Source: Chloroflexota bacterium (GTDB taxonomy: Bacteria > Chloroflexota > Chloroflexia > Chloroflexales > Roseiflexaceae). Taken from it: DNA of 64,000 nucleotides. The notes below the pieces were generated by a model that was not told where the DNA came from, did not search any database, and saw only the letters and a list, made by a program, of their open reading frames with translations. Positions 1-64,000 of this stretch are shown here, one piece after another. The stretch spans positions 1-64,000 of the forward strand of contig JAGWYG010000008.1 of assembly GCA_018969485.1 (NCBI GenBank), read 5' to 3'. A program made the position numbers and the translations under genes. The first letter of the stretch is position 1. Every line of letters begins with the position of its first letter.

Positions 1-614
1 TGGTGCGGCGCGGCATCACCGGCCGGGGTGGCTGCGTGGATGTGAGCCTGCTCGAATCAGTGCTCGACCTGCAGTTCGAGGTGCTCACGACGTATCTCAA
101 CGATGGCGGCCGCCCGCCGCGGCGCAGCGCCGTCAACAACGCCCACGCCTACCTGGCGGCGCCGTACGGCATCTACGCCACCGCCGATGGCTACCTCGCG
201 CTGGCGATGGGCGCCATCCCGCACCTCGGTGCGCTGCTCGACTGCCCGGCGCTGCTGGCCTACGATGACCCCCGCCGCTGGTTCGACGAGCGCGACGCCA
301 TCAAGCAGATCATCGCCGATCACCTCGCCGGCGCGCCCAGCGCCCACTGGCTGGCGCGCCTCGAGCCGGCCGACTATTGGTGCGCCGAGGTGCTCGAGTG
401 GTCGCGGCTGGTCACACATCCGGCATTCGCCAGCCTGCAGATGACCCAGCGCATCACGCGCTCGAGCGGCGCGAGCTTCGCGACCACCCGCTGCCCGATC
501 CGCATCGATGGCGCGCGGCTCACCGCGCCGCTCGGTTCGCCGGGCCTCGGCGAGCACACGGCCGCGATCGTCCACGAGTTTGCGCTCGACGACACGACGG
601 AGGACCCGGCATGA
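1..614 (+). CDS. CaiB/BaiF (family III) CoA transferase, C-terminal part
   Basis: The reading frame is open from the left edge, so the first half of the gene lies outside the window. About 203 residues are visible, beginning near a DVSLLES segment that in family III CoA transferases follows the catalytic half; the family's catalytic aspartate is therefore not visible. Such enzymes move CoA between a carboxylic acid and an acyl-CoA in the cytoplasm. The stop codon overlaps the ATG of the MaoC-type hydratase (ATGA at 611-614), so the two are translationally coupled and probably act on the same acyl-CoA. Family call is good; the substrate is unknown. Confidence 0.8.
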
Positions 615-1075
615 TTCAGCCATGCTTCTTCGAGGAGTATCGCATCGGCAGCGAACGGCGCACGCTGGGCCGCACGATCACCGAGGCCGATGTCGTGCTG
701 CACGCCGGCCAGACCGGCGACTTCTATCCGCATCACATGGACGCCGAGTGGTGCGCGACGCAGCCGTTCGGCCGGCGCATCGCCCACGGCACCCTGATCC
801 TCAGCGCCGCTATCGGCATGACCGCCGGCGCGATCAATCCGCATGCGATGTCGTATGGCTATGACGCGGTGCGCTTCGTGCGGCCGGTGTTCATCGGCGA
901 CACCATCACCGTGCGCGCCACGATCACGGAACGACGCGACCATCCGCGCCGCCACGACCACGGCATCGTCGTCGAGACGGTCGAGGTCAACAATCAGGCG
1001 GGGGTGGTCGTCCTGGCCTGCCAGCATCTGTATCTGGTGCAACGACGTCCGGCCCCGGTCGATGAGCCGGCCTGA
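611..1075 (+). CDS. MaoC-family (R)-hydratase/dehydratase
   Basis: A 154-residue single hot-dog protein. The hydratase signature TGDFYPHH (catalytic Asp and His) lies near residue 36 and is followed by FGRRIAHG, as in MaoC-like enoyl-CoA hydratases. The ATG at 611 was chosen over a longer open frame from 377 because it overlaps the upstream stop as ATGA and gives the normal family length. With the CoA transferase before it, this suggests activation and hydration or dehydration of an acyl-CoA (mesaconyl- or citramalyl-type chemistry is one possibility). The exact substrate cannot be told. Confidence 0.85.
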
Positions 1076-1088
1076 CAGGGAGGAATCG

Positions 1089-2174
1089 GTGGACCCGATC
1101 GAGTTGTTGTCCCTCGAGGCCGGGCCACGGCGCCCGGAGCGCAGCGATTACGGCATCGGCATCATCGGCTGCGGCGGCATCGTGAATGCGGCGCACCTGC
1201 CGGCGTACCGCGCCGCCGGGCTGCAGATCATCGGCTGCTTCGATGTCGATCGCGCCGCTGCCGAGGCGACGGCCGCCCGCTTCGCCATCCCGCGCGTCTA
1301 TCCCTCGCTCGATGCGCTGCTGGCGGACCAGGCGGTCGCGATCGTCGACATCGCGGTGCCGGCGTGGCACCAGCGCGGCATCGCCGAGCGCGCCCTGCTG
1401 GCGGGCAAGCATCTGCTGTGCCAGAAGCCGCTGGCCGAGACGCTCGATGATGCGCTGGCGATCGCTCATGCCGGCCGCCGCGCCGGTCGCCATGTGGCGG
1501 TCAACCAGCAGATGCGCTGGAGCGCCGGCATCGCCGCGGCGCGTGGCCTGCTGCGCGATGGCCTGATCGGCACCCCGACCGATGTGCAGATCCGCGTCTC
1601 GGTGGCCACGCCGTGGCATCTGTGGCCCTGGTTGCGCGACGCGCCACGCCTCGATCTGATGTACCACAGCATCCACTACGTCGACAGCGTGCGCTCGTGG
1701 GTCGGCGATCCGCTGTGGGTCACCAGCCAGCATGCGCGCTTCCCCGGCCAGCCCGAACGCGCCGAGACCAGGACGATCACGGTGCTGGAGTATGAGTCGG
1801 GCCTGCATGTGCTGGTGACGGTGAACCATCACGACCACAGCGGCGCGAGCATCGCCGAGTTTCGCATCCTGGGCACCGCCGGTGCGATCGAGGGGACGAT
1901 CGGCCTGCTGGCGGACTATCCACGCGCCAGGCCGGATACGCTGCGCTTCACGTCGCAGCGCTTCGTGCCCCACATGTGGCATGCGCCGACGCTCACGGGC
2001 CTGTGGCTGCCCGATGCCTTCGTCGGCCCGATGTATGGCCTGATGCAGGCGATCGGCGGTGATGTGCCGCCGCCGACTGATGCCCTGGATAACTGCCAGA
2101 CGCTGCGCGTGGTGCATGCGGCCTATCGCTCGGCGGCCGAACGACGCAGCGTGGCGCTCGCCGAATTGTCGTGA
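1089..2174 (+). CDS. Gfo/Idh/MocA family NAD(P)-dependent oxidoreductase
   Basis: 361 residues. The N-terminal Rossmann domain has GIGIIGCGGIVNAAH near residues 20-34. The family EKP motif appears as QKPLAE, so the Glu is replaced by Gln while the catalytic Lys is kept. The C-terminal alpha/beta domain carries the usual D...H region (LDLMYHSIHYVD). GTG at 1089 is preferred because GGGAGG lies 5-6 bases upstream; an in-frame ATG at 1062 overlaps the preceding gene and is an alternative. These enzymes oxidise or reduce sugars and inositols, so the gene shifts the cluster theme toward carbohydrate catabolism. Confidence 0.85.
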   Translation: MDPIELLSLEAGPRRPERSDYGIGIIGCGGIVNAAHLPAYRAAGLQIIGCFDVDRAAAEATAARFAIPRVYPSLDALLADQAVAIVDIAVPAWHQRGIAERALLAGKHLLCQKPLAETLDDALAIAHAGRRAGRHVAVNQQMRWSAGIAAARGLLRDGLIGTPTDVQIRVSVATPWHLWPWLRDAPRLDLMYHSIHYVDSVRSWVGDPLWVTSQHARFPGQPERAETRTITVLEYESGLHVLVTVNHHDHSGASIAEFRILGTAGAIEGTIGLLADYPRARPDTLRFTSQRFVPHMWHAPTLTGLWLPDAFVGPMYGLMQAIGGDVPPPTDALDNCQTLRVVHAAYRSAAERRSVALAELS

Positions 2175-2200
2175 CTGGCCCGCCACGCAGGAGGACACCG

Positions 2201-3439
2201 ATGACGACGCTGAAGATCATGTATCGGTCGTTCGATGGGTTTGAGCGCGCGCTTGCGGCGCAGATGGCGGACTTCGCCCGCGTCGCGCCGGGCGTCACCT
2301 TCGCCGTTGAGCATGGCGGCCCCGAGGAGCTGTATCAGCGGATGGTCGCCGGCGGCGGGGTGTTCGATGGCCGGGCGGACATCATGCTGGTGCTGACCGA
2401 CTGGCTGCCCGAATTGATCGCCCGCGGCGGCTTGCGGCCGCTCGATGCCTTCCTCGCCGCCGATCCGCCCGATGACTGGCCGCACGGCTGGAGCCCGTCG
2501 ATGCTGACGCTCCAGCGCGATGCCGCTGGTCATGTCTATGGGCTGCCCTATCACGATGGCCCCGAGATGTTCCACTATCGCGCCGATCTGTTCGCCGACC
2601 CCGGCGAGCAGGCGGCGTTTCGCGCCGGCACCGGCCGCGCGCTGCGGCCACCGGTGACCTGGGACGAGTTCCTCGAGGTGGCACGCTTCTTCACCCGGCC
2701 GGAGCAGGGCCAGTATGGCGTGGTGGTCGCCGGGCTGAATGATGGCCACAATACCGTCTATGACTTCATGATCCAGCTCTGGAGCCGCGGCGGCCGCCTG
2801 CTCGACGAGCGCGGCCAGCCGGCGTTCCACGATGCCGTCGGCCATGCAGCGCTGCAGTTTTATGTCGATCTTGTCACCACGGCCGGCGTGACGCCGCCCG
2901 AGACCTTCGCGCTGGACAGCCTGGCGGCGGGCGAAGCCTACGCTGCGGGGCGTGCGGCGATGATGCTGAACTGGGCCGGCTTCATGGCCGTGGCGCAGCT
3001 ACCGCCGAGCCGCATCATCGGCCGCAGCCGGTGCGGGCCGATTCCACGCGGCAGCGGCGCGGGCGGGCGCCACGCCAGCCTGAACGTGTACTGGGTGCTG
3101 GGCATCTGCGCCGGCAGCCGGCAGCCCGAGCTGGCGTGGCGCTTCCTGCGCAACACCGCCGGCGCCGCGATGGACCGCATCACCTCGCTGTCGGGCGGCA
3201 GCGGCGTCCGGCTGTCGACCTGGAACGATCCGGCGGTGCGGGCGCAGTTCCAGTACTACGAGACGATCGAGGAGGTGCATCGCGGGATCGACACATTGCC
3301 GGCGATCCCGCAGTACCCGGCGATGAATGAGGTGCTGAACCGCATGGTCTGGCGGGCATCGCAGCGCGAGGCGAGCGTCGCGCAGGCGCTCGCCGATGCC
3401 GCCGGCGAGGTGGCAGCCGTGCTGTCGGGGGGCACGTGA
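2201..3439 (+). CDS. ABC-type extracellular solute-binding protein family 1, no signal peptide
   Basis: 412 residues with the layout of family 1 sugar-binding proteins: an N-terminal lobe beginning TLKIMYRSF, a hinge segment GHVYGLPYHDGPEMFHYRADLF, and a C-terminal lobe with GEAYAAGRAAMMLNWAG. The ATG at 2201 follows an AGGAGG-type site. Neither this start nor the upstream in-frame GTG at 2171 gives a hydrophobic leader or lipobox: the protein begins directly with the first beta strand of the mature fold. No permease or ATPase gene is adjacent. It may be exported differently, act in the cytoplasm, or have lost its leader. The stop overlaps the next start (TGATG). Confidence 0.8.
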   Translation: MTTLKIMYRSFDGFERALAAQMADFARVAPGVTFAVEHGGPEELYQRMVAGGGVFDGRADIMLVLTDWLPELIARGGLRPLDAFLAADPPDDWPHGWSPSMLTLQRDAAGHVYGLPYHDGPEMFHYRADLFADPGEQAAFRAGTGRALRPPVTWDEFLEVARFFTRPEQGQYGVVVAGLNDGHNTVYDFMIQLWSRGGRLLDERGQPAFHDAVGHAALQFYVDLVTTAGVTPPETFALDSLAAGEAYAAGRAAMMLNWAGFMAVAQLPPSRIIGRSRCGPIPRGSGAGGRHASLNVYWVLGICAGSRQPELAWRFLRNTAGAAMDRITSLSGGSGVRLSTWNDPAVRAQFQYYETIEEVHRGIDTLPAIPQYPAMNEVLNRMVWRASQREASVAQALADAAGEVAAVLSGGT

Positions 3440-5508
3440 TGCGCCCGCTGTGGCGCGATCCGCGCTGGGCCGGGCTGCCGCAGCGCCCGTGGCGCAAGGT
3501 CCATCTCGACTACCACAACAGCGCGCACCTGCCGCGGCTGGCCGGCGCATTCGACGCCGATGCATTCGCCGCGACGCTGGCAGCCGCCCACGTCACGGCG
3601 GTGGTGGTGTTCGCCAAGGACATGCACGGCTACTGCTACTACCCGAGCGCGCTCGGGCCGGTGCACCCGGGGCTATCGTTCGACCTGCTCGGCGCCCAGG
3701 TGGCGGCATGCCGCGCCCGTGGCATCGCGGTCTATGCCTACCAGTGCGTCACCTGGGACAACCTGTGCGCCGAGGAGCATCCGGAATGGCTGGTGTTCCG
3801 CCGCGACCGCACCACCTACCTGCCGCGGTTCGACGAGACGCCCGGCTGGACGGCGCTGTGCCTCAGCCATCCCGGTTTCGTCGCCCGCGTGCTGGGGCAC
3901 TCGGCAGAGATCCTGCAGCACTACGCCATCGATGGCATCTGGTACGACATGCCGCTGCCGATCGGCGGCGAGTGCTTCTGCGCGCGCTGCCTGGCGACGC
4001 TGCGCGCGGCCGGCCACGATCCGCTCGACGTGGCCGCGCAGCGCCACCACAAACAGCAGCTGCTGGTCGGGTTCCTGCAGCAGGCGCAGCACCAGGCCCG
4101 GGCGCTGCGCCCCGGCTGCCAGGTGGATCACAACAACCAGACGCGCCTCGGCCTGGGCGAGCGCGCCGCGTGGCTCGACAACATCGACATCGAAGCGCTG
4201 CCCACGGCGTTCTGGGGGTACTGGTACTTTCCGACGAATGTGCGCTATGCGCGCACCTTCGGCCGCACCGTCTACGGCATGACCGGGCGCTTCCAGCGCG
4301 CCTGGGCCGATTTCGGCGGGCTCAAGCATCCGCTGCAGCTGCGCGCCGAGATGGCCGGCATCGTGGCGCATGGCGCGCGCTGCGACATCGGCGACCAACT
4401 GCCGCCCGATGGGCGCCTCGAGCCGGCGGTGTACGCGACCATCGGCGCGGCGTTCGCCGAGGTGGCCCGGCTCGAGCCGTGGCTCGATGGCGCCGTGCCG
4501 GTGACCGAGGCGGCGCTGCTGGTGGACGGGCTGCCGCTCGAGGATCTGTCGACGGTGCCGGACGCCCACGGCGCCGGGCGTGGTGCGCCGAGCGTCTATG
4601 GGCTGACCCGGCTGCTGATGGAGTGCCAGATCCAGTTCGATATCGTCGAACCGGCGGTCGCGTGGGAGCGCTATCGGCTGATCATCCTGGCCGACGAACT
4701 GACGGTCGATGCGGCGCTGGCGCAGCGCCTGCACGCGTTCCTGGCTGGCGGCGGCGCGGTGCTGGCGGCCCACCACGCGCTGCGCGGCGCCGATGGCCGT
4801 GCCTGGCATCCGGCCATCGACGATGCCGGCGATTCGCCGTTCACCCCGGCATACATGCGGCTGAGCGAGCCACCCGCCGGCATGCCACCCTACGACTACG
4901 CGCTCTACGAGGGCAGCGCCCGCTGGCGCGCCGTCGGCGCCGACCGCGTGCTCGGCTGGCTCGGTGAGCCGCTGTTCCAGCGCACGGCGCAGCACTACAC
5001 CAGCCATGCCCAGACGCCCTGCGACCACCTGACCGACTACGCCGCGGCGCTGGTCAGCGGTGGGCTGGCGGCCAGCGCCTTTCCCATCGGCGCCAGCTAC
5101 TTCCGCCACGGGTACTGGATCTACCGCACGCTGTTCCGCCAGTTGCTCCAGGCAGTCTACGCCACGCCGCTGGTCGTCACGTCGGCACCGCTCAGCTGCG
5201 AAGTGACGGTCACCTGGCAGCCGGCGGCGGGGCAGCGCCCGGCGCGCTGGCTGGTGCACCTGGTGCACTTCTCGTTCAACCGGCGCGGCCCGGACCACTG
5301 CGAGTTCATCGAAGACCCGGTGCCGCTCCACGACGTGCGGGTGGCGCTGGCGGTCGACGAGCCGATCGTCCGCGCCGGCGTGGCAGGCGCTGCGGCGGCG
5401 CTGCCGCTGGCCCGGCACGCTGGCCGCTGGTGTGTCAGCGTGCCACAGGTCACCGTCAGCGCCATCGTCGTGTTCGAGGCGGCGGCACCGGGCGCCGTCA
5501 CGGCCTGA
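3439..5508 (+). CDS. Putative glycoside hydrolase with beta-galactosidase-type trimerisation domain
   Basis: 689 residues. The first about 330 look like a TIM-barrel hydrolase of the hypothetical glycosidase type: HLDYHNS near the start, CVTWDNLCAEEHPEW, then DGIWYDMPLPIGGECFCARC, where Asp and Glu could be catalytic. Residues about 350-450 resemble the beta-galactosidase trimerisation (glutamine amidotransferase-like) domain: LLMECQIQFDIVEP, then a hydrophobic strand with ADELTVDAA and AFLAGGGAVLAAHH. A beta-sandwich tail follows. No signal peptide, as for the neighbouring binding protein. The ATG at 3439 shares a base with the upstream stop. Substrate unknown; the convergent protease gene overlaps its 3' end by 11 bp. 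Confidence 0.65.
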   Translation: MRPLWRDPRWAGLPQRPWRKVHLDYHNSAHLPRLAGAFDADAFAATLAAAHVTAVVVFAKDMHGYCYYPSALGPVHPGLSFDLLGAQVAACRARGIAVYAYQCVTWDNLCAEEHPEWLVFRRDRTTYLPRFDETPGWTALCLSHPGFVARVLGHSAEILQHYAIDGIWYDMPLPIGGECFCARCLATLRAAGHDPLDVAAQRHHKQQLLVGFLQQAQHQARALRPGCQVDHNNQTRLGLGERAAWLDNIDIEALPTAFWGYWYFPTNVRYARTFGRTVYGMTGRFQRAWADFGGLKHPLQLRAEMAGIVAHGARCDIGDQLPPDGRLEPAVYATIGAAFAEVARLEPWLDGAVPVTEAALLVDGLPLEDLSTVPDAHGAGRGAPSVYGLTRLLMECQIQFDIVEPAVAWERYRLIILADELTVDAALAQRLHAFLAGGGAVLAAHHALRGADGRAWHPAIDDAGDSPFTPAYMRLSEPPAGMPPYDYALYEGSARWRAVGADRVLGWLGEPLFQRTAQHYTSHAQTPCDHLTDYAAALVSGGLAASAFPIGASYFRHGYWIYRTLFRQLLQAVYATPLVVTSAPLSCEVTVTWQPAAGQRPARWLVHLVHFSFNRRGPDHCEFIEDPVPLHDVRVALAVDEPIVRAGVAGAAAALPLARHAGRWCVSVPQVTVSAIVVFEAAAPGAVTA

Positions 5509-8500
5509 GCGCCGCCATGCCGATGGCGAGCCGCCCGGGCGCCGCGGCGCGGCCGGGCGGGATCTCGATGATCCACGGGGCAAACGCCCAGGCCAGCGGC
5601 GCGACGTTGATGGCGAACTCGCCGACGGCGAAGCCGTAGGCTTCCAGCGGTGCCGTGATCACGATGCTGGTCAGGTACTGCTGGGCGCCGGCGGCGGCGA
5701 AGCCGAAGTAGGTTGCGCCACCCGCCGCCGGGATGCTGACCGGTCCCGACGAGCGCCCGCCGGCCTCGTCGGCGGTGATCTCGTGCTCGCCCACCGCATT
5801 GGGCTGCACATAGAACTGGATCGCGCGGGTGCGCGGCGGCAGGCTGAGCGTCAGCGTCGTGCCGTTGACCACATAGACATCGCCACGGTAGCCGTGCGAC
5901 CACGACTGCCAGCCGGCGCCGATGCGCTGATGCATCGCACCAGTGCCGAGCCGGACCGGCGCGGCGCCGGGCGCCGGCGCGATGCCGGCCACCTCGAGGT
6001 TGATGGCGCGCGTGTCGGCGGCGAAGGGCGTCATGCGGTACTCGCCGAACCGCAGCGGCGGCGCGCCTTTGCCCGGGCCCAGGCTGAATTGCGTGGTGGT
6101 ACCGGCCATGCCGGCGCGCAGCACCAGCGCCCCGCCGGCGCGCGGCAGCCCGCGCGGCGGCGTGCCGGAGAAGTTCCCCACCCCGGTGAACACCGGCGCC
6201 GGCCGTCGCTTGGCCGCCGCACCGGCGCCGCTGGCATACTGGCCGACCAGCACGGTGTAGCGCACGCCGCGCGACACCGGCACCGCGATCTGCGAGCCCA
6301 CGCCGCCGCCGGCGTCATCGCTGCACGCCATCTCGGCCAGCGCGCCGCGCTGGCCGCGGTACAGCGCCAGCACCGTGTCATAGTCGCTGCCGAACGTCGA
6401 GATGACCAGCCGGCCGCTGCGCGCTGGCGTGATGGTGTACCACACGCTGGCGCCCGGCTGGCTGCGGCTGGTGCAGCTGAGCGCCGGATCGTCGGCCGCC
6501 GTCGTGGCCCGGCCCGTGTCCATCCGGGTCTCGAGCGGCACCTGGCCGAGCGGCAGCGCCCGCGCGATGTCGTCGTTGCTGTTCGCCGACGGCGTCGCCG
6601 TCGGCGTCGCCGTCGGTGCGATACTGCGGAACTGGGCGGTCAGCTGCAGCGAGGCGCCGCGCGGTGCGGCGGCACGGCTGGCCACCTGCACGAAGTACTG
6701 CCCCGGCGGAATCTCGAGCTTCACCCGCGACCACGTCGCGCCGCGCGCGTCGTCGTTGCACGCCACCGGCTGCAGCGTGCCGCCGCTGTCGGTGTAGAGC
6801 CCGAGCAGCGTGTCGTAATCGCTGCCGACCGTCTCAAGCTTGATCTCGCCGACGGTGGCGATGCTGAAGCTATACCACACGGTGCGATGACCGGCCTGGC
6901 TGCGGCACGTCGGCGGGTCCTGCGGATCGACGGTGGCCTGGCGCGTATCGATGCGCTCGCTGAACGGAAAGGCATCGATGCTGCGCGCCGTCGCACGGGC
7001 ATCAAACGATGCCGGTGCCGGCGTCGCGGTCGGCACGAACGCCTCGGCCGTGATGGCGAGCCGCAGCGTTCCGCCTTCCGATTCCGGATAGGCGCCCGCC
7101 AGCACGTAGTAGGTGCCGGGCTCGAGCGTGCGCTGCACCAGCGACGTCAGCCCACCGCCGCCGTCGTCGTTGCACCCCATCGCGGTCAGGGCAGCGGGCG
7201 TGCCGCGGAACAGGCCGAGCACCGTGTCGTAGTCGCTGCCCGCCGTCGTGAGCGTCACACGGCGCGTCGCGTCGAGCGTGAAGCGGTACCACACCGAGGC
7301 GCTCGCCTGCTGGCCGCCCAGGCAGGCGATGGCCGGATCGCCGGCGGCGGCAGTCGCCTGCACGGTGCTGACGGTATCGGCGAACGGAAACCGTGGCACG
7401 CTGCGCGCGGCGGCGATCGCGTCGAACGCCGGCGGCGGCGGCGGCGGCGTCGCGGTCGGCAGCGGCGTCGGGTTGCCCGGATCGCCCAGCGTGGCGAACA
7501 GCAGGCGGTTGGGCGAGCCGCTGCCAGGATTGCCGACGACGTTGCGCGTGGCGAACATCGTGACCGCCAGCGCGGCCTGCTGCGGCGTCGCTCCGGGCCG
7601 TTGCCCGAGGAACCGGGCCACCACGCCGGCGACATGCGGCGACGCCATCGACGTGCCGGAGAAGGTGTCGCTGGCGGTGTCGCTGGTGTTCACCGATGAC
7701 AGCACGTCGACGCCGGGCGCGAAGACGTCGACGCAACGGCCATAGTTGGAGAACGACGCGCGCCGGTCGTCGCGCCCGGTGGCGCCGACCGTGATGGCGA
7801 CGCCGACGCGCGATGGCGAGCCGAGGCATGCGTCGGCGTCCTCGTTGCCCGCGGCGACGACGTAGGTCACGCCGACGGCGACCGACCGCTCGACGGCGCG
7901 ATCGATGCTGGGCGATGGACCGCCGCCGAGGCTCATGTTGGCGACTGCCGGCGTGCGCCGGTTGGCGGTGACCCAGTCGATGCCGCTGACGACCGATGCG
8001 GTCGAGCCGCTGCCGCCGCAGTCGAGGACGCGCACGCCGACCAGCGTGACGCCGCTGGCGACGCCGTAGCTGCTGCCGCCGATGGTGCCGGCGACGTGAG
8101 TGCCGTGACCGTGGCAGTCGTCGGGCGCTCCGCCGTCGATGGCGTCGAATCCGCTGGCGATGCGCCCGGCGAACTGCTGGTGGGTGGCGCGGATGCCGGT
8201 GTCGATGATGTATGCGGTCACGCCGGCGCCGGTGGTGGGGGAGGTGTAGCGCCGGTCGAGCGGCAGGGCCCGCTGGTCGATCCGGTCGAGCCCCCAGGGT
8301 GGGTCGGTGCGGGTGGTGGCGAGCCGGATGCGGCGGTTTTGTTCGACGAATGCGACTGCCGGATCGCGCCGGACGGCGGCCAGCGCGGCGGCGTCGAGCC
8401 GAGCGGCGAAGCCGGTCAGCGCGCTGGTGTATTGCCGGCTCGGCTGCAGCCCCAGGCGGCGTGTGAGCGCGCCGATGGCGTCGCCGGCGCGGCGTGGGTC

Positions 8501-8686
8501 ATCGGCAGTGGCGCGCAGGATGACCAGGTACTCGTCGGTGATCGCAGCGGCGCCGCCGCTGATCAGTGGCGCGGGCGCCGGCGCCGCCGCCTGGGCCGGC
8601 CATGCTGCGCCATGCAGCGCCGCTCCTGCGAGCAGTGCCGCCAGGACGCCACGCAGCATCCATCCCGTCCGTCGCTGTCTGCCCAT
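5498..8686 (-). CDS. Secreted S8 (subtilisin-like) serine protease with three PPC-like domains
   Basis: 1062 residues from the ATG at 8686 (GAGGT site upstream). Order: Sec signal peptide (about 1-35, ending near AQAAA), an inhibitor I9-like propeptide (about 48-120, DEYLVILRA to FVEQNRR), then the S8 catalytic domain with Asp162 (IIDTGI), His194 (HGHGTHVAG), oxyanion Asn281 (AAGNED) and Ser346 (SGTSMASPH). Three repeats of about 120-130 residues follow, each with GSDYDTVLGLY-like and C(N/S)DD motifs typical of prepeptidase C-terminal domains, separated by Pro/Thr linkers (PTATP). A C-terminal beta domain of about 220 residues ends the protein. Extracellular proteolysis is the expected role. 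Confidence 0.93.
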   Translation of the reverse strand: MGRQRRTGWMLRGVLAALLAGAALHGAAWPAQAAAPAPAPLISGGAAAITDEYLVILRATADDPRRAGDAIGALTRRLGLQPSRQYTSALTGFAARLDAAALAAVRRDPAVAFVEQNRRIRLATTRTDPPWGLDRIDQRALPLDRRYTSPTTGAGVTAYIIDTGIRATHQQFAGRIASGFDAIDGGAPDDCHGHGTHVAGTIGGSSYGVASGVTLVGVRVLDCGGSGSTASVVSGIDWVTANRRTPAVANMSLGGGPSPSIDRAVERSVAVGVTYVVAAGNEDADACLGSPSRVGVAITVGATGRDDRRASFSNYGRCVDVFAPGVDVLSSVNTSDTASDTFSGTSMASPHVAGVVARFLGQRPGATPQQAALAVTMFATRNVVGNPGSGSPNRLLFATLGDPGNPTPLPTATPPPPPPAFDAIAAARSVPRFPFADTVSTVQATAAAGDPAIACLGGQQASASVWYRFTLDATRRVTLTTAGSDYDTVLGLFRGTPAALTAMGCNDDGGGGLTSLVQRTLEPGTYYVLAGAYPESEGGTLRLAITAEAFVPTATPAPASFDARATARSIDAFPFSERIDTRQATVDPQDPPTCRSQAGHRTVWYSFSIATVGEIKLETVGSDYDTLLGLYTDSGGTLQPVACNDDARGATWSRVKLEIPPGQYFVQVASRAAAPRGASLQLTAQFRSIAPTATPTATPSANSNDDIARALPLGQVPLETRMDTGRATTAADDPALSCTSRSQPGASVWYTITPARSGRLVISTFGSDYDTVLALYRGQRGALAEMACSDDAGGGVGSQIAVPVSRGVRYTVLVGQYASGAGAAAKRRPAPVFTGVGNFSGTPPRGLPRAGGALVLRAGMAGTTTQFSLGPGKGAPPLRFGEYRMTPFAADTRAINLEVAGIAPAPGAAPVRLGTGAMHQRIGAGWQSWSHGYRGDVYVVNGTTLTLSLPPRTRAIQFYVQPNAVGEHEITADEAGGRSSGPVSIPAAGGATYFGFAAAGAQQYLTSIVITAPLEAYGFAVGEFAINVAPLAWAFAPWIIEIPPGRAAAPGRLAIGMAALRP

Positions 8687-8737
8687 CACACCACCTCGCT
8701 GCCCGGCTGCGCCGGCGGGCCGTCGCCCGCTCACCGC

Positions 8738-8743
8738 ATCCTA
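8738..8743 (-). promoter_or_regulatory. Candidate extended -10 for the protease gene
   Basis: On the minus strand the sequence TGGTAGGAT forms an extended -10 (TGn then TAGGAT) about 50 bases before the protease start. No good -35 is visible, so the call is weak. Confidence 0.3.
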
Positions 8744-8830
8744 CCACATGTGCGGCGACGGGTGAGGCCCTGTGGCGCCGCGCACAGGCCACCGGGCTCG
8801 GCGCAGCGGCACGTGCAGCGGGCGGTGGGC

Positions 8831-9017
8831 GTCGTCGGCCATGCGCGACGATTCCGGCGCATCTGCTGGTGCATGCACACGACGCCGTCGTGGCTGCGCA
8901 TACGAGCGGTGCAGCATGGGTCACGCTGCGTTGTCGTCCATGCACTGCAATCCTGGCATATCTGCTGGTATGCTGATCCATGGACACGATGCCGTCGTGG
9001 CTGCGCGTATGAGCGGT
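8831..9017. repeat. Two-copy imperfect direct repeat, about 107 bp apart
   Basis: A segment near 8831-8910 recurs at 8931-9017. The best matching part is about 34 bp (8877-8910 against 8984-9017), beginning ACACGA(C/T)GCCGTCGTGG and ending GAGCGGT; the stretch containing ATCTGCTGGT also matches. The core CACGACG-C-CGTCGTG is itself a short inverted repeat. The copies fill most of the 481-bp divergent gap 8687-9167 between the protease and SUMF1-type genes. No supported gene lies in this gap. Function unknown. Confidence 0.6.
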
Positions 9018-9167
9018 ACCGCATCGACGAACGGCCGCCTGGCGCATCAGGAAACCGCCGGGGTCGCGTGCTGGGCCGGATGGCTGCGATGGCGCGCGTG
9101 TCCGGGTGCACGTGCTGTATACTGCGATCAATCCTTGCTGAAACGCAATCAACGCAGGAGAACACCA

Positions 9168-9917
9168 ATGACCGATCATAGCAGGCGATACGCGCTGCTC
9201 ATGCTCAGCACCATCGTCAGCCTGGCCGCAATCGCCGGCGGCATGGCTGCCAGCCGGACCGAGATAATGATTGGCAGCGCGACCGTGCAATACATTCCCG
9301 TCGTCGAGGTGCGGCCGACGGCGGCGCCGACGGTGCTCGTCGACCGCACGGGCGCCGAATATGTCGCGATCACCGCCGGAGCCGGACTGGCAGCGTTCCG
9401 CATGATGCGCACCGAGGTGACCAACGCACACTACGCGCAGTGCGTCGCCGCCGGCGCCTGCAGCGCGCCGGGCGAACCGGCATTGCACCGCGACCCGGCC
9501 CGCGCCGACCACCCGGTCGTGTATGTGCGGCAAGCCCAGGCCCGCGCATACGCCAACTGGGTCGGCGGTGCGTTGCCGACCGAGGCGCAGTGGTCGCGCG
9601 CATGCCAGGGCGACGCCAACCGGACGTACCCCTGGGGCGAGGAGCCGCCCGATGCCACGCTGGCCAACTTTGGCGGCGTCGTAGGCGATACCGCGCCGGT
9701 CGGCAGCTACCTGCGGGGCACCGGGCCGTTTGGCACGCTCGACATGGCCGGCAACGCCTGGGAGTGGGTCGAGCCTGACGATGGCAACCCCGACGTGTGG
9801 ATCGTCCGCGGCGGTGATTACCGCAGCGGGGCAGGCTTCATGGCCTGCAGCGCGCGCTACGACGTCGGCATTGATGACGGCAATCACGGGTTTCGCGTGG
9901 TCGCGCCGGCGCCGTGA
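9168..9917 (+). CDS. SUMF1/formylglycine-generating-enzyme-like (FGE-sulfatase domain) protein
   Basis: 249 residues with one N-terminal hydrophobic segment (about 8-28) acting as signal anchor or signal peptide. The domain shows landmark strings: EVTNAHYAQCV, DHPVVYVRQAQARAYANWVGG, LPTEAQWSRAC, YPWGEEPP, FGTLDMAGNAWEWV and a C-terminal FRVV. These match the C-type-lectin-like fold shared by formylglycine-generating enzymes and many non-enzymatic relatives. It is short for an FGE and the paired active-site cysteines are not evident, so a binding or structural role is as likely as sulfatase activation; no sulfatase gene is present. ATG 9168 follows CAGGAG. Confidence 0.75.
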   Translation: MTDHSRRYALLMLSTIVSLAAIAGGMAASRTEIMIGSATVQYIPVVEVRPTAAPTVLVDRTGAEYVAITAGAGLAAFRMMRTEVTNAHYAQCVAAGACSAPGEPALHRDPARADHPVVYVRQAQARAYANWVGGALPTEAQWSRACQGDANRTYPWGEEPPDATLANFGGVVGDTAPVGSYLRGTGPFGTLDMAGNAWEWVEPDDGNPDVWIVRGGDYRSGAGFMACSARYDVGIDDGNHGFRVVAPAP

Positions 9918-9922
9918 GTCCG

Positions 9923-11773
9923 TCAGGCAGGCGACCGCACCCAGATGACGACGCCGAGCGCTGCGGCCCATGCCTGCGCCTGGGACACTGCGGCGGCGAA
10001 TGCCATCGCGTCGAGCGTGCCGCCACAGGTGAGCAGCAGCCCGGCGCCGCCGGCGCCACGCCAGGCGCTCAGCGGCAGGTCCGGCGAGTCTACTACCACC
10101 TGCCAGATGATCGCTGCGACGTCGCCGTAGTCAGCCGGCTCGACGGCATACTCCCACGGCACCACCAGCCAGAGCCGCGGGCTGACGCGCACGCCCGTGG
10201 GCGCAGGTGCGGGCGACTGGTACGCCGCCACCCCGTCGAGGTAGCCCGGGGTATACGGCAGGCCATCGCGCCAGGACCGCAGCCACGCCGCCGCCGGCGG
10301 CGCGCCGACCAGGTACAGGTCGAGCAGGCAGGCCGGATTGGCATCGATCCAGGCGGCGAGCGCCGCGCCGGCATCGGCGATCTGTGTGCTCGCCAGCACA
10401 CAGTCGACGTGGCTGGCGCTCGTGAGCGCATCACCCGGCGCCCAGCGCCGGGCCGCATCTGCCGCCAGCGCATCGGCATGCGGCGCCGGCAGCCCCTCGA
10501 CCAGTTGCGGATCGATGCCGCTGCGCAGCCGCAGCGCATGGCGCAGCGATCGTAGCCGGCCGTACGCGAGGCGGTCGGTGCCCAGCACGAAGTATGGCGG
10601 CCGCGGCTGCGCCACGATGCCGTAGCGCCCGGCCTCGGCCCGCAGCGCCGTGCCCGGCAGCACCTGCAGCATGAACAGCTCATACTCGCCCAGCGCCTCG
10701 TCCTCGATGAAGCGCAGCGTCTGCGCCACGCCGGCCTCGTCGTCGTCCGGCAGGCCGAGGATGACATCGAGCAGCACCGTGATGCCCGCCGCGCGCAGCC
10801 GGCGCGTCCCCGCCGCCCACCGCGCCAGATCGGTGCGGCGGGCCACCGCGCGCAGCGCGGCGGGGTTGGCGCTCTGCAGGCCCACTTCGACGGTGGCGAC
10901 ATTCGCCGCCGCCAGCATGGCGACCACCGCATCATCGAGGTGTTCGCCGCGTAGCTCGGCATAGAAGGCCTGCCGGCGGTCGGCATTGTCGCGCGCCAGC
11001 GCCTCCATCAGGCCGCGGAACGCTGGTACCAGGTTGAGGTTGGCCTCGACGAAATGGACGTGCCGCACGCCATGCTGCCGCCCCCAGGCGATCTCGGCCA
11101 GGATGCGCTCCAGCGGGAACATGCGGCTGCGCAGCTTCACGCCGGCGTCGCGGCCGTACAGGCAGAAGCTGCAGGCATATGGGCACCAGCGCGAGATCTC
11201 CACCAGCTGCAGGCCGTCCGCCGGCACCTCGAGCAGGCCGCCGAGGTACGGCGACGGGATCGCCGCGAGGTCATCGATCGCGGGGCGTGCTGCCGTGATG
11301 CGCTGCTCGCCGGCGCGTCGGTAGGCGATCCCGGCGACCTCCGGCACCGCACGCTGGCGGGTCCAGCCGTCGAGCAGCTCGCAGAAGGTATGCTCGCCCT
11401 CGCCGAGGACCGCGACATCGACGGCGTCGTGCCACAGCACCCAGGGATTGTCACGCTGGACTTCCGGGCCGCCGACGACGATGCGGATGTCGGGGATGGC
11501 GTCGCGCACCCGTGCGGCGACCGCCAGCGAGCGCGTGCTGTTCCAGGTGTACAGCGACATGCCCAGCACATCGGGCGCCCGCGCGACGATCTGCGCCACC
11601 AGCGCCGCGTCGCCGGCGTGGTCGGCGATGGCGCGCGGCAGGATCTCGATCGTCACCAGCTCCGGCGACAGCCGGGCCCGGGCATGCGCCGCCAGATACC
11701 CGGCCGCCAGCGGAGTGTTCAGCGCCGGATTCGCCGGAACCGGCAGCTGCAGCAGCAGCACATGCAGCATCAT
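9923..11773 (-). CDS. B12-binding-domain radical SAM protein
   Basis: 616 residues. An N-terminal cobalamin-binding-type Rossmann domain (about 1-130, with IRIVVGGPEV) precedes a radical SAM core whose [4Fe-4S] cysteines are Cys197, Cys201 and Cys204 (CPYACSFC), then GLQSANPAALRAV and LDVILGLPDDD of the barrel. A C-terminal extension of about 200 residues is unassigned. Members methylate unreactive carbons or rearrange peptides and lipids. Its ATG directly follows the stop of the acyl-CoA ligase gene (TGA then ATG), so the two form an operon. Substrate unknown; the ligase neighbour hints at a lipid or natural-product step. Confidence 0.88.
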   Translation of the reverse strand: MMLHVLLLQLPVPANPALNTPLAAGYLAAHARARLSPELVTIEILPRAIADHAGDAALVAQIVARAPDVLGMSLYTWNSTRSLAVAARVRDAIPDIRIVVGGPEVQRDNPWVLWHDAVDVAVLGEGEHTFCELLDGWTRQRAVPEVAGIAYRRAGEQRITAARPAIDDLAAIPSPYLGGLLEVPADGLQLVEISRWCPYACSFCLYGRDAGVKLRSRMFPLERILAEIAWGRQHGVRHVHFVEANLNLVPAFRGLMEALARDNADRRQAFYAELRGEHLDDAVVAMLAAANVATVEVGLQSANPAALRAVARRTDLARWAAGTRRLRAAGITVLLDVILGLPDDDEAGVAQTLRFIEDEALGEYELFMLQVLPGTALRAEAGRYGIVAQPRPPYFVLGTDRLAYGRLRSLRHALRLRSGIDPQLVEGLPAPHADALAADAARRWAPGDALTSASHVDCVLASTQIADAGAALAAWIDANPACLLDLYLVGAPPAAAWLRSWRDGLPYTPGYLDGVAAYQSPAPAPTGVRVSPRLWLVVPWEYAVEPADYGDVAAIIWQVVVDSPDLPLSAWRGAGGAGLLLTCGGTLDAMAFAAAVSQAQAWAAALGVVIWVRSPA

Positions 11774-13438
11774 TCACTCACGGAACTGGGCCTGCTCCCA
11801 GGCGGCAAAGTGCGCCTTGAGGCGCAGCCGCTGGTACTTGCCCGTCGATGTCACCGGAATCTCGCTGCCGAAGACGACCACCTTGGGGCACTTGCTGAAC
11901 GGCATCGCCGCGCGGCATGCGGCCAGCACCGCCGCCGCGTCGAGCGTCGCGCCGTCCTCGGCGACGATATATGCGCCGATTTCTTCGCCATAATACACGT
12001 TGTCGAACGCCACCGCCAGCCCGACGCGCACACCCGGGATGCGACCGAGCACTTCCTCGATCTCGAACGGGCTGTACTTCACCCCACCACGGTTGATCAG
12101 CTCCTTGAGCCGCCCGGTGATGAAGAAGAATGGCCGGCCGCGCGCATCACGCCGGACGAATCCCTCGTCGCCGCTGCGGAACCAGCCATGGCGAAACGCC
12201 TCGGCGTTGGCGTCTGGCCGCTGGAAGTACCCCAGCATGACGTTGTGCCCGCGGATCACGATCTCGCCGCGCTGCCCGTCGGGAAGCTCCACGCCCGTCG
12301 GGTCGTGGATGGCCATCTCGTTGGTGGCGATCGGCACGCCGATCGATGGGTAGCCATGGGCGCCGAGCCAGGCCCGATGCTCGTCCGGCGTGAGATCGAG
12401 CGGCAGAAAGCACGAGTAGCAGGTCGTCTCCGACAGGCCATAGCCGTGCAGGATCGGGACGCCGAACTGCGCCTCGAAGCGTTCGGCCAGCGCGACCGCC
12501 AGCGTGCCGGCGCCGCAGATGATGTGGCGCAGCACCAGCCGCGCGCGATCCGGCCGCTGCGGCGCTTCGCAGAGGAACTGCAGGATCGTCGGGACGACGC
12601 TGACGATCGTGATGCGCTCGTCGACGATGCGCTGCCAGAAGCGGCTGGCGCGGAACGAGCGGTTGAGCACGATGCTGGCACCGGCGTATAATGGCGTGAT
12701 GGTCGTCACGACGATGCCGTTCACGTGATGGATGGGCAGGATGGTCATCATCCGCTGGGTGTCGTCGATCTGCTGCCACGCGGCGATGGCATGCGCATCG
12801 GCCAGCAGGTTGTAATGACTCAGCTGGACCCCTTTGGGCGCGCCGGTCGTCCCCGACGTGTAGACCAGCAGGCACTCGTCGTCGAGCGTGGGCGCGACCG
12901 CGGGCGCCACCGGCGGCGTGGCGGCGAGGCGCGCGTGGAAGGCGTCGTCGAGCAGGAGCAGCGGGCAGTCGTGGGGCAGTGTGGCACACAGCGCCGCCGC
13001 GCGGGCCGCGTAGTCGGGCGCCGCCACCAGCAGGCGCGCCGCGGCATTGCCCAGGATGAAGCTGATGCGGGCGTCGTCCTCGCCGGCATTCTGTGGCGCC
13101 ACCGTCGCGCCGAGGCGCCAGCAGGCGAAATAGATCAGCAGCGTGTCGGGGTGGTTGAACGCCAGCGTCGCGACACGATCACCGCGGCCGATGCCGTGCC
13201 CGGCCAGGATCGTCGCCGCGCGGGCGACCCGATCGGCGAATGTGGCGTATGATTGGCTGCCGCGGCGGTCATCATCGTCGATGAAGGTGATCAGGTCGCG
13301 CTCGGGGGTGGCAGCAGCGCGCTGCATCAGCAACGCATCGATGCTGGCCCAGGCCGTCATGGGCCGGGTGTGGGGCACACCGTCGACGGTGCGTGCCCGG
13401 GCGATCTGCGCCGCCGTGGCGGCGTCCGGTGCGAGCAT
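11774..13438 (-). CDS. AMP-dependent acyl-CoA synthetase/ligase
   Basis: 554 residues, full ANL-superfamily length. The phosphate-binding loop YTSGTTGAPKG is at about 193-203, the motif GYGLSETT follows, then FRSGDEG, TGRLKELINRGGVKYSPFEIE (hinge), and a C-terminal catalytic Lys in TSTGKYQR. It adenylates a carboxylic acid and transfers it to CoA or another thiol acceptor. The start is supported by GAGGAGG about 7 bases upstream. It heads a two-gene minus-strand operon with the B12-radical SAM gene. Acid specificity cannot be predicted from sequence. Confidence 0.88.
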   Translation of the reverse strand: MLAPDAATAAQIARARTVDGVPHTRPMTAWASIDALLMQRAAATPERDLITFIDDDDRRGSQSYATFADRVARAATILAGHGIGRGDRVATLAFNHPDTLLIYFACWRLGATVAPQNAGEDDARISFILGNAAARLLVAAPDYAARAAALCATLPHDCPLLLLDDAFHARLAATPPVAPAVAPTLDDECLLVYTSGTTGAPKGVQLSHYNLLADAHAIAAWQQIDDTQRMMTILPIHHVNGIVVTTITPLYAGASIVLNRSFRASRFWQRIVDERITIVSVVPTILQFLCEAPQRPDRARLVLRHIICGAGTLAVALAERFEAQFGVPILHGYGLSETTCYSCFLPLDLTPDEHRAWLGAHGYPSIGVPIATNEMAIHDPTGVELPDGQRGEIVIRGHNVMLGYFQRPDANAEAFRHGWFRSGDEGFVRRDARGRPFFFITGRLKELINRGGVKYSPFEIEEVLGRIPGVRVGLAVAFDNVYYGEEIGAYIVAEDGATLDAAAVLAACRAAMPFSKCPKVVVFGSEIPVTSTGKYQRLRLKAHFAAWEQAQFRE

Positions 13439-13516
13439 GGTGATCCTCCTCGATCAGCAGCGGCTGGCGCGTCTGTATTCTAAACCGAATCACAACCATG
13501 AGGAGCATGAGGCGCG

Positions 13517-14077
13517 ATGCGGTTTCACGAGCACCTGGCGGCGGGCGTACTCCTGGCGCTCGTCCGGCACCGGCACGACCGGACGGCGGCGCTGGCCTGT
13601 GTCGCCGGCGCGGTGCTGCTGGACCTGGATCACTACCTGCTGTATGCCTGGCGCAGCGGTGACTGGAGCCCGCTCGGTGCCTGGCGCTACGACCGGTACC
13701 GGAACCAGCCGCCGCGGGCCGGCGATACCCGGCCGCGGTTCGGCTCGCTGCGCTCGTGGCTGCACCGGCCATGGCTGGCGGTGCCGCTCTGGCTGGCGCT
13801 GGCCGCCGGCGTGCCGCGCGCCCGCCCGTTCGTGGCCGGCATGCTGCTGCACCTGCTGCTCGACACCCACTGGCCGCGGTTCGACCGCACCGCCTGGCGA
13901 CGGGCGGCGGGGCGCTGCGAATACTGTGGCTCGGCGCACTTCGAGCGCGACGTCTGGCGCACTGGCGGCCCGCGCGGTGCCGATCACGCGGTGTGGTGTG
14001 CCGACTGCGCGCGCGTGCTGACGGCACGCCGGCGGCGCGGCGGTGATGGCGGCGCGGCGGCACCAGCCGGCCGCTGA
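13517..14077 (+). CDS. Small membrane protein with DLDH and HLLLD motifs and a C-terminal zinc ribbon
   Basis: 186 residues. Hydrophobic segments contain DLDHYLLY (near residue 36) and HLLLDTHWPR (near 114), resembling the metal-site spacing of membrane-bound YdjM/YbcI-like putative hydrolases (DUF457 type). A cytoplasmic tail carries CEYCG and CADC, two CxxC pairs that look like a zinc ribbon, which the usual family lacks. ATG 13517 follows AGGAG. Function unknown; the family assignment is an inference from motifs only. The gene converges on the TPR membrane gene. Confidence 0.55.
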   Translation: MRFHEHLAAGVLLALVRHRHDRTAALACVAGAVLLDLDHYLLYAWRSGDWSPLGAWRYDRYRNQPPRAGDTRPRFGSLRSWLHRPWLAVPLWLALAAGVPRARPFVAGMLLHLLLDTHWPRFDRTAWRRAAGRCEYCGSAHFERDVWRTGGPRGADHAVWCADCARVLTARRRRGGDGGAAAPAGR

Positions 14078-14087
14078 TGCCACGGCA

Positions 14088-14999
14088 TCATGGCGCCGGC
14101 GTCGGCTGCACCATCGGCGGCAAGGTCTGCAGCAGCAGCCCCAGCCGCACCCGCGCCAGCGCCTGCGTCTCGGCATCACCCGCCGCCTCGGCGACCTCGG
14201 CCGCCCGGGTGAACGCCGCCTCGGCGGCGGCGGCGTCGCCGCGCTGCTCGGCCGCGCCACCGATGATCAGCCAGCCGAACGCGGCCGCGCCAGGCAGCGC
14301 CGCCAGCCGCTGACCGTCGGCGGCAGCATCGTCGTTCTGGTTCAGCTGCAGCAGGATGTTCGCCCGGTTGAACAGGAATGCCGCGTCGTCCGGCTCGAGG
14401 GCGCGCGCCCGATCCCAGCGCGTCGCGGGATCGCCGATGCCCTGGACCTGTTCGAGCGCCGCGACCCACAGCGCCGCATCGCGATCGGCGGGATACGCCG
14501 CCGCCTCGCCGCGCGCCCGCTCCAGCGCCACCGCCAGATCGCCCTCGAGGACCAGCCGCGACAGCATGCTGGTGTCGGCGGTCGGCGTCGGCGGAAACAC
14601 CGCCGGCAGCACGCCGAAGATCAGCACCACCAGCGCCACGATGCTGCCGGCGATCAGCAGCAGGCGCCGCTGCCGCGCCACGCGCCGCCCGGCAGCCAGC
14701 GCGACGACCTCGCGCCAGATCGGCAGCATCGCGACCTGTTCGCCGCCGTGGCGCGCGATGAGCGCCGCCACCCGCTCGGCGCGCCCGCGCAGCTGCCGGG
14801 TCAGGAAATCGACCCGATTGGCCTCGGCGGCGACATCGTAGCCCTGGCGCTGCGCCTCGGCGAGCAGCGTCACGATCGCATCATGGCTGAGCAGCACCTG
14901 CGCCGTGCCGCCCGGCGTCTCGTGCATCACCACCAGCGCGCGCTCGACCGCGTCGAGCTCACGGCGCAGCGCCGTCAGGATGGTGTCACGTTGCGTCAT
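14088..14999 (-). CDS. Single-pass membrane protein with TPR-like C-terminal domain
   Basis: 303 residues. A cytoplasmic N-terminal part of about 110 residues looks helical, then one membrane helix (about 114-135, LLLIAGSIVALVVLIFGVLP), then an alanine-rich helical repeat region (about 145-290) with tetratricopeptide spacing (for example ALWVAALEQVQG, AFLFNRANILLQL, AAAEAAFTRAAEVAEAAGD) and a Pro-rich tail. It resembles many Chloroflexota TPR membrane proteins of unknown role. Start supported by GGAGGGGA. No partner is evident; the cytochrome oxidase operon is divergent from it. Confidence 0.65.
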   Translation of the reverse strand: MTQRDTILTALRRELDAVERALVVMHETPGGTAQVLLSHDAIVTLLAEAQRQGYDVAAEANRVDFLTRQLRGRAERVAALIARHGGEQVAMLPIWREVVALAAGRRVARQRRLLLIAGSIVALVVLIFGVLPAVFPPTPTADTSMLSRLVLEGDLAVALERARGEAAAYPADRDAALWVAALEQVQGIGDPATRWDRARALEPDDAAFLFNRANILLQLNQNDDAAADGQRLAALPGAAAFGWLIIGGAAEQRGDAAAAEAAFTRAAEVAEAAGDAETQALARVRLGLLLQTLPPMVQPTPAP

Positions 15000-15106
15000 C
15001 CCGTCCCCTCCATCGCCCCGCTCCAGTCACCCGTCCATCATACCACCTTCGCCCACCGGTCGCCCGTCCATGCCTTGCACAGCCATTGGACAATCCTTGT
15101 TCACAG

Positions 15107-15134
15107 TTGACGCTCATGGGCTTTCCCGTATAAT
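15107..15134 (+). promoter_or_regulatory. Sigma70-type promoter of the caa3 oxidase operon
   Basis: TTGACG (15107-15112), a 16-base spacer, then TATAAT (15129-15134). Predicted transcription starts near 15141, leaving about 200 bases of untranslated leader before ctaC. The 344-bp gap 15000-15343 holds no other supported gene. Confidence 0.65.
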
Positions 15135-15343
15135 GGCTCTGTGAAACATTGCACACGACCGGCGACACCCGCCCGGCGGCGGTGCCCGGGCGTCACATGG
15201 CAGACCCCAACGATGAGCCAGCACCCCCGACATCATCACGGCGCCAGCAAACCGGTGCCAGCGTTCGGTTGCGGAGTTGCCGCGCAGTCCCCCAATCGCC
15301 AGCGAGGCGGGGCAGCGTGGCGCGCAGAGGGATAGGAGACCAC

Positions 15344-16441
15344 ATGGGGACACGACACCGGCCGCCGGTGCGCCGGCTGCTCTACGCCGTCCTGGCGTTC
15401 GGCGCACTCGCCCTGGCAGGCTGCAGCACATTGCCGGCCTCGACGCTCGATACCTACGGCGACCACGCGCGACGCATCCACGAGCTCCTGGTACCCATCG
15501 CCTGGATGGCGCTCGCCGTCTTCCTGGTCGTCGAAGGCGCACTGATCTACACCGTCCTGCGCTACCGGCGGCGCGCCGCCGGCACGATGCCGCGCCAGGT
15601 ACACGGCAACACCAACGTCGAGATCATGTGGACGATCGCGCCGGCGCTGATCGTCGTGGTCGTCTCGGTGCTCACGTTCCGCACCCAGGCCGCCAACTCG
15701 CAGATGCCGGCCGATGCGCTGAAGATTCACGCCATCGGCCATCAGTGGTGGTTCGAGTTCCGCTATCCGGAGCAGGGCATCGATGGCGCCGATCTGGTGA
15801 CCGCCAGCGACATGTACATCCCCGTCGGCCGGCCGGTCACCGTGCAGCTTGAGGCTGCCGATGTCATGCACAACTTCTGGGTGCCGAAACTCGCCGGCAA
15901 GACCTATATGATCCCGGGGAAGACCAACTATCTGACGTTCACCGCCGAGCAGCCGGGCATCTACCGCGCCGTGTGCGCCGAGTTCTGTGGCGAGGCCCAT
16001 GCGCTGATGCGGTTCCGCGTGATCGCGCTCGAGCCGGCCGAATACGACAGCTGGGTCGCGCAGCACCGCGTCGCGCCGGTCATCGGCGGGGGCGGCGTCC
16101 TCGGCGGCGATCCGAACCGCGGCAAGGAGCTGTTCCTCAATGCGCGCAAGCTCTGCATCACCTGCCACGTCATCGAAGGTACCGGCGCCAAAGGCATCAT
16201 CGGGCCGAACCTGAGCTACTACGGCAGCCGCCAGACGATCGCGGCAGGCATCATGCCGTACAGCCCCGAGAACCTGGAGCGCTGGCTGAAGCACGGCTAC
16301 GAGATCAAGCCGGGCAACCTGATGAGCCGCGTGCTCACCCGCGACTGGATCGCGGCCAATCTGACCGATCAGGACATCAAAGACCTGGTGGCATATCTCG
16401 ACAGCATGAAAGTCAACGTCGCGTTACCGCCGGCGAGATAG
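15344..16441 (+). CDS. ctaC: Cytochrome c oxidase subunit II fused to cytochrome c (caa3 type)
   Basis: 365 residues. Lipoprotein signal with lipobox LALAGC (Cys27), two membrane helices (about 47-73 and 92-112), then the cupredoxin domain with the CuA ligands His176, Cys211, Glu213, Cys215, His219 and Met222 (CAEFCGEAHALM). A C-terminal cytochrome c domain has CITCH (271-275) and axial Met327. It takes electrons from the quinol:acceptor oxidoreductase and passes them to subunit I. The ATG at 15344 follows ATAGGAGA and starts with a proper signal; a longer open frame upstream is not coding-like. First gene of ctaCDEF. Confidence 0.97.
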   Translation: MGTRHRPPVRRLLYAVLAFGALALAGCSTLPASTLDTYGDHARRIHELLVPIAWMALAVFLVVEGALIYTVLRYRRRAAGTMPRQVHGNTNVEIMWTIAPALIVVVVSVLTFRTQAANSQMPADALKIHAIGHQWWFEFRYPEQGIDGADLVTASDMYIPVGRPVTVQLEAADVMHNFWVPKLAGKTYMIPGKTNYLTFTAEQPGIYRAVCAEFCGEAHALMRFRVIALEPAEYDSWVAQHRVAPVIGGGGVLGGDPNRGKELFLNARKLCITCHVIEGTGAKGIIGPNLSYYGSRQTIAAGIMPYSPENLERWLKHGYEIKPGNLMSRVLTRDWIAANLTDQDIKDLVAYLDSMKVNVALPPAR

Positions 16442-16453
16442 CAGGAGGGATCC

Positions 16454-18346
16454 ATGGCAATCGCTCAGGGCCACGTCGGGCATGTCAGCGCGCCGCCGGC
16501 GACCACCGTCCCGGCCGGTCTGGCAGGCTGGCTGAGCACGGTCGATCACAAGCGCATCGGCATCATCTACATGCTCGCTGCGTTCGTCTTCTTCATCATC
16601 GGCGGCATCGAGGCGCTGCTGATGCGCGTGCAGCTCGGTACGCCCGAGAACACGTTCCTGACACCTGATTTCTACAACCAGCTGTTCACGATGCACGGCA
16701 CCACCATGATCTTCCTGGCGGTGATGCCGATGAACGTCGGGCTGGGCAACTACGTCGTGCCGCTGATGATCGGCGCGCGCGACATGGCCTTCCCGCGGCT
16801 GAACGCGATGAGCGTCTGGCTGTTCATCCTCGGCGGGCTGATGCTGTACTTCAGCTTCTTCGCCGGTGGCGCGCCGAACGTTGGCTGGTTCGCCTATGCG
16901 CCGCTGACGCAGAAGCCCTACTCGCCGACCTTCGGCGTCGACTACTGGATCCTGGGGCTGCTGCTCACCGGCGTCGCGTCGATCGCCGGCGCGCTGAACT
17001 TCATCGTGACCATCCTGAACATGCGCGCGCCGGGCCTGAGCCTGAACCGCATGCCGCTGTTCGTCTGGATGCAGCTGATCGTCGGATTCATCCTGGTGTT
17101 CGCCTTCCCGGCGCTCACCGTCGCGCAGATCGAACTGCTGTTCGACCGGCACTTCGGCACGCGCTTCTTCGTGCCGAGCCAAGGCGGCGATGCCGTGCTG
17201 TGGCAGCACCTGTTCTGGTTCTTCGGGCATCCCGAGGTCTACATCCTGATCCTGCCGGTGATGGGCATCGTCTCCGAGACGCTGCCGACCTTCTCGCGCA
17301 AGCCGATCTTTGGCTACGCGTTCGTCGCGTTCTCGGGCGTGGCGATCGGCTTCCTCGGCTTCCTGGTGTGGGCGCACCACATGTTCGGTGTCGGCCTCGG
17401 GCCGCTGGCCAACGCGTTCTTCGCCGGCGCCAGCTTCCTGATCGCCGTGCCGACCGGCGTGAAGATCTTCAACTGGATCGCGACGATGTACGACGGCGCA
17501 CTGTCGCTGACCACCTCGATGCTGTACTCGATCGGCTTCATCGCGATGTTCATCATCGGCGGGCTGAGCGGCATCACGCTGGCGTCGCCGCCGGTCGACC
17601 TGCAGCAGACCGATTCGTATTATGTCGTGGCGCACCTGCACTACGTCCTGTTCGGCGGCTCGATCCTGGGGCTGTTCGCCGGCGTATTCTACTGGTTCCC
17701 CAAGGTCACCGGCCGCATGCTCGACGAGCGCCTGGGCAAGGTGCAGTTCTGGCTGATGATGATCAGCTTCAACGTCACCTTCTTCCCGATGCACATCATC
17801 GGCACCGATGGCATGCCGCGCCGCATCTACACCTACGAGTCCGGCATGGGCTGGGACCTGTGGAACCTCGTGGCGACGGTGGGCGCGTTCCTGATGGCGG
17901 CGTCGGTGCTACTGTTCCTGTGGAACCTGATGGTGAGCCTGCGCCGTGGCGCGCCGGCCGGCAATGACCCATGGGACGCCGCGACGCTGGAGTGGTCGGT
18001 GTCGTCGCCGCCGCCGCCGCACAACTTCGACCAGATTCCGGTGGTGCACAGCCGCCGTCCGCTGTGGGATCACAAGTATCCCGAGCATGCCGGCGACGGC
18101 CACGGCGCGTCAGCGCCGGATCCGCTGGTGGCCGGGTTCGAGCAGCCGGCGATCCACCTGCCATCGCCGACGTACCATCCGCTCATCCTGGGCGTCGGCC
18201 TCACCACATTGTTCTTCGGCATCCTGTACAGCTCGATCCCGCCGCTGTCGATCTCGCTGGCGGTCGTGGGGCTGGCGCTGGTGGCGTTCGCGATCGTCGG
18301 CTGGGTGCGCGATTCCCACAAGGATTCGCCCTACGCGGCGCACTGA
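16454..18346 (+). CDS. ctaD: Cytochrome c oxidase subunit I
   Basis: 630 residues with 12 or more membrane helices. Heme a ligands His81 and His396, CuB ligands His259 (FGHPEVY, with Tyr263 cross-link partner and the proton-channel Glu261), His308 and His309 (AHHMF), and heme a3 ligand His394 (AHLHYVLFGG). The Glu in GHPEVY marks an A1-type (D-channel Glu) oxidase. It reduces O2 to water and pumps protons. Start ATG has GGAGGGAT upstream; it follows ctaC by 12 bases. The C-terminal tail of about 100 residues includes extra hydrophobic segments as in long ctaD proteins. Confidence 0.98.
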   Translation: MAIAQGHVGHVSAPPATTVPAGLAGWLSTVDHKRIGIIYMLAAFVFFIIGGIEALLMRVQLGTPENTFLTPDFYNQLFTMHGTTMIFLAVMPMNVGLGNYVVPLMIGARDMAFPRLNAMSVWLFILGGLMLYFSFFAGGAPNVGWFAYAPLTQKPYSPTFGVDYWILGLLLTGVASIAGALNFIVTILNMRAPGLSLNRMPLFVWMQLIVGFILVFAFPALTVAQIELLFDRHFGTRFFVPSQGGDAVLWQHLFWFFGHPEVYILILPVMGIVSETLPTFSRKPIFGYAFVAFSGVAIGFLGFLVWAHHMFGVGLGPLANAFFAGASFLIAVPTGVKIFNWIATMYDGALSLTTSMLYSIGFIAMFIIGGLSGITLASPPVDLQQTDSYYVVAHLHYVLFGGSILGLFAGVFYWFPKVTGRMLDERLGKVQFWLMMISFNVTFFPMHIIGTDGMPRRIYTYESGMGWDLWNLVATVGAFLMAASVLLFLWNLMVSLRRGAPAGNDPWDAATLEWSVSSPPPPHNFDQIPVVHSRRPLWDHKYPEHAGDGHGASAPDPLVAGFEQPAIHLPSPTYHPLILGVGLTTLFFGILYSSIPPLSISLAVVGLALVAFAIVGWVRDSHKDSPYAAH

Positions 18347-18358
18347 GGAGGCCCGACC

Positions 18359-18967
18359 ATGGCACATTCATCGCACCCGGGCCGGATCGGCACCGCCAAC
18401 GTCGGCTCGCTCGGCGTCGATAGCCGCAAACTGGGGGTCTGGACGTTCATCGGCTCGGAGGCGCTGTTCTTCGCGGCGCTGATCACCACCTACCTGGTGT
18501 TCGCGCCGGTGAATATGGCCCGGGCCGACGCCCAGAACCCCAAGGAATACCTCGACATCTGGCTCACGTCGGTGCTGGCGGCGCTGCTGCTGGCGAGCAG
18601 CCTGACGATGGTGCTGGCGCTGGCGGCGGTCCGCCGCGGCGACATGAAGCTGTTCCGCGTCTGGCTGCTGGCGACGGTGGGGCTGGGCTTCAGCTTCCTG
18701 GGCGGCCAGGTGTACGAGTTCACCGAGCTGTATCATCACGGTGCCACGCTGAGCAGCAGCCTGTTCGGCACCACGTTCTTCGTGCTCACCGGCTTCCACG
18801 GCACCCACGTGCTGATCGGCGCGATCTGGCTGCTCTCGGTCTTCTTCAAGGTGCAACGCTATCCCGACTCGCCCGAGACGGTGATGGACGTTGAACTGGG
18901 TGGACTGTACTGGCACTTCGTCGACCTGGTCTGGGTGGTGATCTTCACCGTGATCTATCTGATCTGA
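18359..18967 (+). CDS. ctaE: Cytochrome c oxidase subunit III
   Basis: 202 residues with about five membrane helices, the short bacterial form of subunit III. Family landmarks include LGVWTFIGSEALFFAALI near the start, FHGTHVLIGAIWL, and a C-terminal YWHFVDLVWVVIFTVIYL. It stabilises subunit I and proton uptake. Start ATG lies 12 bases after ctaD behind a GAGGAGG site. Confidence 0.96.
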   Translation: MAHSSHPGRIGTANVGSLGVDSRKLGVWTFIGSEALFFAALITTYLVFAPVNMARADAQNPKEYLDIWLTSVLAALLLASSLTMVLALAAVRRGDMKLFRVWLLATVGLGFSFLGGQVYEFTELYHHGATLSSSLFGTTFFVLTGFHGTHVLIGAIWLLSVFFKVQRYPDSPETVMDVELGGLYWHFVDLVWVVIFTVIYLI

Positions 18968-18979
18968 AGGAGCCGACTG

Positions 18980-19288
18980 ATGGCTGGTGATCTGGCGCAC
19001 GAGGCACACGAGAGCACGCGCTTCTACTGGATGGTCGGCGCGGTGCTGGCGGCGGTGACGATCGTCGAGGTGGCGATCACGTTCCTGCCGCTGCCCCACG
19101 AGCTGATCGTGGCGGTGCTGATGGTCCTGATGGTCGTGAAGGGTGCCGGGGTGGTGATGTACTTCATGCACCTCAAGGGCGATGCCCGCATCCTGCAGGC
19201 AGTGTTCGTGGTACCGTTCCTGCTGGCGACGGTGATGATCCTGCTGTTCCTGCTGCTGTTCTCGCAGCACGTCGGCATCGCCGGATGA
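18980..19288 (+). CDS. ctaF: Cytochrome c oxidase subunit IV (prokaryotic CtaF/CyoD-like)
   Basis: 102 residues with three hydrophobic helices. The segment VVKGAGVVMYFMHLKGD between the second and third helices is typical of small prokaryotic subunit IV proteins. It sits 12 bases after ctaE with a good AAGGAG site, completing the ctaCDEF set. Confidence 0.9.
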   Translation: MAGDLAHEAHESTRFYWMVGAVLAAVTIVEVAITFLPLPHELIVAVLMVLMVVKGAGVVMYFMHLKGDARILQAVFVVPFLLATVMILLFLLLFSQHVGIAG

Positions 19289-19310
19289 ATCCGGCAGCGC
19301 GTGCTGGACT

Positions 19311-19345
19311 GGCGACCTCCCGGCATGCGGTGCCGGGGGGTCGTC
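19311..19345 (+). other. Strong hairpin between ctaF and ctaG
   Basis: GACCTCCCGGCA (19314-19325) and TGCCGGGGGGTC (19331-19342) form a 12-bp stem with one G-U pair and a 5-base loop, extendable by about 3 pairs on the outside. No T-tract follows, so it is not a classical intrinsic terminator. It may protect the ctaCDEF message end or lower ctaG expression. Confidence 0.5.
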
Positions 19346-19382
19346 GCGTCTCCGGTGGCGCGCATCGGTAAAAGGTGAATGC

Positions 19383-20159
19383 GTGATCGATTCGTGGAAT
19401 CTGGAGCCGGCGCTGCTGATCATGCTGCCGGCGCAGGTGCTGGGATATCTGCTGTGCATCGGCCCGCTGCGGCGATTCTTCCCGGGCGCGGCGCCGGTGC
19501 CGCCGCTGCGGCGCCAGAGCTTCCTGCTCGGCATGGCGCTGCTGTTCGTGGCGCTGGTGTCGCCGATCGACACCTACGCCGGCTATCTGTTCAGCGCCCA
19601 CATGATCCAGCATCTGATGCTGGCGCTGGTGGTGCCGCCGTTCCTGCTGGCGGGCATTCCCGGCTGGCTGCTGGCGCCGCTGTGGCGCATCCCGCTGGCG
19701 CTGCGGCTGGCGCGCTGGCTCACCCGGCCGCTGGTGGCGTTTCTGCTGTTCAATGTCGTGTTCATCGGCTGGCATGTTCCGGCGCTCTATGATCTGGCGC
19801 TGCGCGAGCAGCGCGTGCATATCTACGAGCACCTGACGATCCTGTTCAGCGCGCTGCTCACGTGGTGGCCGATCTTCGGCAATGCCGCCGAGCTGCCACG
19901 GGCGCACCCGCTGCTGCAGACCGCCTATCTGTTCCTGCAGTCGCTGCCATCGACGATCCTGGGGGCGCTGATCAGCTTTGCCACCGATCCGCTGTATCCC
20001 CACTACACCACCATGCCACGGCTGTGGGGCATCGGCCTGATGGAAGACCAGCAGGCGGCGGGGCTGATCATGTGGATCCCGGGCAGCCTGGTCTTCTTCG
20101 CCGTGATGGCGGTGGTGTTCGTGACGTGGCTCAACCGCGGCGACCGCGTCGCCAGCTAA
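19383..20159 (+). CDS. ctaG: Cytochrome c oxidase assembly protein CtaG (caa3_CtaG family)
   Basis: 258 residues with about seven membrane helices and the conserved histidine strings of the caa3_CtaG family: HMIQHLML, FIGWHVPALYDLAL, HIYEHLTILFSALLTWWP, and a C-terminal DQQAAGLIMWIPG. It is required for assembly of caa3 oxidase, probably copper insertion, and belongs with ctaCDEF upstream. GTG 19383 follows AAAGGTGA. Confidence 0.92.
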   Translation: MIDSWNLEPALLIMLPAQVLGYLLCIGPLRRFFPGAAPVPPLRRQSFLLGMALLFVALVSPIDTYAGYLFSAHMIQHLMLALVVPPFLLAGIPGWLLAPLWRIPLALRLARWLTRPLVAFLLFNVVFIGWHVPALYDLALREQRVHIYEHLTILFSALLTWWPIFGNAAELPRAHPLLQTAYLFLQSLPSTILGALISFATDPLYPHYTTMPRLWGIGLMEDQQAAGLIMWIPGSLVFFAVMAVVFVTWLNRGDRVAS

Positions 20160-20291
20160 CTGGCGACGCGCTGCTGGCGCGCGCACGGCCGGCGCCACGC
20201 CTGCCGGGCTGCGCTGGCGTGCCGGGCCGCGGGATTCGGGTGACGGGTGATGACGGGGCTGGTGCGCCGGCGCCGTGACAAGGAGTTGCCG

Positions 20292-21101
20292 ATGTCGACA
20301 TTCCAACGATCCTACCCGCCGGCCGAGCCGCCGGCCGGACTGGCGCACTGGCTGTACTTCTGTGGCGACGATCTGCTGCTGCCGCAGCCCGATGCCACGC
20401 CGCTGTGGCCGGGCATCAGCGAGGAATCGCATCTGGCGGCGGCGTCGCATCGGGTGTATCTCGGGCTGCTCGATGGCGCGCCGCTGCTGGCGGCACACGT
20501 CGCGACCGACGACGTGCCGGCAGGCTGGGTGCGGCTGGGCCTGCGTCAGGCGTTCGCCCGTAGCGACGCGACGCTCACCGCGCTGACCAGCCTGGCGATC
20601 CAGCTGCTGCGCTGGCACGCGACGATGCGCTGGTGCCCGAGCTGCGCCCAGGCGCTGGTTCCGGTCGACGGCACGTGGGGCCGTGAGTGTCCCCAGTGCC
20701 GGCAGTCATGGTATCCCCCGGTGAGCCCGGCGGTGATCGTGCTGATCCACGACGGCGAGCGCCTGCTGCTCACCACCAAGCCGGGCTGGGGCCGGCGCTA
20801 CAGCCTGGTCGCCGGATTCGTCGAGCCGGGCGAGACCTTCGAGGCGTGCGTGGTGCGCGAGGTGCTCGAGGAGGTCGGCGTCGTCGTCGACGAGGTCTGC
20901 TACCAGTCGGGGCAGTCGTGGCCGTTTCCGCACCAGATCATGGTGGGCTTCACCGCGCGCTATGTGTCGGGCGAGATCGCGATCGATGCCAGCGAGCTGG
21001 CACACGCCGCCTGGTTTCACCGCGATGCGCTGCCCGAGCTGCCGCAACCCTACACCATCGCGCGCCGCCTGATCGATGGCTGGCTCGCCGGCGCGCGCTG
21101 A
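20292..21101 (+). CDS. nudC: NADH pyrophosphatase NudC (NAD-capped RNA decapping/NAD+ diphosphatase)
   Basis: 269 residues. An N-terminal domain is followed by a zinc ribbon (Cys115, Cys118, Cys133, Cys136) and a Nudix domain with the full box (GX5EX7REVLEEVGV, about 175-197). The downstream SWPFPHQIM matches the NudC signature SQPWPFPxS with changes at both ends. It hydrolyses NAD(H) to NMN(H) and AMP. ATG 20292 was chosen for its AAGGAG site and family start; an in-frame start at 20247 is unlikely. It converges on a glycosyltransferase gene 16 bases away. Confidence 0.93.
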   Translation: MSTFQRSYPPAEPPAGLAHWLYFCGDDLLLPQPDATPLWPGISEESHLAAASHRVYLGLLDGAPLLAAHVATDDVPAGWVRLGLRQAFARSDATLTALTSLAIQLLRWHATMRWCPSCAQALVPVDGTWGRECPQCRQSWYPPVSPAVIVLIHDGERLLLTTKPGWGRRYSLVAGFVEPGETFEACVVREVLEEVGVVVDEVCYQSGQSWPFPHQIMVGFTARYVSGEIAIDASELAHAAWFHRDALPELPQPYTIARRLIDGWLAGAR

Positions 21102-21117
21102 CGGCCGGCGGCGCCGC

Positions 21118-22320
21118 TCAGGGGCGATACAGGTCGGGCCACTGGCGCAGCAGCAGCGACCAGCGGTAGCGCTCGGCGCCGGCGCGCGCGGCGAGGCGCA
21201 GCGCCGAACCGCCGGCGACGGCGCGCTCAATGCCGTGCGCCAGCGCGGTGGCATCGTCCGGGGCTACCAGCACGCCGGCGGCACCATCGGCCAGCATCGC
21301 ACCGCGATCACCGACGGCGCTGGTCACCACCGGCACGCCGACCGCCAGGCTCTCGACGATCTTCAGCGGCGAGCGCGCCCGCATCGCCGGCGTGTCGGCC
21401 ACCGGATCCACCGAGCAGTCGGCGGCGGCGAGATATGGCGCGACCTCGTGGCCGGCGACGCGGCCGATCCAGCGCACGGCGCCGCTCACGCCCAGCGCGG
21501 CGGCCCGCGCCTGGAGGAGCCCGCGATCATCGCCATCGCCGACCAGCATCAGCCGGGCGCGTGGGTCGCGCCGCGCCACCTGGGCGAAGCCCTCGAGCAG
21601 CAGCAGCACGCCGTGGGCGATCGTGCTCAGCGCCCCGACGTAGGCCACCGTCGGGCCGTGCAGGTCGTGGGCGCGACGCACTGCAGCGACCTGCCCGGCC
21701 GCCGGGACGGCGAACTGGGCGTCCTCGAGGCCGTTGGGGATGGTGATGATGCGTGCGGCCGGGACGCCGCGCTGCCGGTAGAACTCGGCCAGAAACGAGG
21801 TGTTGACGCTGATGCCGCGCACCAGCCGACCGATGTGCTGCTCCCAGCCGGCGACGGCGCGCTGCTGCCAGGCGCCGCCGAAACGGTTGGCGTATGCCTC
21901 GAGATCGTCGGCGTCGAGGTACCACTGTCGGGCGAACGGGCGCGCGATGAGCGCCGCCAGCCCGTTGATCGGCTGCGCCTTGGCCAGATGCACCGCGTCC
22001 GGGCGCACCGCGGCGACACCGGCGGCCAGCGCCAGCGCGGCGCGCAGCGACACCGCCAGCAGCCCGAGCGGCCCGTAGTAGCGCCGGGCGCCCGGCAGGC
22101 CGGCGACGTGCATCGGCGCGACGTAGCTGACCCGCACGCCGTCGACCAGTTGCACCCCGCGCGGCGCCTGGCCGAATGTCGGGTGCAGCAGCAGCAGCGT
22201 CACCTCGTGGCCGCGCCGCGCCAGGTGGCGCGCGATCGGCATCCAGCGTCGCGCGGGGCTCGGATCGAGCAGGCTGGAGGTGGCGGCGAACGCCAGGCGT
22301 CGCGGCACTCCGTCGATCAC
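21118..22320 (-). CDS. Glycosyltransferase family 4-like
   Basis: 400 residues, GT-B fold. The N-terminal half has RGHEVTLLLLHP and AVHLAKAQPINGL. The C-terminal donor half has IPNGLEDAQFAV, TVAYVGALS, LMLVGDGDDRG, and the SPLKIVESLAVGVPVV segment whose Glu is the family's donor-sugar contact. GTG 22320 overlaps the stop of the preceding GT2 gene (GTGA). It is the last gene of the five-gene operon. Sugar donor and acceptor unknown. Confidence 0.88.
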   Translation of the reverse strand: MIDGVPRRLAFAATSSLLDPSPARRWMPIARHLARRGHEVTLLLLHPTFGQAPRGVQLVDGVRVSYVAPMHVAGLPGARRYYGPLGLLAVSLRAALALAAGVAAVRPDAVHLAKAQPINGLAALIARPFARQWYLDADDLEAYANRFGGAWQQRAVAGWEQHIGRLVRGISVNTSFLAEFYRQRGVPAARIITIPNGLEDAQFAVPAAGQVAAVRRAHDLHGPTVAYVGALSTIAHGVLLLLEGFAQVARRDPRARLMLVGDGDDRGLLQARAAALGVSGAVRWIGRVAGHEVAPYLAAADCSVDPVADTPAMRARSPLKIVESLAVGVPVVTSAVGDRGAMLADGAAGVLVAPDDATALAHGIERAVAGGSALRLAARAGAERYRWSLLLRQWPDLYRP

Positions 22321-23048
22321 GACCGGGCTCCGCGCGCGCGCCAGCGCCGGTAGCGCAGGATCGTCTTCGCCGCCGAAATCGCATCCTGCGGCCGAATCTT
22401 CTTGCCGGCCTCGTACGGCCGACCGACGTACTCGACTGGCACCTCGTGGACGCGCACGCCGCTGCGGATGGCTTTGGCTGTCAACTCGGGATCGACGTCG
22501 AAGCGGTCGTTGTCGATCCCCACCGCGCGCAGCAGCCGGGTATCGAACAGCTTGTAGCAGGTCTCGATGTCGGTGAGCCAGCAGCCGAATGCCAGATTGA
22601 ACAACAGCGTCAGGCCGCGGTTCCCCAGGTAGTGCGTCCACAGCATCCCGCTGCGGTGCGCGCCGAGGAACCGCGAGCCGTACACCACCTGCGCGCCATG
22701 CGTGCGCACCATGTCGGCCATGGCGACAAACTCGCGCGGGTGGTACTCCAGGTCGGCGTCCTGGATCACGACATATGGCTCGCTGGCGAGGCCGAGGCCG
22801 CTGCGCAGCGCCGCCCCCTTGCCACGGTTGTACGGGTGGCGCAGCGCGGTGATGCGCCCCGCATCGGCGAGGCGCTGTACCACATCGCCGGTGCCGTCGT
22901 TCGAGCAGTCGTCGACCACCACGATCTGTCGGACCACCGGAACCTGCTCGAGGCGCACGACGACCTCGGCCAGCGTCTCGACTTCGTTGAAGACCGGAAC
23001 GATCGCGCTGAGGCTCACCGCCGGTGCTGCCGGAGGCACGCGGGTCAT
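22317..23048 (-). CDS. Glycosyltransferase family 2 (dolichyl/polyprenyl-phosphate hexose synthase-like)
   Basis: 243 residues, GT-A fold. LSAIVPVFNEVETLAEVV at the start, VVDDCSNDGTGDVV, GKGAALRSGLGLA, and the DXD-type VIQDADLEYHPRE. The lack of C-terminal membrane helices and the motifs HPYNRGKGAALR and YGSRFLG fit DPM1/Ppm1-like enzymes that charge a polyprenyl phosphate with a sugar. That role would suit the GT-C-like membrane protein upstream in the operon. ATG overlaps the upstream stop (ATGA, 23048-23045). Confidence 0.9.
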   Translation of the reverse strand: MTRVPPAAPAVSLSAIVPVFNEVETLAEVVVRLEQVPVVRQIVVVDDCSNDGTGDVVQRLADAGRITALRHPYNRGKGAALRSGLGLASEPYVVIQDADLEYHPREFVAMADMVRTHGAQVVYGSRFLGAHRSGMLWTHYLGNRGLTLLFNLAFGCWLTDIETCYKLFDTRLLRAVGIDNDRFDVDPELTAKAIRSGVRVHEVPVEYVGRPYEAGKKIRPQDAISAAKTILRYRRWRARGARS

Positions 23049-24187
23049 GATGCGTCCTTTCGTGTGGGCGATGGCGTCAGGGTCGCGTCGATCAGGTCGA
23101 CGAGCGCGTCCCACGAGCGGCGCTGGCGCAGCCGGGCGAGCGCTGCCCGCATGCGCTGATTGACCGCCGGCTCGAGGGTGGTACCGAGCGCTGCCGCCAG
23201 CGCGCCGGGATCGGCCGGCGGCACGATGATGCCGTCGACGCCGTCCTCGATCATCTCGCCAAGCCCGCCGACGGCGCTGACGACGATCGGCACGGCGTAG
23301 TTGACGGCCAGCATGCCGACGCCGCTCTGGCTGCCGCTGAGGTAGGGCAGCGCGACGACGTCGCTGGCGGCAAAGAACGGCTCGACCGCCTCGTCGGGGA
23401 TGTAGCCGGCGTGGATGTGGACGCGCGCCGTCAGGCCGTGGCGCGCGATCTGTGCCCGGTACTCGGCCTCGTCTTCCCAGAACTCGCCAGCGATCAGCAG
23501 ATGGACGTCGTCGGGCAACCGGGCGAGCGCGTCGAGCAGCGTGCGCAGGCCTTTGTAGCGGCGCACGAAGCCGAAGAACAGGATGACGCGGACGTCGGCA
23601 GCGATGCCGAGGAGCTGACGGGCGGCGCTGCTGGCGATGCCCTGTGGTGCACGCTGGTCGAAGACCGGCAGGAATCCGCCGACGACCGGCCGGCCGGGAA
23701 AGGCGCGGGCCAGGATGTCGCGCTCGACGCTGGTGAGGCTGATGAAGGCATCGGCGTGGCGCAGCGCCAGCCGGGCGATGGGCCATTCGTACCCGCCGCT
23801 GTCGGGCTCGACGAGCTGATGGCACAGGAACAGCACCGGGATGCCGGCGCGCCGCGCCGCACGCGTCAGCACCAGCGACAGCGGCAGCCAGAAGGGCGTC
23901 CACCACTGCAGCAGCAGCGCGTCGGGGCGTTCGGCGACGATCTGCCGCGCGACCGCGCGCCAGGTCAGCGGATTGAGCGAATCGATCAGGCGCTCGCAGG
24001 GCTCGCGCAGCCCCGCCGCGCTCGGGTCGGCGGCGGTGCTGCCCGGAAACAGCCAGCGCGGGTACTGGCGGCGGTACGAGTGGAACACGACCTGGTGCCG
24101 CTGCCGGCAGGCGCGCACCAGCAGCGTGGTGAAGTGCGCCACCCCACCCCGGTAGGGGTAGGTTGGCCCGACCACCGCCAGTTTCAT
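23045..24187 (-). CDS. Glycosyltransferase family 4
   Basis: 380 residues, GT-B fold. Starts MKLAVVGPTYPYRGGVAHF, a typical GT4 N-terminus that binds the acceptor. The donor domain has LFFGFVRRYKGL, LLIAGEFWEDEAEY, VALPYLSGSQSGVG (replacing the usual E-x7-E region) and AVPIVVSAVGGLGEMIEDG. ATG overlaps the stop of the membrane protein gene (ATGA). Cytoplasmic or peripheral enzyme of a surface-glycan or glycolipid pathway; donor unknown. Confidence 0.9.
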   Translation of the reverse strand: MKLAVVGPTYPYRGGVAHFTTLLVRACRQRHQVVFHSYRRQYPRWLFPGSTAADPSAAGLREPCERLIDSLNPLTWRAVARQIVAERPDALLLQWWTPFWLPLSLVLTRAARRAGIPVLFLCHQLVEPDSGGYEWPIARLALRHADAFISLTSVERDILARAFPGRPVVGGFLPVFDQRAPQGIASSAARQLLGIAADVRVILFFGFVRRYKGLRTLLDALARLPDDVHLLIAGEFWEDEAEYRAQIARHGLTARVHIHAGYIPDEAVEPFFAASDVVALPYLSGSQSGVGMLAVNYAVPIVVSAVGGLGEMIEDGVDGIIVPPADPGALAAALGTTLEPAVNQRMRAALARLRQRRSWDALVDLIDATLTPSPTRKDAS

Positions 24188-26271
24188 CGCACCACCTCGT
24201 AGATCTCGACGCCGCCGGCGGCATACACCTGCCGGTAGGCCGGGTGCCCGCGCACGCCATCGCGCTCGAACAGGTCCGGCGGGTTGAAGATGCCGGGGCC
24301 GTTGAGCGGCAGCGCGCCGAAGTAGACGTACGCCACGCCGCGCTCGCGCAGCGCCGCGAGCGCCGCCGGCCGCGTGAGGTCGCTCTTGCTCGGCCGGGTG
24401 TCGCGCAGCCGCGCGTTGCGCAGCGTCTCGTACAGGGTCGCGAGCTCGCGGTCGCAGCCGGCGATGCGACACCGCTCGTTGCCGTAGGTCATCGGCGGCA
24501 CGGTGGTGGGCCGGCCGGCGAGCAGCGGGATCCAGAAGCCGCCGTCGATGCCGGCGATCATCGACCATTCGTGGATCGGCGAGCCGTTGACCAGGAAGAG
24601 CGCATCGGCGGGGGTGTGGCTGCGGATCCATGCGTAGGCCGCCATGTCGGCGGGCGTGACCATCCGGGCGTAGGGCGGCACGACGTCGCGCTGCCAGCCG
24701 AGGCTCCAGGCGCCGATGACGGCGACCAGCGCGGCCAGGCCGAGGCGTGCGGCGGCGGGAACGTAGGGCAGCAGCGCGGCCTGCGCCAGCGCCAGGACGT
24801 AGCCGCCCAGCGGCCCGGCGACCAGGTACAGCCCGATGAATGCCACGATCGGCGGGATGACGCCGACGCCCGGCAGCCCGACCAGGTGCGGCGCGGCGGT
24901 GAGCACCAGCGCCGGCGACCACAGCGCCAGCGTGAGCGCGCCGCGGTCGCCGCGCCAGCGGGCGAGCAGCGCGCCGAGCAGCGCCAGCGCCAGCAGCGGC
25001 GCCTTGAGCGAGAACGGCACGATCGCGGGCAGCGTGGCGACGATCACCTGCGCCGAGATGTCGCCCGGATCGGCGCGGACTGCCCGCTCGCCGCCGGCGG
25101 CGTTGTACAGGCTGTGCCCGAGCAGCGCGCCCTGCAACGACACGATCGCCCACGGCAGGACGAGCAGCAGTGCGATGCCGCCCATCGCGGCGGCGCGCGT
25201 CAGCCAGGGCCGGATCAGGGTGCGCCGCGCCGCGACGCCGAGACGCTGCAGCAGGAGCGCGGTCACGAAGAACCCGGCGATGATCGCGACCTGGTAGTGG
25301 GTCAGCGCCATGCCGGCGGCGACCACGCCGCCGAGCAGCAGCAGGCGCCACGGCGTCGCGGGCGCCTCGAGCGCCGCCAGCCACACCAGCAGGCAGGCCA
25401 CCAGCGCGATCTGGCCCGCCGGGTAGGTGTAGCGCCCCCAGAACGCGTAGTAGGCCGGCTGCAGGTTGACCAGCCCCACCAGGATCGCTGCCCACAGCGC
25501 GGCGCCGGGCACGCCGGTGAGCCGGCCGGCCAGCGCGGCGGCGGCCAGCGTGGTGCCGAACAGCATCAGCTGGCCGACATACAGCGTCGCCAGCGTCACC
25601 GGCGCGCCACCCAGCCAGTGGGTCGCCGCCACCAGCGCGTGAAAGCCGAAGTGGTACGTGAAGGTGCTCAGCGGCGCATACGGCGCCCAGTCCTGGAACA
25701 AGCCGCCATGATCCACCAGCAACTGTGCGATCATGGTGTGATGATAGCCGTCGTAGGTGGCGACGAACTGGTCGCGCACGGCGAACAGCCGGGCGAACAG
25801 CACCAGCAGGAGGACGGCGAGCAGCGCGGCAGCGGTGATGTCGGGCAGCGCCGGCCGGCGGCGCGGCGCGTGCCACCAGCCCCAGGCCAGCCAGGCGACC
25901 GAGGCGGCGCCGAGGATCCACCAGGCGGGGCGCGCCAGCCCGAGGCCGCCGAGCGAGGCGATGCCGGTGACCAGCGGGGCGAGCGCGACGCCGGCGCCGG
26001 CGGCGAGCGCGAGATGCTCGACGGCGCTGGCCCGCAGCCCGGGCCACAGCCAGCGTACCAGCGCCGCGCCCGGCGCGAGGCAGCCCAATGCGATGCCGAA
26101 CAGCACCTGCGCCACCGGCCAGCCATGGGTCATCAGCCATCCGGGCGCATCGGGTGCGCCCCACGCCACGGCGACGACGACGGCGCCGAGCGCCGCCGCC
26201 AGCGGCCAGCCATGCGCCGGCGCCGGATCATGCCGCCGCAGCATCTGCACGCGCTTCGACAGCGCCATCAT
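24184..26271 (-). CDS. Large polytopic membrane protein, GT-C-like
   Basis: 695 residues with about 13 hydrophobic segments followed by a soluble C-terminal part of about 180 residues. A loop after the fifth helix reads VATYDGYHHTMIAQLLVDHGG, with Asp and His placed as in GT-C membrane glycosyltransferases; the C-terminal part has WIRSHTPADALFLVNGS, common in Chloroflexota proteins of this type. It probably uses a polyprenyl-phosphate sugar made by the GT2 in the same operon. ATG 26271 has GGAG 8 bases upstream; an upstream ATG would overlap the phosphatase gene. Confidence 0.65.
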   Translation of the reverse strand: MMALSKRVQMLRRHDPAPAHGWPLAAALGAVVVAVAWGAPDAPGWLMTHGWPVAQVLFGIALGCLAPGAALVRWLWPGLRASAVEHLALAAGAGVALAPLVTGIASLGGLGLARPAWWILGAASVAWLAWGWWHAPRRRPALPDITAAALLAVLLLVLFARLFAVRDQFVATYDGYHHTMIAQLLVDHGGLFQDWAPYAPLSTFTYHFGFHALVAATHWLGGAPVTLATLYVGQLMLFGTTLAAAALAGRLTGVPGAALWAAILVGLVNLQPAYYAFWGRYTYPAGQIALVACLLVWLAALEAPATPWRLLLLGGVVAAGMALTHYQVAIIAGFFVTALLLQRLGVAARRTLIRPWLTRAAAMGGIALLLVLPWAIVSLQGALLGHSLYNAAGGERAVRADPGDISAQVIVATLPAIVPFSLKAPLLALALLGALLARWRGDRGALTLALWSPALVLTAAPHLVGLPGVGVIPPIVAFIGLYLVAGPLGGYVLALAQAALLPYVPAAARLGLAALVAVIGAWSLGWQRDVVPPYARMVTPADMAAYAWIRSHTPADALFLVNGSPIHEWSMIAGIDGGFWIPLLAGRPTTVPPMTYGNERCRIAGCDRELATLYETLRNARLRDTRPSKSDLTRPAALAALRERGVAYVYFGALPLNGPGIFNPPDLFERDGVRGHPAYRQVYAAGGVEIYEVVR

Positions 26272-26305
26272 CGCGCCGCTCCACCGCGCGCACGGCTCCT
26301 CGTGA

Positions 26306-26842
26306 TCACCGCGCCTCCCGCAGGACATGCTGCCACTCTTCGAGCCGTGCCAGCTGGATGCCGTTCAGGCTGACGATCGGCCGCGCGCCGCGCACCAGCG
26401 CCAGCGCCGTGTCGCTGGTGTGGCCACGGGTCATCAGGTAGGCTGCGGCCGTGAGCGGCGCCCGGCCGACCCCGGCGTGGCAGTGTACCAGCGTGACCAG
26501 CCCGGCGGCGCGCGCCGTCCTGAGGAATGTGCACGCTTCGTCGAGCTGCGCCAGCGATGGCGCATGGAAATCTTCCACCGGGATGCGTAACGCCCGCGCC
26601 GGCGGCATGCCGCTGAAGCTGTCGTGGTGTTCAGCCTGCAGGCTGAGGACGCTGCTGATGCCCAGTTGGGCGATGTCGGGCCACTGCGCTGCCGCAAACT
26701 GGCCGCCGACGAACAGATCATCGGTGATGCGGCTGAGATTCAGGCCGAACATCCGCCGCCACTGCGTCGCAAAATACCGCGGCAATCGCCCGGCATGCCA
26801 CTCGTCGGCATCGTCGGCGTCGCCATGGCCGCGCTGCGCCAT
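26306..26842 (-). CDS. Dual-specificity-type protein phosphatase
   Basis: 178 residues. The signature loop HCHAGVGRA (HC-x5-R) supplies the nucleophilic Cys and the phosphate-binding Arg; the general acid is probably the Asp in VEDFHAPS. The segment LNLSRITDDLFVGGQF at the domain start is typical of DSP/PTP-like enzymes. ATG 26842 has GGGGAGGAG upstream, so it is preferred over 26872. It is the first gene of the glycosyltransferase operon, an unusual position that suggests phosphorylation control of, or dephosphorylation within, the glycan pathway. Confidence 0.85.
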   Translation of the reverse strand: MAQRGHGDADDADEWHAGRLPRYFATQWRRMFGLNLSRITDDLFVGGQFAAAQWPDIAQLGISSVLSLQAEHHDSFSGMPPARALRIPVEDFHAPSLAQLDEACTFLRTARAAGLVTLVHCHAGVGRAPLTAAAYLMTRGHTSDTALALVRGARPIVSLNGIQLARLEEWQHVLREAR

Positions 26843-26913
26843 CGCTCTCCTCCCCCGCACACGTGCACCCATCGCGCCACGCCCGCGCTGCCAGGATGTC
26901 TGGCGAGCGCGTG

Positions 26914-26922
26914 TATTATACT
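26914..26922. promoter_or_regulatory. Overlapping -10-like elements in the divergent gap
   Basis: In the 130-bp gap between the phosphatase operon and the next plus-strand gene, the minus strand reads TATAAT (26920-26915) and the plus strand reads TATACT (26917-26922). No matching -35 at 17 bases is convincing on either side. Confidence 0.35.
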
Positions 26923-26972
26923 GCAGGTCACCGGTGGTGGCGTCGCCAGGCTGCCGGGCTAGCGAGGGTGGG

Positions 26973-28694
26973 ATGTCATTGCTCGATCATGAGGTGCGCG
27001 CGCCGCTCGATCTGTTTCACCGGACGTATCACTCGCTGCTGCGCAGCAGCGGCGAGATCGGCATCCAGGCGCTGGCCGATTCCTATGCGGCCATGGCGCC
27101 GAGCCTGCACGAGGGCCTGCACCACGATGCCCCCGATCTGGCCGCGCTGACCTACACCTCGCTGCGCCTGCCGGCGTGCATCGATCGGGTGCGGCTGGTG
27201 CTGCTCGGCCAGGCACACGAGGTGTTCGCCCGCCACGGCTATCCCGATGTCGAGAGTTGGCAGCCGGTCAGCGCGCCCGGCCGCCGGCGCAAGATGTTCT
27301 ATGATGGCCACGAGACGCTGGCGGTGCTGATCGCGAGCCCGTCCGACGTCGATGATCTGGTGCCGATGCTGGTGTCGTTCCAGATCGAGTGGAACAAGCT
27401 CTGGCAACGCCTCAACCAGCCGGCGGCCCGCGGTACGCTGGCACGCCTGCGCGAGGGCGTCACGCTCGGCGCCGCCGACTTCGCGCCGCTCGGGTTGGGC
27501 GCCGAGGACGCGCTGCGCCTCCAGACGGTCTGGTCGGTCGGGCTGCACGAGCGCCTGCGCGCGATGGGTGAGTGGAAGAAGCGCTTCGCCGTGCGCATGC
27601 TCGGCGGGTCGCTGATGGACTATGAACGCGCGACGCTGCGCTGGTGGTGGCATATCGAACGCTGCGTCGCCGATATCGACCTGCGCACGCGCCGCGTGTA
27701 TTTCGTCTCGAGCAATACCCACAGCCTGATCAATCTGTTCTCGGGGTTTGCCCTGCATCACAGCGATGAACTGCTCGAGTATGTGCGCCGCCGCCAGCGC
27801 GATCTGCTCGGCGAGTATGATCGTATCATCGAGGCGCAGGTGCCGTCATCGATCGAGAATTACTTCTACTACATCCAAAAGAAGTACCAGCAGTCCGGCG
27901 AGGGGGCCGACTACTTCGCGCGCCGTGACCAGGCCGAGCGGCGGCTGGGGATGGTGCGCGTGCCGAGCCGCTTCTACATCGACGTGGCAGCGCAGGTCAT
28001 CGATATCAGCCGGCTCGATCCGGCGCAGCTGGATCCGCGCCTGCGCCCCGATGGCGCCGAGCTGCTGCGCGCGAGCCGCGCGGTGATCGTCAACATCGAC
28101 TATCCGCTCGGGCTGGCGGCGTACCACATCCTCAAGATCGTGGCGCGCAGCGTCGGCGCGCTCGCCGGGGTGTATGTCATCGGCAAGGCGGCGACGCTCA
28201 ACGGCCGCATCGGCGATGTGCTCATCCCGAATGAGGTGTTCGATGAACACACCGGCAACACGTTCCACTTCGTCTCGGCATTCAGCGCCGCCGATGTCGA
28301 GCCGTTCCTGGCTCACGGTAGCGTCCTCGACAACCAGAAGGCGATCACCTCGCGCGGGACGTTCCTGCAGAACCAGGCGTTTCTCGAGGTGTGCCGCCGC
28401 GAGTTCCTCACCGACCTCGAGATGGAATCGGGACCATATCTCAATGCACTCTACGAGCAGGCATTCGCCCAGCGCCATCCGACCGGCGAGGTGGTGAGCC
28501 TGCTGCGCCCGCCCTGTGATCTGGGATTCCTGCACTATGCCTCGGATACGCCCGCGAGCAAGGGGCATAATCTCGGCACGCGCAACCTGTCGTATTTCGG
28601 CATGGATCCGACGTATGCGACGTCGGTGGCAGTGGCGCGGCGCATCCTGCACCAGGAGCTCGAGACGCTGCAGCACGAGGCGCGCGGCGGCTGA
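26973..28694 (+). CDS. Conserved protein: helical N-terminal region plus nucleoside-phosphorylase-like C-terminal domain
   Basis: 573 residues; no signal peptide or membrane helix. Residues 1-330 are mostly helical and match no family I can name. Residues about 368-545 have the grammar of PNP/AMP-nucleosidase-like proteins: AVIVNIDYPLGLAAYHILK (a G-rich first strand), GKAATLNGRIGDVLIPNEV (404-422), a DLEMESG motif (481-487, like the ribose-binding Met-Glu of this superfamily), and HYASDTPASKGHNLG (521-535). A nucleosidase or phosphorylase activity is inferred, not shown. ATG 26973 has a GAGGGTGGG site. Alone on its strand between two convergent or divergent neighbours. Confidence 0.6.
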   Translation: MSLLDHEVRAPLDLFHRTYHSLLRSSGEIGIQALADSYAAMAPSLHEGLHHDAPDLAALTYTSLRLPACIDRVRLVLLGQAHEVFARHGYPDVESWQPVSAPGRRRKMFYDGHETLAVLIASPSDVDDLVPMLVSFQIEWNKLWQRLNQPAARGTLARLREGVTLGAADFAPLGLGAEDALRLQTVWSVGLHERLRAMGEWKKRFAVRMLGGSLMDYERATLRWWWHIERCVADIDLRTRRVYFVSSNTHSLINLFSGFALHHSDELLEYVRRRQRDLLGEYDRIIEAQVPSSIENYFYYIQKKYQQSGEGADYFARRDQAERRLGMVRVPSRFYIDVAAQVIDISRLDPAQLDPRLRPDGAELLRASRAVIVNIDYPLGLAAYHILKIVARSVGALAGVYVIGKAATLNGRIGDVLIPNEVFDEHTGNTFHFVSAFSAADVEPFLAHGSVLDNQKAITSRGTFLQNQAFLEVCRREFLTDLEMESGPYLNALYEQAFAQRHPTGEVVSLLRPPCDLGFLHYASDTPASKGHNLGTRNLSYFGMDPTYATSVAVARRILHQELETLQHEARGG

Positions 28695-28714
28695 GGCGCC
28701 GCCGCACGCCGTCG

Positions 28715-28736
28715 GGTGCGCGCCAGCAGGCGCACC
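28715..28736. terminator. Hairpin between convergent genes
   Basis: GGTGCGC (28715-28721) pairs with GCGCACC (28730-28736) around an 8-base loop; outer bases CGCC/GGCG may extend it. It sits between the stops at 28694 (+) and 28741 (-). No T-tract, so bidirectional terminator function is only plausible. Confidence 0.4.
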
Positions 28737-28740
28737 GGCG

Positions 28741-29022
28741 TCACAGGATGATGCGGCGCTCGCGGACGAGCCGCTGTTTGGTGCGCTTGAACAGATCGCT
28801 GTAGTTCAGCCGCTGCATCGTGATCTCGTGCTTGTGGCTCTCGAGCATGCGGTGAATCTCGGCATCGAGCCGTTCCTCGGCCTGCAGCTCATCGGTCATG
28901 ATGGCGGTGATGGCGAGCCGCAGCGCGGCATCATCGGCACGGAACAGCACTCCGTCGATGTCGGCGAGCTGGTCGATGAGATCGGCGGCGAGCTGCTCGA
29001 TCTTGGCGGGCGAGAGACGCAT
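28741..29022 (-). CDS. DUF507 family protein
   Basis: 93 residues, entirely helical and charged: MRLSPAKIEQLAADLIDQL at the start and LFKRTKQRLVRERRIIL at the end match the DUF507 family, small cytoplasmic proteins of unknown function. ATG 29022 has AGGAGG upstream; the longer open frame to 29340 is noncoding. Confidence 0.85.
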   Translation of the reverse strand: MRLSPAKIEQLAADLIDQLADIDGVLFRADDAALRLAITAIMTDELQAEERLDAEIHRMLESHKHEITMQRLNYSDLFKRTKQRLVRERRIIL

Positions 29023-29162
29023 TGGTGGCCTCCTGGCGGCGTGTGCGGCGGCGCTCCGCGCTTCGCCTTCATCATACCGCATCGCGCCCCGCTGTGCGCC
29101 CGGCGTGGCGGCGACACCCCGCACAGGCTGGCACCCGGGGCTGCGCGCACCCTGGCCGCGCC

Positions 29163-30086
29163 TCAGTGCGCCGGCGCCTGCTCGAACGCCAGCACCGCCT
29201 GCTGGATCTGCACGATGCGCGCGGCATCGAGGACATCGGCCAGCAGCAGCGCGCATGCCTGATCCCCGGGCCGCGTGACGACGATCGCCTCGGACGTCGC
29301 CGCCGGCCAACTGCCCGGCGCCAGCGGTATCGCCCGGCATCCGGGCAGGTCGGCGGGGATGTCCTCGTGGCTCCAGATGGTCGCATCGATCGTGCCATCG
29401 TGCAGCAGCGCCGGGCCGCGGGCGTAGTCGATCGCGATCGGGATCACGGCGTGGCCGCGGCAGGCTGCCTCGACCTGCGCCTGGTGATCGGGCGAATGCA
29501 CGTCGACGCCGACGCGCAGGCCGTCGCCGAGCGCGCTGATGCCGCGCCGCAGGACCAGCACCGGCTCGCCGAGTGCGCTGCCTGCACCCAGGTTGAGCAC
29601 CACGTCGCCGACGGCGCCGATGCGCTCAAAGGCATGCCGCGACACGATGACCCAGTCGCAGCGCTCCGTGGCGAGCGCTGCCAGGCGCGCGGGTGCGCCG
29701 CCGAGATAGCGCATGTCGAGATCGGTGCGGTGTGCCTCGAACTGCACCCGTATCCCGGTGGCCAGCCCGGCGAGACGCCGCGAGTAGGGCAGCGGGACCA
29801 GCGCGCGCACCGGCCGCTGGCGCGCGATACGCCACAGCAGCGGCCGATCGGCGGCTACCAGCACGCTGCCGAGCCGGCCGCGCGTCGCGAGCCGCGCCGC
29901 GCCGCAGTGCTGCACGTGCTCGAGCGCACCCTGCACGGTGCCGACGCCGGCGTCGAAGGCGCGCGCGTAGGCGACAACGCCGGCGGTGCGCGCGCCGATC
30001 GGCTGCTCGAGCAGGGCGCCGGCGAGCTCGACGATCACTGCACCCTGTTTTGAGAAGAGCCCCGGGATCGGGTCGCCGTTGGCCAC
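29163..30086 (-). CDS. yhfZ: YhfZ-family transcriptional regulator
   Basis: About 307 residues from GTG 30086. The N-terminal part (LFSKQGAVIVELAGALLEQP, then FDAGVGTVQGALEHV) matches the helix-turn-helix region of YhfZ (GntR-like). The C-terminal about 210 residues resemble a periplasmic-binding-type effector domain (GSVLVAADRPLLWRIA, VPLPYSRRLAGLATGIR, GHAVIPIAIDYARG, AIVVTRPGDQA). In E. coli, yhfZ belongs to a cluster containing the phosphotriesterase homologue php; here it faces an oxidoreductase-phosphotriesterase operon. It is likely the effector-sensing regulator of that operon and of itself. Upstream starts are possible. Confidence 0.75.
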   Translation of the reverse strand: MANGDPIPGLFSKQGAVIVELAGALLEQPIGARTAGVVAYARAFDAGVGTVQGALEHVQHCGAARLATRGRLGSVLVAADRPLLWRIARQRPVRALVPLPYSRRLAGLATGIRVQFEAHRTDLDMRYLGGAPARLAALATERCDWVIVSRHAFERIGAVGDVVLNLGAGSALGEPVLVLRRGISALGDGLRVGVDVHSPDHQAQVEAACRGHAVIPIAIDYARGPALLHDGTIDATIWSHEDIPADLPGCRAIPLAPGSWPAATSEAIVVTRPGDQACALLLADVLDAARIVQIQQAVLAFEQAPAH

Positions 30087-30119
30087 GCTACGCCCCCGCC
30101 TTGCACCAACTATCCCACG

Positions 30120-30148
30120 ACTATAGCACGCCCGATCGCACGATGCAA
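30120..30148 (-). promoter_or_regulatory. Promoter of the yhfZ-type regulator
   Basis: On the minus strand, TTGCAT (30148-30143), a 17-base spacer and TATAGT (30125-30120). Start predicted near 30113, about 27 bases before GTG 30086. Confidence 0.6.
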
Positions 30149-30181
30149 GCTGTTGCGCGCCGATGCCGGTGGCTGGCCTCC

Positions 30182-30210
30182 TTGCGCTGGTCGCAAACAT
30201 CGGTTATATT
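30182..30210 (+). promoter_or_regulatory. Promoter of the FAD oxidoreductase-phosphotriesterase operon
   Basis: TTGCGC (30182-30187), a 17-base spacer and TATATT (30205-30210). Start predicted near 30217, about 40 bases before the ATG at 30257. Confidence 0.6.
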
Positions 30211-30216
30211 TTCGTG

Positions 30217-30226
30217 TATTCGAATA
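30217..30226. promoter_or_regulatory. Candidate operator palindrome at the start point
   Basis: TATTCGAATA is a perfect 10-bp palindrome lying at about +1 to +10 of the predicted plus-strand transcript. Binding there would block initiation. The divergent YhfZ-type protein is the obvious candidate binder; this is inference. Confidence 0.45.
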
Positions 30227-30256
30227 ATCGAGTGATCACAGAGTCGAGGTGGGGAG

Positions 30257-31569
<1,313 letters not shown>

Positions 31570-31573
<4 letters not shown>

Positions 31574-32481
31574 TCCGCACGGTCACCGGCGACATCCGCC
31601 CCGCCGCGCTCGGCATCTGCTCGGCGCACGAGCATCTGCTCGGCCGGCCACACGATCCCGCCGCCGACGAGGACCTGTGCCTCACCGACGAGCGCGCCGC
31701 CACCGCCGAGCTCGCCGGGTTCAGCGCCGCCGGCGGCCGGGCGCTGGTCGAGATGTCGCCAGCCGATTATGGTCGCGATGCCGCCGGCCTGGCGCGGCTG
31801 GCGCACGCCAGCGGCGTGCAGATCATCTGCACCACCGGCAACCACAAAGAGGCGATCTCCCGCTGGCAGGTCGGCGACGACAGCATCGGTGCGCTGGCGG
31901 AGCGCTACATCCGCGACATCGTCGTGGGCATCGGCGACACCGGCGTGCGCGCCGGCGTGATCAAGGCGGGTTCGAGCCATGAGGTGATCACGCCGCTGGA
32001 GCGCCGCGTATTCGCGGCGGCGGCGCTGGCGCACCACGCCACCGGCGCGCCGATCAGCACCCACACCGAAGCCGGCACGATGGCGCTCGAGCAGATCGCG
32101 CTGTTCGCGGCGCATGGCGTGGCGCCGCAGCACCTGCTGATCGGGCATCTCGACCGACGCATGCATCTGCCGTTCCTGTGCGCGGTCGCCGACACCGGCG
32201 CGACGATCGGGTTCGACCAGTTCGGCAAACCGCGGTACGGCACCGATGAGCAGCGCATCGCCATGCTGGTGCAACTGTGCGATCACGGCTACGGGCGGCA
32301 GGTGACGCTCGGCGGCGATCATGCGCGCCGCTCGTCGTGGGCGTGCCATGGTGGCGCGACCGGGCTGGCGCACTTGCCGCAGCGCATCATGCCGGCACTG
32401 CGCGCCGCCGGCCTGGCCGACACCACCATTGATCATCTGGTGCGCGGCAATGCGGCGCGCGTGCTGAGCTTCGCCCGCTGA
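31570..32481 (+). CDS. Phosphotriesterase-family (PHP/PTE-like) metal-dependent hydrolase
   Basis: 303 residues, amidohydrolase-type barrel. Metal ligands can be followed: HEH after the first strand (SAHEHLLG), a Lys in GVIKAG (the position carboxylated in PTE), His in HTEAG, His in GHLDRR, and Asp in GGDHARR. The enzyme class covers lactonases, phosphotriesterases and related hydrolases. It follows the FAD oxidoreductase with a 4-base overlap; an oxidised lactone or ester from that enzyme would be a logical substrate, but this is inference. Confidence 0.88.
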
Positions 32482-32785
32482 GGCGGAGACTGGCCGGTGC
32501 GATGCCCGGGTGCCGGCACGCCGGGCGCCCGGGCCTGGGCGCCGGCCGCCCGCACCGGTGGGGCGCATGCGCATGCCGATGGGGTTCGCGCTCCCGCGCG
32601 GCGCGGGAACCGGAGCGGCGGTGCGCACTGCCCTGCGCCGCGTCGCACGCCGACCGCCCGACCGCCCTCGCATGATGCGCGGCCGCGTGTGCCGGCCGTG
32701 CGGCCCCGGCGCCCGCTCAGCCGTGCTGTGGTAGCATGGCGGTATGCCGGCAGCCGCCCATGCCGGCGCATGCTGCGAGCGGCCA
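32482..32785. other. 304-bp gap without a supported gene
   Basis: Very GC-rich. Contains a perfect 12-bp palindrome CCGGGCGCCCGG at 32521-32532 and nested GC hairpins soon after the phosphotriesterase stop, which may end that transcript. An extended -10-like TGGTAGCAT ends at 32737, near the MFS gene. Confidence 0.4.
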
Positions 32786-33982
32786 ATGCGACGACACTAC
32801 GGCTGGGTCATGCTGCTGACCGTCTCGTTCACCGAGATTTTCTCGTGGGGCGTGCTGTACTACGGCTTCAGCGTGTTCCTGCTGCCGATGCACCAGACGC
32901 TCGGCTGGTCGCCCGCCTGGCTGGCGGGCGGGTTCTCGCTCGCGCTGCTCACCTCGGGCGTGCTGGCCATCCCGGCCGGGCGCTGGTTCGACCGGCACGG
33001 CACGCGTGCGGCGATGACTGCCGGCTCGCTGCTGGCGAGCGCAGTGCTGTGGGCCTGGGCCCATGTCTCCGAGCCATGGCACTATGGCCTGGTGATGGTG
33101 GGGCTGGGCGCAGCGCACGCGCTGGTGCTCTATGAGCCGGCATTCGTGATCGTCGCCACCTGGTTTCAGCGGCAGCGGGGCCGGGCGCTCACCGTGCTGA
33201 CATTCTTCGGCGCGCTCGCCAGCGCGGTCGGCATCCCGCTCTGCGCCTGGCTGGTCGAGCGCCTCGGCTGGCGCGCTGCGCTCGAATCGCTGGCGCTGCT
33301 GATCGCGCTGACGACGGTCATCCCCCATGCGCTGGTGCTGCGCCGGCGCCCGGCCGACATCGGCCTGGCGGTCGATGGCGTCGCGGCGGTGGCGGCAGCG
33401 CCGGCCGAGGCATCGCGCGACTTCGCCGGCGCAGTGCGCGATCGCGGGTTCTGGGGGCTCAGCCTCGCATTCGGCGCCAGCCAGTTCGCCACCGTCGCGA
33501 TGACGGTGCAGCTCATCCCGGTGCTGGTGGCGCGCGGCCAGTCCGCGGCGGCGGCGGCGGCGGTGGCCGGGCTGTTCGGCCTGATGTCGCTGCTCGGCCG
33601 CGTGCTGCTCGGCCCGCTGGTCGATCGCGTGTCGCAGCGGGCGCTGACGGCGGGCCTGCTGGTGCTGCAGTTGCTCGGGCTGCTGGCGCTCGCCGCCGCG
33701 CCGGTGGCCGTCGGCGCCTATGGCTACATCGCGCTGTTCGGCATCGGCTCGGGCACGCTCACCATCGTCAGGGCGGCGCTGCTGGCCGTACGCTACGGGC
33801 CGGCGCACTACGGCGCGATCAACGGCGCGCTGGGCGCCGTGCTGACGGCAGCGCGCACCGCAGCGCCACTCGCCGCCGGCGTCCTGGTCGCGCGCGCCGG
33901 CGGCCATGACGCCCTGCTGCTGGCGCTGGCGGCCGCGCTTGGCATCGGGCTGGTGGCGCTGTGGCGCGCCGGCCCGGGCTGA
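32786..33982 (+). CDS. MFS transporter
   Basis: 398 residues with 12 hydrophobic segments. The loop 2-3 motif appears as GRWFDRHGTRAAM (MFS motif GxxxDRxGRR), and RALTVLTFFGALASAVGIPL marks the fourth-fifth helices; it resembles the oxalate/monocarboxylate-type MFS group. Start uncertain: ATG 32786 (MRRHYGWVMLL) begins at the conserved region but has no clear site, while ATG 32744 lies at the predicted start of an extended -10 promoter and could be leaderless. Substrate unknown. Confidence 0.85.
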   Translation: MRRHYGWVMLLTVSFTEIFSWGVLYYGFSVFLLPMHQTLGWSPAWLAGGFSLALLTSGVLAIPAGRWFDRHGTRAAMTAGSLLASAVLWAWAHVSEPWHYGLVMVGLGAAHALVLYEPAFVIVATWFQRQRGRALTVLTFFGALASAVGIPLCAWLVERLGWRAALESLALLIALTTVIPHALVLRRRPADIGLAVDGVAAVAAAPAEASRDFAGAVRDRGFWGLSLAFGASQFATVAMTVQLIPVLVARGQSAAAAAAVAGLFGLMSLLGRVLLGPLVDRVSQRALTAGLLVLQLLGLLALAAAPVAVGAYGYIALFGIGSGTLTIVRAALLAVRYGPAHYGAINGALGAVLTAARTAAPLAAGVLVARAGGHDALLLALAAALGIGLVALWRAGPG

Positions 33983-34050
33983 TGCGTGGCATCAGCGCGC
34001 GGAAACGTCTATCCCCGGCGGCCGACCGCCGGGCGGAAGGAGCGCACGCC

Positions 34051-34755
34051 ATGATCGTTCAACTCGACCATCTGGTGATCGCCGTCGCTGATCTGGCGCA
34101 GGCGATGGCCGACTACACCCGCCTCGGCTTCACGGTGGTACCTGGCGGGGAGCATCCCGGCGGCGCGACACACAACGCGCTCGTGGCGTTCGCCGACGGC
34201 ACCTACCTGGAACTGCTGGCGTTCCTGGCGCCCAACCCGGCACACCGCTGGTGGGGGCGCGGCCCGGGCCTGATCGACTTCGCGCTGCTGCCCGACGACA
34301 CCGCTGCGGTGGTCGCGGCGGCGCAGGCGCAGGGCCTGGCGCTGATCGGGCCGAGCACGGGCGGCCGCGTGCGGCCCGACGGCGTGCAGCTGATCTGGCA
34401 GACGGCGCTGGCGCCGATGCCGGGGCTGCCGTTCCTGTGCGGTGATGTGACCTCACGGTCGCTGCGGCTGCCCGATCCGGCCAGTTGGCACCACGCCAAC
34501 GGCGCGCGCGGCATCACGCAGCTCACGGTGGCGGTCGCCGATCTGGCGGTGGCCGCGGCGCACTACCATGCGCTGCTGGGCAGCCCGCCACGCCCGACGG
34601 CGTCTGGCGTCGCGTTCCGGCTGGCGGGCGCGACGATCGCGCTCGCACCCGCCGCCGGCGCGGCCGGGCCGGTGGCGGCCCACATCCGCGCCACGTCGCC
34701 AGGAGCGCTCGACCGGCAGCTGACCCATGGCGCCGCGCTGGAGTTGGTGACATGA
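34051..34755 (+). CDS. Glyoxalase-like (VOC superfamily) protein
   Basis: 234 residues made of two betaalphabetabetabeta modules: LDHLVIAVADLAQAMADYTRLGF at the start and ITQLTVAVADLAVAAAHYHALLG at about 155. The first module matches the glyoxalase-like domain group with GGEHPGGATHNALVAFADGTYLELLAF (His and Glu placed as metal ligands). ATG 34051 follows GGAAGGAG. It may be cotranscribed with the MFS gene 68 bases upstream. Reaction unknown. Confidence 0.82.
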   Translation: MIVQLDHLVIAVADLAQAMADYTRLGFTVVPGGEHPGGATHNALVAFADGTYLELLAFLAPNPAHRWWGRGPGLIDFALLPDDTAAVVAAAQAQGLALIGPSTGGRVRPDGVQLIWQTALAPMPGLPFLCGDVTSRSLRLPDPASWHHANGARGITQLTVAVADLAVAAAHYHALLGSPPRPTASGVAFRLAGATIALAPAAGAAGPVAAHIRATSPGALDRQLTHGAALELVT

Positions 34756-34796
34756 CCGCAGCGGCGCCGGCGTGACGCCGCCAGCATGACCCGCCA

Positions 34797-35795
34797 TCAG
34801 GAAGATGCTTCAGGCAGATCGTGTCCGCCGTGACGGTTACGCGGAAACACACCGAGCGTGCGGTCGTGCGAATGGAACTGGACCCCCGGCGTGATGGCAG
34901 TCCGGTCAATGCCGTGGTACTCGTGGATGATGAGTGTGCCTCCCGAACATCGCACCAGAAACTTCCCGTTGGGAAATACCTCGACGATCTGCCCCCGTGG
35001 TGCCGGACCGATTAATGGGACAGCATCGAATTCAAATATTGCAGCTCGCGTGATTGATACTGCTGTAGTATTGATGTAACTGAACGCGCCATTGAACGGC
35101 GGTGCAACAGCACGAATAAAGCGCTCAATATTATCAATTGGCGCGTCCCAGTCAATCAGACTTGCGTCTGGTGTTCGTTTTGGATAGTATGTTGCACGAT
35201 CTGCAGGTTGTTGTACGAGATTCAGCATTTTTGATTGAAATGCCGTGACATTACGACGTATCAAAGCAATCATCGAAAGCGTATTCTTGAAATGGAGAGT
35301 TTCAGCTGTATCGCTACTATTTATCGTGAAGCATAATGTATCGAGGATGTCACCACTATCTACTCCAGGATCATATCGAAAGAGATTGGTATAGAATACC
35401 TGTCGGCCTTCCAGGAGGGCCCAATTCATCGGTGACCGACCCCGACCAATCGGCAGATTAGCTGCACTGCCATGCATTCCAAACACTCCCAGACTGAATG
35501 TACTCAGGATTGCGTCGGGAATGAGTCGTTGCCAGCCCATGACGAACCCGATATCAAATCGTTGAGCAGCGAAGAATGCCTGGTCGGTACTTGCTTTGAG
35601 ATCGTAGCGGGCTGCTGAATACACCGGGACGCGATGCGCTTCGGCCCATTCACGAATATCACAGTAGTCGGCGACGTCTGCTCGCTGACCTCTGACTGGA
35701 TCGATGGTTACGAGTGCGCTTATACCAATAATATCAAGCAAATGCCTAGAAAGTAGCAGTGTTGTAGATTTACACCCAAATACACATATATTCAT
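34797..35795 (-). CDS. Formyltransferase-family protein, probable sugar N-formyltransferase
   Basis: 332 residues: a formyltransferase N-terminal domain (1-200) and a C-terminal Fmt-like domain (about 210-310, IDWDAPIDNIERFIRAV). The catalytic His108 (GMHGS) and Asp149 (DSGDI) are present, but the usual Asn two residues before the His is Gly106. The loop PIGRGRSPMNWAL is like sugar-nucleotide formyltransferases rather than tRNA formyltransferase. The gene is AT-rich (a sampled 60-base line is about 35% G+C) unlike its neighbours. GAGGT lies 5 bases before the ATG; the deacetylase-like gene is 24 bases upstream in the same operon. Confidence 0.75.
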   Translation of the reverse strand: MNICVFGCKSTTLLLSRHLLDIIGISALVTIDPVRGQRADVADYCDIREWAEAHRVPVYSAARYDLKASTDQAFFAAQRFDIGFVMGWQRLIPDAILSTFSLGVFGMHGSAANLPIGRGRSPMNWALLEGRQVFYTNLFRYDPGVDSGDILDTLCFTINSSDTAETLHFKNTLSMIALIRRNVTAFQSKMLNLVQQPADRATYYPKRTPDASLIDWDAPIDNIERFIRAVAPPFNGAFSYINTTAVSITRAAIFEFDAVPLIGPAPRGQIVEVFPNGKFLVRCSGGTLIIHEYHGIDRTAITPGVQFHSHDRTLGVFPRNRHGGHDLPEASS

Positions 35796-35819
35796 ATGTT
35801 ACCTCTATCAATTGATGAT

Positions 35820-36551
35820 TTATGCCTTTTGATAAGAAAAATGTATGGAAAGGTGTGCTTCATAAGATTTACAGTTATCTTCGATGTGATAAAGCATACG
35901 ATGAATTCGATCAAAGACGTATCCATCCAGCTGCGACTGTGGGTCATTCTCTGGACGAATCCACCAGATAGGGTGGATTAACATATGAATAGTTTGTTGT
36001 TCAGCAAAAGCTTTGCTTTGCCGTGGATCACCGAATCGCCATCCACCACGTGAATCTGAGCAATAAAATACATCTTTGACGAATTTTTGCTGATATGTGT
36101 GCGATATTCCATGTATATCATCATTATGCGAAAGAAAATAATCATTTGGATGATGAATACTGATAATATCGACATTATATCCCAGAAATTGCTGAAACAT
36201 TGCAACTTCATGCAACAGACCCTCATGAAATGAGGTATAGACCATTGGGTCAAAATGCAAACTAATCTTATGGCCAAGCTGCGCGATTTCACGCACGCGC
36301 TTGATATTTCCGGCAGACAGCAGCGTGTACGAATCGCTTGTCAGCATGAAAAAATAGGTTGAAACTACACCGAGACTAGCCTCGATTTTAGCCATCTGTA
36401 ACGCGTATTCTACATCAAAATCAATATCGTGCCGTAGAAACAGAACGTTGTTAGGTGGAAGTGCACCAGAGTGCATCACTCGACATGTATATCCGGCATT
36501 GAGAAATTCTTGAACAAACTCTGCATAGTCAGGAAAATTAGCCACGAACAT
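35820..36551 (-). CDS. Polysaccharide-deacetylase-like protein
   Basis: 243 residues. LFLRHDIDFDVEYAL (His41, Asp42, Asp44) and STYFFMLTSDSYTLLSAGN then LGHKISLHFD are the signature of deacetylase-like proteins seen in O-antigen and surface-sugar loci. It probably removes an acyl group from a sugar on a nucleotide or glycan; with the formyltransferase it would allow an acetamido to formamido exchange. AT-rich like its partner. ATG 36551 follows CGAGG; a GTG one codon earlier is also possible. Both genes seem to have arrived together. Confidence 0.75.
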   Translation of the reverse strand: MFVANFPDYAEFVQEFLNAGYTCRVMHSGALPPNNVLFLRHDIDFDVEYALQMAKIEASLGVVSTYFFMLTSDSYTLLSAGNIKRVREIAQLGHKISLHFDPMVYTSFHEGLLHEVAMFQQFLGYNVDIISIHHPNDYFLSHNDDIHGISHTYQQKFVKDVFYCSDSRGGWRFGDPRQSKAFAEQQTIHMLIHPIWWIRPENDPQSQLDGYVFDRIHRMLYHIEDNCKSYEAHLSIHFSYQKA

Positions 36552-37081
36552 CACCTCGATTACTCATATTGCACTATCCAGCATCAAGACGACCATGTAG
36601 CAGTATCAGGCACACCCACAGACTCATATACCAGACGTGACACGCGTACCACGGTGCAGTATCGCTTGCGAGCCATCCCGTAGCACAGAACGCCACGCAC
36701 TTCGACGTGCACGACCATCGCGAAAGCGCTGGTTCGCGAGGCAGCGCGACCCTGGCGAACAAACTCCATTCCGCGCACGGCGCCGCCACTATAGCAGAGA
36801 GTGGTCAAAACTTCAACCGCTCGGGAACAGGCGCGCCGGCACAGCGGCGTGCCCGAAATCCTTTGCTCCGTTGTGTGCTGCCCCCGAGACCAGCAGCCAC
36901 AGGAGCATGGCTAGACAGCCGTGTGATCGAACGCATGTGCCATGCCAGCCACCAACGCAGTCGCCGCACGCGTCGTGACACGGCGATGTCCCCAAGAGGC
37001 GTCACCATCCGGTACGCCCGGGCGCGCGATGGGCTATAATCAGCGTGCGGATGGCACCCCATACGAGCGGGAAGGTAGCGC
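36552..37081. other. 530-bp gap with one promoter and no supported gene
   Basis: Base composition returns from AT-rich to GC-rich across this stretch. Besides the minus-strand promoter at 36788-36816 and a TATAAT at 37035-37040 (42 bases before the next GTG), I see no coding, tRNA or transposase remnant. Long untranslated leader for the deacetylase-like gene (about 230 bases). Confidence 0.5.
36788..36816 (-). promoter_or_regulatory. Promoter of the AT-rich island operon
   Basis: On the minus strand, TTGAAG (36816-36811), 17-base spacer, TATAGT (36793-36788). It points at the deacetylase-like and formyltransferase genes. Confidence 0.5.
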
Positions 37082-37708
37082 GTGATCATCGCACTGGTCG
37101 GCATGTCGGGCGTCGGCAAGAGCACCTGGGCGGCGCGGTTTCACGCGGCCGGCTACCGGCACGTCGATTGTGACGCATTGATCGCCGGCGAGCTGGCGCG
37201 GCAGTACCAGCAGTCGTTCGCCGACCTGAACGCCATCGGCGGCTGGATGGGCATGCCCGACGCGCCGCAGTTCGCCGCACGCGAACGCGCCTACCTCGCC
37301 GCCGAGGCGCATGTCCTCGCGGCGGCGCTCGACGCGCTGGATCACCAGCCGACCGTGATCGACTGCACGGGCAGCGTCGTGTATCTGCCGGACGCCCTGC
37401 TTCACAGCCTGCGGCAGCGTGCCGCCATCGTCTATCTCGCCGAAGGTGCGGCATCGGCGCAGCAGCGCATCGCCGGCTACCTGGCGGCGCCGCGGCCGAT
37501 CGTCTGGGCCGGCGCCTACCAGCCCCAGCCCGGCGAGACGCGCGACCAGTCCATTGCGCGGTGTTTTGCCGAACTGGTGGCCTGGCGCGTGACGCGCTAC
37601 CGGGTGCTGTGCCATCACACCATCGACGAGACGCTGCACCGCGATCCCGCGTGCGGTGTCGCGGGCCTGCTGCGGCAACTCGACGGTGCACCAGGGGGGC
37701 ACTCATGA
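37082..37708 (+). CDS. P-loop NTPase, shikimate-kinase-like
   Basis: 208 residues. Walker A GMSGVGKST (7-15), then DCDALI as in shikimate/gluconate-type kinases, and a C-terminal helical lid region. It lacks the shikimate-specific Arg motif that I could recognise, so the substrate is open. GTG 37082 has GGGAAGG upstream. Its stop overlaps the next ATG (ATGA), placing it in an operon with a glycosyltransferase and a GH57-type enzyme, which suggests phosphorylation of a sugar or related small molecule. Confidence 0.7.
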   Translation: MIIALVGMSGVGKSTWAARFHAAGYRHVDCDALIAGELARQYQQSFADLNAIGGWMGMPDAPQFAARERAYLAAEAHVLAAALDALDHQPTVIDCTGSVVYLPDALLHSLRQRAAIVYLAEGAASAQQRIAGYLAAPRPIVWAGAYQPQPGETRDQSIARCFAELVAWRVTRYRVLCHHTIDETLHRDPACGVAGLLRQLDGAPGGHS

Positions 37709-38463
37709 GCAGCCGCCCGATCCGCCGCCTGGCATCGATCCGCATCTTCGGCGTCCGCATCGACGACGTCGTCGAGGACGAGGTGTTCGCCTGGATCGAT
37801 GACATCATCCGGCGCCGCGAGGTGCGGCGCATCGCCACGGTGAACCCCGAATTCCTGATGGAAGCGCGCGACGATCCGACATTTGCCGCGGTGCTGAACG
37901 CCGCCGACATCGCCACCGCGGACGGCGCCGGCGTCCTGTGGGCGGCACAGCGGCTGGGGCGCCGCCTGCGCGGCCGGGTCACCGGATCCGACCTGACGCT
38001 GCGCATCATCCGCGAGGCGGCGGCGCGGCCCTGGCGGCTGTTTCTGCTGGGCGCCGCGCCCGGCGTGGCCGAGCGCGTGGCCGCGACGGCGGTGAGCCGC
38101 CATCCCGGCGTGGCGATCGTCGGCTGTCATGCCGGTGATCCGGCACCCGAACACGACGATGTGCTGGTCGCGCGCGTGCGCGCGGCACGGCCCGACATCC
38201 TGCTGGTCGCCTACCCGTTCCGCGCCCAGGAGCGCTGGATCGCACGTAACCTGGCGCGGCTGCAGGTGCCGGTCACCATCGGCGTCGGTGGTGCCTTCGA
38301 CTTCATCGCCGGCGTCGTGCCGCGCGCGCCGGCGTGGATGCGGCGCCTGGGCCTCGAGTGGATGTATCGCCTGCTGCAACAACCCTGGCGCTGGCGGCGC
38401 ATCGTGCGCGCGGTGCCGGCGTTCATCATCGCGGTGCTGCGCGCCGCGGCGAGGCCGGCGTGA
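37705..38463 (+). CDS. WecG/TagA/CpsF family glycosyltransferase
   Basis: 252 residues, the family length. Landmarks: TVNPEFLMEARDD near residue 47, ATADGAGVLWAAQRLGRRLRGRVTGSDL, LFLLGAAPGV, and the C-terminal VGGAFDFIAGVVPRAPAWMRRLGLEWMYRL. These enzymes add N-acetylmannosamine-type sugars to lipid-linked intermediates of teichoic acids, enterobacterial common antigen or capsules, at the inner membrane face. Coupled on both sides by stop-start overlaps (ATGA upstream, GTGA downstream). Confidence 0.92.
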   Translation: MSSRPIRRLASIRIFGVRIDDVVEDEVFAWIDDIIRRREVRRIATVNPEFLMEARDDPTFAAVLNAADIATADGAGVLWAAQRLGRRLRGRVTGSDLTLRIIREAAARPWRLFLLGAAPGVAERVAATAVSRHPGVAIVGCHAGDPAPEHDDVLVARVRAARPDILLVAYPFRAQERWIARNLARLQVPVTIGVGGAFDFIAGVVPRAPAWMRRLGLEWMYRLLQQPWRWRRIVRAVPAFIIAVLRAAARPA

Positions 38464-39878
38464 GCGTCGCGCTGGCGCTGGTGCTGACGTGCCATGTGCC
38501 GTTCGTGCGCACGCCCGGGCGCGACATCGTCGGCGAAGAGGCGCTGCACGAGACGATCGCGTGGACGCTCATCCCGACGATCGAGCTGCTCGATGAGCTC
38601 GCGACGATGGGAGTCGACGCACCGGTGACGCTGGCGTGGTCGCCGGTGCTGCTCGAGCAACTCGCCGACGCGGTGGTGCAGAAGCATTTCACGCTGTGGC
38701 TCGACCAGTGGGAGCAGGCGGCGCGGCTGGCGCACGCGCGGGCCGGCGGAGACCGGCATCTGGCCTATCTGTCGCGCTATACGGCCGACTGGGCGCAGAC
38801 GACGCGCATGACGTTCGAGCGCCGGTTCGGCCGCGATCTGGTCGGCGCGCTGCGCCAACTGTGCGTCGGCCAGACGGTCGAACTGCTGGCGATGCCGGCG
38901 CTGGCGACACCGCTGGACCCACGCTGGCCGACGCTCGACCGGCTGCAACTGCGGCTGGGCGTGCACGCCGTCGAGCGCCGGCTGCAGCTGACGCCGCAGG
39001 GCCTGTGGCTGCCCGAGTGCCAGTGGCACCCCGAGTGTGCTGCGGTGGTGCGGTCGACGGGGCTGCGCTACACCGTGATCGATCCGACGAGCCTCGGCGC
39101 TGGCGATCGGCTGACGGGCGCCTGCTGGCTGGTGCCCGGCGCGCTGGCGGCAGTGGCGCGCGACGCCGCGGTCGGTCAGCGCTGCAGTTCGCCGACGCTG
39201 GGGTACCGCGGCGATCCGGTGTATCGCGGCGAGCGGCGCGAGCCACGCTGGGGCCTGCCGACGCTGGCGCGCGACGGCGCGCCGTATGATCCCTTCGATG
39301 CGTTCCAGCGCGCCGCCGAGCATGCCGCCGACTTCGCCGCGTACCTGGGCGCGCTGTCCGCCGGCGACGACGCGCTGGTCGTGCTGCCGCTCGATGCGGC
39401 CGTGTTTGGGCGTGGCTGGTACGAAGGCCCGCACTGGCTGCGCACGCTGCTGATGCACCTCCGCGAACAGCCGGCCGTCCGCCTGACGACGCTGGGGGCG
39501 GCGGTGCCGCCATCCGACTGGCCAGCGCCGGCGCTGCACCCCGGCAGTTGGCGCGCACCGGGCGGTGCCCCGGTCTGGCAGGCGTTCCAGCGCGAACTGG
39601 CCGGCGCCGAGCTGCGCGTGCGCACGCTGGCGCATCAACTCGCCGATATCGCCGGCGAGCGCCAGCGCGCCCTGCTGCAGGGCTGCCGCGAGGTGCTGCT
39701 GGCGCACGGTGCCCCCGACGCCGTGCGCGGCGCGCAGCACCTGCAGGCGTGCCTGTCGTGCTGCGAGCTCGCCGCGCGAGCCTCCTGGAGCGACGATGAT
39801 CGCGTCGCGCTGGAGAGCCTCGAGGAGCGCGATAACCCGTTCGCTGGTCTCGGCGCGCTGACGCCGCTGTTCGGCTGA
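38460..39878 (+). CDS. GH57-type (1,4-alpha-glucan branching enzyme-like) protein
   Basis: 472 residues. GH57 conserved regions can be traced: TCHVPFV (region 1 His), LQLRLGVHAVERRLQ, GLWLPECQWHP with the likely nucleophile Glu186, and LPLDAAVFGRGWYEGP with the likely acid Asp312. Compared with usual GH57 branching enzymes the protein is short and region 2 is diverged. GTG 38460 overlaps the upstream stop. Role is probably alpha-glucan remodelling, or a noncatalytic glycan-linked job with the TagA-type transferase. Confidence 0.75.
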   Translation: MSVALALVLTCHVPFVRTPGRDIVGEEALHETIAWTLIPTIELLDELATMGVDAPVTLAWSPVLLEQLADAVVQKHFTLWLDQWEQAARLAHARAGGDRHLAYLSRYTADWAQTTRMTFERRFGRDLVGALRQLCVGQTVELLAMPALATPLDPRWPTLDRLQLRLGVHAVERRLQLTPQGLWLPECQWHPECAAVVRSTGLRYTVIDPTSLGAGDRLTGACWLVPGALAAVARDAAVGQRCSSPTLGYRGDPVYRGERREPRWGLPTLARDGAPYDPFDAFQRAAEHAADFAAYLGALSAGDDALVVLPLDAAVFGRGWYEGPHWLRTLLMHLREQPAVRLTTLGAAVPPSDWPAPALHPGSWRAPGGAPVWQAFQRELAGAELRVRTLAHQLADIAGERQRALLQGCREVLLAHGAPDAVRGAQHLQACLSCCELAARASWSDDDRVALESLEERDNPFAGLGALTPLFG

Positions 39879-39921
39879 CGGGCCATGCGGCGCCACGCGC
39901 CCGACAGCCCCGCCTGCGCCA

Positions 39922-41055
39922 TCAGGCAGCGCCGTCGCGCCGCGCCGCCTGCCGCTGCTGGTACGTGATCACCGCATGCGCCTCGGCGAGATCCTCGGCG
40001 CTCACCAGGCCGAGATACTGCTCGCCATCATACACCGCCACCACCCGCGTGCCGCGCTCCAGCATCACCTGCCGCGCCTCCTCCAGCGTGGCATTCGACA
40101 CCACGCGCACGATCGTGCGATTCATGATGCCCGCCACGTAGCCGTCCTGGGCGTCGCTGGCCAGCGCCCGGAAGACATCCTCGCGCGTGACGATACCGAT
40201 CGGCCGGCCGCGCTGCAAGACGGCAAAGTCGGGCTGGTAGCTGGTCAGCAGATAATCCACCACCTTGCTCACCCGGTCACCGATGTCGAGGGTCAGCGCA
40301 TACCGGTTGTAGGCATCGCCGACCCGATGGGTCGCCAGCATCGTGCGCACCTGGCCCTCGGCGTTCTCCTGGCCGGCGCCGAGGAAGATGAAGATCGCCA
40401 CCAGCGCCAGCACCAGATTGCCGGTGAGCACGCCGATCACGCCGAACCCGACCGCGAACACCTGGCCGACGAGTGCGGCGATGCGGGTGGCGCGCGGCAT
40501 GCCGATCAGCAGCGCGAGCACGGCGCGCAAGACGCGGCCGCCATCGAGCGGAAATGCCGGAATGAGGTTGAACAGCACCAGCGAGATGTTGGCCTGCAGC
40601 AGCCAGAAGATCAGGCCCTCCAGCGATGGGCTCGGGAATGTGCCACCCTGAAGCTGCAGCGCCGCCAGATCGACGACGCCGAGGGCGTAGGCGGTGCCGG
40701 TCGCCAGCGCCAGCGCGACGGCGATCACCACGTTCACCAGCGGCCCGGCGATGGCGATGATCAGCTCGTGCCACGGGTTGCTCGGATTGCGCGCGAGGAA
40801 TGCGACGCCGCCGAGCGGCAGCAGCACGATCTCGCGCACCGGGATGCCGAAACGCTGCGCTGCGATGCTGTGGCCGAGCTCGTGCAGCGTGACGCAGGTG
40901 AACAGCAGGATCATCAGCAGCATGCCGAACAACGCGCCGACCGGCCCGTCGCCGAGCCAGCCGCCATAGGCGCCGAGCGCCAGGATCAGCGCAAAGGTGA
41001 GATGGACGCGGATGTCGATCCCGGCAATCCGCGCGATGCGAAATGACCATCCCAT
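39922..41055 (-). CDS. Site-2-protease-like M50 metalloprotease with two CBS domains
   Basis: 377 residues. Zinc motif HELGH (His58, Glu59, His62) in a membrane helix and the third ligand in PAFPLDGGRV; about six hydrophobic segments, then a CBS pair (about 245-365: YALTLDIGDRVSKVVDYLLTS, IGIVTREDV, then VSNATLEEARQVML, LGLVSAEDL). Cleaves membrane-bound substrates; CBS pairs sense adenosyl ligands. The family start is MGWSFRI (ATG 41055), which lacks a clear site; in-frame GTG 41139 has GGAGG 6 bases upstream and would add 28 residues. Confidence 0.9.
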   Translation of the reverse strand: MGWSFRIARIAGIDIRVHLTFALILALGAYGGWLGDGPVGALFGMLLMILLFTCVTLHELGHSIAAQRFGIPVREIVLLPLGGVAFLARNPSNPWHELIIAIAGPLVNVVIAVALALATGTAYALGVVDLAALQLQGGTFPSPSLEGLIFWLLQANISLVLFNLIPAFPLDGGRVLRAVLALLIGMPRATRIAALVGQVFAVGFGVIGVLTGNLVLALVAIFIFLGAGQENAEGQVRTMLATHRVGDAYNRYALTLDIGDRVSKVVDYLLTSYQPDFAVLQRGRPIGIVTREDVFRALASDAQDGYVAGIMNRTIVRVVSNATLEEARQVMLERGTRVVAVYDGEQYLGLVSAEDLAEAHAVITYQQRQAARRDGAA

Positions 41056-41649
41056 GCGATATGGCCGTCTGGTGCGCGGCAGTGTCGTGACGCGCAGGGA
41101 CGACGCTGCTCCTTTCTGCTCGTTGTCGATGTACACCACCAGATGCCTCCAGCATACCACTGATCCATACGGATCGGGGGTGGCAGTGGTTTGCGGCTGG
41201 TAGGGCGCCGTCAGTGGGCCGCGGAGTTCCTGCAGGCATGGTGGGGCGACCCTGGCGGTCGCCCGTGGCGGACGCATGCATCACGACCGTGGTACGACAG
41301 CAGGTTCGGCTCGCTACAGCCTGGCCAACCTGCGGCGGCCCGAGGCGAATGCCGCGCAGTAGGAGACGCACGCACGGCTCGCACGACGTACGGAGGTCGC
41401 GTTGGGCGACGATCGCAGCCAGATGCCGACGGGGCGCGCAGCGCAGACACGCGGCCCGCCGCTGCCTGGCGTGCTGGCCGCGTGGCGCCGGAGTGGCTGG
41501 CGCGCTGGTCATGGCGGCCCGCTGCACCAGCGTCGACCGACGCTGGCCGCGCCCGGTGCGGCTGGCGCCGGCCGGCGGCCACGGCGTCGCCGTGGTACAA
41601 TCAGCGGGCGCCGGGTGTCGGCGCGGGCCGCAGCGCGAGGGCGATCCGC
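41056..41649. other. 594-bp divergent gap without a supported gene
   Basis: Contains a minus-strand extended -10-like TGGTATGCT, an inverted repeat at 41244-41264 and a plus-strand extended -10 TGGTACAAT (TACAAT 41596-41601) about 48 bases before the methyltransferase ATG. Open frames here lack codon bias of real genes. Confidence 0.4.
41244..41264. repeat. REP-like inverted repeat
   Basis: GGGCGACC (41244-41251) and GGTCGCCC (41257-41264) form a perfect 8-bp inverted repeat around CTGGC. Its form recalls interspersed palindromes in Chloroflexota intergenic regions, but only one copy is seen here. Confidence 0.4.
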
Positions 41650-43200
41650 ATGGATGCATACGACGAGGTGCCCTATCCCGACAGCACCGTGCCCGAGACG
41701 TACCCGCCGCAGATCGCCGCGGTGGCGACGCTGCTCGGCGTCGAGCCGCCGGCGCCCGCCACGGCGCGCGTGCTCGAGATCGGCTGCGCCGCGGGCGGCA
41801 ACCTGCTGCCGATGGCGGCGCGCCTGCCCGACGCGACGTTCGTCGGCATCGACCGGTCCGCACGGCAGGTGGCCCGCGCCCAGGCGCACATCGCCGCGCT
41901 CGGCCTCGCCAACGTGCAGGTCAGCTGCCTCGACCTGTGCGATGCGCCGGCTGACTGGGGCTCGTTCGACTACATCATCGTCCACGGGGTGTATTCATGG
42001 GTGCCGGCGGCGGTGCGTGATGCGCTGATGGCGCTGGTCGGCCGCCATCTCAGCGAGGCGGGCATCGCATACATCAGCTACAACACGCTGCCCGGCTGGC
42101 ATCTGCACGGCGCGATCCGCGAGCTGATGCTGCATCATGGCCGCGACGCCACCACGCCCGCCGAGCGCGTCGTCGCCGCCCAGGAGGTGATCGAGCTTCT
42201 CACGCGGCATCAGGGCGATACGAGCGATCCGTGCTACCGGGTGCTCGGGCTGTACGCGCGGCGCCTGCAGCAGATCCTGACCCGCCTGGGCGATGATGCG
42301 GCGGCCTATCTGCTGCACGATCACCTGGAGGCGGTGAACGACCCGGTGTACGTCAGCGCGTTCATGGCGCATGCCGCCAGCCACGGGCTGCACTACCTCG
42401 GCGATGCCCATTTCCCCAGCCTGTTCCCCGGCGGCATTCCGCGCAGCGCGCTCGACCACGTGGCCGAGCTGTCGGGCGACGCAGCCGACACCGAGCTGTT
42501 CCTCGACGTGCTGCGCGGCGCGACGTTTCGCCAGAGCCTGCTGCGGCGCGCTGCGCAGGCGCCCGGGCGGCGCATCACGCCCGAGCGGCTGATGGGGCTG
42601 ACCATCAGCTCGCGGGCGGTGGCCATCGAGGCCGACGATGCGGCGCCGGGTGCGGTGCGGTTTGGCGTCAGCAGCGGCGCCAGCTTCGATGCGCTCGACG
42701 CGGTGTCGCAGGCTGGCATGCGGCTGCTGTCGGCCTGCTGGCCGGCGGCGCTGCCGTTCGACGAGCTGTTCGCGCAGGCGTGCCGCGCAGCCGGGCTGAC
42801 GCCCGATGCTGCCGCGCGGCGCTCGCTGGCGGCGACGCTGCTGGTGGCGGCATCGCGCAGCACCAGCCTGGTGACGCTGCGGCTCGGCGCGACGCCGGTG
42901 GCGGCGGCTCCCGGCACGGCGCCGCTGGTCGATCCGCTGGTGCGCTGGCAGGCCAGCCGCGGCGCCGAGGTCACCAATCGCTATCACGAGGTGCTGGATC
43001 TGGATCCACTCGGCCAGGCGTTGTGCCAGTCCTGCGATGGCCGACACAGCATTGCGGCGCTCGAGCACCTGGTGGCCGGGTGGCTGGCCGCCGGCGCGCT
43101 GCCGGCGCTCGAGCCGGGCATCGGCATCGCCGAAGCGGTCGCGCGCCAGCTGCGGCGCTGTGCGCTGGCGGCGCTGCTCGTGCCACAGGAGGATCCATGA
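41650..43200 (+). CDS. Class I SAM methyltransferase with methyltransferase regulatory domain
   Basis: 516 residues. N-terminal methyltransferase domain with motif I VLEIGCAAGGNLLPMA (about 41-56), the acidic VGIDRSARQ loop and YIIVHGVYSWVP. Residues about 220-300 match the predicted methyltransferase regulatory domain (HYLGDAHFPSLFP and around); the C-terminal region is winged-helix-like. These proteins are seen as protein-lysine-type or unknown methyltransferases. Its stop overlaps the tsaD ATG (ATGA), so it is in an operon with the tRNA t6A enzyme, though a direct role in tRNA modification is not implied. Confidence 0.82.
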   Translation: MDAYDEVPYPDSTVPETYPPQIAAVATLLGVEPPAPATARVLEIGCAAGGNLLPMAARLPDATFVGIDRSARQVARAQAHIAALGLANVQVSCLDLCDAPADWGSFDYIIVHGVYSWVPAAVRDALMALVGRHLSEAGIAYISYNTLPGWHLHGAIRELMLHHGRDATTPAERVVAAQEVIELLTRHQGDTSDPCYRVLGLYARRLQQILTRLGDDAAAYLLHDHLEAVNDPVYVSAFMAHAASHGLHYLGDAHFPSLFPGGIPRSALDHVAELSGDAADTELFLDVLRGATFRQSLLRRAAQAPGRRITPERLMGLTISSRAVAIEADDAAPGAVRFGVSSGASFDALDAVSQAGMRLLSACWPAALPFDELFAQACRAAGLTPDAAARRSLAATLLVAASRSTSLVTLRLGATPVAAAPGTAPLVDPLVRWQASRGAEVTNRYHEVLDLDPLGQALCQSCDGRHSIAALEHLVAGWLAAGALPALEPGIGIAEAVARQLRRCALAALLVPQEDP

Positions 43201-44225
43201 GCCTCAGTCCGGCGCTGCGCACCATCCTGGCGCTCGAGACGTCGTGCGACGAGACGGCGGCGGCGGTCGTGCGCGACGGCCGCGTGATCGTGTCGAATGT
43301 CGTCGCGTCGCAGATCGACATCCACCGCCGCTTCGGCGGGGTGGTTCCCGAGGTGGCGTCGCGGCAGCACATCCTGGCGCTCGACGCGGTGGTGCGGGCG
43401 GCATTGGCGCCGCTGGAGGCGGGCTGGTCGGCGATCGATGCGGTGGCGGCGACGCGGGGCCCGGGGCTGGCCGGTGCGCTGCTGACCGGCCTGCATGCTG
43501 CCAAGGGGCTGGCATGGGCGCGTGGCCTGCCGCTGATCGCCGTCAACCACGTGGAGGCGCATGTCTATGCCAGCTGGCTCGATGATGGCAGCGGGCGCGA
43601 ACCGCCGCGGCCACCGCTGGTGGTGCTGATCGTGTCGGGCGGACACACGCTGCTGGCGCATCTGGCCGATGCGGGCGCGCTGCAGGTGCTGGGCCAGACG
43701 CGCGATGACGCGGCGGGCGAGGCGTTCGACAAGGTCGCGCGGCTGCTGGGCCTGGGGTTTCCCGGCGGGCCAGCCATCGAGCGGGCGGCCCGCAGCGCGA
43801 CGGGCGCGGCGCCGCTGCCGCGCGCCTGGCTGCGCGAGAGCGACGACTTCTCGTTCAGCGGCCTGAAGACGGCGGTGCTGCACCAGGTGCGCGCTGCCGG
43901 CCCGACGCTCGACGACGCGCAGCGCGCCGGGCTGGCCGCCGCGTTCCAGGAGTCGGTGGTCGATGTGCTGGTGCGCAAGACGTGCGATGCGGCGCGGCGG
44001 CTGGCGGTCGGCGGCATCGTGCTGGCGGGTGGCGTGGCAGCCAATCAGCGGCTGCGCGCGGCGCTGCTGGCCCAGGCGCCGGTGCCGGTCTGGATTCCAC
44101 CGCTGGCGCTGTGTACCGACAACGCGGCGATGATCGCGGCGGCGGCGTTCTGGCGCCAGGCGCCCGGCCTGGCCCACGGTCTGGCGTGCGATGTGGCGCC
44201 GACACTGCGGCTGGGCCAGGTGTGA
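43197..44225 (+). CDS. tsaD: tRNA N6-adenosine threonylcarbamoyltransferase TsaD
   Basis: 342 residues, standard length. LALETSCDETAAAVV at the start, the metal motif NHVEAHVYASW, VSGGHTLLA, and DFSFSGLKTAV plus the C-terminal LAGGVAANQRLR of the ASKHA fold. Transfers the threonylcarbamoyl group to A37 of ANN-decoding tRNAs, with TsaB/TsaE encoded elsewhere. Start overlaps the upstream stop; the stop shares a base with the next ATG. Confidence 0.97.
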   Translation: MSLSPALRTILALETSCDETAAAVVRDGRVIVSNVVASQIDIHRRFGGVVPEVASRQHILALDAVVRAALAPLEAGWSAIDAVAATRGPGLAGALLTGLHAAKGLAWARGLPLIAVNHVEAHVYASWLDDGSGREPPRPPLVVLIVSGGHTLLAHLADAGALQVLGQTRDDAAGEAFDKVARLLGLGFPGGPAIERAARSATGAAPLPRAWLRESDDFSFSGLKTAVLHQVRAAGPTLDDAQRAGLAAAFQESVVDVLVRKTCDAARRLAVGGIVLAGGVAANQRLRAALLAQAPVPVWIPPLALCTDNAAMIAAAAFWRQAPGLAHGLACDVAPTLRLGQV

Positions 44226-45562
44226 TGATGCGACGCGTCGCCGTGGCGTGTGCGATGGCGCTGGCGGGAGCGCTGGCCGTCTGGCTGGCGTACGGCGCGC
44301 TGCCGGCGCGTGGCTTCGCCGCCGACGACTTCGAGTGGCTGCTGCGCGCCCGGCTCGCCGAGCCGGCCGCGCTGTGGGCCGCGGCGTTCGATCCGGCGCA
44401 GACGCATTTTTTCCGGCCGGTGATGTGGTTCTGGTTTGCCGGCTGGTGGCGGGTGTTCGGCGCGGATCCGCCGGGCTGGCATCTCGTGTCGCTGCTGCTG
44501 TGGCTGGCGGCCGGTGCGCTGCTGGCGCTGCTGGTGTGGCGCCTGACGCGCGATGGCGCTGCGGCGCTGCTGGCGCTGCTGGCGCTGCTGGTGCATCCCG
44601 CGCCGTTCGAGGCGGTGGTCTGGATCTCGGCCCAGAGCGACCTGATCCTGCTGGGCCTCGCGCTGGTGAGCCTGCATCTGTGGCTGACGCCCGGGTGGCT
44701 GGCGGCGGGCGGTGCGCTGCTGGCGGTGGCGCTGGGCTTGCTCACCAAGGAGAGTGGCGCGTCGCTGGCGCTGGCGCTGCCGGTCGCCAGCCTGCTGCGC
44801 GACGGCGCGCTGCCGCGCGGCCGCACTGCCGGCCTGGTGGTGCTGGGGCTGCTGTATGGTGCGGTGCAGCTCTGGTTTGTGCGCCAGAACGAGCTAGTGG
44901 CTGCCAGCCAGTATGCTATCGGCTGGCACATCCCTGCCAATCTGGCGCGCGGCCTGGCGCTGCTGGTGGCGCCGCTGCCGGGCACGGTGGCCGCCGATGC
45001 CGCATGGCTGGTGGTGCTCGGCGGCGTGCTGGCGCTGCTGCTGGCGGGTGCCGCCTGGCGTCGGCCGGCCTGGCGCGGCGTCGGCGTGGTGCTGGCGGGC
45101 GTGCTGCTGCCGGCCGCGCCGTTCGTCTCGCCGCCGGATTCGCGCTACCTGGCGCTGGCAGTGGCCTGCGCGGCGGGAGTGGCAGCATGGCAATGGCGCA
45201 CCGTCGCGCCGCGCTGGCGGCGGCTGGCGTGGCTGCTCGTGGCGCTGGCCTGCATCGGCGCCACGCTCGAGATCCGGCAGCGCGAGGCAGCCTTCGCGGC
45301 CGGCGCCGCGCCAGGGCACGCGCTCTATCTGCTGGCGCGCGACACCTGCGCCGGGCCGGCGCTCAACCGTGCGTTGATCATCGACCCGCCGGTCGCGGCG
45401 CCACATGCCCGCGCGGCGGTGCGCCTGGCCTGCGGCGAACGCCCGCGCCCGATCGTGCTGGGTGCGGCCGAGGTCGCCGACGAGCTGCGCAGCAATACGA
45501 TCGTGATCGCCTTCCGCAGCGGTACGCCGCAGATCGTCGAACGAACCGGCCCGCCGCGCTGA
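44225..45562 (+). CDS. Polytopic membrane protein, glycosyltransferase (GT-C)-like
   Basis: 445 residues with about nine hydrophobic segments. An early loop FAADDFEWLLRARLAEPAALW has the two acidic residues common to GT-C proteins, and FDPAQTHFFRPVMWFWF follows as in O-mannosyltransferase-like Chloroflexota proteins. The C-terminal about 120 residues are soluble. Coupled to tsaD (TGATG). Function not known; the GT-C label is an inference from topology and the acidic loop. Confidence 0.6.
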   Translation: MMRRVAVACAMALAGALAVWLAYGALPARGFAADDFEWLLRARLAEPAALWAAAFDPAQTHFFRPVMWFWFAGWWRVFGADPPGWHLVSLLLWLAAGALLALLVWRLTRDGAAALLALLALLVHPAPFEAVVWISAQSDLILLGLALVSLHLWLTPGWLAAGGALLAVALGLLTKESGASLALALPVASLLRDGALPRGRTAGLVVLGLLYGAVQLWFVRQNELVAASQYAIGWHIPANLARGLALLVAPLPGTVAADAAWLVVLGGVLALLLAGAAWRRPAWRGVGVVLAGVLLPAAPFVSPPDSRYLALAVACAAGVAAWQWRTVAPRWRRLAWLLVALACIGATLEIRQREAAFAAGAAPGHALYLLARDTCAGPALNRALIIDPPVAAPHARAAVRLACGERPRPIVLGAAEVADELRSNTIVIAFRSGTPQIVERTGPPR

Positions 45563-45592
45563 CCGCGCGCCGCGCCCGCACGGCGCTGCCCG

Positions 45593-46048
45593 TCAGTTGA
45601 GGCCGATGCCGCGTGCCATCGCCGGCGCGACCAGCAGGATCAGTACGAGCCCGCCGAGTTGCAGGTTGAGGACGAGGCGGATACGGCGCGCTTCGTCGCC
45701 CGGCACCACCAGCGGCTGGTCATCGGCCGGCACGCGCCAGCGCAGGAACGCGACCGTCGGGATGATCGAGAGCAGGCCTACGGCGACGAACAGCGCCGTC
45801 TTCACCCAGAACAGCGGGCTGTTGATGTAGAAATCGGCGCCTTTGGCGAAGTAGATCACCCGTAGCACGCCCGCCACCAGCATCACCGCCGCCGAGATGC
45901 CATACCACAGATCGACGCGCTGGATGCGGCGTGCGACGACCGCCGGCATGGTCGCCCGGAACGAGATCCACTCGTAGACCAGGCACGCGGTCAGCGTGAA
46001 TGCCGCCAGGTGATGAAGACTGGCCATCAGCGAGTTCAGCCAGAACAT
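45593..46048 (-). CDS. DUF2214 family membrane protein
   Basis: 151 residues with four hydrophobic helices. MASLHHLAAFTLTACLVYEW, RVDLWYGISAAVMLVAGVLRV and FAKGADFYINSPLFWVKTALF match the DUF2214 family. Role unknown. ATG 46048 has AGGAGGG upstream; the DUF4188 gene ends 56 bases before it, so it probably completes the tetR operon. Confidence 0.85.
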   Translation of the reverse strand: MFWLNSLMASLHHLAAFTLTACLVYEWISFRATMPAVVARRIQRVDLWYGISAAVMLVAGVLRVIYFAKGADFYINSPLFWVKTALFVAVGLLSIIPTVAFLRWRVPADDQPLVVPGDEARRIRLVLNLQLGGLVLILLVAPAMARGIGLN

Positions 46049-46104
46049 GCGCCCTCCTGTGCTGTGCAATGCGATTCGTGCGGTGCGCGCCGGCCACGGC
46101 GCGT

Positions 46105-46641
46105 TCAATCCGGCGCCGAACCCCCCTGCGCTGCAGCGGTGGCGCCGTATACCGCCGGCACAGCCGACGCGCCGCCGAGCCGGCTGCGCGCGGTGCGGTG
46201 GCGCCCGACGGCTGCGACGTGCGTGGTCGCAGCGGCCAGGCCGAACCGTGGCATGTTGCCGTAGACACATTCGTAGCGGTCGGGATCGATCAGGTAGGTC
46301 TCGTGCCAGATGCCCACGCTGCCGTCGGCACCGACCGCCTGATTGAAGCGCCGCCACGCGCCGAGGTGCGGTTCGGCGGGATCACGGGCGAACGCCTCGA
46401 GGGCTTCGAACGAGCGCCAGTACTGCACCAGCACCGGGCCGCGCAGGTTCCACCAGGTCTCGACGTGCAGCAGGCCTTGCGAGCTGTCGGCGAATAGCCG
46501 GCGGAGCATCGGCCCCATCGCCAGCGCCACCGGCGCCCAGCGATCGGGGCGCCACCAGCGGTTGATGCGCATGCCGATCAGGAATACGACGAATGGCTGA
46601 TCGGTCTCGGCGGTGAACCGCCCGTTGAACACCGGAGTCAT
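46105..46641 (-). CDS. DUF4188 family protein
   Basis: 178 residues. FVVFLIGMRINRWWRPDRW, LLHVETWWNLRGPVLVQYWRS and the C-terminal WHETYLIDPDRYECVYGNMP are characteristic of DUF4188, a ferredoxin-like alpha/beta-barrel group related to small monooxygenases. ATG overlaps the tetR stop (ATGA) and has GAGGAG upstream. Likely a target of the co-encoded TetR regulator, perhaps detoxifying the ligand the regulator senses (inference). Confidence 0.85.
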   Translation of the reverse strand: MTPVFNGRFTAETDQPFVVFLIGMRINRWWRPDRWAPVALAMGPMLRRLFADSSQGLLHVETWWNLRGPVLVQYWRSFEALEAFARDPAEPHLGAWRRFNQAVGADGSVGIWHETYLIDPDRYECVYGNMPRFGLAAATTHVAAVGRHRTARSRLGGASAVPAVYGATAAAQGGSAPD

Positions 46642-47363
46642 GCTGAATCTCCTCGCTGCCCGGGTGCCGCCGCATCCCGATCTGCCCCGATGAACTGGCG
46701 CTCGATCGCATCGAGCTCGTGGCGGTACAGCTCGCCCCCGGTGATGCCGCCGAGCGGCAACTGCCCGCCGAGCTCCAGCGAGACCAGCCCGTGCACGCGG
46801 CTCCAGATCAGCAGCGCGACGCCGAGCGACTCGATGGCGCACGCGTCGAACTGCAGCGGTGGCGCGCCGGCGAGCCCGACCACGGACGGCGGCAGCGGCA
46901 CGCCGGCCGACCGCAGCAGGCCCAGCCGGCGGAGCGTCTCGACGACGCCCAGCAGCGGGCGCAGCGCCTGGGTCGCCGCCGGGATCACCGTGGGCGGCGC
47001 GTGGTAGCCGGGGATCGGCGCGCCGAAGATCAACTGGTAGTGCTGCGGATGCGCCAGCGCCCACTGTCGGTATGCCAGCCCGGTCGCCCGCAGCCGCCCG
47101 ACGCCGTCGTCGTCGCCCAGCGCGCGGTATGCCGCGTGCTGGTGGTCGCTGAACGAGGTGTAGGCCTCGATGATCAGCGCCGTGACGAGCGCGTCCCGGT
47201 CGGGGAAGTAGTGGTAGATCGCCGGCGCGCTGATCGATAGCGCGCGCGCGATGGCGCGCAACGAGAGCGCTGACGCGCCCGCCGTCGCGATCTGCTGCCA
47301 TGCCGCGCGCGTGATCGCGTGCCTGAGATCGGGGTGCCGTTGCTGCTTCGTCGGTCGTGCCAT
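46638..47363 (-). CDS. TetR family transcriptional regulator (WHG-type C-terminal domain)
   Basis: 241 residues. Helix-turn-helix at about 15-60: ITRAAWQQIATAGASALSLRAIARALSISAPAIYHYF. The C-terminal domain (YRQWALAHPQHYQLIFGAPIP) matches the WHG/TetR_C_33 ligand-binding type. First gene of a tetR-DUF4188-DUF2214 operon; a palindrome inside its own promoter implies autorepression. ATG 47363 has AAGGAG upstream. Confidence 0.92.
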   Translation of the reverse strand: MARPTKQQRHPDLRHAITRAAWQQIATAGASALSLRAIARALSISAPAIYHYFPDRDALVTALIIEAYTSFSDHQHAAYRALGDDDGVGRLRATGLAYRQWALAHPQHYQLIFGAPIPGYHAPPTVIPAATQALRPLLGVVETLRRLGLLRSAGVPLPPSVVGLAGAPPLQFDACAIESLGVALLIWSRVHGLVSLELGGQLPLGGITGGELYRHELDAIERQFIGADRDAAAPGQRGDSA

Positions 47364-47390
47364 CGTGGCTCCTTGCATCGGTGTCATGAA

Positions 47391-47419
47391 ACTATACAGT
47401 GTATGGTTCTGTCTGTCAA
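47391..47419 (-). promoter_or_regulatory. Promoter and embedded operator of the tetR operon
   Basis: On the minus strand TTGACA (47419-47414), 17-base spacer, TATAGT (47396-47391). The plus-strand sequence ACTATACAGTGTATGGT (47391-47407) is a 17-bp imperfect palindrome (one mismatch, core ATACA-G-TGTAT) covering the -10 and part of the spacer, a typical TetR repressor site. The rest of the gap 47420-47761 holds no supported gene. Confidence 0.75.
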
Positions 47420-47761
47420 GCGTAGCCCTGGATGGAGGAGCGGGCGCGCGCTTCGGTGGCCGGCACGCTGCCACCGGGGATGCGCCATGCGGGCGGGCGC
47501 GTACCGTCGATTCACCTGCCGGAAGCGCCGCAGGAACGGCAGGCGCGGCAGCCGTCGCTGCGCGCCACGCGCCTCAGCGGAACCATGAAGGACTGGGGGG
47601 GAGTAGCGGTCTGCGCGCCGCACGGCAGCCTGCTTCCCGCCGGGCTGGCAGCGCGGCAGGGCAACGGACGCCGGTGTGCATCACGTGACGGTGGCGTCGC
47701 GCCTCGTAGCGCCTGGCGCGCCAGCCGGCGACGTTCGCATCGACGCATCGCCCACGATGCG

Positions 47762-48223
47762 CTACCAGTGGTCGGTGCCCGGCTCGCCCTTGAACGGACC
47801 GATCACATCGGCCGTGATCCAGCCGCCGTAGTAGTCGCCCGGCTGCGGGCGAACCAGTTCACCGTCGACCTCGCACGCATCGACGCGCTGCGGGTAGAAG
47901 GCGATCGCGCCGGCGAGCGCCTGGTATGGCGCGGCCGGCGCGGGGTAACACCAGCCGCACTGGTCGCTCGAGCGCCCGTCGAGCGTCAGCGTCACGTAGT
48001 GTGCCACACCCTTGTACTCGCAGAATGACTGGCGCGGCGCGACGCTCAGCAGATCGCGCCGCACCGCATCGGCCGGGATGTACCACGTCGGCGGATGGAA
48101 TGTCTCGAGCACGCGCCAGCACGCCCGGCTATCGGCGATGCAGACGCCGCCAAACCAGACGCGCACCCGCCGCGTGCCCGGCTCCAGCCGGGGCGGCCGG
48201 GGGTAGTCGGCGACGCGTTCCAT
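47762..48223 (-). CDS. DUF427 family protein
   Basis: 153 residues: VRVWFGGVCIADSRACWRVLET, WYIPADAVRRDLL, SFCEYKGVAHYVTL and the C-terminal YPQRVDACEVDGELVRPQPGD-type strand are DUF427 hallmarks, a small beta-barrel family of unknown function. ATG 48223 has GAGGAGG and lies 27 bases after the penicillin acylase stop, so it is last in that operon. Confidence 0.88.
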   Translation of the reverse strand: MERVADYPRPPRLEPGTRRVRVWFGGVCIADSRACWRVLETFHPPTWYIPADAVRRDLLSVAPRQSFCEYKGVAHYVTLTLDGRSSDQCGWCYPAPAAPYQALAGAIAFYPQRVDACEVDGELVRPQPGDYYGGWITADVIGPFKGEPGTDHW

Positions 48224-48250
48224 CGACCAGCCTCCTCGTGCTGCGCCGGC

Positions 48251-50653
48251 TCAGCGCCCCGGCTCGAGCCACAGCGTCGCCACCGTCGCCGCCGCGATGC
48301 TCGTACGGCTCCAGAGCATCGGGTGATAGCGCACCTCGAGCCAGGGCTGCACAAAGTCGGCGTAATGCGGGCTGCCCGGCTGCCCCGACTGGCCCACCGG
48401 CTGGATGCTGCGGCTCTGGTCCCAGTCATGGACATCACAGATCTGGCGGTACGACGGTGCGACATAGGCCGGCAGGCCGGCATACTCGCGGGGGAAGTTG
48501 GCCATGTTCACCGTGTCGACATCGCCGCCCAACGGGAACGGGCCGCGATTGAGCAGCCGCGACAGCGGCGCCAGCGAGCCGAGGGCGTGCCGCAGATCGA
48601 GGCGGTGCGACGCGCCGAAGCGCCAGCGTTCGACCTGCGAGCCATGCTCGGCGACGATCTCGCTCAGCGCGGTCGCCCAGGCCTCGGCGAGCACCGTCTC
48701 GACCGTGGTGCCGGGCGGCAGCATGCGGCCATCGCCCGCAGCCAGCTGCCCGAGCAGCTGTGGCAGCGCCCGCTGCATGAAGTCGTAGCCCGGCAGCGCG
48801 GCAAACGCACCCAGGCCGATCTCGATGCGCATCGTGGCCGCGACGTCGGCGAACGCCGCCTTGAGCAGGCGCTGGCGCAGGTGCGCATAGATCAGGCCGG
48901 CCGCACTCTCGGCCGTCAGATCGCCGTCCCACGCCGCCAGGATGGCGCGCGCCTGGCGGGCGATCAGCGTCGGCGTCGGCAGGCGGCCGACCAGTGCGGC
49001 GATCTGCATGCCCGGCACGCTGTAGCGATCGCCATGGATCCTGGCAAACGTCTCGCGGTCATGACGGTCGGTGTGCAGCAGCAGCTCGCGGATGCGATCG
49101 GCGCGATAGCCATTCAGGTACTCGCCGGGGATCAGCGCATCGTCGGCGACGATGCGGTTGTTCGCGTGGATGATCAGGCCGTCGGCAGGATCATACGCAT
49201 GCGGCAGCTCGTCTGGCGGCACCATGCCGTCCCACTCGTAGGCGCTGTTCCAGCCGGGCACCGGCAACCGGCCATCGTGATGCGGCCGGCGCGGGATATC
49301 GCCGGCCAGCTGGTACCCCACATGGCCGGCCACATCGGCGTAGCTGAAGTTCTGCGCCGGCGCCGACCAGTCGCGCAGCGCCGTACGAAAGCTGTCCCAG
49401 TCATGCGCGCGGTTGATGCCGAACGCCGCCTCGAACAGGCGCCCCGGCTGCAGCGCCGTCCAGCGCAGCGCCAGCGGTGGCTCTGCCGCGCCCGCGCCGA
49501 TCAGGCGATTGATGATCGGGCCATGCCGGGTGATCAGCACATCCTCAATGTGCACCTCGGCGCGCCCGCGCACCATGATCTCCTCGCGCACCAGCTCGGC
49601 CTGCTGCCACGCGCCGTCGACCTCGTAGCGCCGGCCGGTCGGGTCCTGTGGATCGAACCGTTCGAGATACAGATCCTGCACATCGTTCATCCCGTTGGTC
49701 ACCCCCCAGGCGATGTGTGCATTGTGGCCGATGACCACGCCCGGCATGCCGGGGATGCTGGCGCCCGTGACGTGGAACCCGCCGCCGTGCAGGTGATTCT
49801 CGTACCACAGGGCCGGGATGGTGACTGCCAGATGGGGATCGTTGGCCAGCAGCGGCGCGCCCGACGTGCTGCGCGATCCGGCGACGACCCACGAGTTGCT
49901 GCCCTGGCCGGCGGCATCGGCGAGGTAGCGTCGGGCACCGGCGGCGAGCTGCAGCGCGGCAGCGCCCAGATCGGTGGTGTAGCGCGCGCCCGGCGGCACG
50001 ATCAGCGGCCCATCGGCGGGCAGCGGCTCAAGCGCGGCGGCACGGTCGGCGCCGACTGCCGCGACCATGCGGGCGCGCAGGAGTTCGCTGCGCCAGTTGC
50101 CTGCCAGCTGCAGCGCCATCATCTTGCTCCACACCAGCACGTCGGCCATCGTCCACGGGCGCGGATCGATGCGCAGCAGGGTGAATTCGACCGGCAGGCG
50201 GTGCCGGTGCTGGTCGATGAATGCGTTGACGCCACGCGCATAGGCATCGACCAGGCCGGCAACCTCGGCGGAGAGCAGGGCGGTCTCGCGTTCGACGACG
50301 CGCGTGAAGCCCAGGATGCGGATGAAGCGATCCGAATCGAGTGCGACGGCGCCGAAGATCTCCGCCAGCCGGCCGCTGGCGGCGCGGCGCTGGAACTCCA
50401 TCTGCCACAGGCGGTCCTGGGCGTGGACATACCCCTGGGCGAGGAACAGGTCGGCCGCCGACTGGGCCGAGATGTGCGGCACGCCCCAGCGGTCACGGAT
50501 CACCTCGACCGGGCCGCTCAGCGCCGGGATGCGCACATGCCCCTTGACCTGTGGCAGTGGGCGGCGCAGCGCGGCATACGCGCCGATGCCGGCAACTCCG
50601 GCGGCGACGCCGAGGGCGATGCCGGCGAGCTTGCGAACGGTGCGTCCTGGCAT
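48251..50653 (-). CDS. Penicillin acylase family (Ntn hydrolase) protein
   Basis: 800 residues. N-terminal signal or anchor (about 8-30), alpha-chain segment with VEVIRDRWGVPHISAQSAADLF and GYVHAQDRLWQMEF, then the autoprocessing site near GQGSNSWVV with the probable catalytic N-terminal Ser252 of the beta chain, and NDPHL downstream. Family members hydrolyse amides such as beta-lactam side chains, acyl-homoserine lactones or other N-acyl compounds in the periplasm or outside. ATG 50653 follows GGGAGG and sits next to the Nudix stop. Confidence 0.93.
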   Translation of the reverse strand: MPGRTVRKLAGIALGVAAGVAGIGAYAALRRPLPQVKGHVRIPALSGPVEVIRDRWGVPHISAQSAADLFLAQGYVHAQDRLWQMEFQRRAASGRLAEIFGAVALDSDRFIRILGFTRVVERETALLSAEVAGLVDAYARGVNAFIDQHRHRLPVEFTLLRIDPRPWTMADVLVWSKMMALQLAGNWRSELLRARMVAAVGADRAAALEPLPADGPLIVPPGARYTTDLGAAALQLAAGARRYLADAAGQGSNSWVVAGSRSTSGAPLLANDPHLAVTIPALWYENHLHGGGFHVTGASIPGMPGVVIGHNAHIAWGVTNGMNDVQDLYLERFDPQDPTGRRYEVDGAWQQAELVREEIMVRGRAEVHIEDVLITRHGPIINRLIGAGAAEPPLALRWTALQPGRLFEAAFGINRAHDWDSFRTALRDWSAPAQNFSYADVAGHVGYQLAGDIPRRPHHDGRLPVPGWNSAYEWDGMVPPDELPHAYDPADGLIIHANNRIVADDALIPGEYLNGYRADRIRELLLHTDRHDRETFARIHGDRYSVPGMQIAALVGRLPTPTLIARQARAILAAWDGDLTAESAAGLIYAHLRQRLLKAAFADVAATMRIEIGLGAFAALPGYDFMQRALPQLLGQLAAGDGRMLPPGTTVETVLAEAWATALSEIVAEHGSQVERWRFGASHRLDLRHALGSLAPLSRLLNRGPFPLGGDVDTVNMANFPREYAGLPAYVAPSYRQICDVHDWDQSRSIQPVGQSGQPGSPHYADFVQPWLEVRYHPMLWSRTSIAAATVATLWLEPGR

Positions 50654-50654
50654 A

Positions 50655-51353
50655 TCAACCTCCCTGTATCTCGTCGTGCGGCGGCGGCATCACGCCATCG
50701 GCGCTGCGGCGCAGCCGCGCGATGAACTCGCTCAGCATGAGCGCGGTCGCGCCCCAGACGCGCTGGCCATCGATGGCGAAATACGGCACGGTGTACTCGC
50801 CGGTCTCGAAGCGCCGGCGCTCCCATGCTACCAGCGCTGGGTCGAGCAGTGCGTCGAGCGTCACGGTGATGACGCGCTCGACTTCGGCGCGATTGATGCG
50901 AAACGCCGGTGCGGCGTGGGCGATGCCGACGACGGGATGGATGCGGTAGTTGCTGCGGGCGGTGTAGATCGGCGTCAGGCTGCCGATCACGCACACGTCG
51001 CCACCGCTGATGCCGAGCTCCTCGTCGCTCTCGCGCAGCGCCGCGCCGATCGGCCCGTCGTCGTGCCGGTCGATCGCGCCGCCGGGCAGCGACACCTCGC
51101 CGCGATGCTGCGCGAGGTGGCGGCTGCGCAGGGTGAGCGGCATGGTGATGCGCCCATCGACCGGATAGAGCAGCATCAGCACGCCGGCTTCGCGCGCGGT
51201 CACGCCGGCGCGCGGCGCGGCCTGCCGGATCGGCTGCCCGATCGGGTCGCGTACCAGTAACAGCGCATCCTCGGCGATCGGCTGCGGATCCTGGACGGCC
51301 CGCGAGATGACTGTGGCCCACGGTGCGAGCGCCGGGCTGTGCCGCTGGCTCAC
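50655..51353 (-). CDS. Nudix hydrolase, coenzyme A pyrophosphatase-like
   Basis: 232 residues. Nudix box GGAIDRHDDGPIGAALRESDEELGI (degenerate R-E-S-DEE-x-G form) preceded by LTLRSRHLAQHRGEVSLP, the extension typical of CoA pyrophosphatases (NudL/YeaB group), and VVGIAH downstream. Probably hydrolyses CoA or oxidised CoA derivatives. GTG 51353 follows GGGAGGAG. First gene of a Nudix-penicillin acylase-DUF427 operon. Confidence 0.85.
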   Translation of the reverse strand: MSQRHSPALAPWATVISRAVQDPQPIAEDALLLVRDPIGQPIRQAAPRAGVTAREAGVLMLLYPVDGRITMPLTLRSRHLAQHRGEVSLPGGAIDRHDDGPIGAALRESDEELGISGGDVCVIGSLTPIYTARSNYRIHPVVGIAHAAPAFRINRAEVERVITVTLDALLDPALVAWERRRFETGEYTVPYFAIDGQRVWGATALMLSEFIARLRRSADGVMPPPHDEIQGG

Positions 51354-51372
51354 CGCTGTGCTCCTCCCTCGT

Positions 51373-51394
51373 GGCGCATCGGGCACGATGCGCC
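51373..51394. promoter_or_regulatory. Inverted repeat at the start of the Nudix transcript
   Basis: GGCGCATCG (51373-51381) and CGATGCGCC (51386-51394) form a perfect 9-bp inverted repeat with a 4-base loop. It lies at about +1 to +21 of the promoter below, so it may be an operator or a 5' stabilising hairpin. Confidence 0.5.
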
Positions 51395-51399
51395 GTCTC

Positions 51400-51428
51400 A
51401 CAATAGCACGCCCCGCCGCCATCCGCAA
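51400..51428 (-). promoter_or_regulatory. Promoter of the Nudix-penicillin acylase-DUF427 operon
   Basis: On the minus strand TTGCGG (51428-51423), 17-base spacer, TATTGT (51405-51400). Start near 51393, 40 bases before GTG 51353. Confidence 0.55.
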
Positions 51429-51529
51429 GCACGTGCGGTGGCTGGGTAGGGCTCCGTCGACGGCACGGTGGGGGCTCGGGGTGACTTCGCCGCCAGCAAC
51501 ACCCAGAACACAGGGTCTGCGGCAGGGCT

Positions 51530-52750
51530 TCAGGAACGTCGACGGCGCCCTGGTGGCTGGGGATGGCTGGCCGATGCTGCTGGCGTGCTGGCGGCGCCGG
51601 GCGCAACGCAACGTGGGTCGTCTCGCCGCCTGAGGTCGCTCCAGCCACGGTGCGCATCAGCAGCCGTCTGTTCGACATAGCGCGACAGCCGCTCGTAATG
51701 ATCCTGCGCACGCTGCACGGCTTCTGCCGGGCTGGCGACCAGGCCATCGCGCTGATCGAGCTCGACGCATGTCAGCACGACGCCCAGCGCCGGGCCTGCA
51801 CCGATCGATGTCTGCTCGAGCAGATCACTGGCAGTGATGTATGGTGTCGCTGGCTGTGCCGTGCGCTGCAATGCCTCGTGGTGATCCAGCATCCAACTGC
51901 GCCATTCGTCACAACCCTGCACCTGATGGCGCGCCAGCGGCGTCGTGCCGTGCGGGTTCCGGCCCCGTTGATCGGCTTCAGCGATCAGTGTGAGCAGGTA
52001 CAGCGATGATCCGCCGTCGGGGTACAAGCCCGGCTTGCCAGTGCGCAGCCGCCGCTCGAGCGCTCTGACGGCGCGGTGCTGCGACTCGCCGCGCTGTTCG
52101 CTCTGATACAGCAATGGCGGGCGCATGTGCTCTGCGACCAGTGGCAGGACGTGCCGTGTGAGCGCCGGCTGGCGGACTACCCGATCCAGGAAATCCCGTG
52201 CGAGCGGCACGCCGGCGTCTTCATGGCCGCGCGATGTGATTCTGCCGTCAATCGTGGCTGTCGTGGCCGGTTTGCCGAGATCGTGACACAACGCGCCGGC
52301 GATCAGGACCAGCCGGTCGGTGTCGCGCAGACGGCCAGCGGCGATCTCGCGCTCGGCGATGCTGGCGGCCGCATCGACGACTTGCAGCGTGTGCTGCCAG
52401 ACATCACCTTCCGGGTGCCATTCGGGCTCCTGTGGTGTGCCGACCAGCGCGTAGACCTCGGGCCAGTGGCGCTGGATGAAGCCGATCCGCAGGGCAAAGC
52501 GCAGCGCAACCGAAGGAACCTCGGCGGCTGTGAGGAGCGTCATGCTGGCTTCGACGATCATCTCGTCGGTCATCGCATTCACCATCGCCCGATAGTGATC
52601 GATGCCCGCACCAGCGGCCGACGCCGCCGCCAGCATGGCGGCCACGATGGTCTGCGGCACATCATCCGCTGGCCCGGTGGTCTGTGCCACAGTCTGCGCC
52701 AGCGCGGCATGCTCCGCGGCGTGTGCCGGATCGTTGTGCTGATGGTGCAT
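51530..52750 (-). CDS. HD-domain phosphohydrolase, tRNA-nucleotidyltransferase-HD-like
   Basis: 406 residues. DVWQHTLQVVDAAASI and ALCHDLGKPATT (HD pair), RGHEDAGVPLARDFLDR and a later GRNPHG give the metal-binding HD arrangement found in the HD region that follows the polymerase head in some CCA-adding enzymes; here the nucleotidyltransferase head is absent. Likely a phosphohydrolase on nucleotides or RNA 3' ends. ATG 52750 (MHHQHND) has GGAG about 10 bases upstream; the longer frame to 53017 has no signal of coding. A 477-bp gap (52751-53227) follows, without a supported gene except a 12-bp palindrome at 53112-53123. Confidence 0.78.
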   Translation of the reverse strand: MHHQHNDPAHAAEHAALAQTVAQTTGPADDVPQTIVAAMLAAASAAGAGIDHYRAMVNAMTDEMIVEASMTLLTAAEVPSVALRFALRIGFIQRHWPEVYALVGTPQEPEWHPEGDVWQHTLQVVDAAASIAEREIAAGRLRDTDRLVLIAGALCHDLGKPATTATIDGRITSRGHEDAGVPLARDFLDRVVRQPALTRHVLPLVAEHMRPPLLYQSEQRGESQHRAVRALERRLRTGKPGLYPDGGSSLYLLTLIAEADQRGRNPHGTTPLARHQVQGCDEWRSWMLDHHEALQRTAQPATPYITASDLLEQTSIGAGPALGVVLTCVELDQRDGLVASPAEAVQRAQDHYERLSRYVEQTAADAHRGWSDLRRRDDPRCVAPGAASTPAASASHPQPPGRRRRS

Positions 52751-53227
52751 CAATGGTCGCTCCGTATGATGAGTACCGCAATCCGCTGCGGCGTACGTTG
52801 CATTACGCTGCTCACGGCCGGGTTCCGTCGTATGGATCGTGGCGGCACGCTGGTGTGCCGGGCGGATGCGCAGCATCATGCGCAGCGACGCGGGATCGTG
52901 CATCACGAACGACGCGCCATCAGCGGAGCATGCACGCGCCGCAGCCAGGTGGCCGGGGGGCCGGGCGAGCCGGACACGTCGTGCAGCGCTTGCCAGCACT
53001 GGGGACCAGTGTAGCACGAACTGTGGCGCGACGGCAGGCCGTGATCAGCGTATGATCCAGGAATCGGCAAGATCCCGGGGCATAGGCACGCGCCGCGCCA
53101 TCACCGGCACATCGGCATGCCGACGCGCCGCGCCCGGCCTGAGCGCGCAGCGCGCTGGCCGCCTGCCGATCACACCGCACCCAGACCATGGCGGCGCACG
53201 TACCGGACGGCAGCGCCAGGGCAGCCA

Positions 53228-54271
53228 TCACTCCGCGAGCGGTCGCAACTCTCGTGCGTGTGCCGGCACCTCGGGCGTGAACTGATAGGCCGGCTCGCGC
53301 TGCTGGCGGCGCAGAATGCGGATGATCTCGCGCCAGGTCGCCACCAGACCGTTGGGCGTCGGCGGCAGTTCGTGCCTGATGGCGCGATGCAGCCGCGCCA
53401 GCCGGTAGCACGGCACGCCGGCGTACATGTGATGCTCAATGTGGAAATTCATGTGCCAGTAGAGGAACTGCACCACCGGGTTGAGAGAGATCGTGCGGGT
53501 GCACAGGCGGAAATCTTCCACCTCATCGCGCAGCCCGACGTGCTGGGTATTGTTGCACAGGAACAGCAGCAATCCACCGTAGAATGGCGCGAAGGTGCAG
53601 AGCACCGGCAGCATCCACCAGCCAGTGACGAACGCCTGCGCAATGATCAGCCCGTGGCCGACCAGCAGGACCCGCGCCCAGCCAAACAGCGCAGCCGGCG
53701 ATTCGCGCTTCCCCTCGGCGAACAGGATGCGCTGCCACTCGTTCTCGAAGACCCCGCGGCTGAGCGTGATCCAGCTGCGAAACCGCTCGACGACGCCCAC
53801 CGGATTGATGAATGCCGTCTTCAGCAGACTGCCCAGCGTGATCGAGACCGGCAGCACGACCTCCATGTCGTCGGGCTGGTGCAGCGTGTATTTGTGATGC
53901 TCCTGATGGCTGGCCCAGAAATACACATGGTTGAGGCCGCCGAGGAAGCTGAACAGATACAGAAACCAGCGATTGAGCGCGCGCGTCCTGAAGACCGTGT
54001 TATGGCACAACTCATGGAACCCATTGAGCAGGAAGGCATAGACGGTCCCGTGCAGGAACAGGCAGGGCGCGAGCCACCACCAGGCCTGCTGTGCCGCCAC
54101 GAACCATGCCAGCGCACCCGTCGCCATGATGATGCCGAGATGCCCGAGCGTCTGCGCGAAGCCCCAGGCATCGCTGCGGCGGTTCAATTCGGCCAGCAGC
54201 GCCCGGTCGATCGGGACGCGATACCAGTGCAGCTTGCTCTGGGCGATCGGCTCGCGGTGGCTCTCGGTCAT
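53228..54271 (-). CDS. Membrane fatty acid desaturase
   Basis: 347 residues with four or more membrane segments. The three histidine clusters of the di-iron site are HELCHN, HQEHHK and HIEHH, in the order and spacing of acyl-lipid/acyl-CoA desaturases and related hydroxylases. It introduces double bonds into membrane lipids, or oxidises a related lipid substrate, with an external electron donor. ATG 54271 has GGGAGGG upstream. Confidence 0.92.
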   Translation of the reverse strand: MTESHREPIAQSKLHWYRVPIDRALLAELNRRSDAWGFAQTLGHLGIIMATGALAWFVAAQQAWWWLAPCLFLHGTVYAFLLNGFHELCHNTVFRTRALNRWFLYLFSFLGGLNHVYFWASHQEHHKYTLHQPDDMEVVLPVSITLGSLLKTAFINPVGVVERFRSWITLSRGVFENEWQRILFAEGKRESPAALFGWARVLLVGHGLIIAQAFVTGWWMLPVLCTFAPFYGGLLLFLCNNTQHVGLRDEVEDFRLCTRTISLNPVVQFLYWHMNFHIEHHMYAGVPCYRLARLHRAIRHELPPTPNGLVATWREIIRILRRQQREPAYQFTPEVPAHARELRPLAE

Positions 54272-54308
54272 GACACCCTCCCGACGGCTGGCGGCACACA
54301 TTGCGTGC

Positions 54309-54337
54309 ATTCTGTCACAGCGGGGCCGGTGAGTCAA
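54309..54337 (-). promoter_or_regulatory. Promoter of the desaturase gene
   Basis: On the minus strand TTGACT (54337-54332), 17-base spacer, CAGAAT (54314-54309). Start near 54302, 31 bases before the ATG. Confidence 0.55.
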
Positions 54338-54392
54338 TCGCCTGCGACAAGCGCACGTCCAGGCGCTGCGGGATGCCCACCAGGGCTCGGGC

Positions 54393-54620
54393 TCACACGA
54401 AGACACGAAGCCACGAAGGGGCGGGAGACGGGAGACGGGCTCACACGAAGCCACGAAGCCACGAAGGGGCGAGGGACGGGAGGCGGGGCGGGGGACGGGG
54501 AGGCGGCGGGTGTCACACGAAGACACGAAGACACGAAGGGGCGGGGGACGGGGGACGGCGGGTGTCACACGAAGACACGAAGACACGAAGACACGAAGGG
54601 GCGGGGGACGGGAGGCAAGG
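54393..54620. repeat. Four tandem clusters of an 8-bp (ACACGAAG-type) repeat
   Basis: Runs of ACACGAAG / CCACGAAG occur after TCACACGAAG anchors at about 54393, 54441, 54513 and 54565, each followed by a G-rich spacer (GGGGCGGGGGACGGG-like). Each cluster has about 3-4 copies. Translated, they give the HTKTRRHED-type strings often mis-annotated as proteins in diverse bacteria, so no protein is called. They fill much of the gap between the desaturase and the ilv promoter. Confidence 0.8.
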
Positions 54621-54659
54621 TTCCACCCTGTGTCTCTCCTCTTCCCGGGCAATTCACGG

Positions 54660-54688
54660 TTGACAGCCCATCCATTTCCGGCTACAAT
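54660..54688 (+). promoter_or_regulatory. Promoter of the branched-chain amino acid operon
   Basis: TTGACA (54660-54665), 17-base spacer, TACAAT (54683-54688): near-consensus sigma70-type. Start near 54695, about 24 bases before the leader-peptide ATG and about 420 bases before ilvB. Confidence 0.8.
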
Positions 54689-54718
54689 ACCGGTGCGTCA
54701 ATTGACTGCAGGTGTGAC

Positions 54719-54802
54719 ATGCGACAGCGCCGAACGATCATCAGCAGCATCCTCCTCCTTCTTGTAGTCCTCCTTGAGGGCTCATTGGTGTTTGGGGGGT
54801 AG
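54719..54802 (+). CDS. Leader peptide of the ilv-leu operon (attenuation)
   Basis: 27 residues: ATG 54719 with AGGTGTG upstream, stop TAG 54800-54802. Codons 7-19 (54737-54775) are Ile, Ile, Ser, Ser, Ile, four Leu, two Val, two Leu; 11 of these 13 are branched-chain amino acids, and further Leu and Val follow. They include CTT and GTA codons that are uncommon in neighbouring genes. The peptide has no independent role; the ribosome's progress on these codons reports charging of Ile/Leu/Val tRNAs. Located between the operon promoter and a terminator hairpin. Confidence 0.85.
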   Translation: MRQRRTIISSILLLLVVLLEGSLVFGG

Positions 54803-54840
54803 CTGACGAGTGAGACGACGCGCGACCGACAGCCCCTCCC
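54794..54840 (+). promoter_or_regulatory. Antiterminator pairing overlapping the leader stop codon
   Basis: GGGGGG (54794-54799, the two Gly codons before the stop) and GCTG (54802-54805, spanning the last base of the stop) can pair with CCTCCC and CAGC (54830-54840), about 10 bp with an internal mismatch. This pairing is mutually exclusive with the terminator stem. A ribosome stalled at the Leu/Val codons leaves it free to form; a ribosome reaching the stop would mask it. Confidence 0.6.
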
Positions 54841-54867
54841 GGTTCCGGGGGGGGCTGATTGTTTCTC
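54830..54867 (+). terminator. Attenuator (intrinsic terminator) of the ilv-leu operon
   Basis: CAGCCCCTCCCGG (54830-54842) and CCGGGGGGGGCTG (54845-54857) form a 13-bp stem with one G-U pair, followed by the T-rich ATTGTTTCTC (54858-54867). It lies 27 bases after the leader stop, so it can end transcription before ilvB. Confidence 0.8.
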
Positions 54868-54903
54868 AGCAGGCGGATGGCATACGAGAGAAGGAGACGT
54901 GTG

Positions 54904-55008
54904 ATGCTCGAGCGTCTGAAAGACTGGTTCGGCCGATTGCTCTCGCCACAGCGTCTCGCTCCGGCGCCGGTGCCCATCCCGGTCGATCGACGATCGCGGC
55001 GGCGCTGA
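54904..55008 (+). CDS. Predicted 34-residue small protein upstream of ilvB
   Basis: ATG 54904 with a strong AGAAGGAGA site about 8 bases upstream; stop TGA 55006-55008. The sequence begins MLERLKDWFGRLL, an amphipathic helix, then a Pro-rich segment and ends in Arg-rich RRSRRR. It lies after the attenuator and 106 bases before ilvB, so it would be translated only when the operon is expressed. No family known to me; a membrane-surface helix or a second leader are the options. Confidence 0.55.
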   Translation: MLERLKDWFGRLLSPQRLAPAPVPIPVDRRSRRR

Positions 55009-55114
55009 ACGGACTTCAGGGTGGCGGCGTGACGCCAGGAAGGATGCCGGTCGCGACCGATGCCGTTCGCAGCCAGCACGATGATGGACGATCTTCGATG
55101 AAGGAGTGAACGCG

Positions 55115-56836
55115 ATGTCTGAGAAGCGAACCGGGGCCCAGATCATGTGTGAGGTGTTGATCCGCAACGGTGTCGACGTCATGTTCGGCATTCCGGGTGG
55201 CGCGATCATGCCGTTCTATTACGCGATGTGGGAATACCGCGACCAACTGCGGCACGTGCTGTGCCGCCACGAGCAGGGCGGCGGGCACGCCGCCGAAGGC
55301 TACGCGCGGGCGACCGGCAAGATCGGCGTGTGCATCGGCACCAGCGGCCCCGGCGCCACCAACCTCGTCACCGCCATCGCCGACGCGATGATGGACAGCA
55401 CGCCGCTGCTGGCGATCACCGGGCAGGTGGGCAGCCACGTGCTCGGCAAGGACGCCTTCCAGGAGACCGACATCACCGGTATCACGATGCCGATCACCAA
55501 GCACAACTACCTGGTGAAGCGCGTCGAGGACATCGCCTACACCATGTCCGAGGCGATCCACGTCGCCACCACCGGCCGGCCCGGGCCGGTGCTCATCGAC
55601 ATCACCAAGGACGCGATGGTCGCGGCGACGGTGCCGACGTGGGAGTTTGCCTTCGATCTGCCCGGCTACAAGCCGACCTACCAAGGGAATCGGCGGCAGG
55701 TGCGCGAGGCCATCCGGCTGCTGACCCAGGCGCGCAAGCCGCTGGTGATGGCGGGCAACGGCGTGATCATGGCCGGCGCCTCCGACGACCTGCGCGAGTT
55801 TGCCGAGCGGACGCGCATCCCGGTGATCACCACGCTGCACGGGATCGGCTCGTTCCCCGAGGATCACCCGCTCAGCATCGGCATGCCCGGCATGCACGGC
55901 TGGGTGCACGTCAACCGCGCCATCCAGGAATGCGACGTGCTGCTGAACATCGGCGGGCGCTTCGACGACCGCGTCACCGGCAAGGCCAGCACCTTCGCGC
56001 CCAACGCCCGCATCATTCACGTCGACATCGATCCATCGGAGATCGGCAAGAATGTCCGCGTCGCGGTGCCGATCGTCGGCGATGCCCGGCTGGTGCTGCG
56101 CGACCTGCTGGCCGAACTGCCGGACCGCGACGCGCTGGGCAGCCTGCACAGCGCCGCGAGCGACTGGATGGAGCACATCCGCGAGATGCAGGACCGCCAC
56201 CAGCAGAAGCAGCAGTACCTGGTGCGGCCCGACGGCATGCTGCTGCCGCCCCACGACGTCTATCGCGGCCTGACCGCAGCGCTCAACAGCCGGGGCAACT
56301 ACCGCGTCTGCACCGACGTCGGCCAGCACCAGATGTGGGCCGCCCAGTTGATCGACTGGCATCGCCCGCGCACCCACATCACCTCGGGCGGCGCCGGCAC
56401 GATGGGCTTCGCCGTGCCGGCCGCGCTCGGCGTGGCCATCGCGCATCCCGGCGACACCGTCTGGGCCGTGTGTGGCGACGGCGGCTTCCAGATGACCAAC
56501 CAGGAGATGGCGACGGTGGTGCAGGAAGGCATCAGGAACATCAAGATCGCCATCATCAACAATGGGTACCTCGGCATGGTGCGCCAGTGGCAGGAGCTGT
56601 TCGAGAACAAGCGCTACAGCGGCACGCCGCTCTCCGGGCCCAACTTCGCGATGCTGGCCGCAGCCTACGGCTGGAAGGGCCTGACCATCGAGCGCAGCGA
56701 GGATGTCGCCGCAGCGATCGACGAGGCCTACGACACCGACGGCCCGGTGCTGATCGACTTCCGCGTCGAGCGCGAGGTGAATGTCTTCCCGATGGTGCCG
56801 CAGAACAAGAGCATCGGCGAGATGATCTACGAGTGA
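55115..56836 (+). CDS. ilvB: Acetolactate synthase, large (catalytic) subunit
   Basis: 573 residues, normal length. ThDP site: catalytic Glu in CRHEQGGGHAAEGYARATG (near 54), and the GDG...NN motif VCGDGGFQMTNQEMATVV to AIINN. FAD-binding middle domain and VRQWQELFENKRYSGT near the C terminus. Condenses two pyruvates, or pyruvate and 2-oxobutyrate, in valine/isoleucine synthesis. ATG 55115 has AAGGAG 8 bases upstream; GTG 55106 is a weaker alternative. Confidence 0.97.
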   Translation: MSEKRTGAQIMCEVLIRNGVDVMFGIPGGAIMPFYYAMWEYRDQLRHVLCRHEQGGGHAAEGYARATGKIGVCIGTSGPGATNLVTAIADAMMDSTPLLAITGQVGSHVLGKDAFQETDITGITMPITKHNYLVKRVEDIAYTMSEAIHVATTGRPGPVLIDITKDAMVAATVPTWEFAFDLPGYKPTYQGNRRQVREAIRLLTQARKPLVMAGNGVIMAGASDDLREFAERTRIPVITTLHGIGSFPEDHPLSIGMPGMHGWVHVNRAIQECDVLLNIGGRFDDRVTGKASTFAPNARIIHVDIDPSEIGKNVRVAVPIVGDARLVLRDLLAELPDRDALGSLHSAASDWMEHIREMQDRHQQKQQYLVRPDGMLLPPHDVYRGLTAALNSRGNYRVCTDVGQHQMWAAQLIDWHRPRTHITSGGAGTMGFAVPAALGVAIAHPGDTVWAVCGDGGFQMTNQEMATVVQEGIRNIKIAIINNGYLGMVRQWQELFENKRYSGTPLSGPNFAMLAAAYGWKGLTIERSEDVAAAIDEAYDTDGPVLIDFRVEREVNVFPMVPQNKSIGEMIYE

Positions 56837-56882
56837 CGGTGATGCAGAACGCCGTCGCCGTGCGGCGGCCGGGGGAGCAACT

Positions 56883-57425
56883 GTGAAGAAACATACCATC
56901 GTCGCCCTGGTGCAGGATCGCCCGGGCGTGCTGAGCCGGGTGGTCGGCCTCATCCGCCGGCGCGGCTACAACATCGAGAGCCTGGCCGTCGGCCACAGCG
57001 AGGCTGCCGGCATCAGCCGGCTCACCATCGTGATCGAGTGGCACGATGTCGAGCAGGTCGTCAAGCAACTCTATCGCCTGATCGACGTGGTGAAGGTCAG
57101 CGACGTCACCGAGGACCAGACGGTCGAGCGCGAGATGGCGCTGCTCAAGATCCACGCCCCGGCGGCGAAGCGCCCCGAGATTGTGGCGCTCACCGATGTC
57201 TTCGATGCCAAGATCGTCGACGTCGGCACCAGCACCATGGTGATCGAGATGACCGGTTCGCCGTCGAAGGTGCAGAACCTGATCGATGTGGTGCGACCCT
57301 ATGGCATCAAGGAGATGATGCGTACCGGGCGCATCGCCATGGTGCGCGGCGCGCGCGGCCACGGCGCCGACGACGTGCTCGAGGGGGCGGGCCAGGCCGC
57401 CGTGCCCAGCGCTGCGCTGAACTGA
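56883..57425 (+). CDS. ilvN: Acetolactate synthase, small (regulatory) subunit
   Basis: 180 residues. N-terminal ACT domain ([34 protein letters not shown]) binds valine for feedback inhibition; the C-terminal domain (about 80-160, [15 protein letters not shown]) activates IlvB. GTG 56883 has GGGGGAG upstream, 46 bases after ilvB. Confidence 0.96.
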
Positions 57426-57501
57426 CCGCCGTGACGACACCCGCCGCGGCCGGGAGTGGCCCGGCCGTGGCCCGGACAGCAGAAGGATCATCGAGGAGAG
57501 C

Positions 57502-58524
<1,023 letters not shown>

Positions 58525-58605
58525 CCATCGCGGCCGGGATGGGCGCAGCCTGTCCCGGCCAGTTCGTCCCATCGTCTACCGCCGCGTCACAGGAGGCGTC
58601 GCACC

Positions 58606-60275
<1,670 letters not shown>

Positions 60276-60279
<4 letters not shown>

Positions 60280-61169
60280 GCGGCATCGCCTATCTCGGGC
60301 CGCCCGGCTCGTACAGCGAGATCGCCGCGCTCGTCTGGGGCGACGCGGCGACGCCGCTGCTGCCGCTCGCGACGATGCCGGCGGTCGTCACCGCCGTCGA
60401 GACGGGAGCCGCGCGCCACGGCGTGCTGCCGATCGAGAACGTGCTCGAGGGTGGCGTCACCACGACGCTCGACCTGCTGATCCACGAGACGGCGCTGCGC
60501 ATCTCGGGCGAGACGGTGGTGCCCGTGCGGCACGTGCTGGTGGCGCGCGCCGGCATGCAGTTGCCCCAGGTGCGGGTGCTCTACGGCCATCCCCAGTCGC
60601 TCGGCCAGTGCCGCCGGTTCATCGAGCGCGTGCTGCCCGGCGTGGCGACCGTCGCCTCGCTCAGCAACAGCACGGCGCCGGTCGAGGCGCTGGCCGATGA
60701 GCGCGGCGCGGCGGCGATCAGCACCGAGCGCGCCGCCGTCCTCGCCGGTGCGACGGTCATCGCCCGCGACATCCAGGATCGCGCCGAGAATGTCACGCGC
60801 TTCATCCGGCTGTCCCACACCGACCACCCGCCCACCGGCGACGACAAGACCAGCCTGTGCTTCGGCTTCAGCGAGCGCGACCGGCCGGGCATCCTGGTCG
60901 ATGCCCTGCTGGAGTTCTCCAGCGTCGGCCTCAACATCACCCGGCTCGAATCGCGGCCATCGAAGGACGTGCTGGGGGGCTACATCTTCCTGGTCGATCT
61001 GAATGGCCACCGCACGGATGCACCGGTTGCGGCGGCGCTCGAACGCGTGCGCTGCCGCGTCGGCCTGCTCAAGATCTTCGGGAGCTATCCATGCTGGCAC
61101 GCGAGCGCCAACGCGGCGCCCGCTGCCACGACCCGCGCCGGCGGCACGGCTGCCGCCGATACGCCGTGA
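60276..61169 (+). CDS. pheA: Prephenate dehydratase
   Basis: 297 residues. Catalytic domain (1-180): [29 protein letters not shown], and the [12 protein letters not shown] / AAISTERAA segment with the TRF-type motif [10 protein letters not shown]-terminal ACT domain (about 195-275, [35 protein letters not shown]) for phenylalanine control. No chorismate mutase domain. Embedded between leuA and ilvE, overlapping leuA by 4 bases, so it follows branched-chain regulation although it serves phenylalanine synthesis. Confidence 0.94.
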
Positions 61170-61206
61170 GCGTGCCACCGCCGGTGGCATCGAGGAGGAT
61201 GCACAC

Positions 61207-62130
61207 ATGCCGTCGATCAACGCGTCGAAGGTGATCTGGTTCAACGGGCAACTCGTGCCATGGGAGCAGGCGACGGTGCATGTCATGACGCACGCGCTGC
61301 ACTATGGCTCGTCGGTCTTCGAGGGAATTCGCGCCTACGCCACGCCGCGCGGCCCGGCATTGTTCCGCATCCAGCCACACATCCGGCGTCTGTTCGACTC
61401 GGCGCGCATCTACCGGATGGAGCTGCCATTCACGGCCGAGCAGCTGACCGAGGCGTGCGGCATGGTGGTGCGCGAGAATGGCCTCAGCGACGCCTACCTG
61501 CGGCCACTCGTGTGGCGCGGCTACGGCGTGCTCGGCGTCATGCCGATCGACGCCCCGGTCGAGGTGATGGTCGCCGCCGTCACGTGGGGTGCCTACCTCG
61601 GCGCCGAGGGTCTCGAACGCGGCGTCGATGTCCAGGTCTCGTCGTGGAACCGGGTGGCGTCGAATACCCTGCCGGCGATGTCCAAGGCCGGCGGCAACTA
61701 CCTGTCGTCGCAGCTGATCGTGATGGAAGCCGTGCGCAACGGCTATGTCGAGGGCATCGCTCTCGATGTCAATGGCCAGCTCAGCGAGGGTTCCGGCGAG
61801 AATCTGTTCATCATCCGCGATGGCGTGATCTACACGCCGCCGGCCACCGCCGCGCTGCTGCCCGGCATCACCCGCGATGCGGTGATGACCATCGCACGAC
61901 ACCTGGGGTACGAGGTGCGCGAGCAGGCGCTGCCGCGCGAGGTGCTGTATCTCGCCGACGAGATCTTCTTCACCGGCACCGCCGCCGAAGTCACACCGGT
62001 GCGCTCGGTCGACCGGCTGACCATCGGCTCCGGGACGCGCGGGCCGATCACCACGCACATCCAGCGCACGTTCTTCGGCCTGTTCGATGGCTCGACCGAG
62101 GATCGCTGGAGCTGGTTGACCCACGTCTGA
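61207..62130 (+). CDS. ilvE: Branched-chain amino acid aminotransferase
   Basis: 307 residues, class IV PLP fold. The Schiff-base lysine is Lys160 (LPAMSKAGGNYL). HALHYGSSVFEGIRAY near 29-44, SGENLFIIRDGVIYTPP and the late FFTGTAAEVTPVRSVD are IlvE landmarks. Final step for Ile, Leu and Val. GAGGAGG lies 8-14 bases upstream. Confidence 0.97.
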   Translation: MPSINASKVIWFNGQLVPWEQATVHVMTHALHYGSSVFEGIRAYATPRGPALFRIQPHIRRLFDSARIYRMELPFTAEQLTEACGMVVRENGLSDAYLRPLVWRGYGVLGVMPIDAPVEVMVAAVTWGAYLGAEGLERGVDVQVSSWNRVASNTLPAMSKAGGNYLSSQLIVMEAVRNGYVEGIALDVNGQLSEGSGENLFIIRDGVIYTPPATAALLPGITRDAVMTIARHLGYEVREQALPREVLYLADEIFFTGTAAEVTPVRSVDRLTIGSGTRGPITTHIQRTFFGLFDGSTEDRWSWLTHV

Positions 62131-62168
62131 GTCCGCTGCGATGGCGGCATCCCGGAAGGAGCTGACCT

Positions 62169-63590
62169 GTGACCGGAGCCAGGACCCTGTTCGAGAAGAT
62201 CTGGCAGCAGCACCTGGTGCGCCCCGCGACGGCGGCGACGCCGGCGGTGCTGTATATCGACCTGCATCTGATCCACGAGGTGACGTCGCCGCAGGCGTTC
62301 GCCGAGCTGCGCGCGCGTGGCCTGCGGGTGCGCCGCCCCGACCGGACGCTGGCGACGATGGATCATTCGACGCCGACGACGCCGCGCGACCAGTTCGGGA
62401 TCATTCCGGTGCTCGATGCCCAGGCGGCGGCGCAGCTCGACCGCCTGCGCGAGCATTGCCGCGAGTTTGGCATCCAGCTGTTCGAGCTCGGCAGCGAGCA
62501 TCAGGGCATCGTGCATGTGATCGGGCCGGAGCAGGGCCTCACGCAGCCCGGCATGACGATCGTGTGCGGCGATAGCCACACCAGCACGCACGGCGCGTTC
62601 GGCGCGCTGGCATTCGGCATCGGCACCTCCGAGGTCGGACATGTGCTGGCGACCCAGTGCCTGCTGCAGCAGCGCCCGCGCACCATGGAGGTGCGCGTCG
62701 ATGGCCGGTTGCCGCATGGCGTCACCGCCAAGGACATCATCCTCGCGATCATCGCGCGCTATGGCGTCGGCGGTGGGACCGGCCACGTGTTCGAGTACAC
62801 GGGCCCGGCGATTCGCGCGCTCTCGATGGAAGAGCGCATGACGATCTGCAACATGTCCATCGAGGGTGGCGCGCGCGCCGGGCTGGTGGCGCCCGACGAC
62901 ACGACCTTCGACTACGTTGCCGGCCGCCGCTTTGCACCGCGGGGTGCCGCCTGGGAGGCGGCGCTGGCGCGCTGGCGTGCGCTGCCGACGGATCCCGGCG
63001 CGACGTATGACCGTGTGATCACGCTGGACGCGTCGCAGCTCGCGCCGATGATCACCTATGGCACGAATCCGGGCATGGGCATGCCGATCGATGCGCGCGT
63101 GCCCACGCCCGACGCGCTGCCCGAGCCGGGCCAGCGGGCGGCGCTCGAGAAGGCATTGCGCTACATGGGCCTGCAGCCCGGCCAGGCGCTGCTCGGCCAG
63201 CCCCTCGACGTCGCATTCCTCGGGAGCTGCACCAACTCGCGCCTCAGCGACCTGCGTGCCGCGGCGCGCATTCTCGACGGCCGCACCGTCGCCGCCAACG
63301 TGCGCATGCTGGTCGTGCCCGGCTCGCAGGCGGTCAAGCGTCAGGCCGAAGCCGAGGGCCTCGACCGGATCTTCCGCGCGGCCGGCGCCGAGTGGCGCGA
63401 GGCCGGCTGCTCGGCCTGCCTCGGCATGAATGACGACAAGGTGCCGGCGGGCAGCTACGCGATCAGCTCCTCGAATCGCAACTTCGAGGGCCGCCAGGGT
63501 CCCGGCGCGCGAACCTTCCTCGCCAGCCCGATCACGGTGGCAGCCTCGGCGGTCGCCGGTGTGGTGACCGATCCGCGGCCGTATGTGTGA
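62169..63590 (+). CDS. leuC: 3-isopropylmalate dehydratase, large subunit
   Basis: 473 residues. [4Fe-4S] cysteines in [13 protein letters not shown] and [34 protein letters not shown] and [11 protein letters not shown] are aconitase-family signatures. GTG 62169 has AAGGAG 7 bases upstream. Acts with LeuD to convert 2- to 3-isopropylmalate. Confidence 0.97.
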
Positions 63591-63623
63591 TGCCGGCAGG
63601 CGCGCAGACGAAACGAGGAGTGC

Positions 63624-64000
63624 ATGGAGCCGATCTCCGTCATCGAGGGGCAGATTGTCGCGCTGCCCATGTCTGATATCGATACCGACCGGATCATTCC
63701 GGCACGCTACCTGAAAGTGACCGGCAAGGAAGGGCTGGCGGACGGGCTGTTCTTCGACTGGCGCTATCGCGCCGATGGGTCGCCGAACCCCGACTTCGTG
63801 CTCAATCGCCCCGACGTCCAGGACGCGACGGTGCTGGTGGCCGGGCCGAACTTCGGCTGCGGCTCCTCGCGCGAGCATGCGCCCTGGGCGCTGCAGGGCT
63901 ACGGCGTCCGCGCCGTGATCAGCCCGGGGTTCGCCGATATCTTCCGCAACAACAGCATCAACGTCGGCCTGCTGCCGGTCCAGGTGGATGCTGCGACGTA
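63624..64000 (+). CDS. leuD: 3-isopropylmalate dehydratase, small subunit (partial)
   Basis: The first 125 residues are visible; the gene runs past the right edge. [15 protein letters not shown] near the start and [17 protein letters not shown] in the swivelling domain are the LeuD signature. ATG 63624 has CGAGGAG upstream. Partner of LeuC; a leuB would be expected further on. Confidence 0.96.

Follow-up and report, generated by a model that had tools for sequence, protein, structure and literature searches.

The window, by which we mean the whole stretch of 64,000 nucleotides analyzed here, has a mean GC content of 0.698 and contains, between a glyoxalase-like and a kinase-like gene, an AT-rich island with two genes on the minus strand, which we call FT and DA. 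The features of the locus are the following.

34051..34755, plus strand: glyoxalase-like protein (PF13468), ancestral left flank, whose orthologue adjoins the empty site in G001, a genome of the same genus.
34750..37021, no strand: inserted stretch of ~2.27 kb (2272 bp), in place of which G001 has ~103 bp (blastn and alignment with its locus, L151).
34797..35795, minus strand: FT, formyltransferase-fold protein of 332 amino acids with Formyl_trans_N and Formyl_trans_C domains and G106-x-H108 instead of N-x-H (Pfam, structure, motif).
35820..36554, minus strand: DA, putative CE4/NodB-like deacetylase of 244 amino acids counted from a GTG start (predicted fold, invariant residues).
36555..37021, no strand: 467 bp upstream of DA with no recognized gene and ~62% GC, single copy in the genome and absent from the empty site of the sister genome.
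37082..37708, plus strand: small P-loop kinase-like protein (PF13671), ancestral right flank, 82% identical to its G001 orthologue at the empty site.
37702..38463, plus strand: glycosyltransferase of the WecG/TagA/CpsF family (PF03808, 199 bits), ancestral neighbor outside the island, present in G001.

The first-pass annotation had described a two-gene island at this place, and both minus-strand open reading frames are indeed present, separated by 24 bp. The end that it gave, 36551, is an ATG start of DA, one of three candidates together with the GTG codons at 36554 and 36545. The island was said to be much richer in A+T than its surroundings, which is what we found when GC content and codon usage were computed gene by gene: FT has 49.7% GC (GC3, 0.46) and DA 40.4% (GC3, 0.36), while the seven flanking genes range from 67.8 to 74.2% (GC3, 0.86 to 0.91). 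The value of ~35% G+C quoted at the time applies to some stretches and not to the genes as wholes. In 1-kb windows the island lies between 0.428 and 0.499, and the lowest 1-kb window clear of it reaches 0.640. Measured against the codon usage of the flanking genes, FT and DA are a far poorer fit, with mean log synonymous frequencies of -1.72 and -1.70, than the seven flankers, with -0.72 to -0.85. A promoter of its own, also ascribed to the island, could not be substantiated, as 4 promoter-like sites compare with 3.1 +/- 1.3 in shuffled sequences and the nearest one upstream is ~230 bp from DA. Signals for an island terminator were likewise not above shuffles.

Homology between the window and the G001 locus (blastn and alignment with L151) ends at 34749 and picks up again at 37022. 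G001 is the only other genome of the genus searched, and its locus, on contig C548, has the same gene order (FAD protein, hydrolase, MFS transporter, glyoxalase, kinase, WecG, GH57, M50 peptidase-like, and methyltransferase-like genes), with 82 to 94% protein identity. Because this same-genus genome has the same locus with ~103 bp instead of ~2.27 kb, the island is, as far as sequence comparison tells, an insertion in the assembly as given, a draft MAG (4.02 Mb; 247 contigs; completeness, 95.6%; contamination, 4.9%). We identified no direct or inverted repeat at the ends of the island beyond short chance-like matches, no tRNA near it, no recombinase inside it, and no second copy of the 467-bp stretch elsewhere in the genome. 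Farther away in the window, ARAGORN predicted a tRNA-Gln of 93 bp (13758-13850) and a tRNA-Asp, also of 93 bp, with anticodon atc (58750-58842); both are odd and may be false. The earlier view that no other sugar-nucleotide genes accompany the pair needs a qualification: genes for the WecG/TagA glycosyltransferase and for a GH57 protein stand no more than 3.3 kb away, but both are also present in G001, which lacks the island, so they are not part of it. The proximity of the WecG/TagA glycosyltransferase is no more than a hint that N-acetylated sugars are handled by the host.

DA was found in none of the 59 other genomes searched from genus to order, and in the same genomes FT had only matches at the level of Fmt (best, 28% identity; E, 6.9e-14). 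Among 400 Chloroflexota genomes, which are a sample of a larger group, 18 have DA-like genes, the window's included, and of the matches spanning most of DA, the best other Chloroflexota one has 34% identity. A profile of the FT clade (A6) retrieves the window FT with an E of 4.4e-133 and the next Chloroflexota gene with an E of 3.8e-50. In a tree of 86 relatives, the window DA pairs with a protein of Brevundimonas denitrificans (60% identity; support, 100/99) inside a clade of eight rows (100/98) that also holds proteins of Lewinella, Flavobacteriaceae, Lentisphaerae, Hyphomicrobiales, and Pelagibacteraceae, and the proteins of Thermogemmatispora, Ktedonobacteraceae, and Dictyobacter fall in a separate clade. 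In the tree of 52 FTs, the window FT groups with proteins of Hyphomicrobiales, Pelagibacteraceae, and Lentisphaerae (47 to 53% identity). The clades of both window genes have no Chloroflexota rows, and neither gene is placed firmly with Chloroflexota homologues of similar composition. The foreign origin proposed earlier is borne out by the empty site, the 0/59 count for DA, and both trees, and the nearest relatives of both proteins lie outside the Chloroflexota. A single donor lineage for the two genes was considered and rejected: DA leads to Brevundimonas, FT leads to Hyphomicrobiales, Pelagibacteraceae, or Lentisphaerae, and none fits both. In the genome of B. denitrificans, which codes for the best DA relative, we found no G-x-H FT, and this counts against reading the two genes as a pair. 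The B. denitrificans gene (L133:6001-6705) adjoins one for a UDP-sugar dehydrogenase.

FT matches PF00551 with 35.0 bits (cutoff, 26.1) and PF02911 with 41.0 bits (cutoff, 21.1), and its predicted model (pLDDT, 90.8) fits best on the formyltransferase domain of ArnA (Z, 29.2; rmsd, 3.0; 290 residues; 29% identity), with Fmt about equal (Z, 28.7). With this N-terminal domain of ArnA, a UDP-Ara4N formyltransferase, FT shares the fold over nearly its full length and the active-site His and Asp. However, where the center of ArnA reads Asn-Leu-His in the alignment, the window FT has Gly106-Met-His108, so that it lacks the canonical active-site Asn (Asn102 in ArnA, which we take to be the Asn normally used by formyltransferases), and it also differs in having two extra residues between HGS and LP, as well as a GWQR motif. 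His108 and Asp146 are invariant and Ser110 is conserved in A6. WlaRD, QdtF, FdtF, VioF, WbkC, and Rv3404c, N-formyltransferases of O-antigen sugars, share the Formyl_trans_N fold with a lower match (Z, 17.5 to 22.7), and an N-formyl sugar would be the product that they have in common with FT.

The position of the Asn is occupied by Asn in 22 of the 44 FTs gathered, by Gly in 18, and by Gln in 3, and is not covered in 1. All 16 members of the window's group (the window, 14 paired loci, and one phage) share the Gly, the Gln of GWQR, and the insertion of two residues that separates HGS from LP; this insertion is found in none of the 27 FTs outside the group, 2 of which do have Gly. An invariant Gln (Q89) marks the G-x-H clade, and the Gly recurs in all nine viral members and in every member from Halobacteria and Alphaproteobacteria found by starting from FT. 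In the tree of 52 rows, the 25 members of the G-x-H group make up one side of a branch with support of 100/99. By alignment and tree, FT is a member of a distinct clade of formyltransferase-fold proteins with Gly for the usual catalytic Asn. As this holds for every clade member seen, formyl transfer would need a modified mechanism, or some other group would be moved.

DA matched nothing in Pfam, NCBIfam, or PHROG; neither Polysacc_deac_1 (PF01522) nor the WbmS-like family PF22537 matched it at E values of up to 0.5, and searches by sequence against the PDB gave only chance-level matches. Four of its 53 relatives match Polysacc_deac_1 at E values of up to 0.01. The AF2 model (pLDDT, 92.7) has CE4 deacetylases as top Foldseek matches (E down to 4.5e-06), with VIA Z scores of 12.1 for IcaB and PplD, 10.2 for WbmS of Bordetella (PDB 3hft), a protein with an O-antigen context, and 9.7 for ArnD (8t0j). 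The residues H42-D43-x-D45, H100, H134, and H194 are invariant across the 53 rows of DA relatives and match the CE4 active site, where they would have metal-binding and catalytic roles, as the two Asp of motif 1, the His ligands, and the late His. Judged by its predicted fold, DA is a divergent, Pfam-less deacetylase of the CE4 type that has kept the active-site residues. No long hydrophobic segment was found in FT or in DA.

Loci of the DA family were gathered by one conserved peptide pattern. Among the best 80 of 83, a G-x-H FT with 33 to 52% identity directly adjoins DA at 14 loci (from Lewinella, Lentisphaerae, Hyphomicrobiales, Micavibrio, Pelagibacteraceae, Armatimonadota, and eight haloarchaea), and another kind of FT stands next door at 3 further loci. 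The 66 of these best 80 of 83 that have no adjoining G-x-H FT count against the pair reading. Other neighbors scanned include asparagine-synthase-like proteins, a carbamoyltransferase, hexapeptide acyltransferases, WbqC, and a DegT aminotransferase, a range that would fit a general role in the modification of sugars. DUF7033 proteins (PF23019) were seen near DA relatives in two unrelated genomes (L062:9093-10487 and L073:4491-5891).

The search that starts from FT is a fairer test of the pairing than the one that starts from DA. A de-N-acetylase adjoins FT in all nine viral contigs found by the FT profile, seven times from the DA family, once WbmS-like (L173; E, 8e-26), and once of the PIG-L family, downstream (L165; E, 1.9e-17). 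The seven viral DA genes lie directly upstream of FT, mostly with overlapping ends. Scanning viral contigs with a single DA or FT protein had returned nothing, and it was the alignment-based searches that found these members. In the 634-kb phage LR745206, the end of a Polysacc_deac_1 gene overlaps the start of FT by one base, and because its product has no significant relation to the DA profile, this partner was counted as a different CE4 family. Besides LR745206, 22 other phage records have an FT-like match, and the phage count covers LR745206 alone. Among the 247 genomes of Halobacteria searched, 13 code for an FT, always next to DA (13/13), and the three FTs in 385 genomes of Alphaproteobacteria are partnered by DA in one case, by Polysacc_deac_1 in another, and by no deacetylase in the last (L201/L215), a locus that counts against the pair reading. 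This unpaired G-x-H FT (L215:3907-4935) adjoins an aldo/keto reductase gene.

Altogether, 25 of 26 G-x-H loci found from the FT side are paired with a de-N-acetylase, in searches whose A6 alignment includes loci found through DA; the figure is 20 of 21 after excluding seeds and near-copies (L194, L196, L202, L205, and L207; the DA of L202 is 99.5% identical to that of the seed L118). The 21 are the nine viral contigs, the huge phage (which is in A6 but was originally found by FT alone), nine loci of Halobacteria, and two of Alphaproteobacteria. The control, run with the same blast queries as the set from Halobacteria and Alphaproteobacteria, took in 41 loci of other formyltransferases, which are 35 distinct genes once six returned by both searches are removed, and a deacetylase match was found near one of these 35. 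The partners come from four de-N-acetylase families, and this swapping, which extends to PIG-L, is our strongest argument that deacetylation would be the partner step that is needed, ahead of formylation. As judged from these sequences, the partnership extends beyond the island, which is one copy of it, and has relatives in unrelated bacteria, haloarchaea, and viruses.

The copies differ in their settings. Those of the viral contigs, of the huge phage, and of several bacteria stand amid glycosyltransferases, epimerases, and sugar dehydratases, some copies adjoin glycosyltransferases and a sugar-phosphate transferase, and DA relatives are found in polysaccharide clusters. In the viral contigs L168 to L171, the next gene after the overlapping DA-FT pair codes for a protein of ~453 amino acids with a methyltransferase-like C-terminal part (by Pfam in L168 only). 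Outside glycan clusters we found the window copy, that of a Pelagibacteraceae genome (L070), between GMP synthase and photolyase genes, and the cassette of G466, between genes for a response regulator and a Mg-chelatase-like protein. Five Natrialbaceae loci, which likewise stand alone, have a tyrosine recombinase 1.5 to 3.5 kb away. Since some cassettes stand outside glycan clusters, the pair can travel without its own sugar-nucleotide genes, and the idea that the island is an add-on lacking such genes fits these other copies, which also stand alone.

We consider it likely that the island was acquired horizontally as a cassette of two genes whose products swap one N-acyl group on a sugar by de-N-acetylation followed by N-formylation. 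In such an exchange, DA would act as a cytosolic, metal-dependent deacetylase of the CE4 type on an N-acetyl amino sugar, carried either by a nucleotide or by a lipid-linked glycan that faces the cytosol, and FT would formylate the amine so exposed, with 10-formyl-tetrahydrofolate as the probable donor. Resident enzymes could then build the altered sugar into a glycan of the host surface, which would look different to phages or to glycan-recognizing proteins. The substrate, the formyl donor, the order of the steps, and the biological benefit are parts that we infer. The first-pass annotation had arrived at the same acetyl-to-formyl logic, which gains support from the recurrent pairing of the FT clade with de-N-acetylases and from the predicted folds; taken as a whole its interpretation is partly supported, the observation being confirmed and the reading largely right but incomplete. 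From the letters alone it had no view of the Asn-to-Gly change in the active site or of the occurrence of the pair in other phyla, in archaea, and in viruses. More tentatively, the pair may be a mobile and self-contained acetyl-to-formyl cassette with bacteria, haloarchaea, and large viruses as its carriers, built on an FT clade whose active site, with Gly for Asn, would be new, and with a deacetylase that has several times given way to unrelated or distantly related de-N-acetylases. Its role might be to hide the N-acetyl sugars of host surfaces or virions from phages and glycan-recognizing proteins.

The reverse order of events, in which FT would formylate an amino sugar and DA would deformylate it later, as ArnA and ArnD do, leaving a free amine and a more positive surface, is the chief alternative and, judged by sequence, seems unlikely to us. 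The FT fold is closest to that of ArnA, and DA has the deformylase ArnD among its CE4 matches (8t0j; Z, 9.7), but ArnD ranks below many N-deacetylases, and the L165 partner belongs to PIG-L, described as a GlcNAc-PI de-N-acetylase family. Such transient formylation is also hard to match with an island that has no aminotransferase to supply the amino sugar, and with the 66 of the best 80 of 83 DA relatives that have no adjoining G-x-H FT and often stand beside other sugar-modifying enzymes. Slightly more doubtful is that FT has given up formyl transfer, either moving another one-carbon or acyl group or serving as a binding partner of the deacetylase. In its favor, every clade member seen has Gly where the Asn would be, and the invariant Q89 and the two-residue insertion after HGS mark the clade. 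Against it, neither His108 nor Asp146 varies, A6 retains Ser110, and two FTs outside the clade also have Gly at this position. In addition, HypX, which according to the accessible part of PMC6802093 is proposed to transfer formyl while lacking one residue of the triad, makes formyl transfer by FT plausible by analogy.

That the pair targets something other than a glycan (a cofactor, a small thiol, or a natural product) is less probable again. Glycan genes do not adjoin it at L070, at the Natrialbaceae loci, in G466, or in the window, whereas the viral and several bacterial copies lie amid glycosyltransferases, epimerases, and sugar dehydratases, and DA relatives occur in polysaccharide clusters. 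Finally, that the genes are native to this lineage, with a GC content that fell by drift, and disappeared from the sister genome is highly improbable and already contradicted: other Chloroflexota do have Fmt-like and DA-like genes, but DA is absent from the 59 other genomes searched from genus to order, the same genus has an empty site, the trees give clades without Chloroflexota rows, and codon usage is foreign.

The preferred exchange of acetyl for formyl departs from known systems in where the amine comes from. To our knowledge, the sugar N-formyltransferases studied so far act on amines made by aminotransferases and not by deacetylation, and FT likewise differs from ArnA in being partnered with a de-N-acetylase and not with an aminotransferase pathway. 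Removal of an N-acetyl group and addition of another group to the freed amine is known from LpxC and LpxD, from TunE and TunC, and from NDST, all of them of other families and adding groups other than formyl, and 2-formamido sugars occur in some O-antigens. If true, the pairing would lead directly from common N-acetyl sugars to N-formyl sugars, and it would supply candidate genes for these 2-formamido sugars. The G-x-H clade, without a residue held to be catalytic, would be a testbed for formyl transfer without Asn, and the viral copies beside sugar genes would link the acyl swap to host-virus surface chemistry. We find this wider pattern of an unusual active site, partner swapping, and viral presence more interesting than the single island.

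Our search of the open-access literature on formyl and deacetylase or O-antigen topics, with subscription papers mostly outside its scope, found no description of such a pair, which is weak evidence that the partnership of the G-x-H FT clade with de-N-acetylases is undescribed in that literature. In their accessible parts, PMC3849452 discusses horizontal transfer within the Bordetella wbm locus and PMC12243275 names predicted formyltransferase genes in a figure legend, with no text on a deacetylase-formyltransferase pair in these parts of either paper. The available portion of PMC11431627 reports that a haloarchaeal plasmid acquired a formyltransferase gene, and that of PMC10924466 treats WbtJ. 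Beyond the G-x-H clade, FTs also stand beside DA relatives at L114 and L120 (both N-x-H) and at L104 (motif not covered), and in another Chloroflexota genome, G276 (L034/L177), an N-x-H FT adjoins a WbmS-like deacetylase match, the same partnership with an FT of another clade.

Follow-up and report, generated by a model that had tools for sequence, protein, structure and literature searches.

The window, by which we mean the whole 64-kb stretch of DNA that was analyzed, carries on its forward strand an operon of branched-chain amino acid genes. The first gene of this putatively regulated operon is ilvB, which encodes the large subunit of acetolactate synthase (positions 55115 to 56836; TIGR00118). 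It is followed by ilvN for the small subunit (56883 to 57425), ilvC for ketol-acid reductoisomerase (57502 to 58524), leuA for 2-isopropylmalate synthase (58606 to 60279), a pheA-type prephenate dehydratase gene that overlaps the end of leuA (60276 to 61169), ilvE for branched-chain aminotransferase (61207 to 62130), and leuC for the large subunit of 3-isopropylmalate dehydratase (62169 to 63590). The prephenate dehydratase gene is a phenylalanine-pathway gene sitting within the ilv-leu operon. An earlier note on this DNA had described a complete ribosome-mediated attenuator at 54660 to 54867, and direct reading found all of the claimed elements at their coordinates ahead of ilvB-ilvN-ilvC-leuA-pheA-ilvE-leuC.

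The promoter is of the sigma-70 type, with TTGACA at 54660 to 54665 and TACAAT at 54683 to 54688. The two hexamers are separated by a 17-nt spacer and match the consensus at 11 of 12 positions, confirming the near-consensus promoter that had been claimed. Promoter-like sites were seen 4 times in 19 kb, compared with the 1.2 expected. Transcription is expected to start near 54695 to 54697, approximately 20 to 25 nt 5' of the leader open reading frame (ORF). Directly 5' of the promoter lie tandem repeats (54388 to 54598) with units of 48, 52, and 8 bases, which are of the CACGAAG and GGGGACGGG types.

The leader ORF (54719 to 54802) is preceded by a probable Shine-Dalgarno sequence, AGGTG (54710 to 54714), and consists of 27 codons and a TAG stop codon. 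Its product is MRQRRTIISSILLLLVVLLEGSLVFGG, in which 11 Ile, Leu, and Val residues fall within codons 7 to 19 (the sensing run, 54737 to 54775), exactly as had been proposed. Both strands of the 64-kb window were screened for ORFs of 12 to 45 amino acids that contain a stretch with at least 7 of 10 residues Ile, Leu, or Val and have a terminator no more than 60 nt away. The leader was the sole ORF to pass. Six Markov-1 windows, searched on one strand each, contained no such Ile/Leu/Val-rich ORF, even at 8 of 10.

Four RNA regions can be assigned around the leader. Region 1 (54744 to 54755) lies inside the Ile and Leu codons and is the partner of region 2 when the ribosome is absent. Region 2 (54794 to 54808; GGGGGG UA GCUG ...) is the 5' strand of the antiterminator and runs across the leader stop codon, and region 3 (54827 to 54840) is the 3' strand and shares sequence with the 5' terminator arm. 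The intrinsic terminator (54830 to 54867) comprises a stem at 54830 to 54857 with the loop GTTC and the tail ATTGTTTCTC. The note had given this stem 13 bp and a T-rich tail; the terminator and the richness in T were borne out, and the stem is read here as 12 bp with a 4-nt loop, since 13 bp leaves a loop of 2 nt. The tail is interrupted, and many relatives have 5 or 6 T residues consecutively. The competing pairing was also found to overlap the leader stop codon, as stated: 54794 to 54805 pairs with 54830 to 54840 through 10 pairs and two more, with UAG inside and its U and A bulged. The note's list lacked the pairing of region 1 with region 2, which joins 54744 to 54755 with 54794 to 54807.

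These features are those of a classical attenuator: an ORF of end-product codons at the head of the operon, an intrinsic terminator before the first gene, a mutually exclusive antiterminator, and a 1:2 protector pairing. We infer that the leader is translated, that ribosomes stall within it, and that termination responds to starvation, as follows. When charged tRNA is ample, the ribosome would pass the Ile, Leu, and Val codons, reach the stop codon, and mask region 2. Region 3 would then pair with region 4, and polymerase would halt at 54858 to 54867. When charged tRNA is scarce, the ribosome would stall on codons 7 to 19 and mask region 1, so that region 2 could pair with region 3 while region 4 is still unsynthesized. 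Termination would then fail, and ilvB and the genes downstream would be transcribed. With no ribosome on the leader, regions 1 and 2 would pair and the terminator would form, giving a basal off state.

The head of the operon was compared across the order Chloroflexales. Sixty relatives were examined for ilvB; they span Roseiflexus-like, Chloroflexus-like, and Herpetosiphon genomes, which places the window in this order, and 55 of them were tabulated; the remaining genomes (G010, G013, G024, G041, and G048) were left out because they are truncated or lack a full-length ilvB match as an anchor. With five further genomes (G101, G102, G103, G104, and G106), 60 operon heads were readable. This comparison upstream of ilvB had been set as the refuting test of the attenuator, and the leader, terminator, and promoter were present at all 60 of these heads. 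The Ile/Leu/Val-rich leader stands before ilvB in 39 genomes, and in 16 genomes with the order ilvD-ilvB it is placed before ilvD instead. An automatic scan had flagged G104 as an exception, which was rejected when direct reading located a leader and terminator before ilvD. We also considered a shared leader at ilvD genes that are separate from the operon. This found no support: none of the 34 such genes examined (22 + 12) has a comparable conserved leader; they have a few chance Ile/Leu/Val-rich ORFs, behind which terminators were tested in the set of 12.

Among the 55 tabulated relatives, every promoter matches at least 9 of 12 consensus positions, and the terminator lies 22 to 49 nt 3' of the leader stop codon in 54, the terminator of G019 being below the threshold. 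A strong hairpin with a T-rich tail is likewise found in 54 of 55, many with 4 to 6 T residues consecutively, and the first gene starts 28 to 477 nt after the terminator, so that hiding of the ribosome site is no common feature. Both observations argue against attenuation through Rho or translation coupling rather than through the intrinsic terminator, a mechanism that the interrupted T tail of the window and the long terminator-to-gene gap of several genomes might suggest and that we regard as very unlikely.

The codons of the leader differ from those of the genes around it. CTT and GTA had been described as rare nearby, and the counts agree: CTT makes up 0.9% of Leu codons in neighboring genes, and GTA makes up 4% of Val codons in ilvB over 30 genomes. 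In the window, CTT is used for 3 of the 7 leader Leu codons (p = 1.5e-4 against the neighboring genes), and CTG is used for 0 of 7, compared with 68% in neighboring genes. A strong skew is also seen over these 30 genomes: GTA encodes 70% of the leader Val residues versus 4% in the ilvB genes of the same genomes (p ~2e-6), and CTG encodes 8% of the Leu residues versus 49% (p ~2e-6). Part of the preference for CTC and CTT may be structural, as region 1 needs to be rich in C and T to pair with region 2. This structural demand does not explain the preference for GTA.

The antiterminator covaries among the relatives. Its helix occurs in 31 distinct sequences, reaches up to 15 bp, and pairs better with the terminator arm of its own genome than with the arms of other genomes (permutation p = 0.0002, which is indicative, as the rows of this swap test are interrelated). 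The 2:3 pairing of the window itself was no better than that of shuffles of its G-rich region 2 (z = -0.3). This score was set aside as uninformative because region 2 is rich in G and region 3 in C, and support for the 2:3 pairing comes from the relatives and the swap test. The 1:2 pairing is seen in the window, and its pairing energies were computed for the relatives.

Folding the region with and without a ribosome, a check proposed in the earlier note, gave a divided answer. In nascent RNA of the window that lacks region 4, the expected number of 2:3 pairs is 12.5 to 13.5 when the sensing run is occupied by a ribosome, compared with 2.1 when the ribosome is at the stop codon and 0.3 when there is none; the 2:3 pairing is thus predicted to form upon stalling. 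The complete RNA did not switch: at equilibrium, the terminator is favored at every ribosome position. Equilibrium folding was consequently dropped as proof of a switch, and the nascent-RNA comparison alone is informative. Since the terminator is favored at equilibrium, antitermination would have to be kinetic, as it is in classical cases.

With its hydrophobic sequence and basic N terminus, the leader peptide resembles a small membrane protein. It could accordingly be a membrane peptide with a role of its own, the hairpin being its terminator and the promoter of ilvB lying downstream. This is hard to reconcile with a leader whose position at the operon head shifts with operon structure, whose codons include chosen rare ones, and whose antiterminator pairing is kept. 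In addition, Ile, Leu, and Val make up 95% of the hydrophobic residues of the leader core, and Phe, Met, and Trp are almost absent; what seems to be conserved is the identity of the residues and not simply their hydrophobic character. In G005, G006, and G008, the gap between the terminator and ilvB is 28 to 51 nt, too short for another promoter. We consider such a peptide highly improbable. The anatomy, conservation, codon skew, and pairing support the reading offered in the earlier note, and, judging from these sequence features, we estimate a probability of about 0.92 that a ribosome-mediated transcription attenuator controls the ilv-leu operon according to the availability of charged tRNAs for Leu, Val, and Ile.

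Between the terminator and ilvB, the window contains a second small ORF, which the note had overlooked. It spans 54904 to 55008 with the Shine-Dalgarno sequence AAGGAG and encodes 34 amino acids (MLERLKDWFGRLLSPQRLAPAPVPIPVDRRSRRR). Related ORFs, with the rough pattern M..L...I......P[VI].I..RR.RR., occur in four families, that of the window and three others. They start 26 to 46 nt past the terminator in most of the Chloroflexus-like and Herpetosiphon-like genomes that have them and farther away in one genome of family f2. An alignment search of the genomes returned 16 matches (E < 1e-4), all at ilv operon heads. Synonymous differences per site exceed nonsynonymous ones in most close pairs, weakly, and the ORF is missing from genomes with a short gap between the terminator and the gene. 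As guesses, its translation might cover a long untranslated stretch with ribosomes against Rho, or its product might be a regulatory microprotein. Operon heads of the Chloroflexaceae (e.g., L017, L009, and L019; TCACCGCCG...GCGGCG) have a conserved three-helix RNA between the attenuator and ilvB. It has two-sided changes at 5 of 17 pairs, has no Rfam match, and is not evident in the window.

Attenuation as a general habit of the order was rejected. The trpE and hisG heads of the order, 30 loci each, lack consistent Trp- or His-rich leaders, which indicates that, among the three pathways examined there, the device is tied to the ilv operon. No Rfam family (T-box RF00230, the Leu, Thr, Trp, and His leaders, and all others) matched the 64-kb window at the gathering threshold, and the heads sampled from the order likewise lacked a match to any Rfam family, the T-box covariance model included. 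T-boxes do precede ilvB or ilvD in other Chloroflexota, and a T-box or a protein-binding regulator could in principle control the operon with the leader as a relic; the lack of Rfam matches and the maintenance of the leader, codon skew, and pairing across four families, unlike a relic, make this scarcely credible.

Outside the order, the attenuator is found beside T-boxes. Of 60 Chloroflexota loci, two belong to the order; the other 58 ilv heads include 16 with a leader and terminator at the strict score, compared with 0 when these loci were scored on the opposite strand, and direct reading adds L190 and L193. About a third of the sample has a similar device, and T-boxes are found at other heads. 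The earlier note had called the system notable in a Chloroflexota-like genome, which holds in part: such a device, of a classical kind, proves to be the rule in the Chloroflexales and is widespread among other members of the phylum.

Family f6, which we take to be Thermobaculum-like, has both kinds of sensor. In 4 of 4 genomes with a readable ilvB, a T-box with its own terminator comes first, and behind it lies an ORF rich in Ile, Leu, and Val codons with another terminator. The T-box has a specifier-like CUC (Leu), read from GAA-CUC-RCC, and region 2 pairs with region 3 over 8 to 10 bp without mismatch in 3 of the 4 genomes. The T-box and leader lie in series approximately 570 to 100 nt before ilvB at L190, L193, and L196 (the same loci as L331, L332, and L333) and at L334. 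In the Bacillus subtilis rtpA operon, the nearest precedent we know of, a Trp leader peptide acting at the level of translation comes after a T-box. It is conceivable, at somewhat less than even odds, that the ilv operon of the Chloroflexota carries a series of sensors on one terminator logic (leaders in the Chloroflexales, T-boxes elsewhere, and both in f6), with the second ORF as a regulatory upstream ORF or microprotein.

Candidates were also seen in other phyla. In Gemmatimonadota metagenome-assembled genomes (L067, L069, and L070), a leader, for example MIRNSQLLLSLILSLLLIGVGLIGFGKRTGLAAM, is accompanied by a very long terminator approximately 2 kb before an ilvB that is about 70% identical to that of the window. 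In Thermus igniterrae (L126), a candidate leader, MRSVLALSLALVLIVGPAGGRV, and then a terminator-like hairpin occupy the stretch from 137 to 25 nt before ilvB.

Most known amino acid operons under ribosome-mediated attenuation are those of Proteobacteria and Actinobacteria. In Escherichia coli, ilvGMEDA (ilvL) and leuABCD (leuL) have attenuators with leader peptides rich in Ile, Val, and Leu. The window shares with these the pathway, the intrinsic terminator, and regions 1 to 4 with 1:2, 2:3, and 3:4 pairings. It differs in having no Rfam leader match, in using CTC, CTT, and GTA codons rather than the CUA run of leuL, and in belonging to another phylum. The Leu T-box (RF00230) of ilv-leu operons likewise serves the same pathway and reads tRNA charging by a terminator/antiterminator switch, whereas sensing in the window is proposed to be done by a translating ribosome. 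Candidate ilvB leader peptides with terminators have been reported in Corynebacterium, Mycobacterium, and Streptomyces (PMC1262725), and a three-hairpin model has been proposed for the ilvB leader of Corynebacterium glutamicum (PMC11857589). In the window, too, a short ORF with Ile, Val, and Leu codons stands together with a terminator immediately in front of ilvB; its phylum and sequences are different, and its operon adds leuA, pheA, ilvE, and leuC. In Streptomyces coelicolor, altering the regulatory codons before ilvB left regulation unchanged (PMC1262725), and anatomy alone is therefore no proof of mechanism.

A 2013 survey of four Rfam attenuator families proposed a gammaproteobacterial origin with few transfers (PMC3766115). 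We found no earlier description of attenuation in Chloroflexota in the literature, and the survey of Lopatovskaya, Seliverstov, and Lyubetsky (2010) may hold a prediction. The mechanism proposed here is that of textbooks. The attenuator is found in all readable genomes of one Chloroflexota order and is scattered in the phylum beside T-boxes, with candidates in Gemmatimonadota as well. With this distribution, the swap of one sensor of tRNA charging for another becomes traceable, and family f6, with its two sensors one behind the other, offers a direct case for testing.
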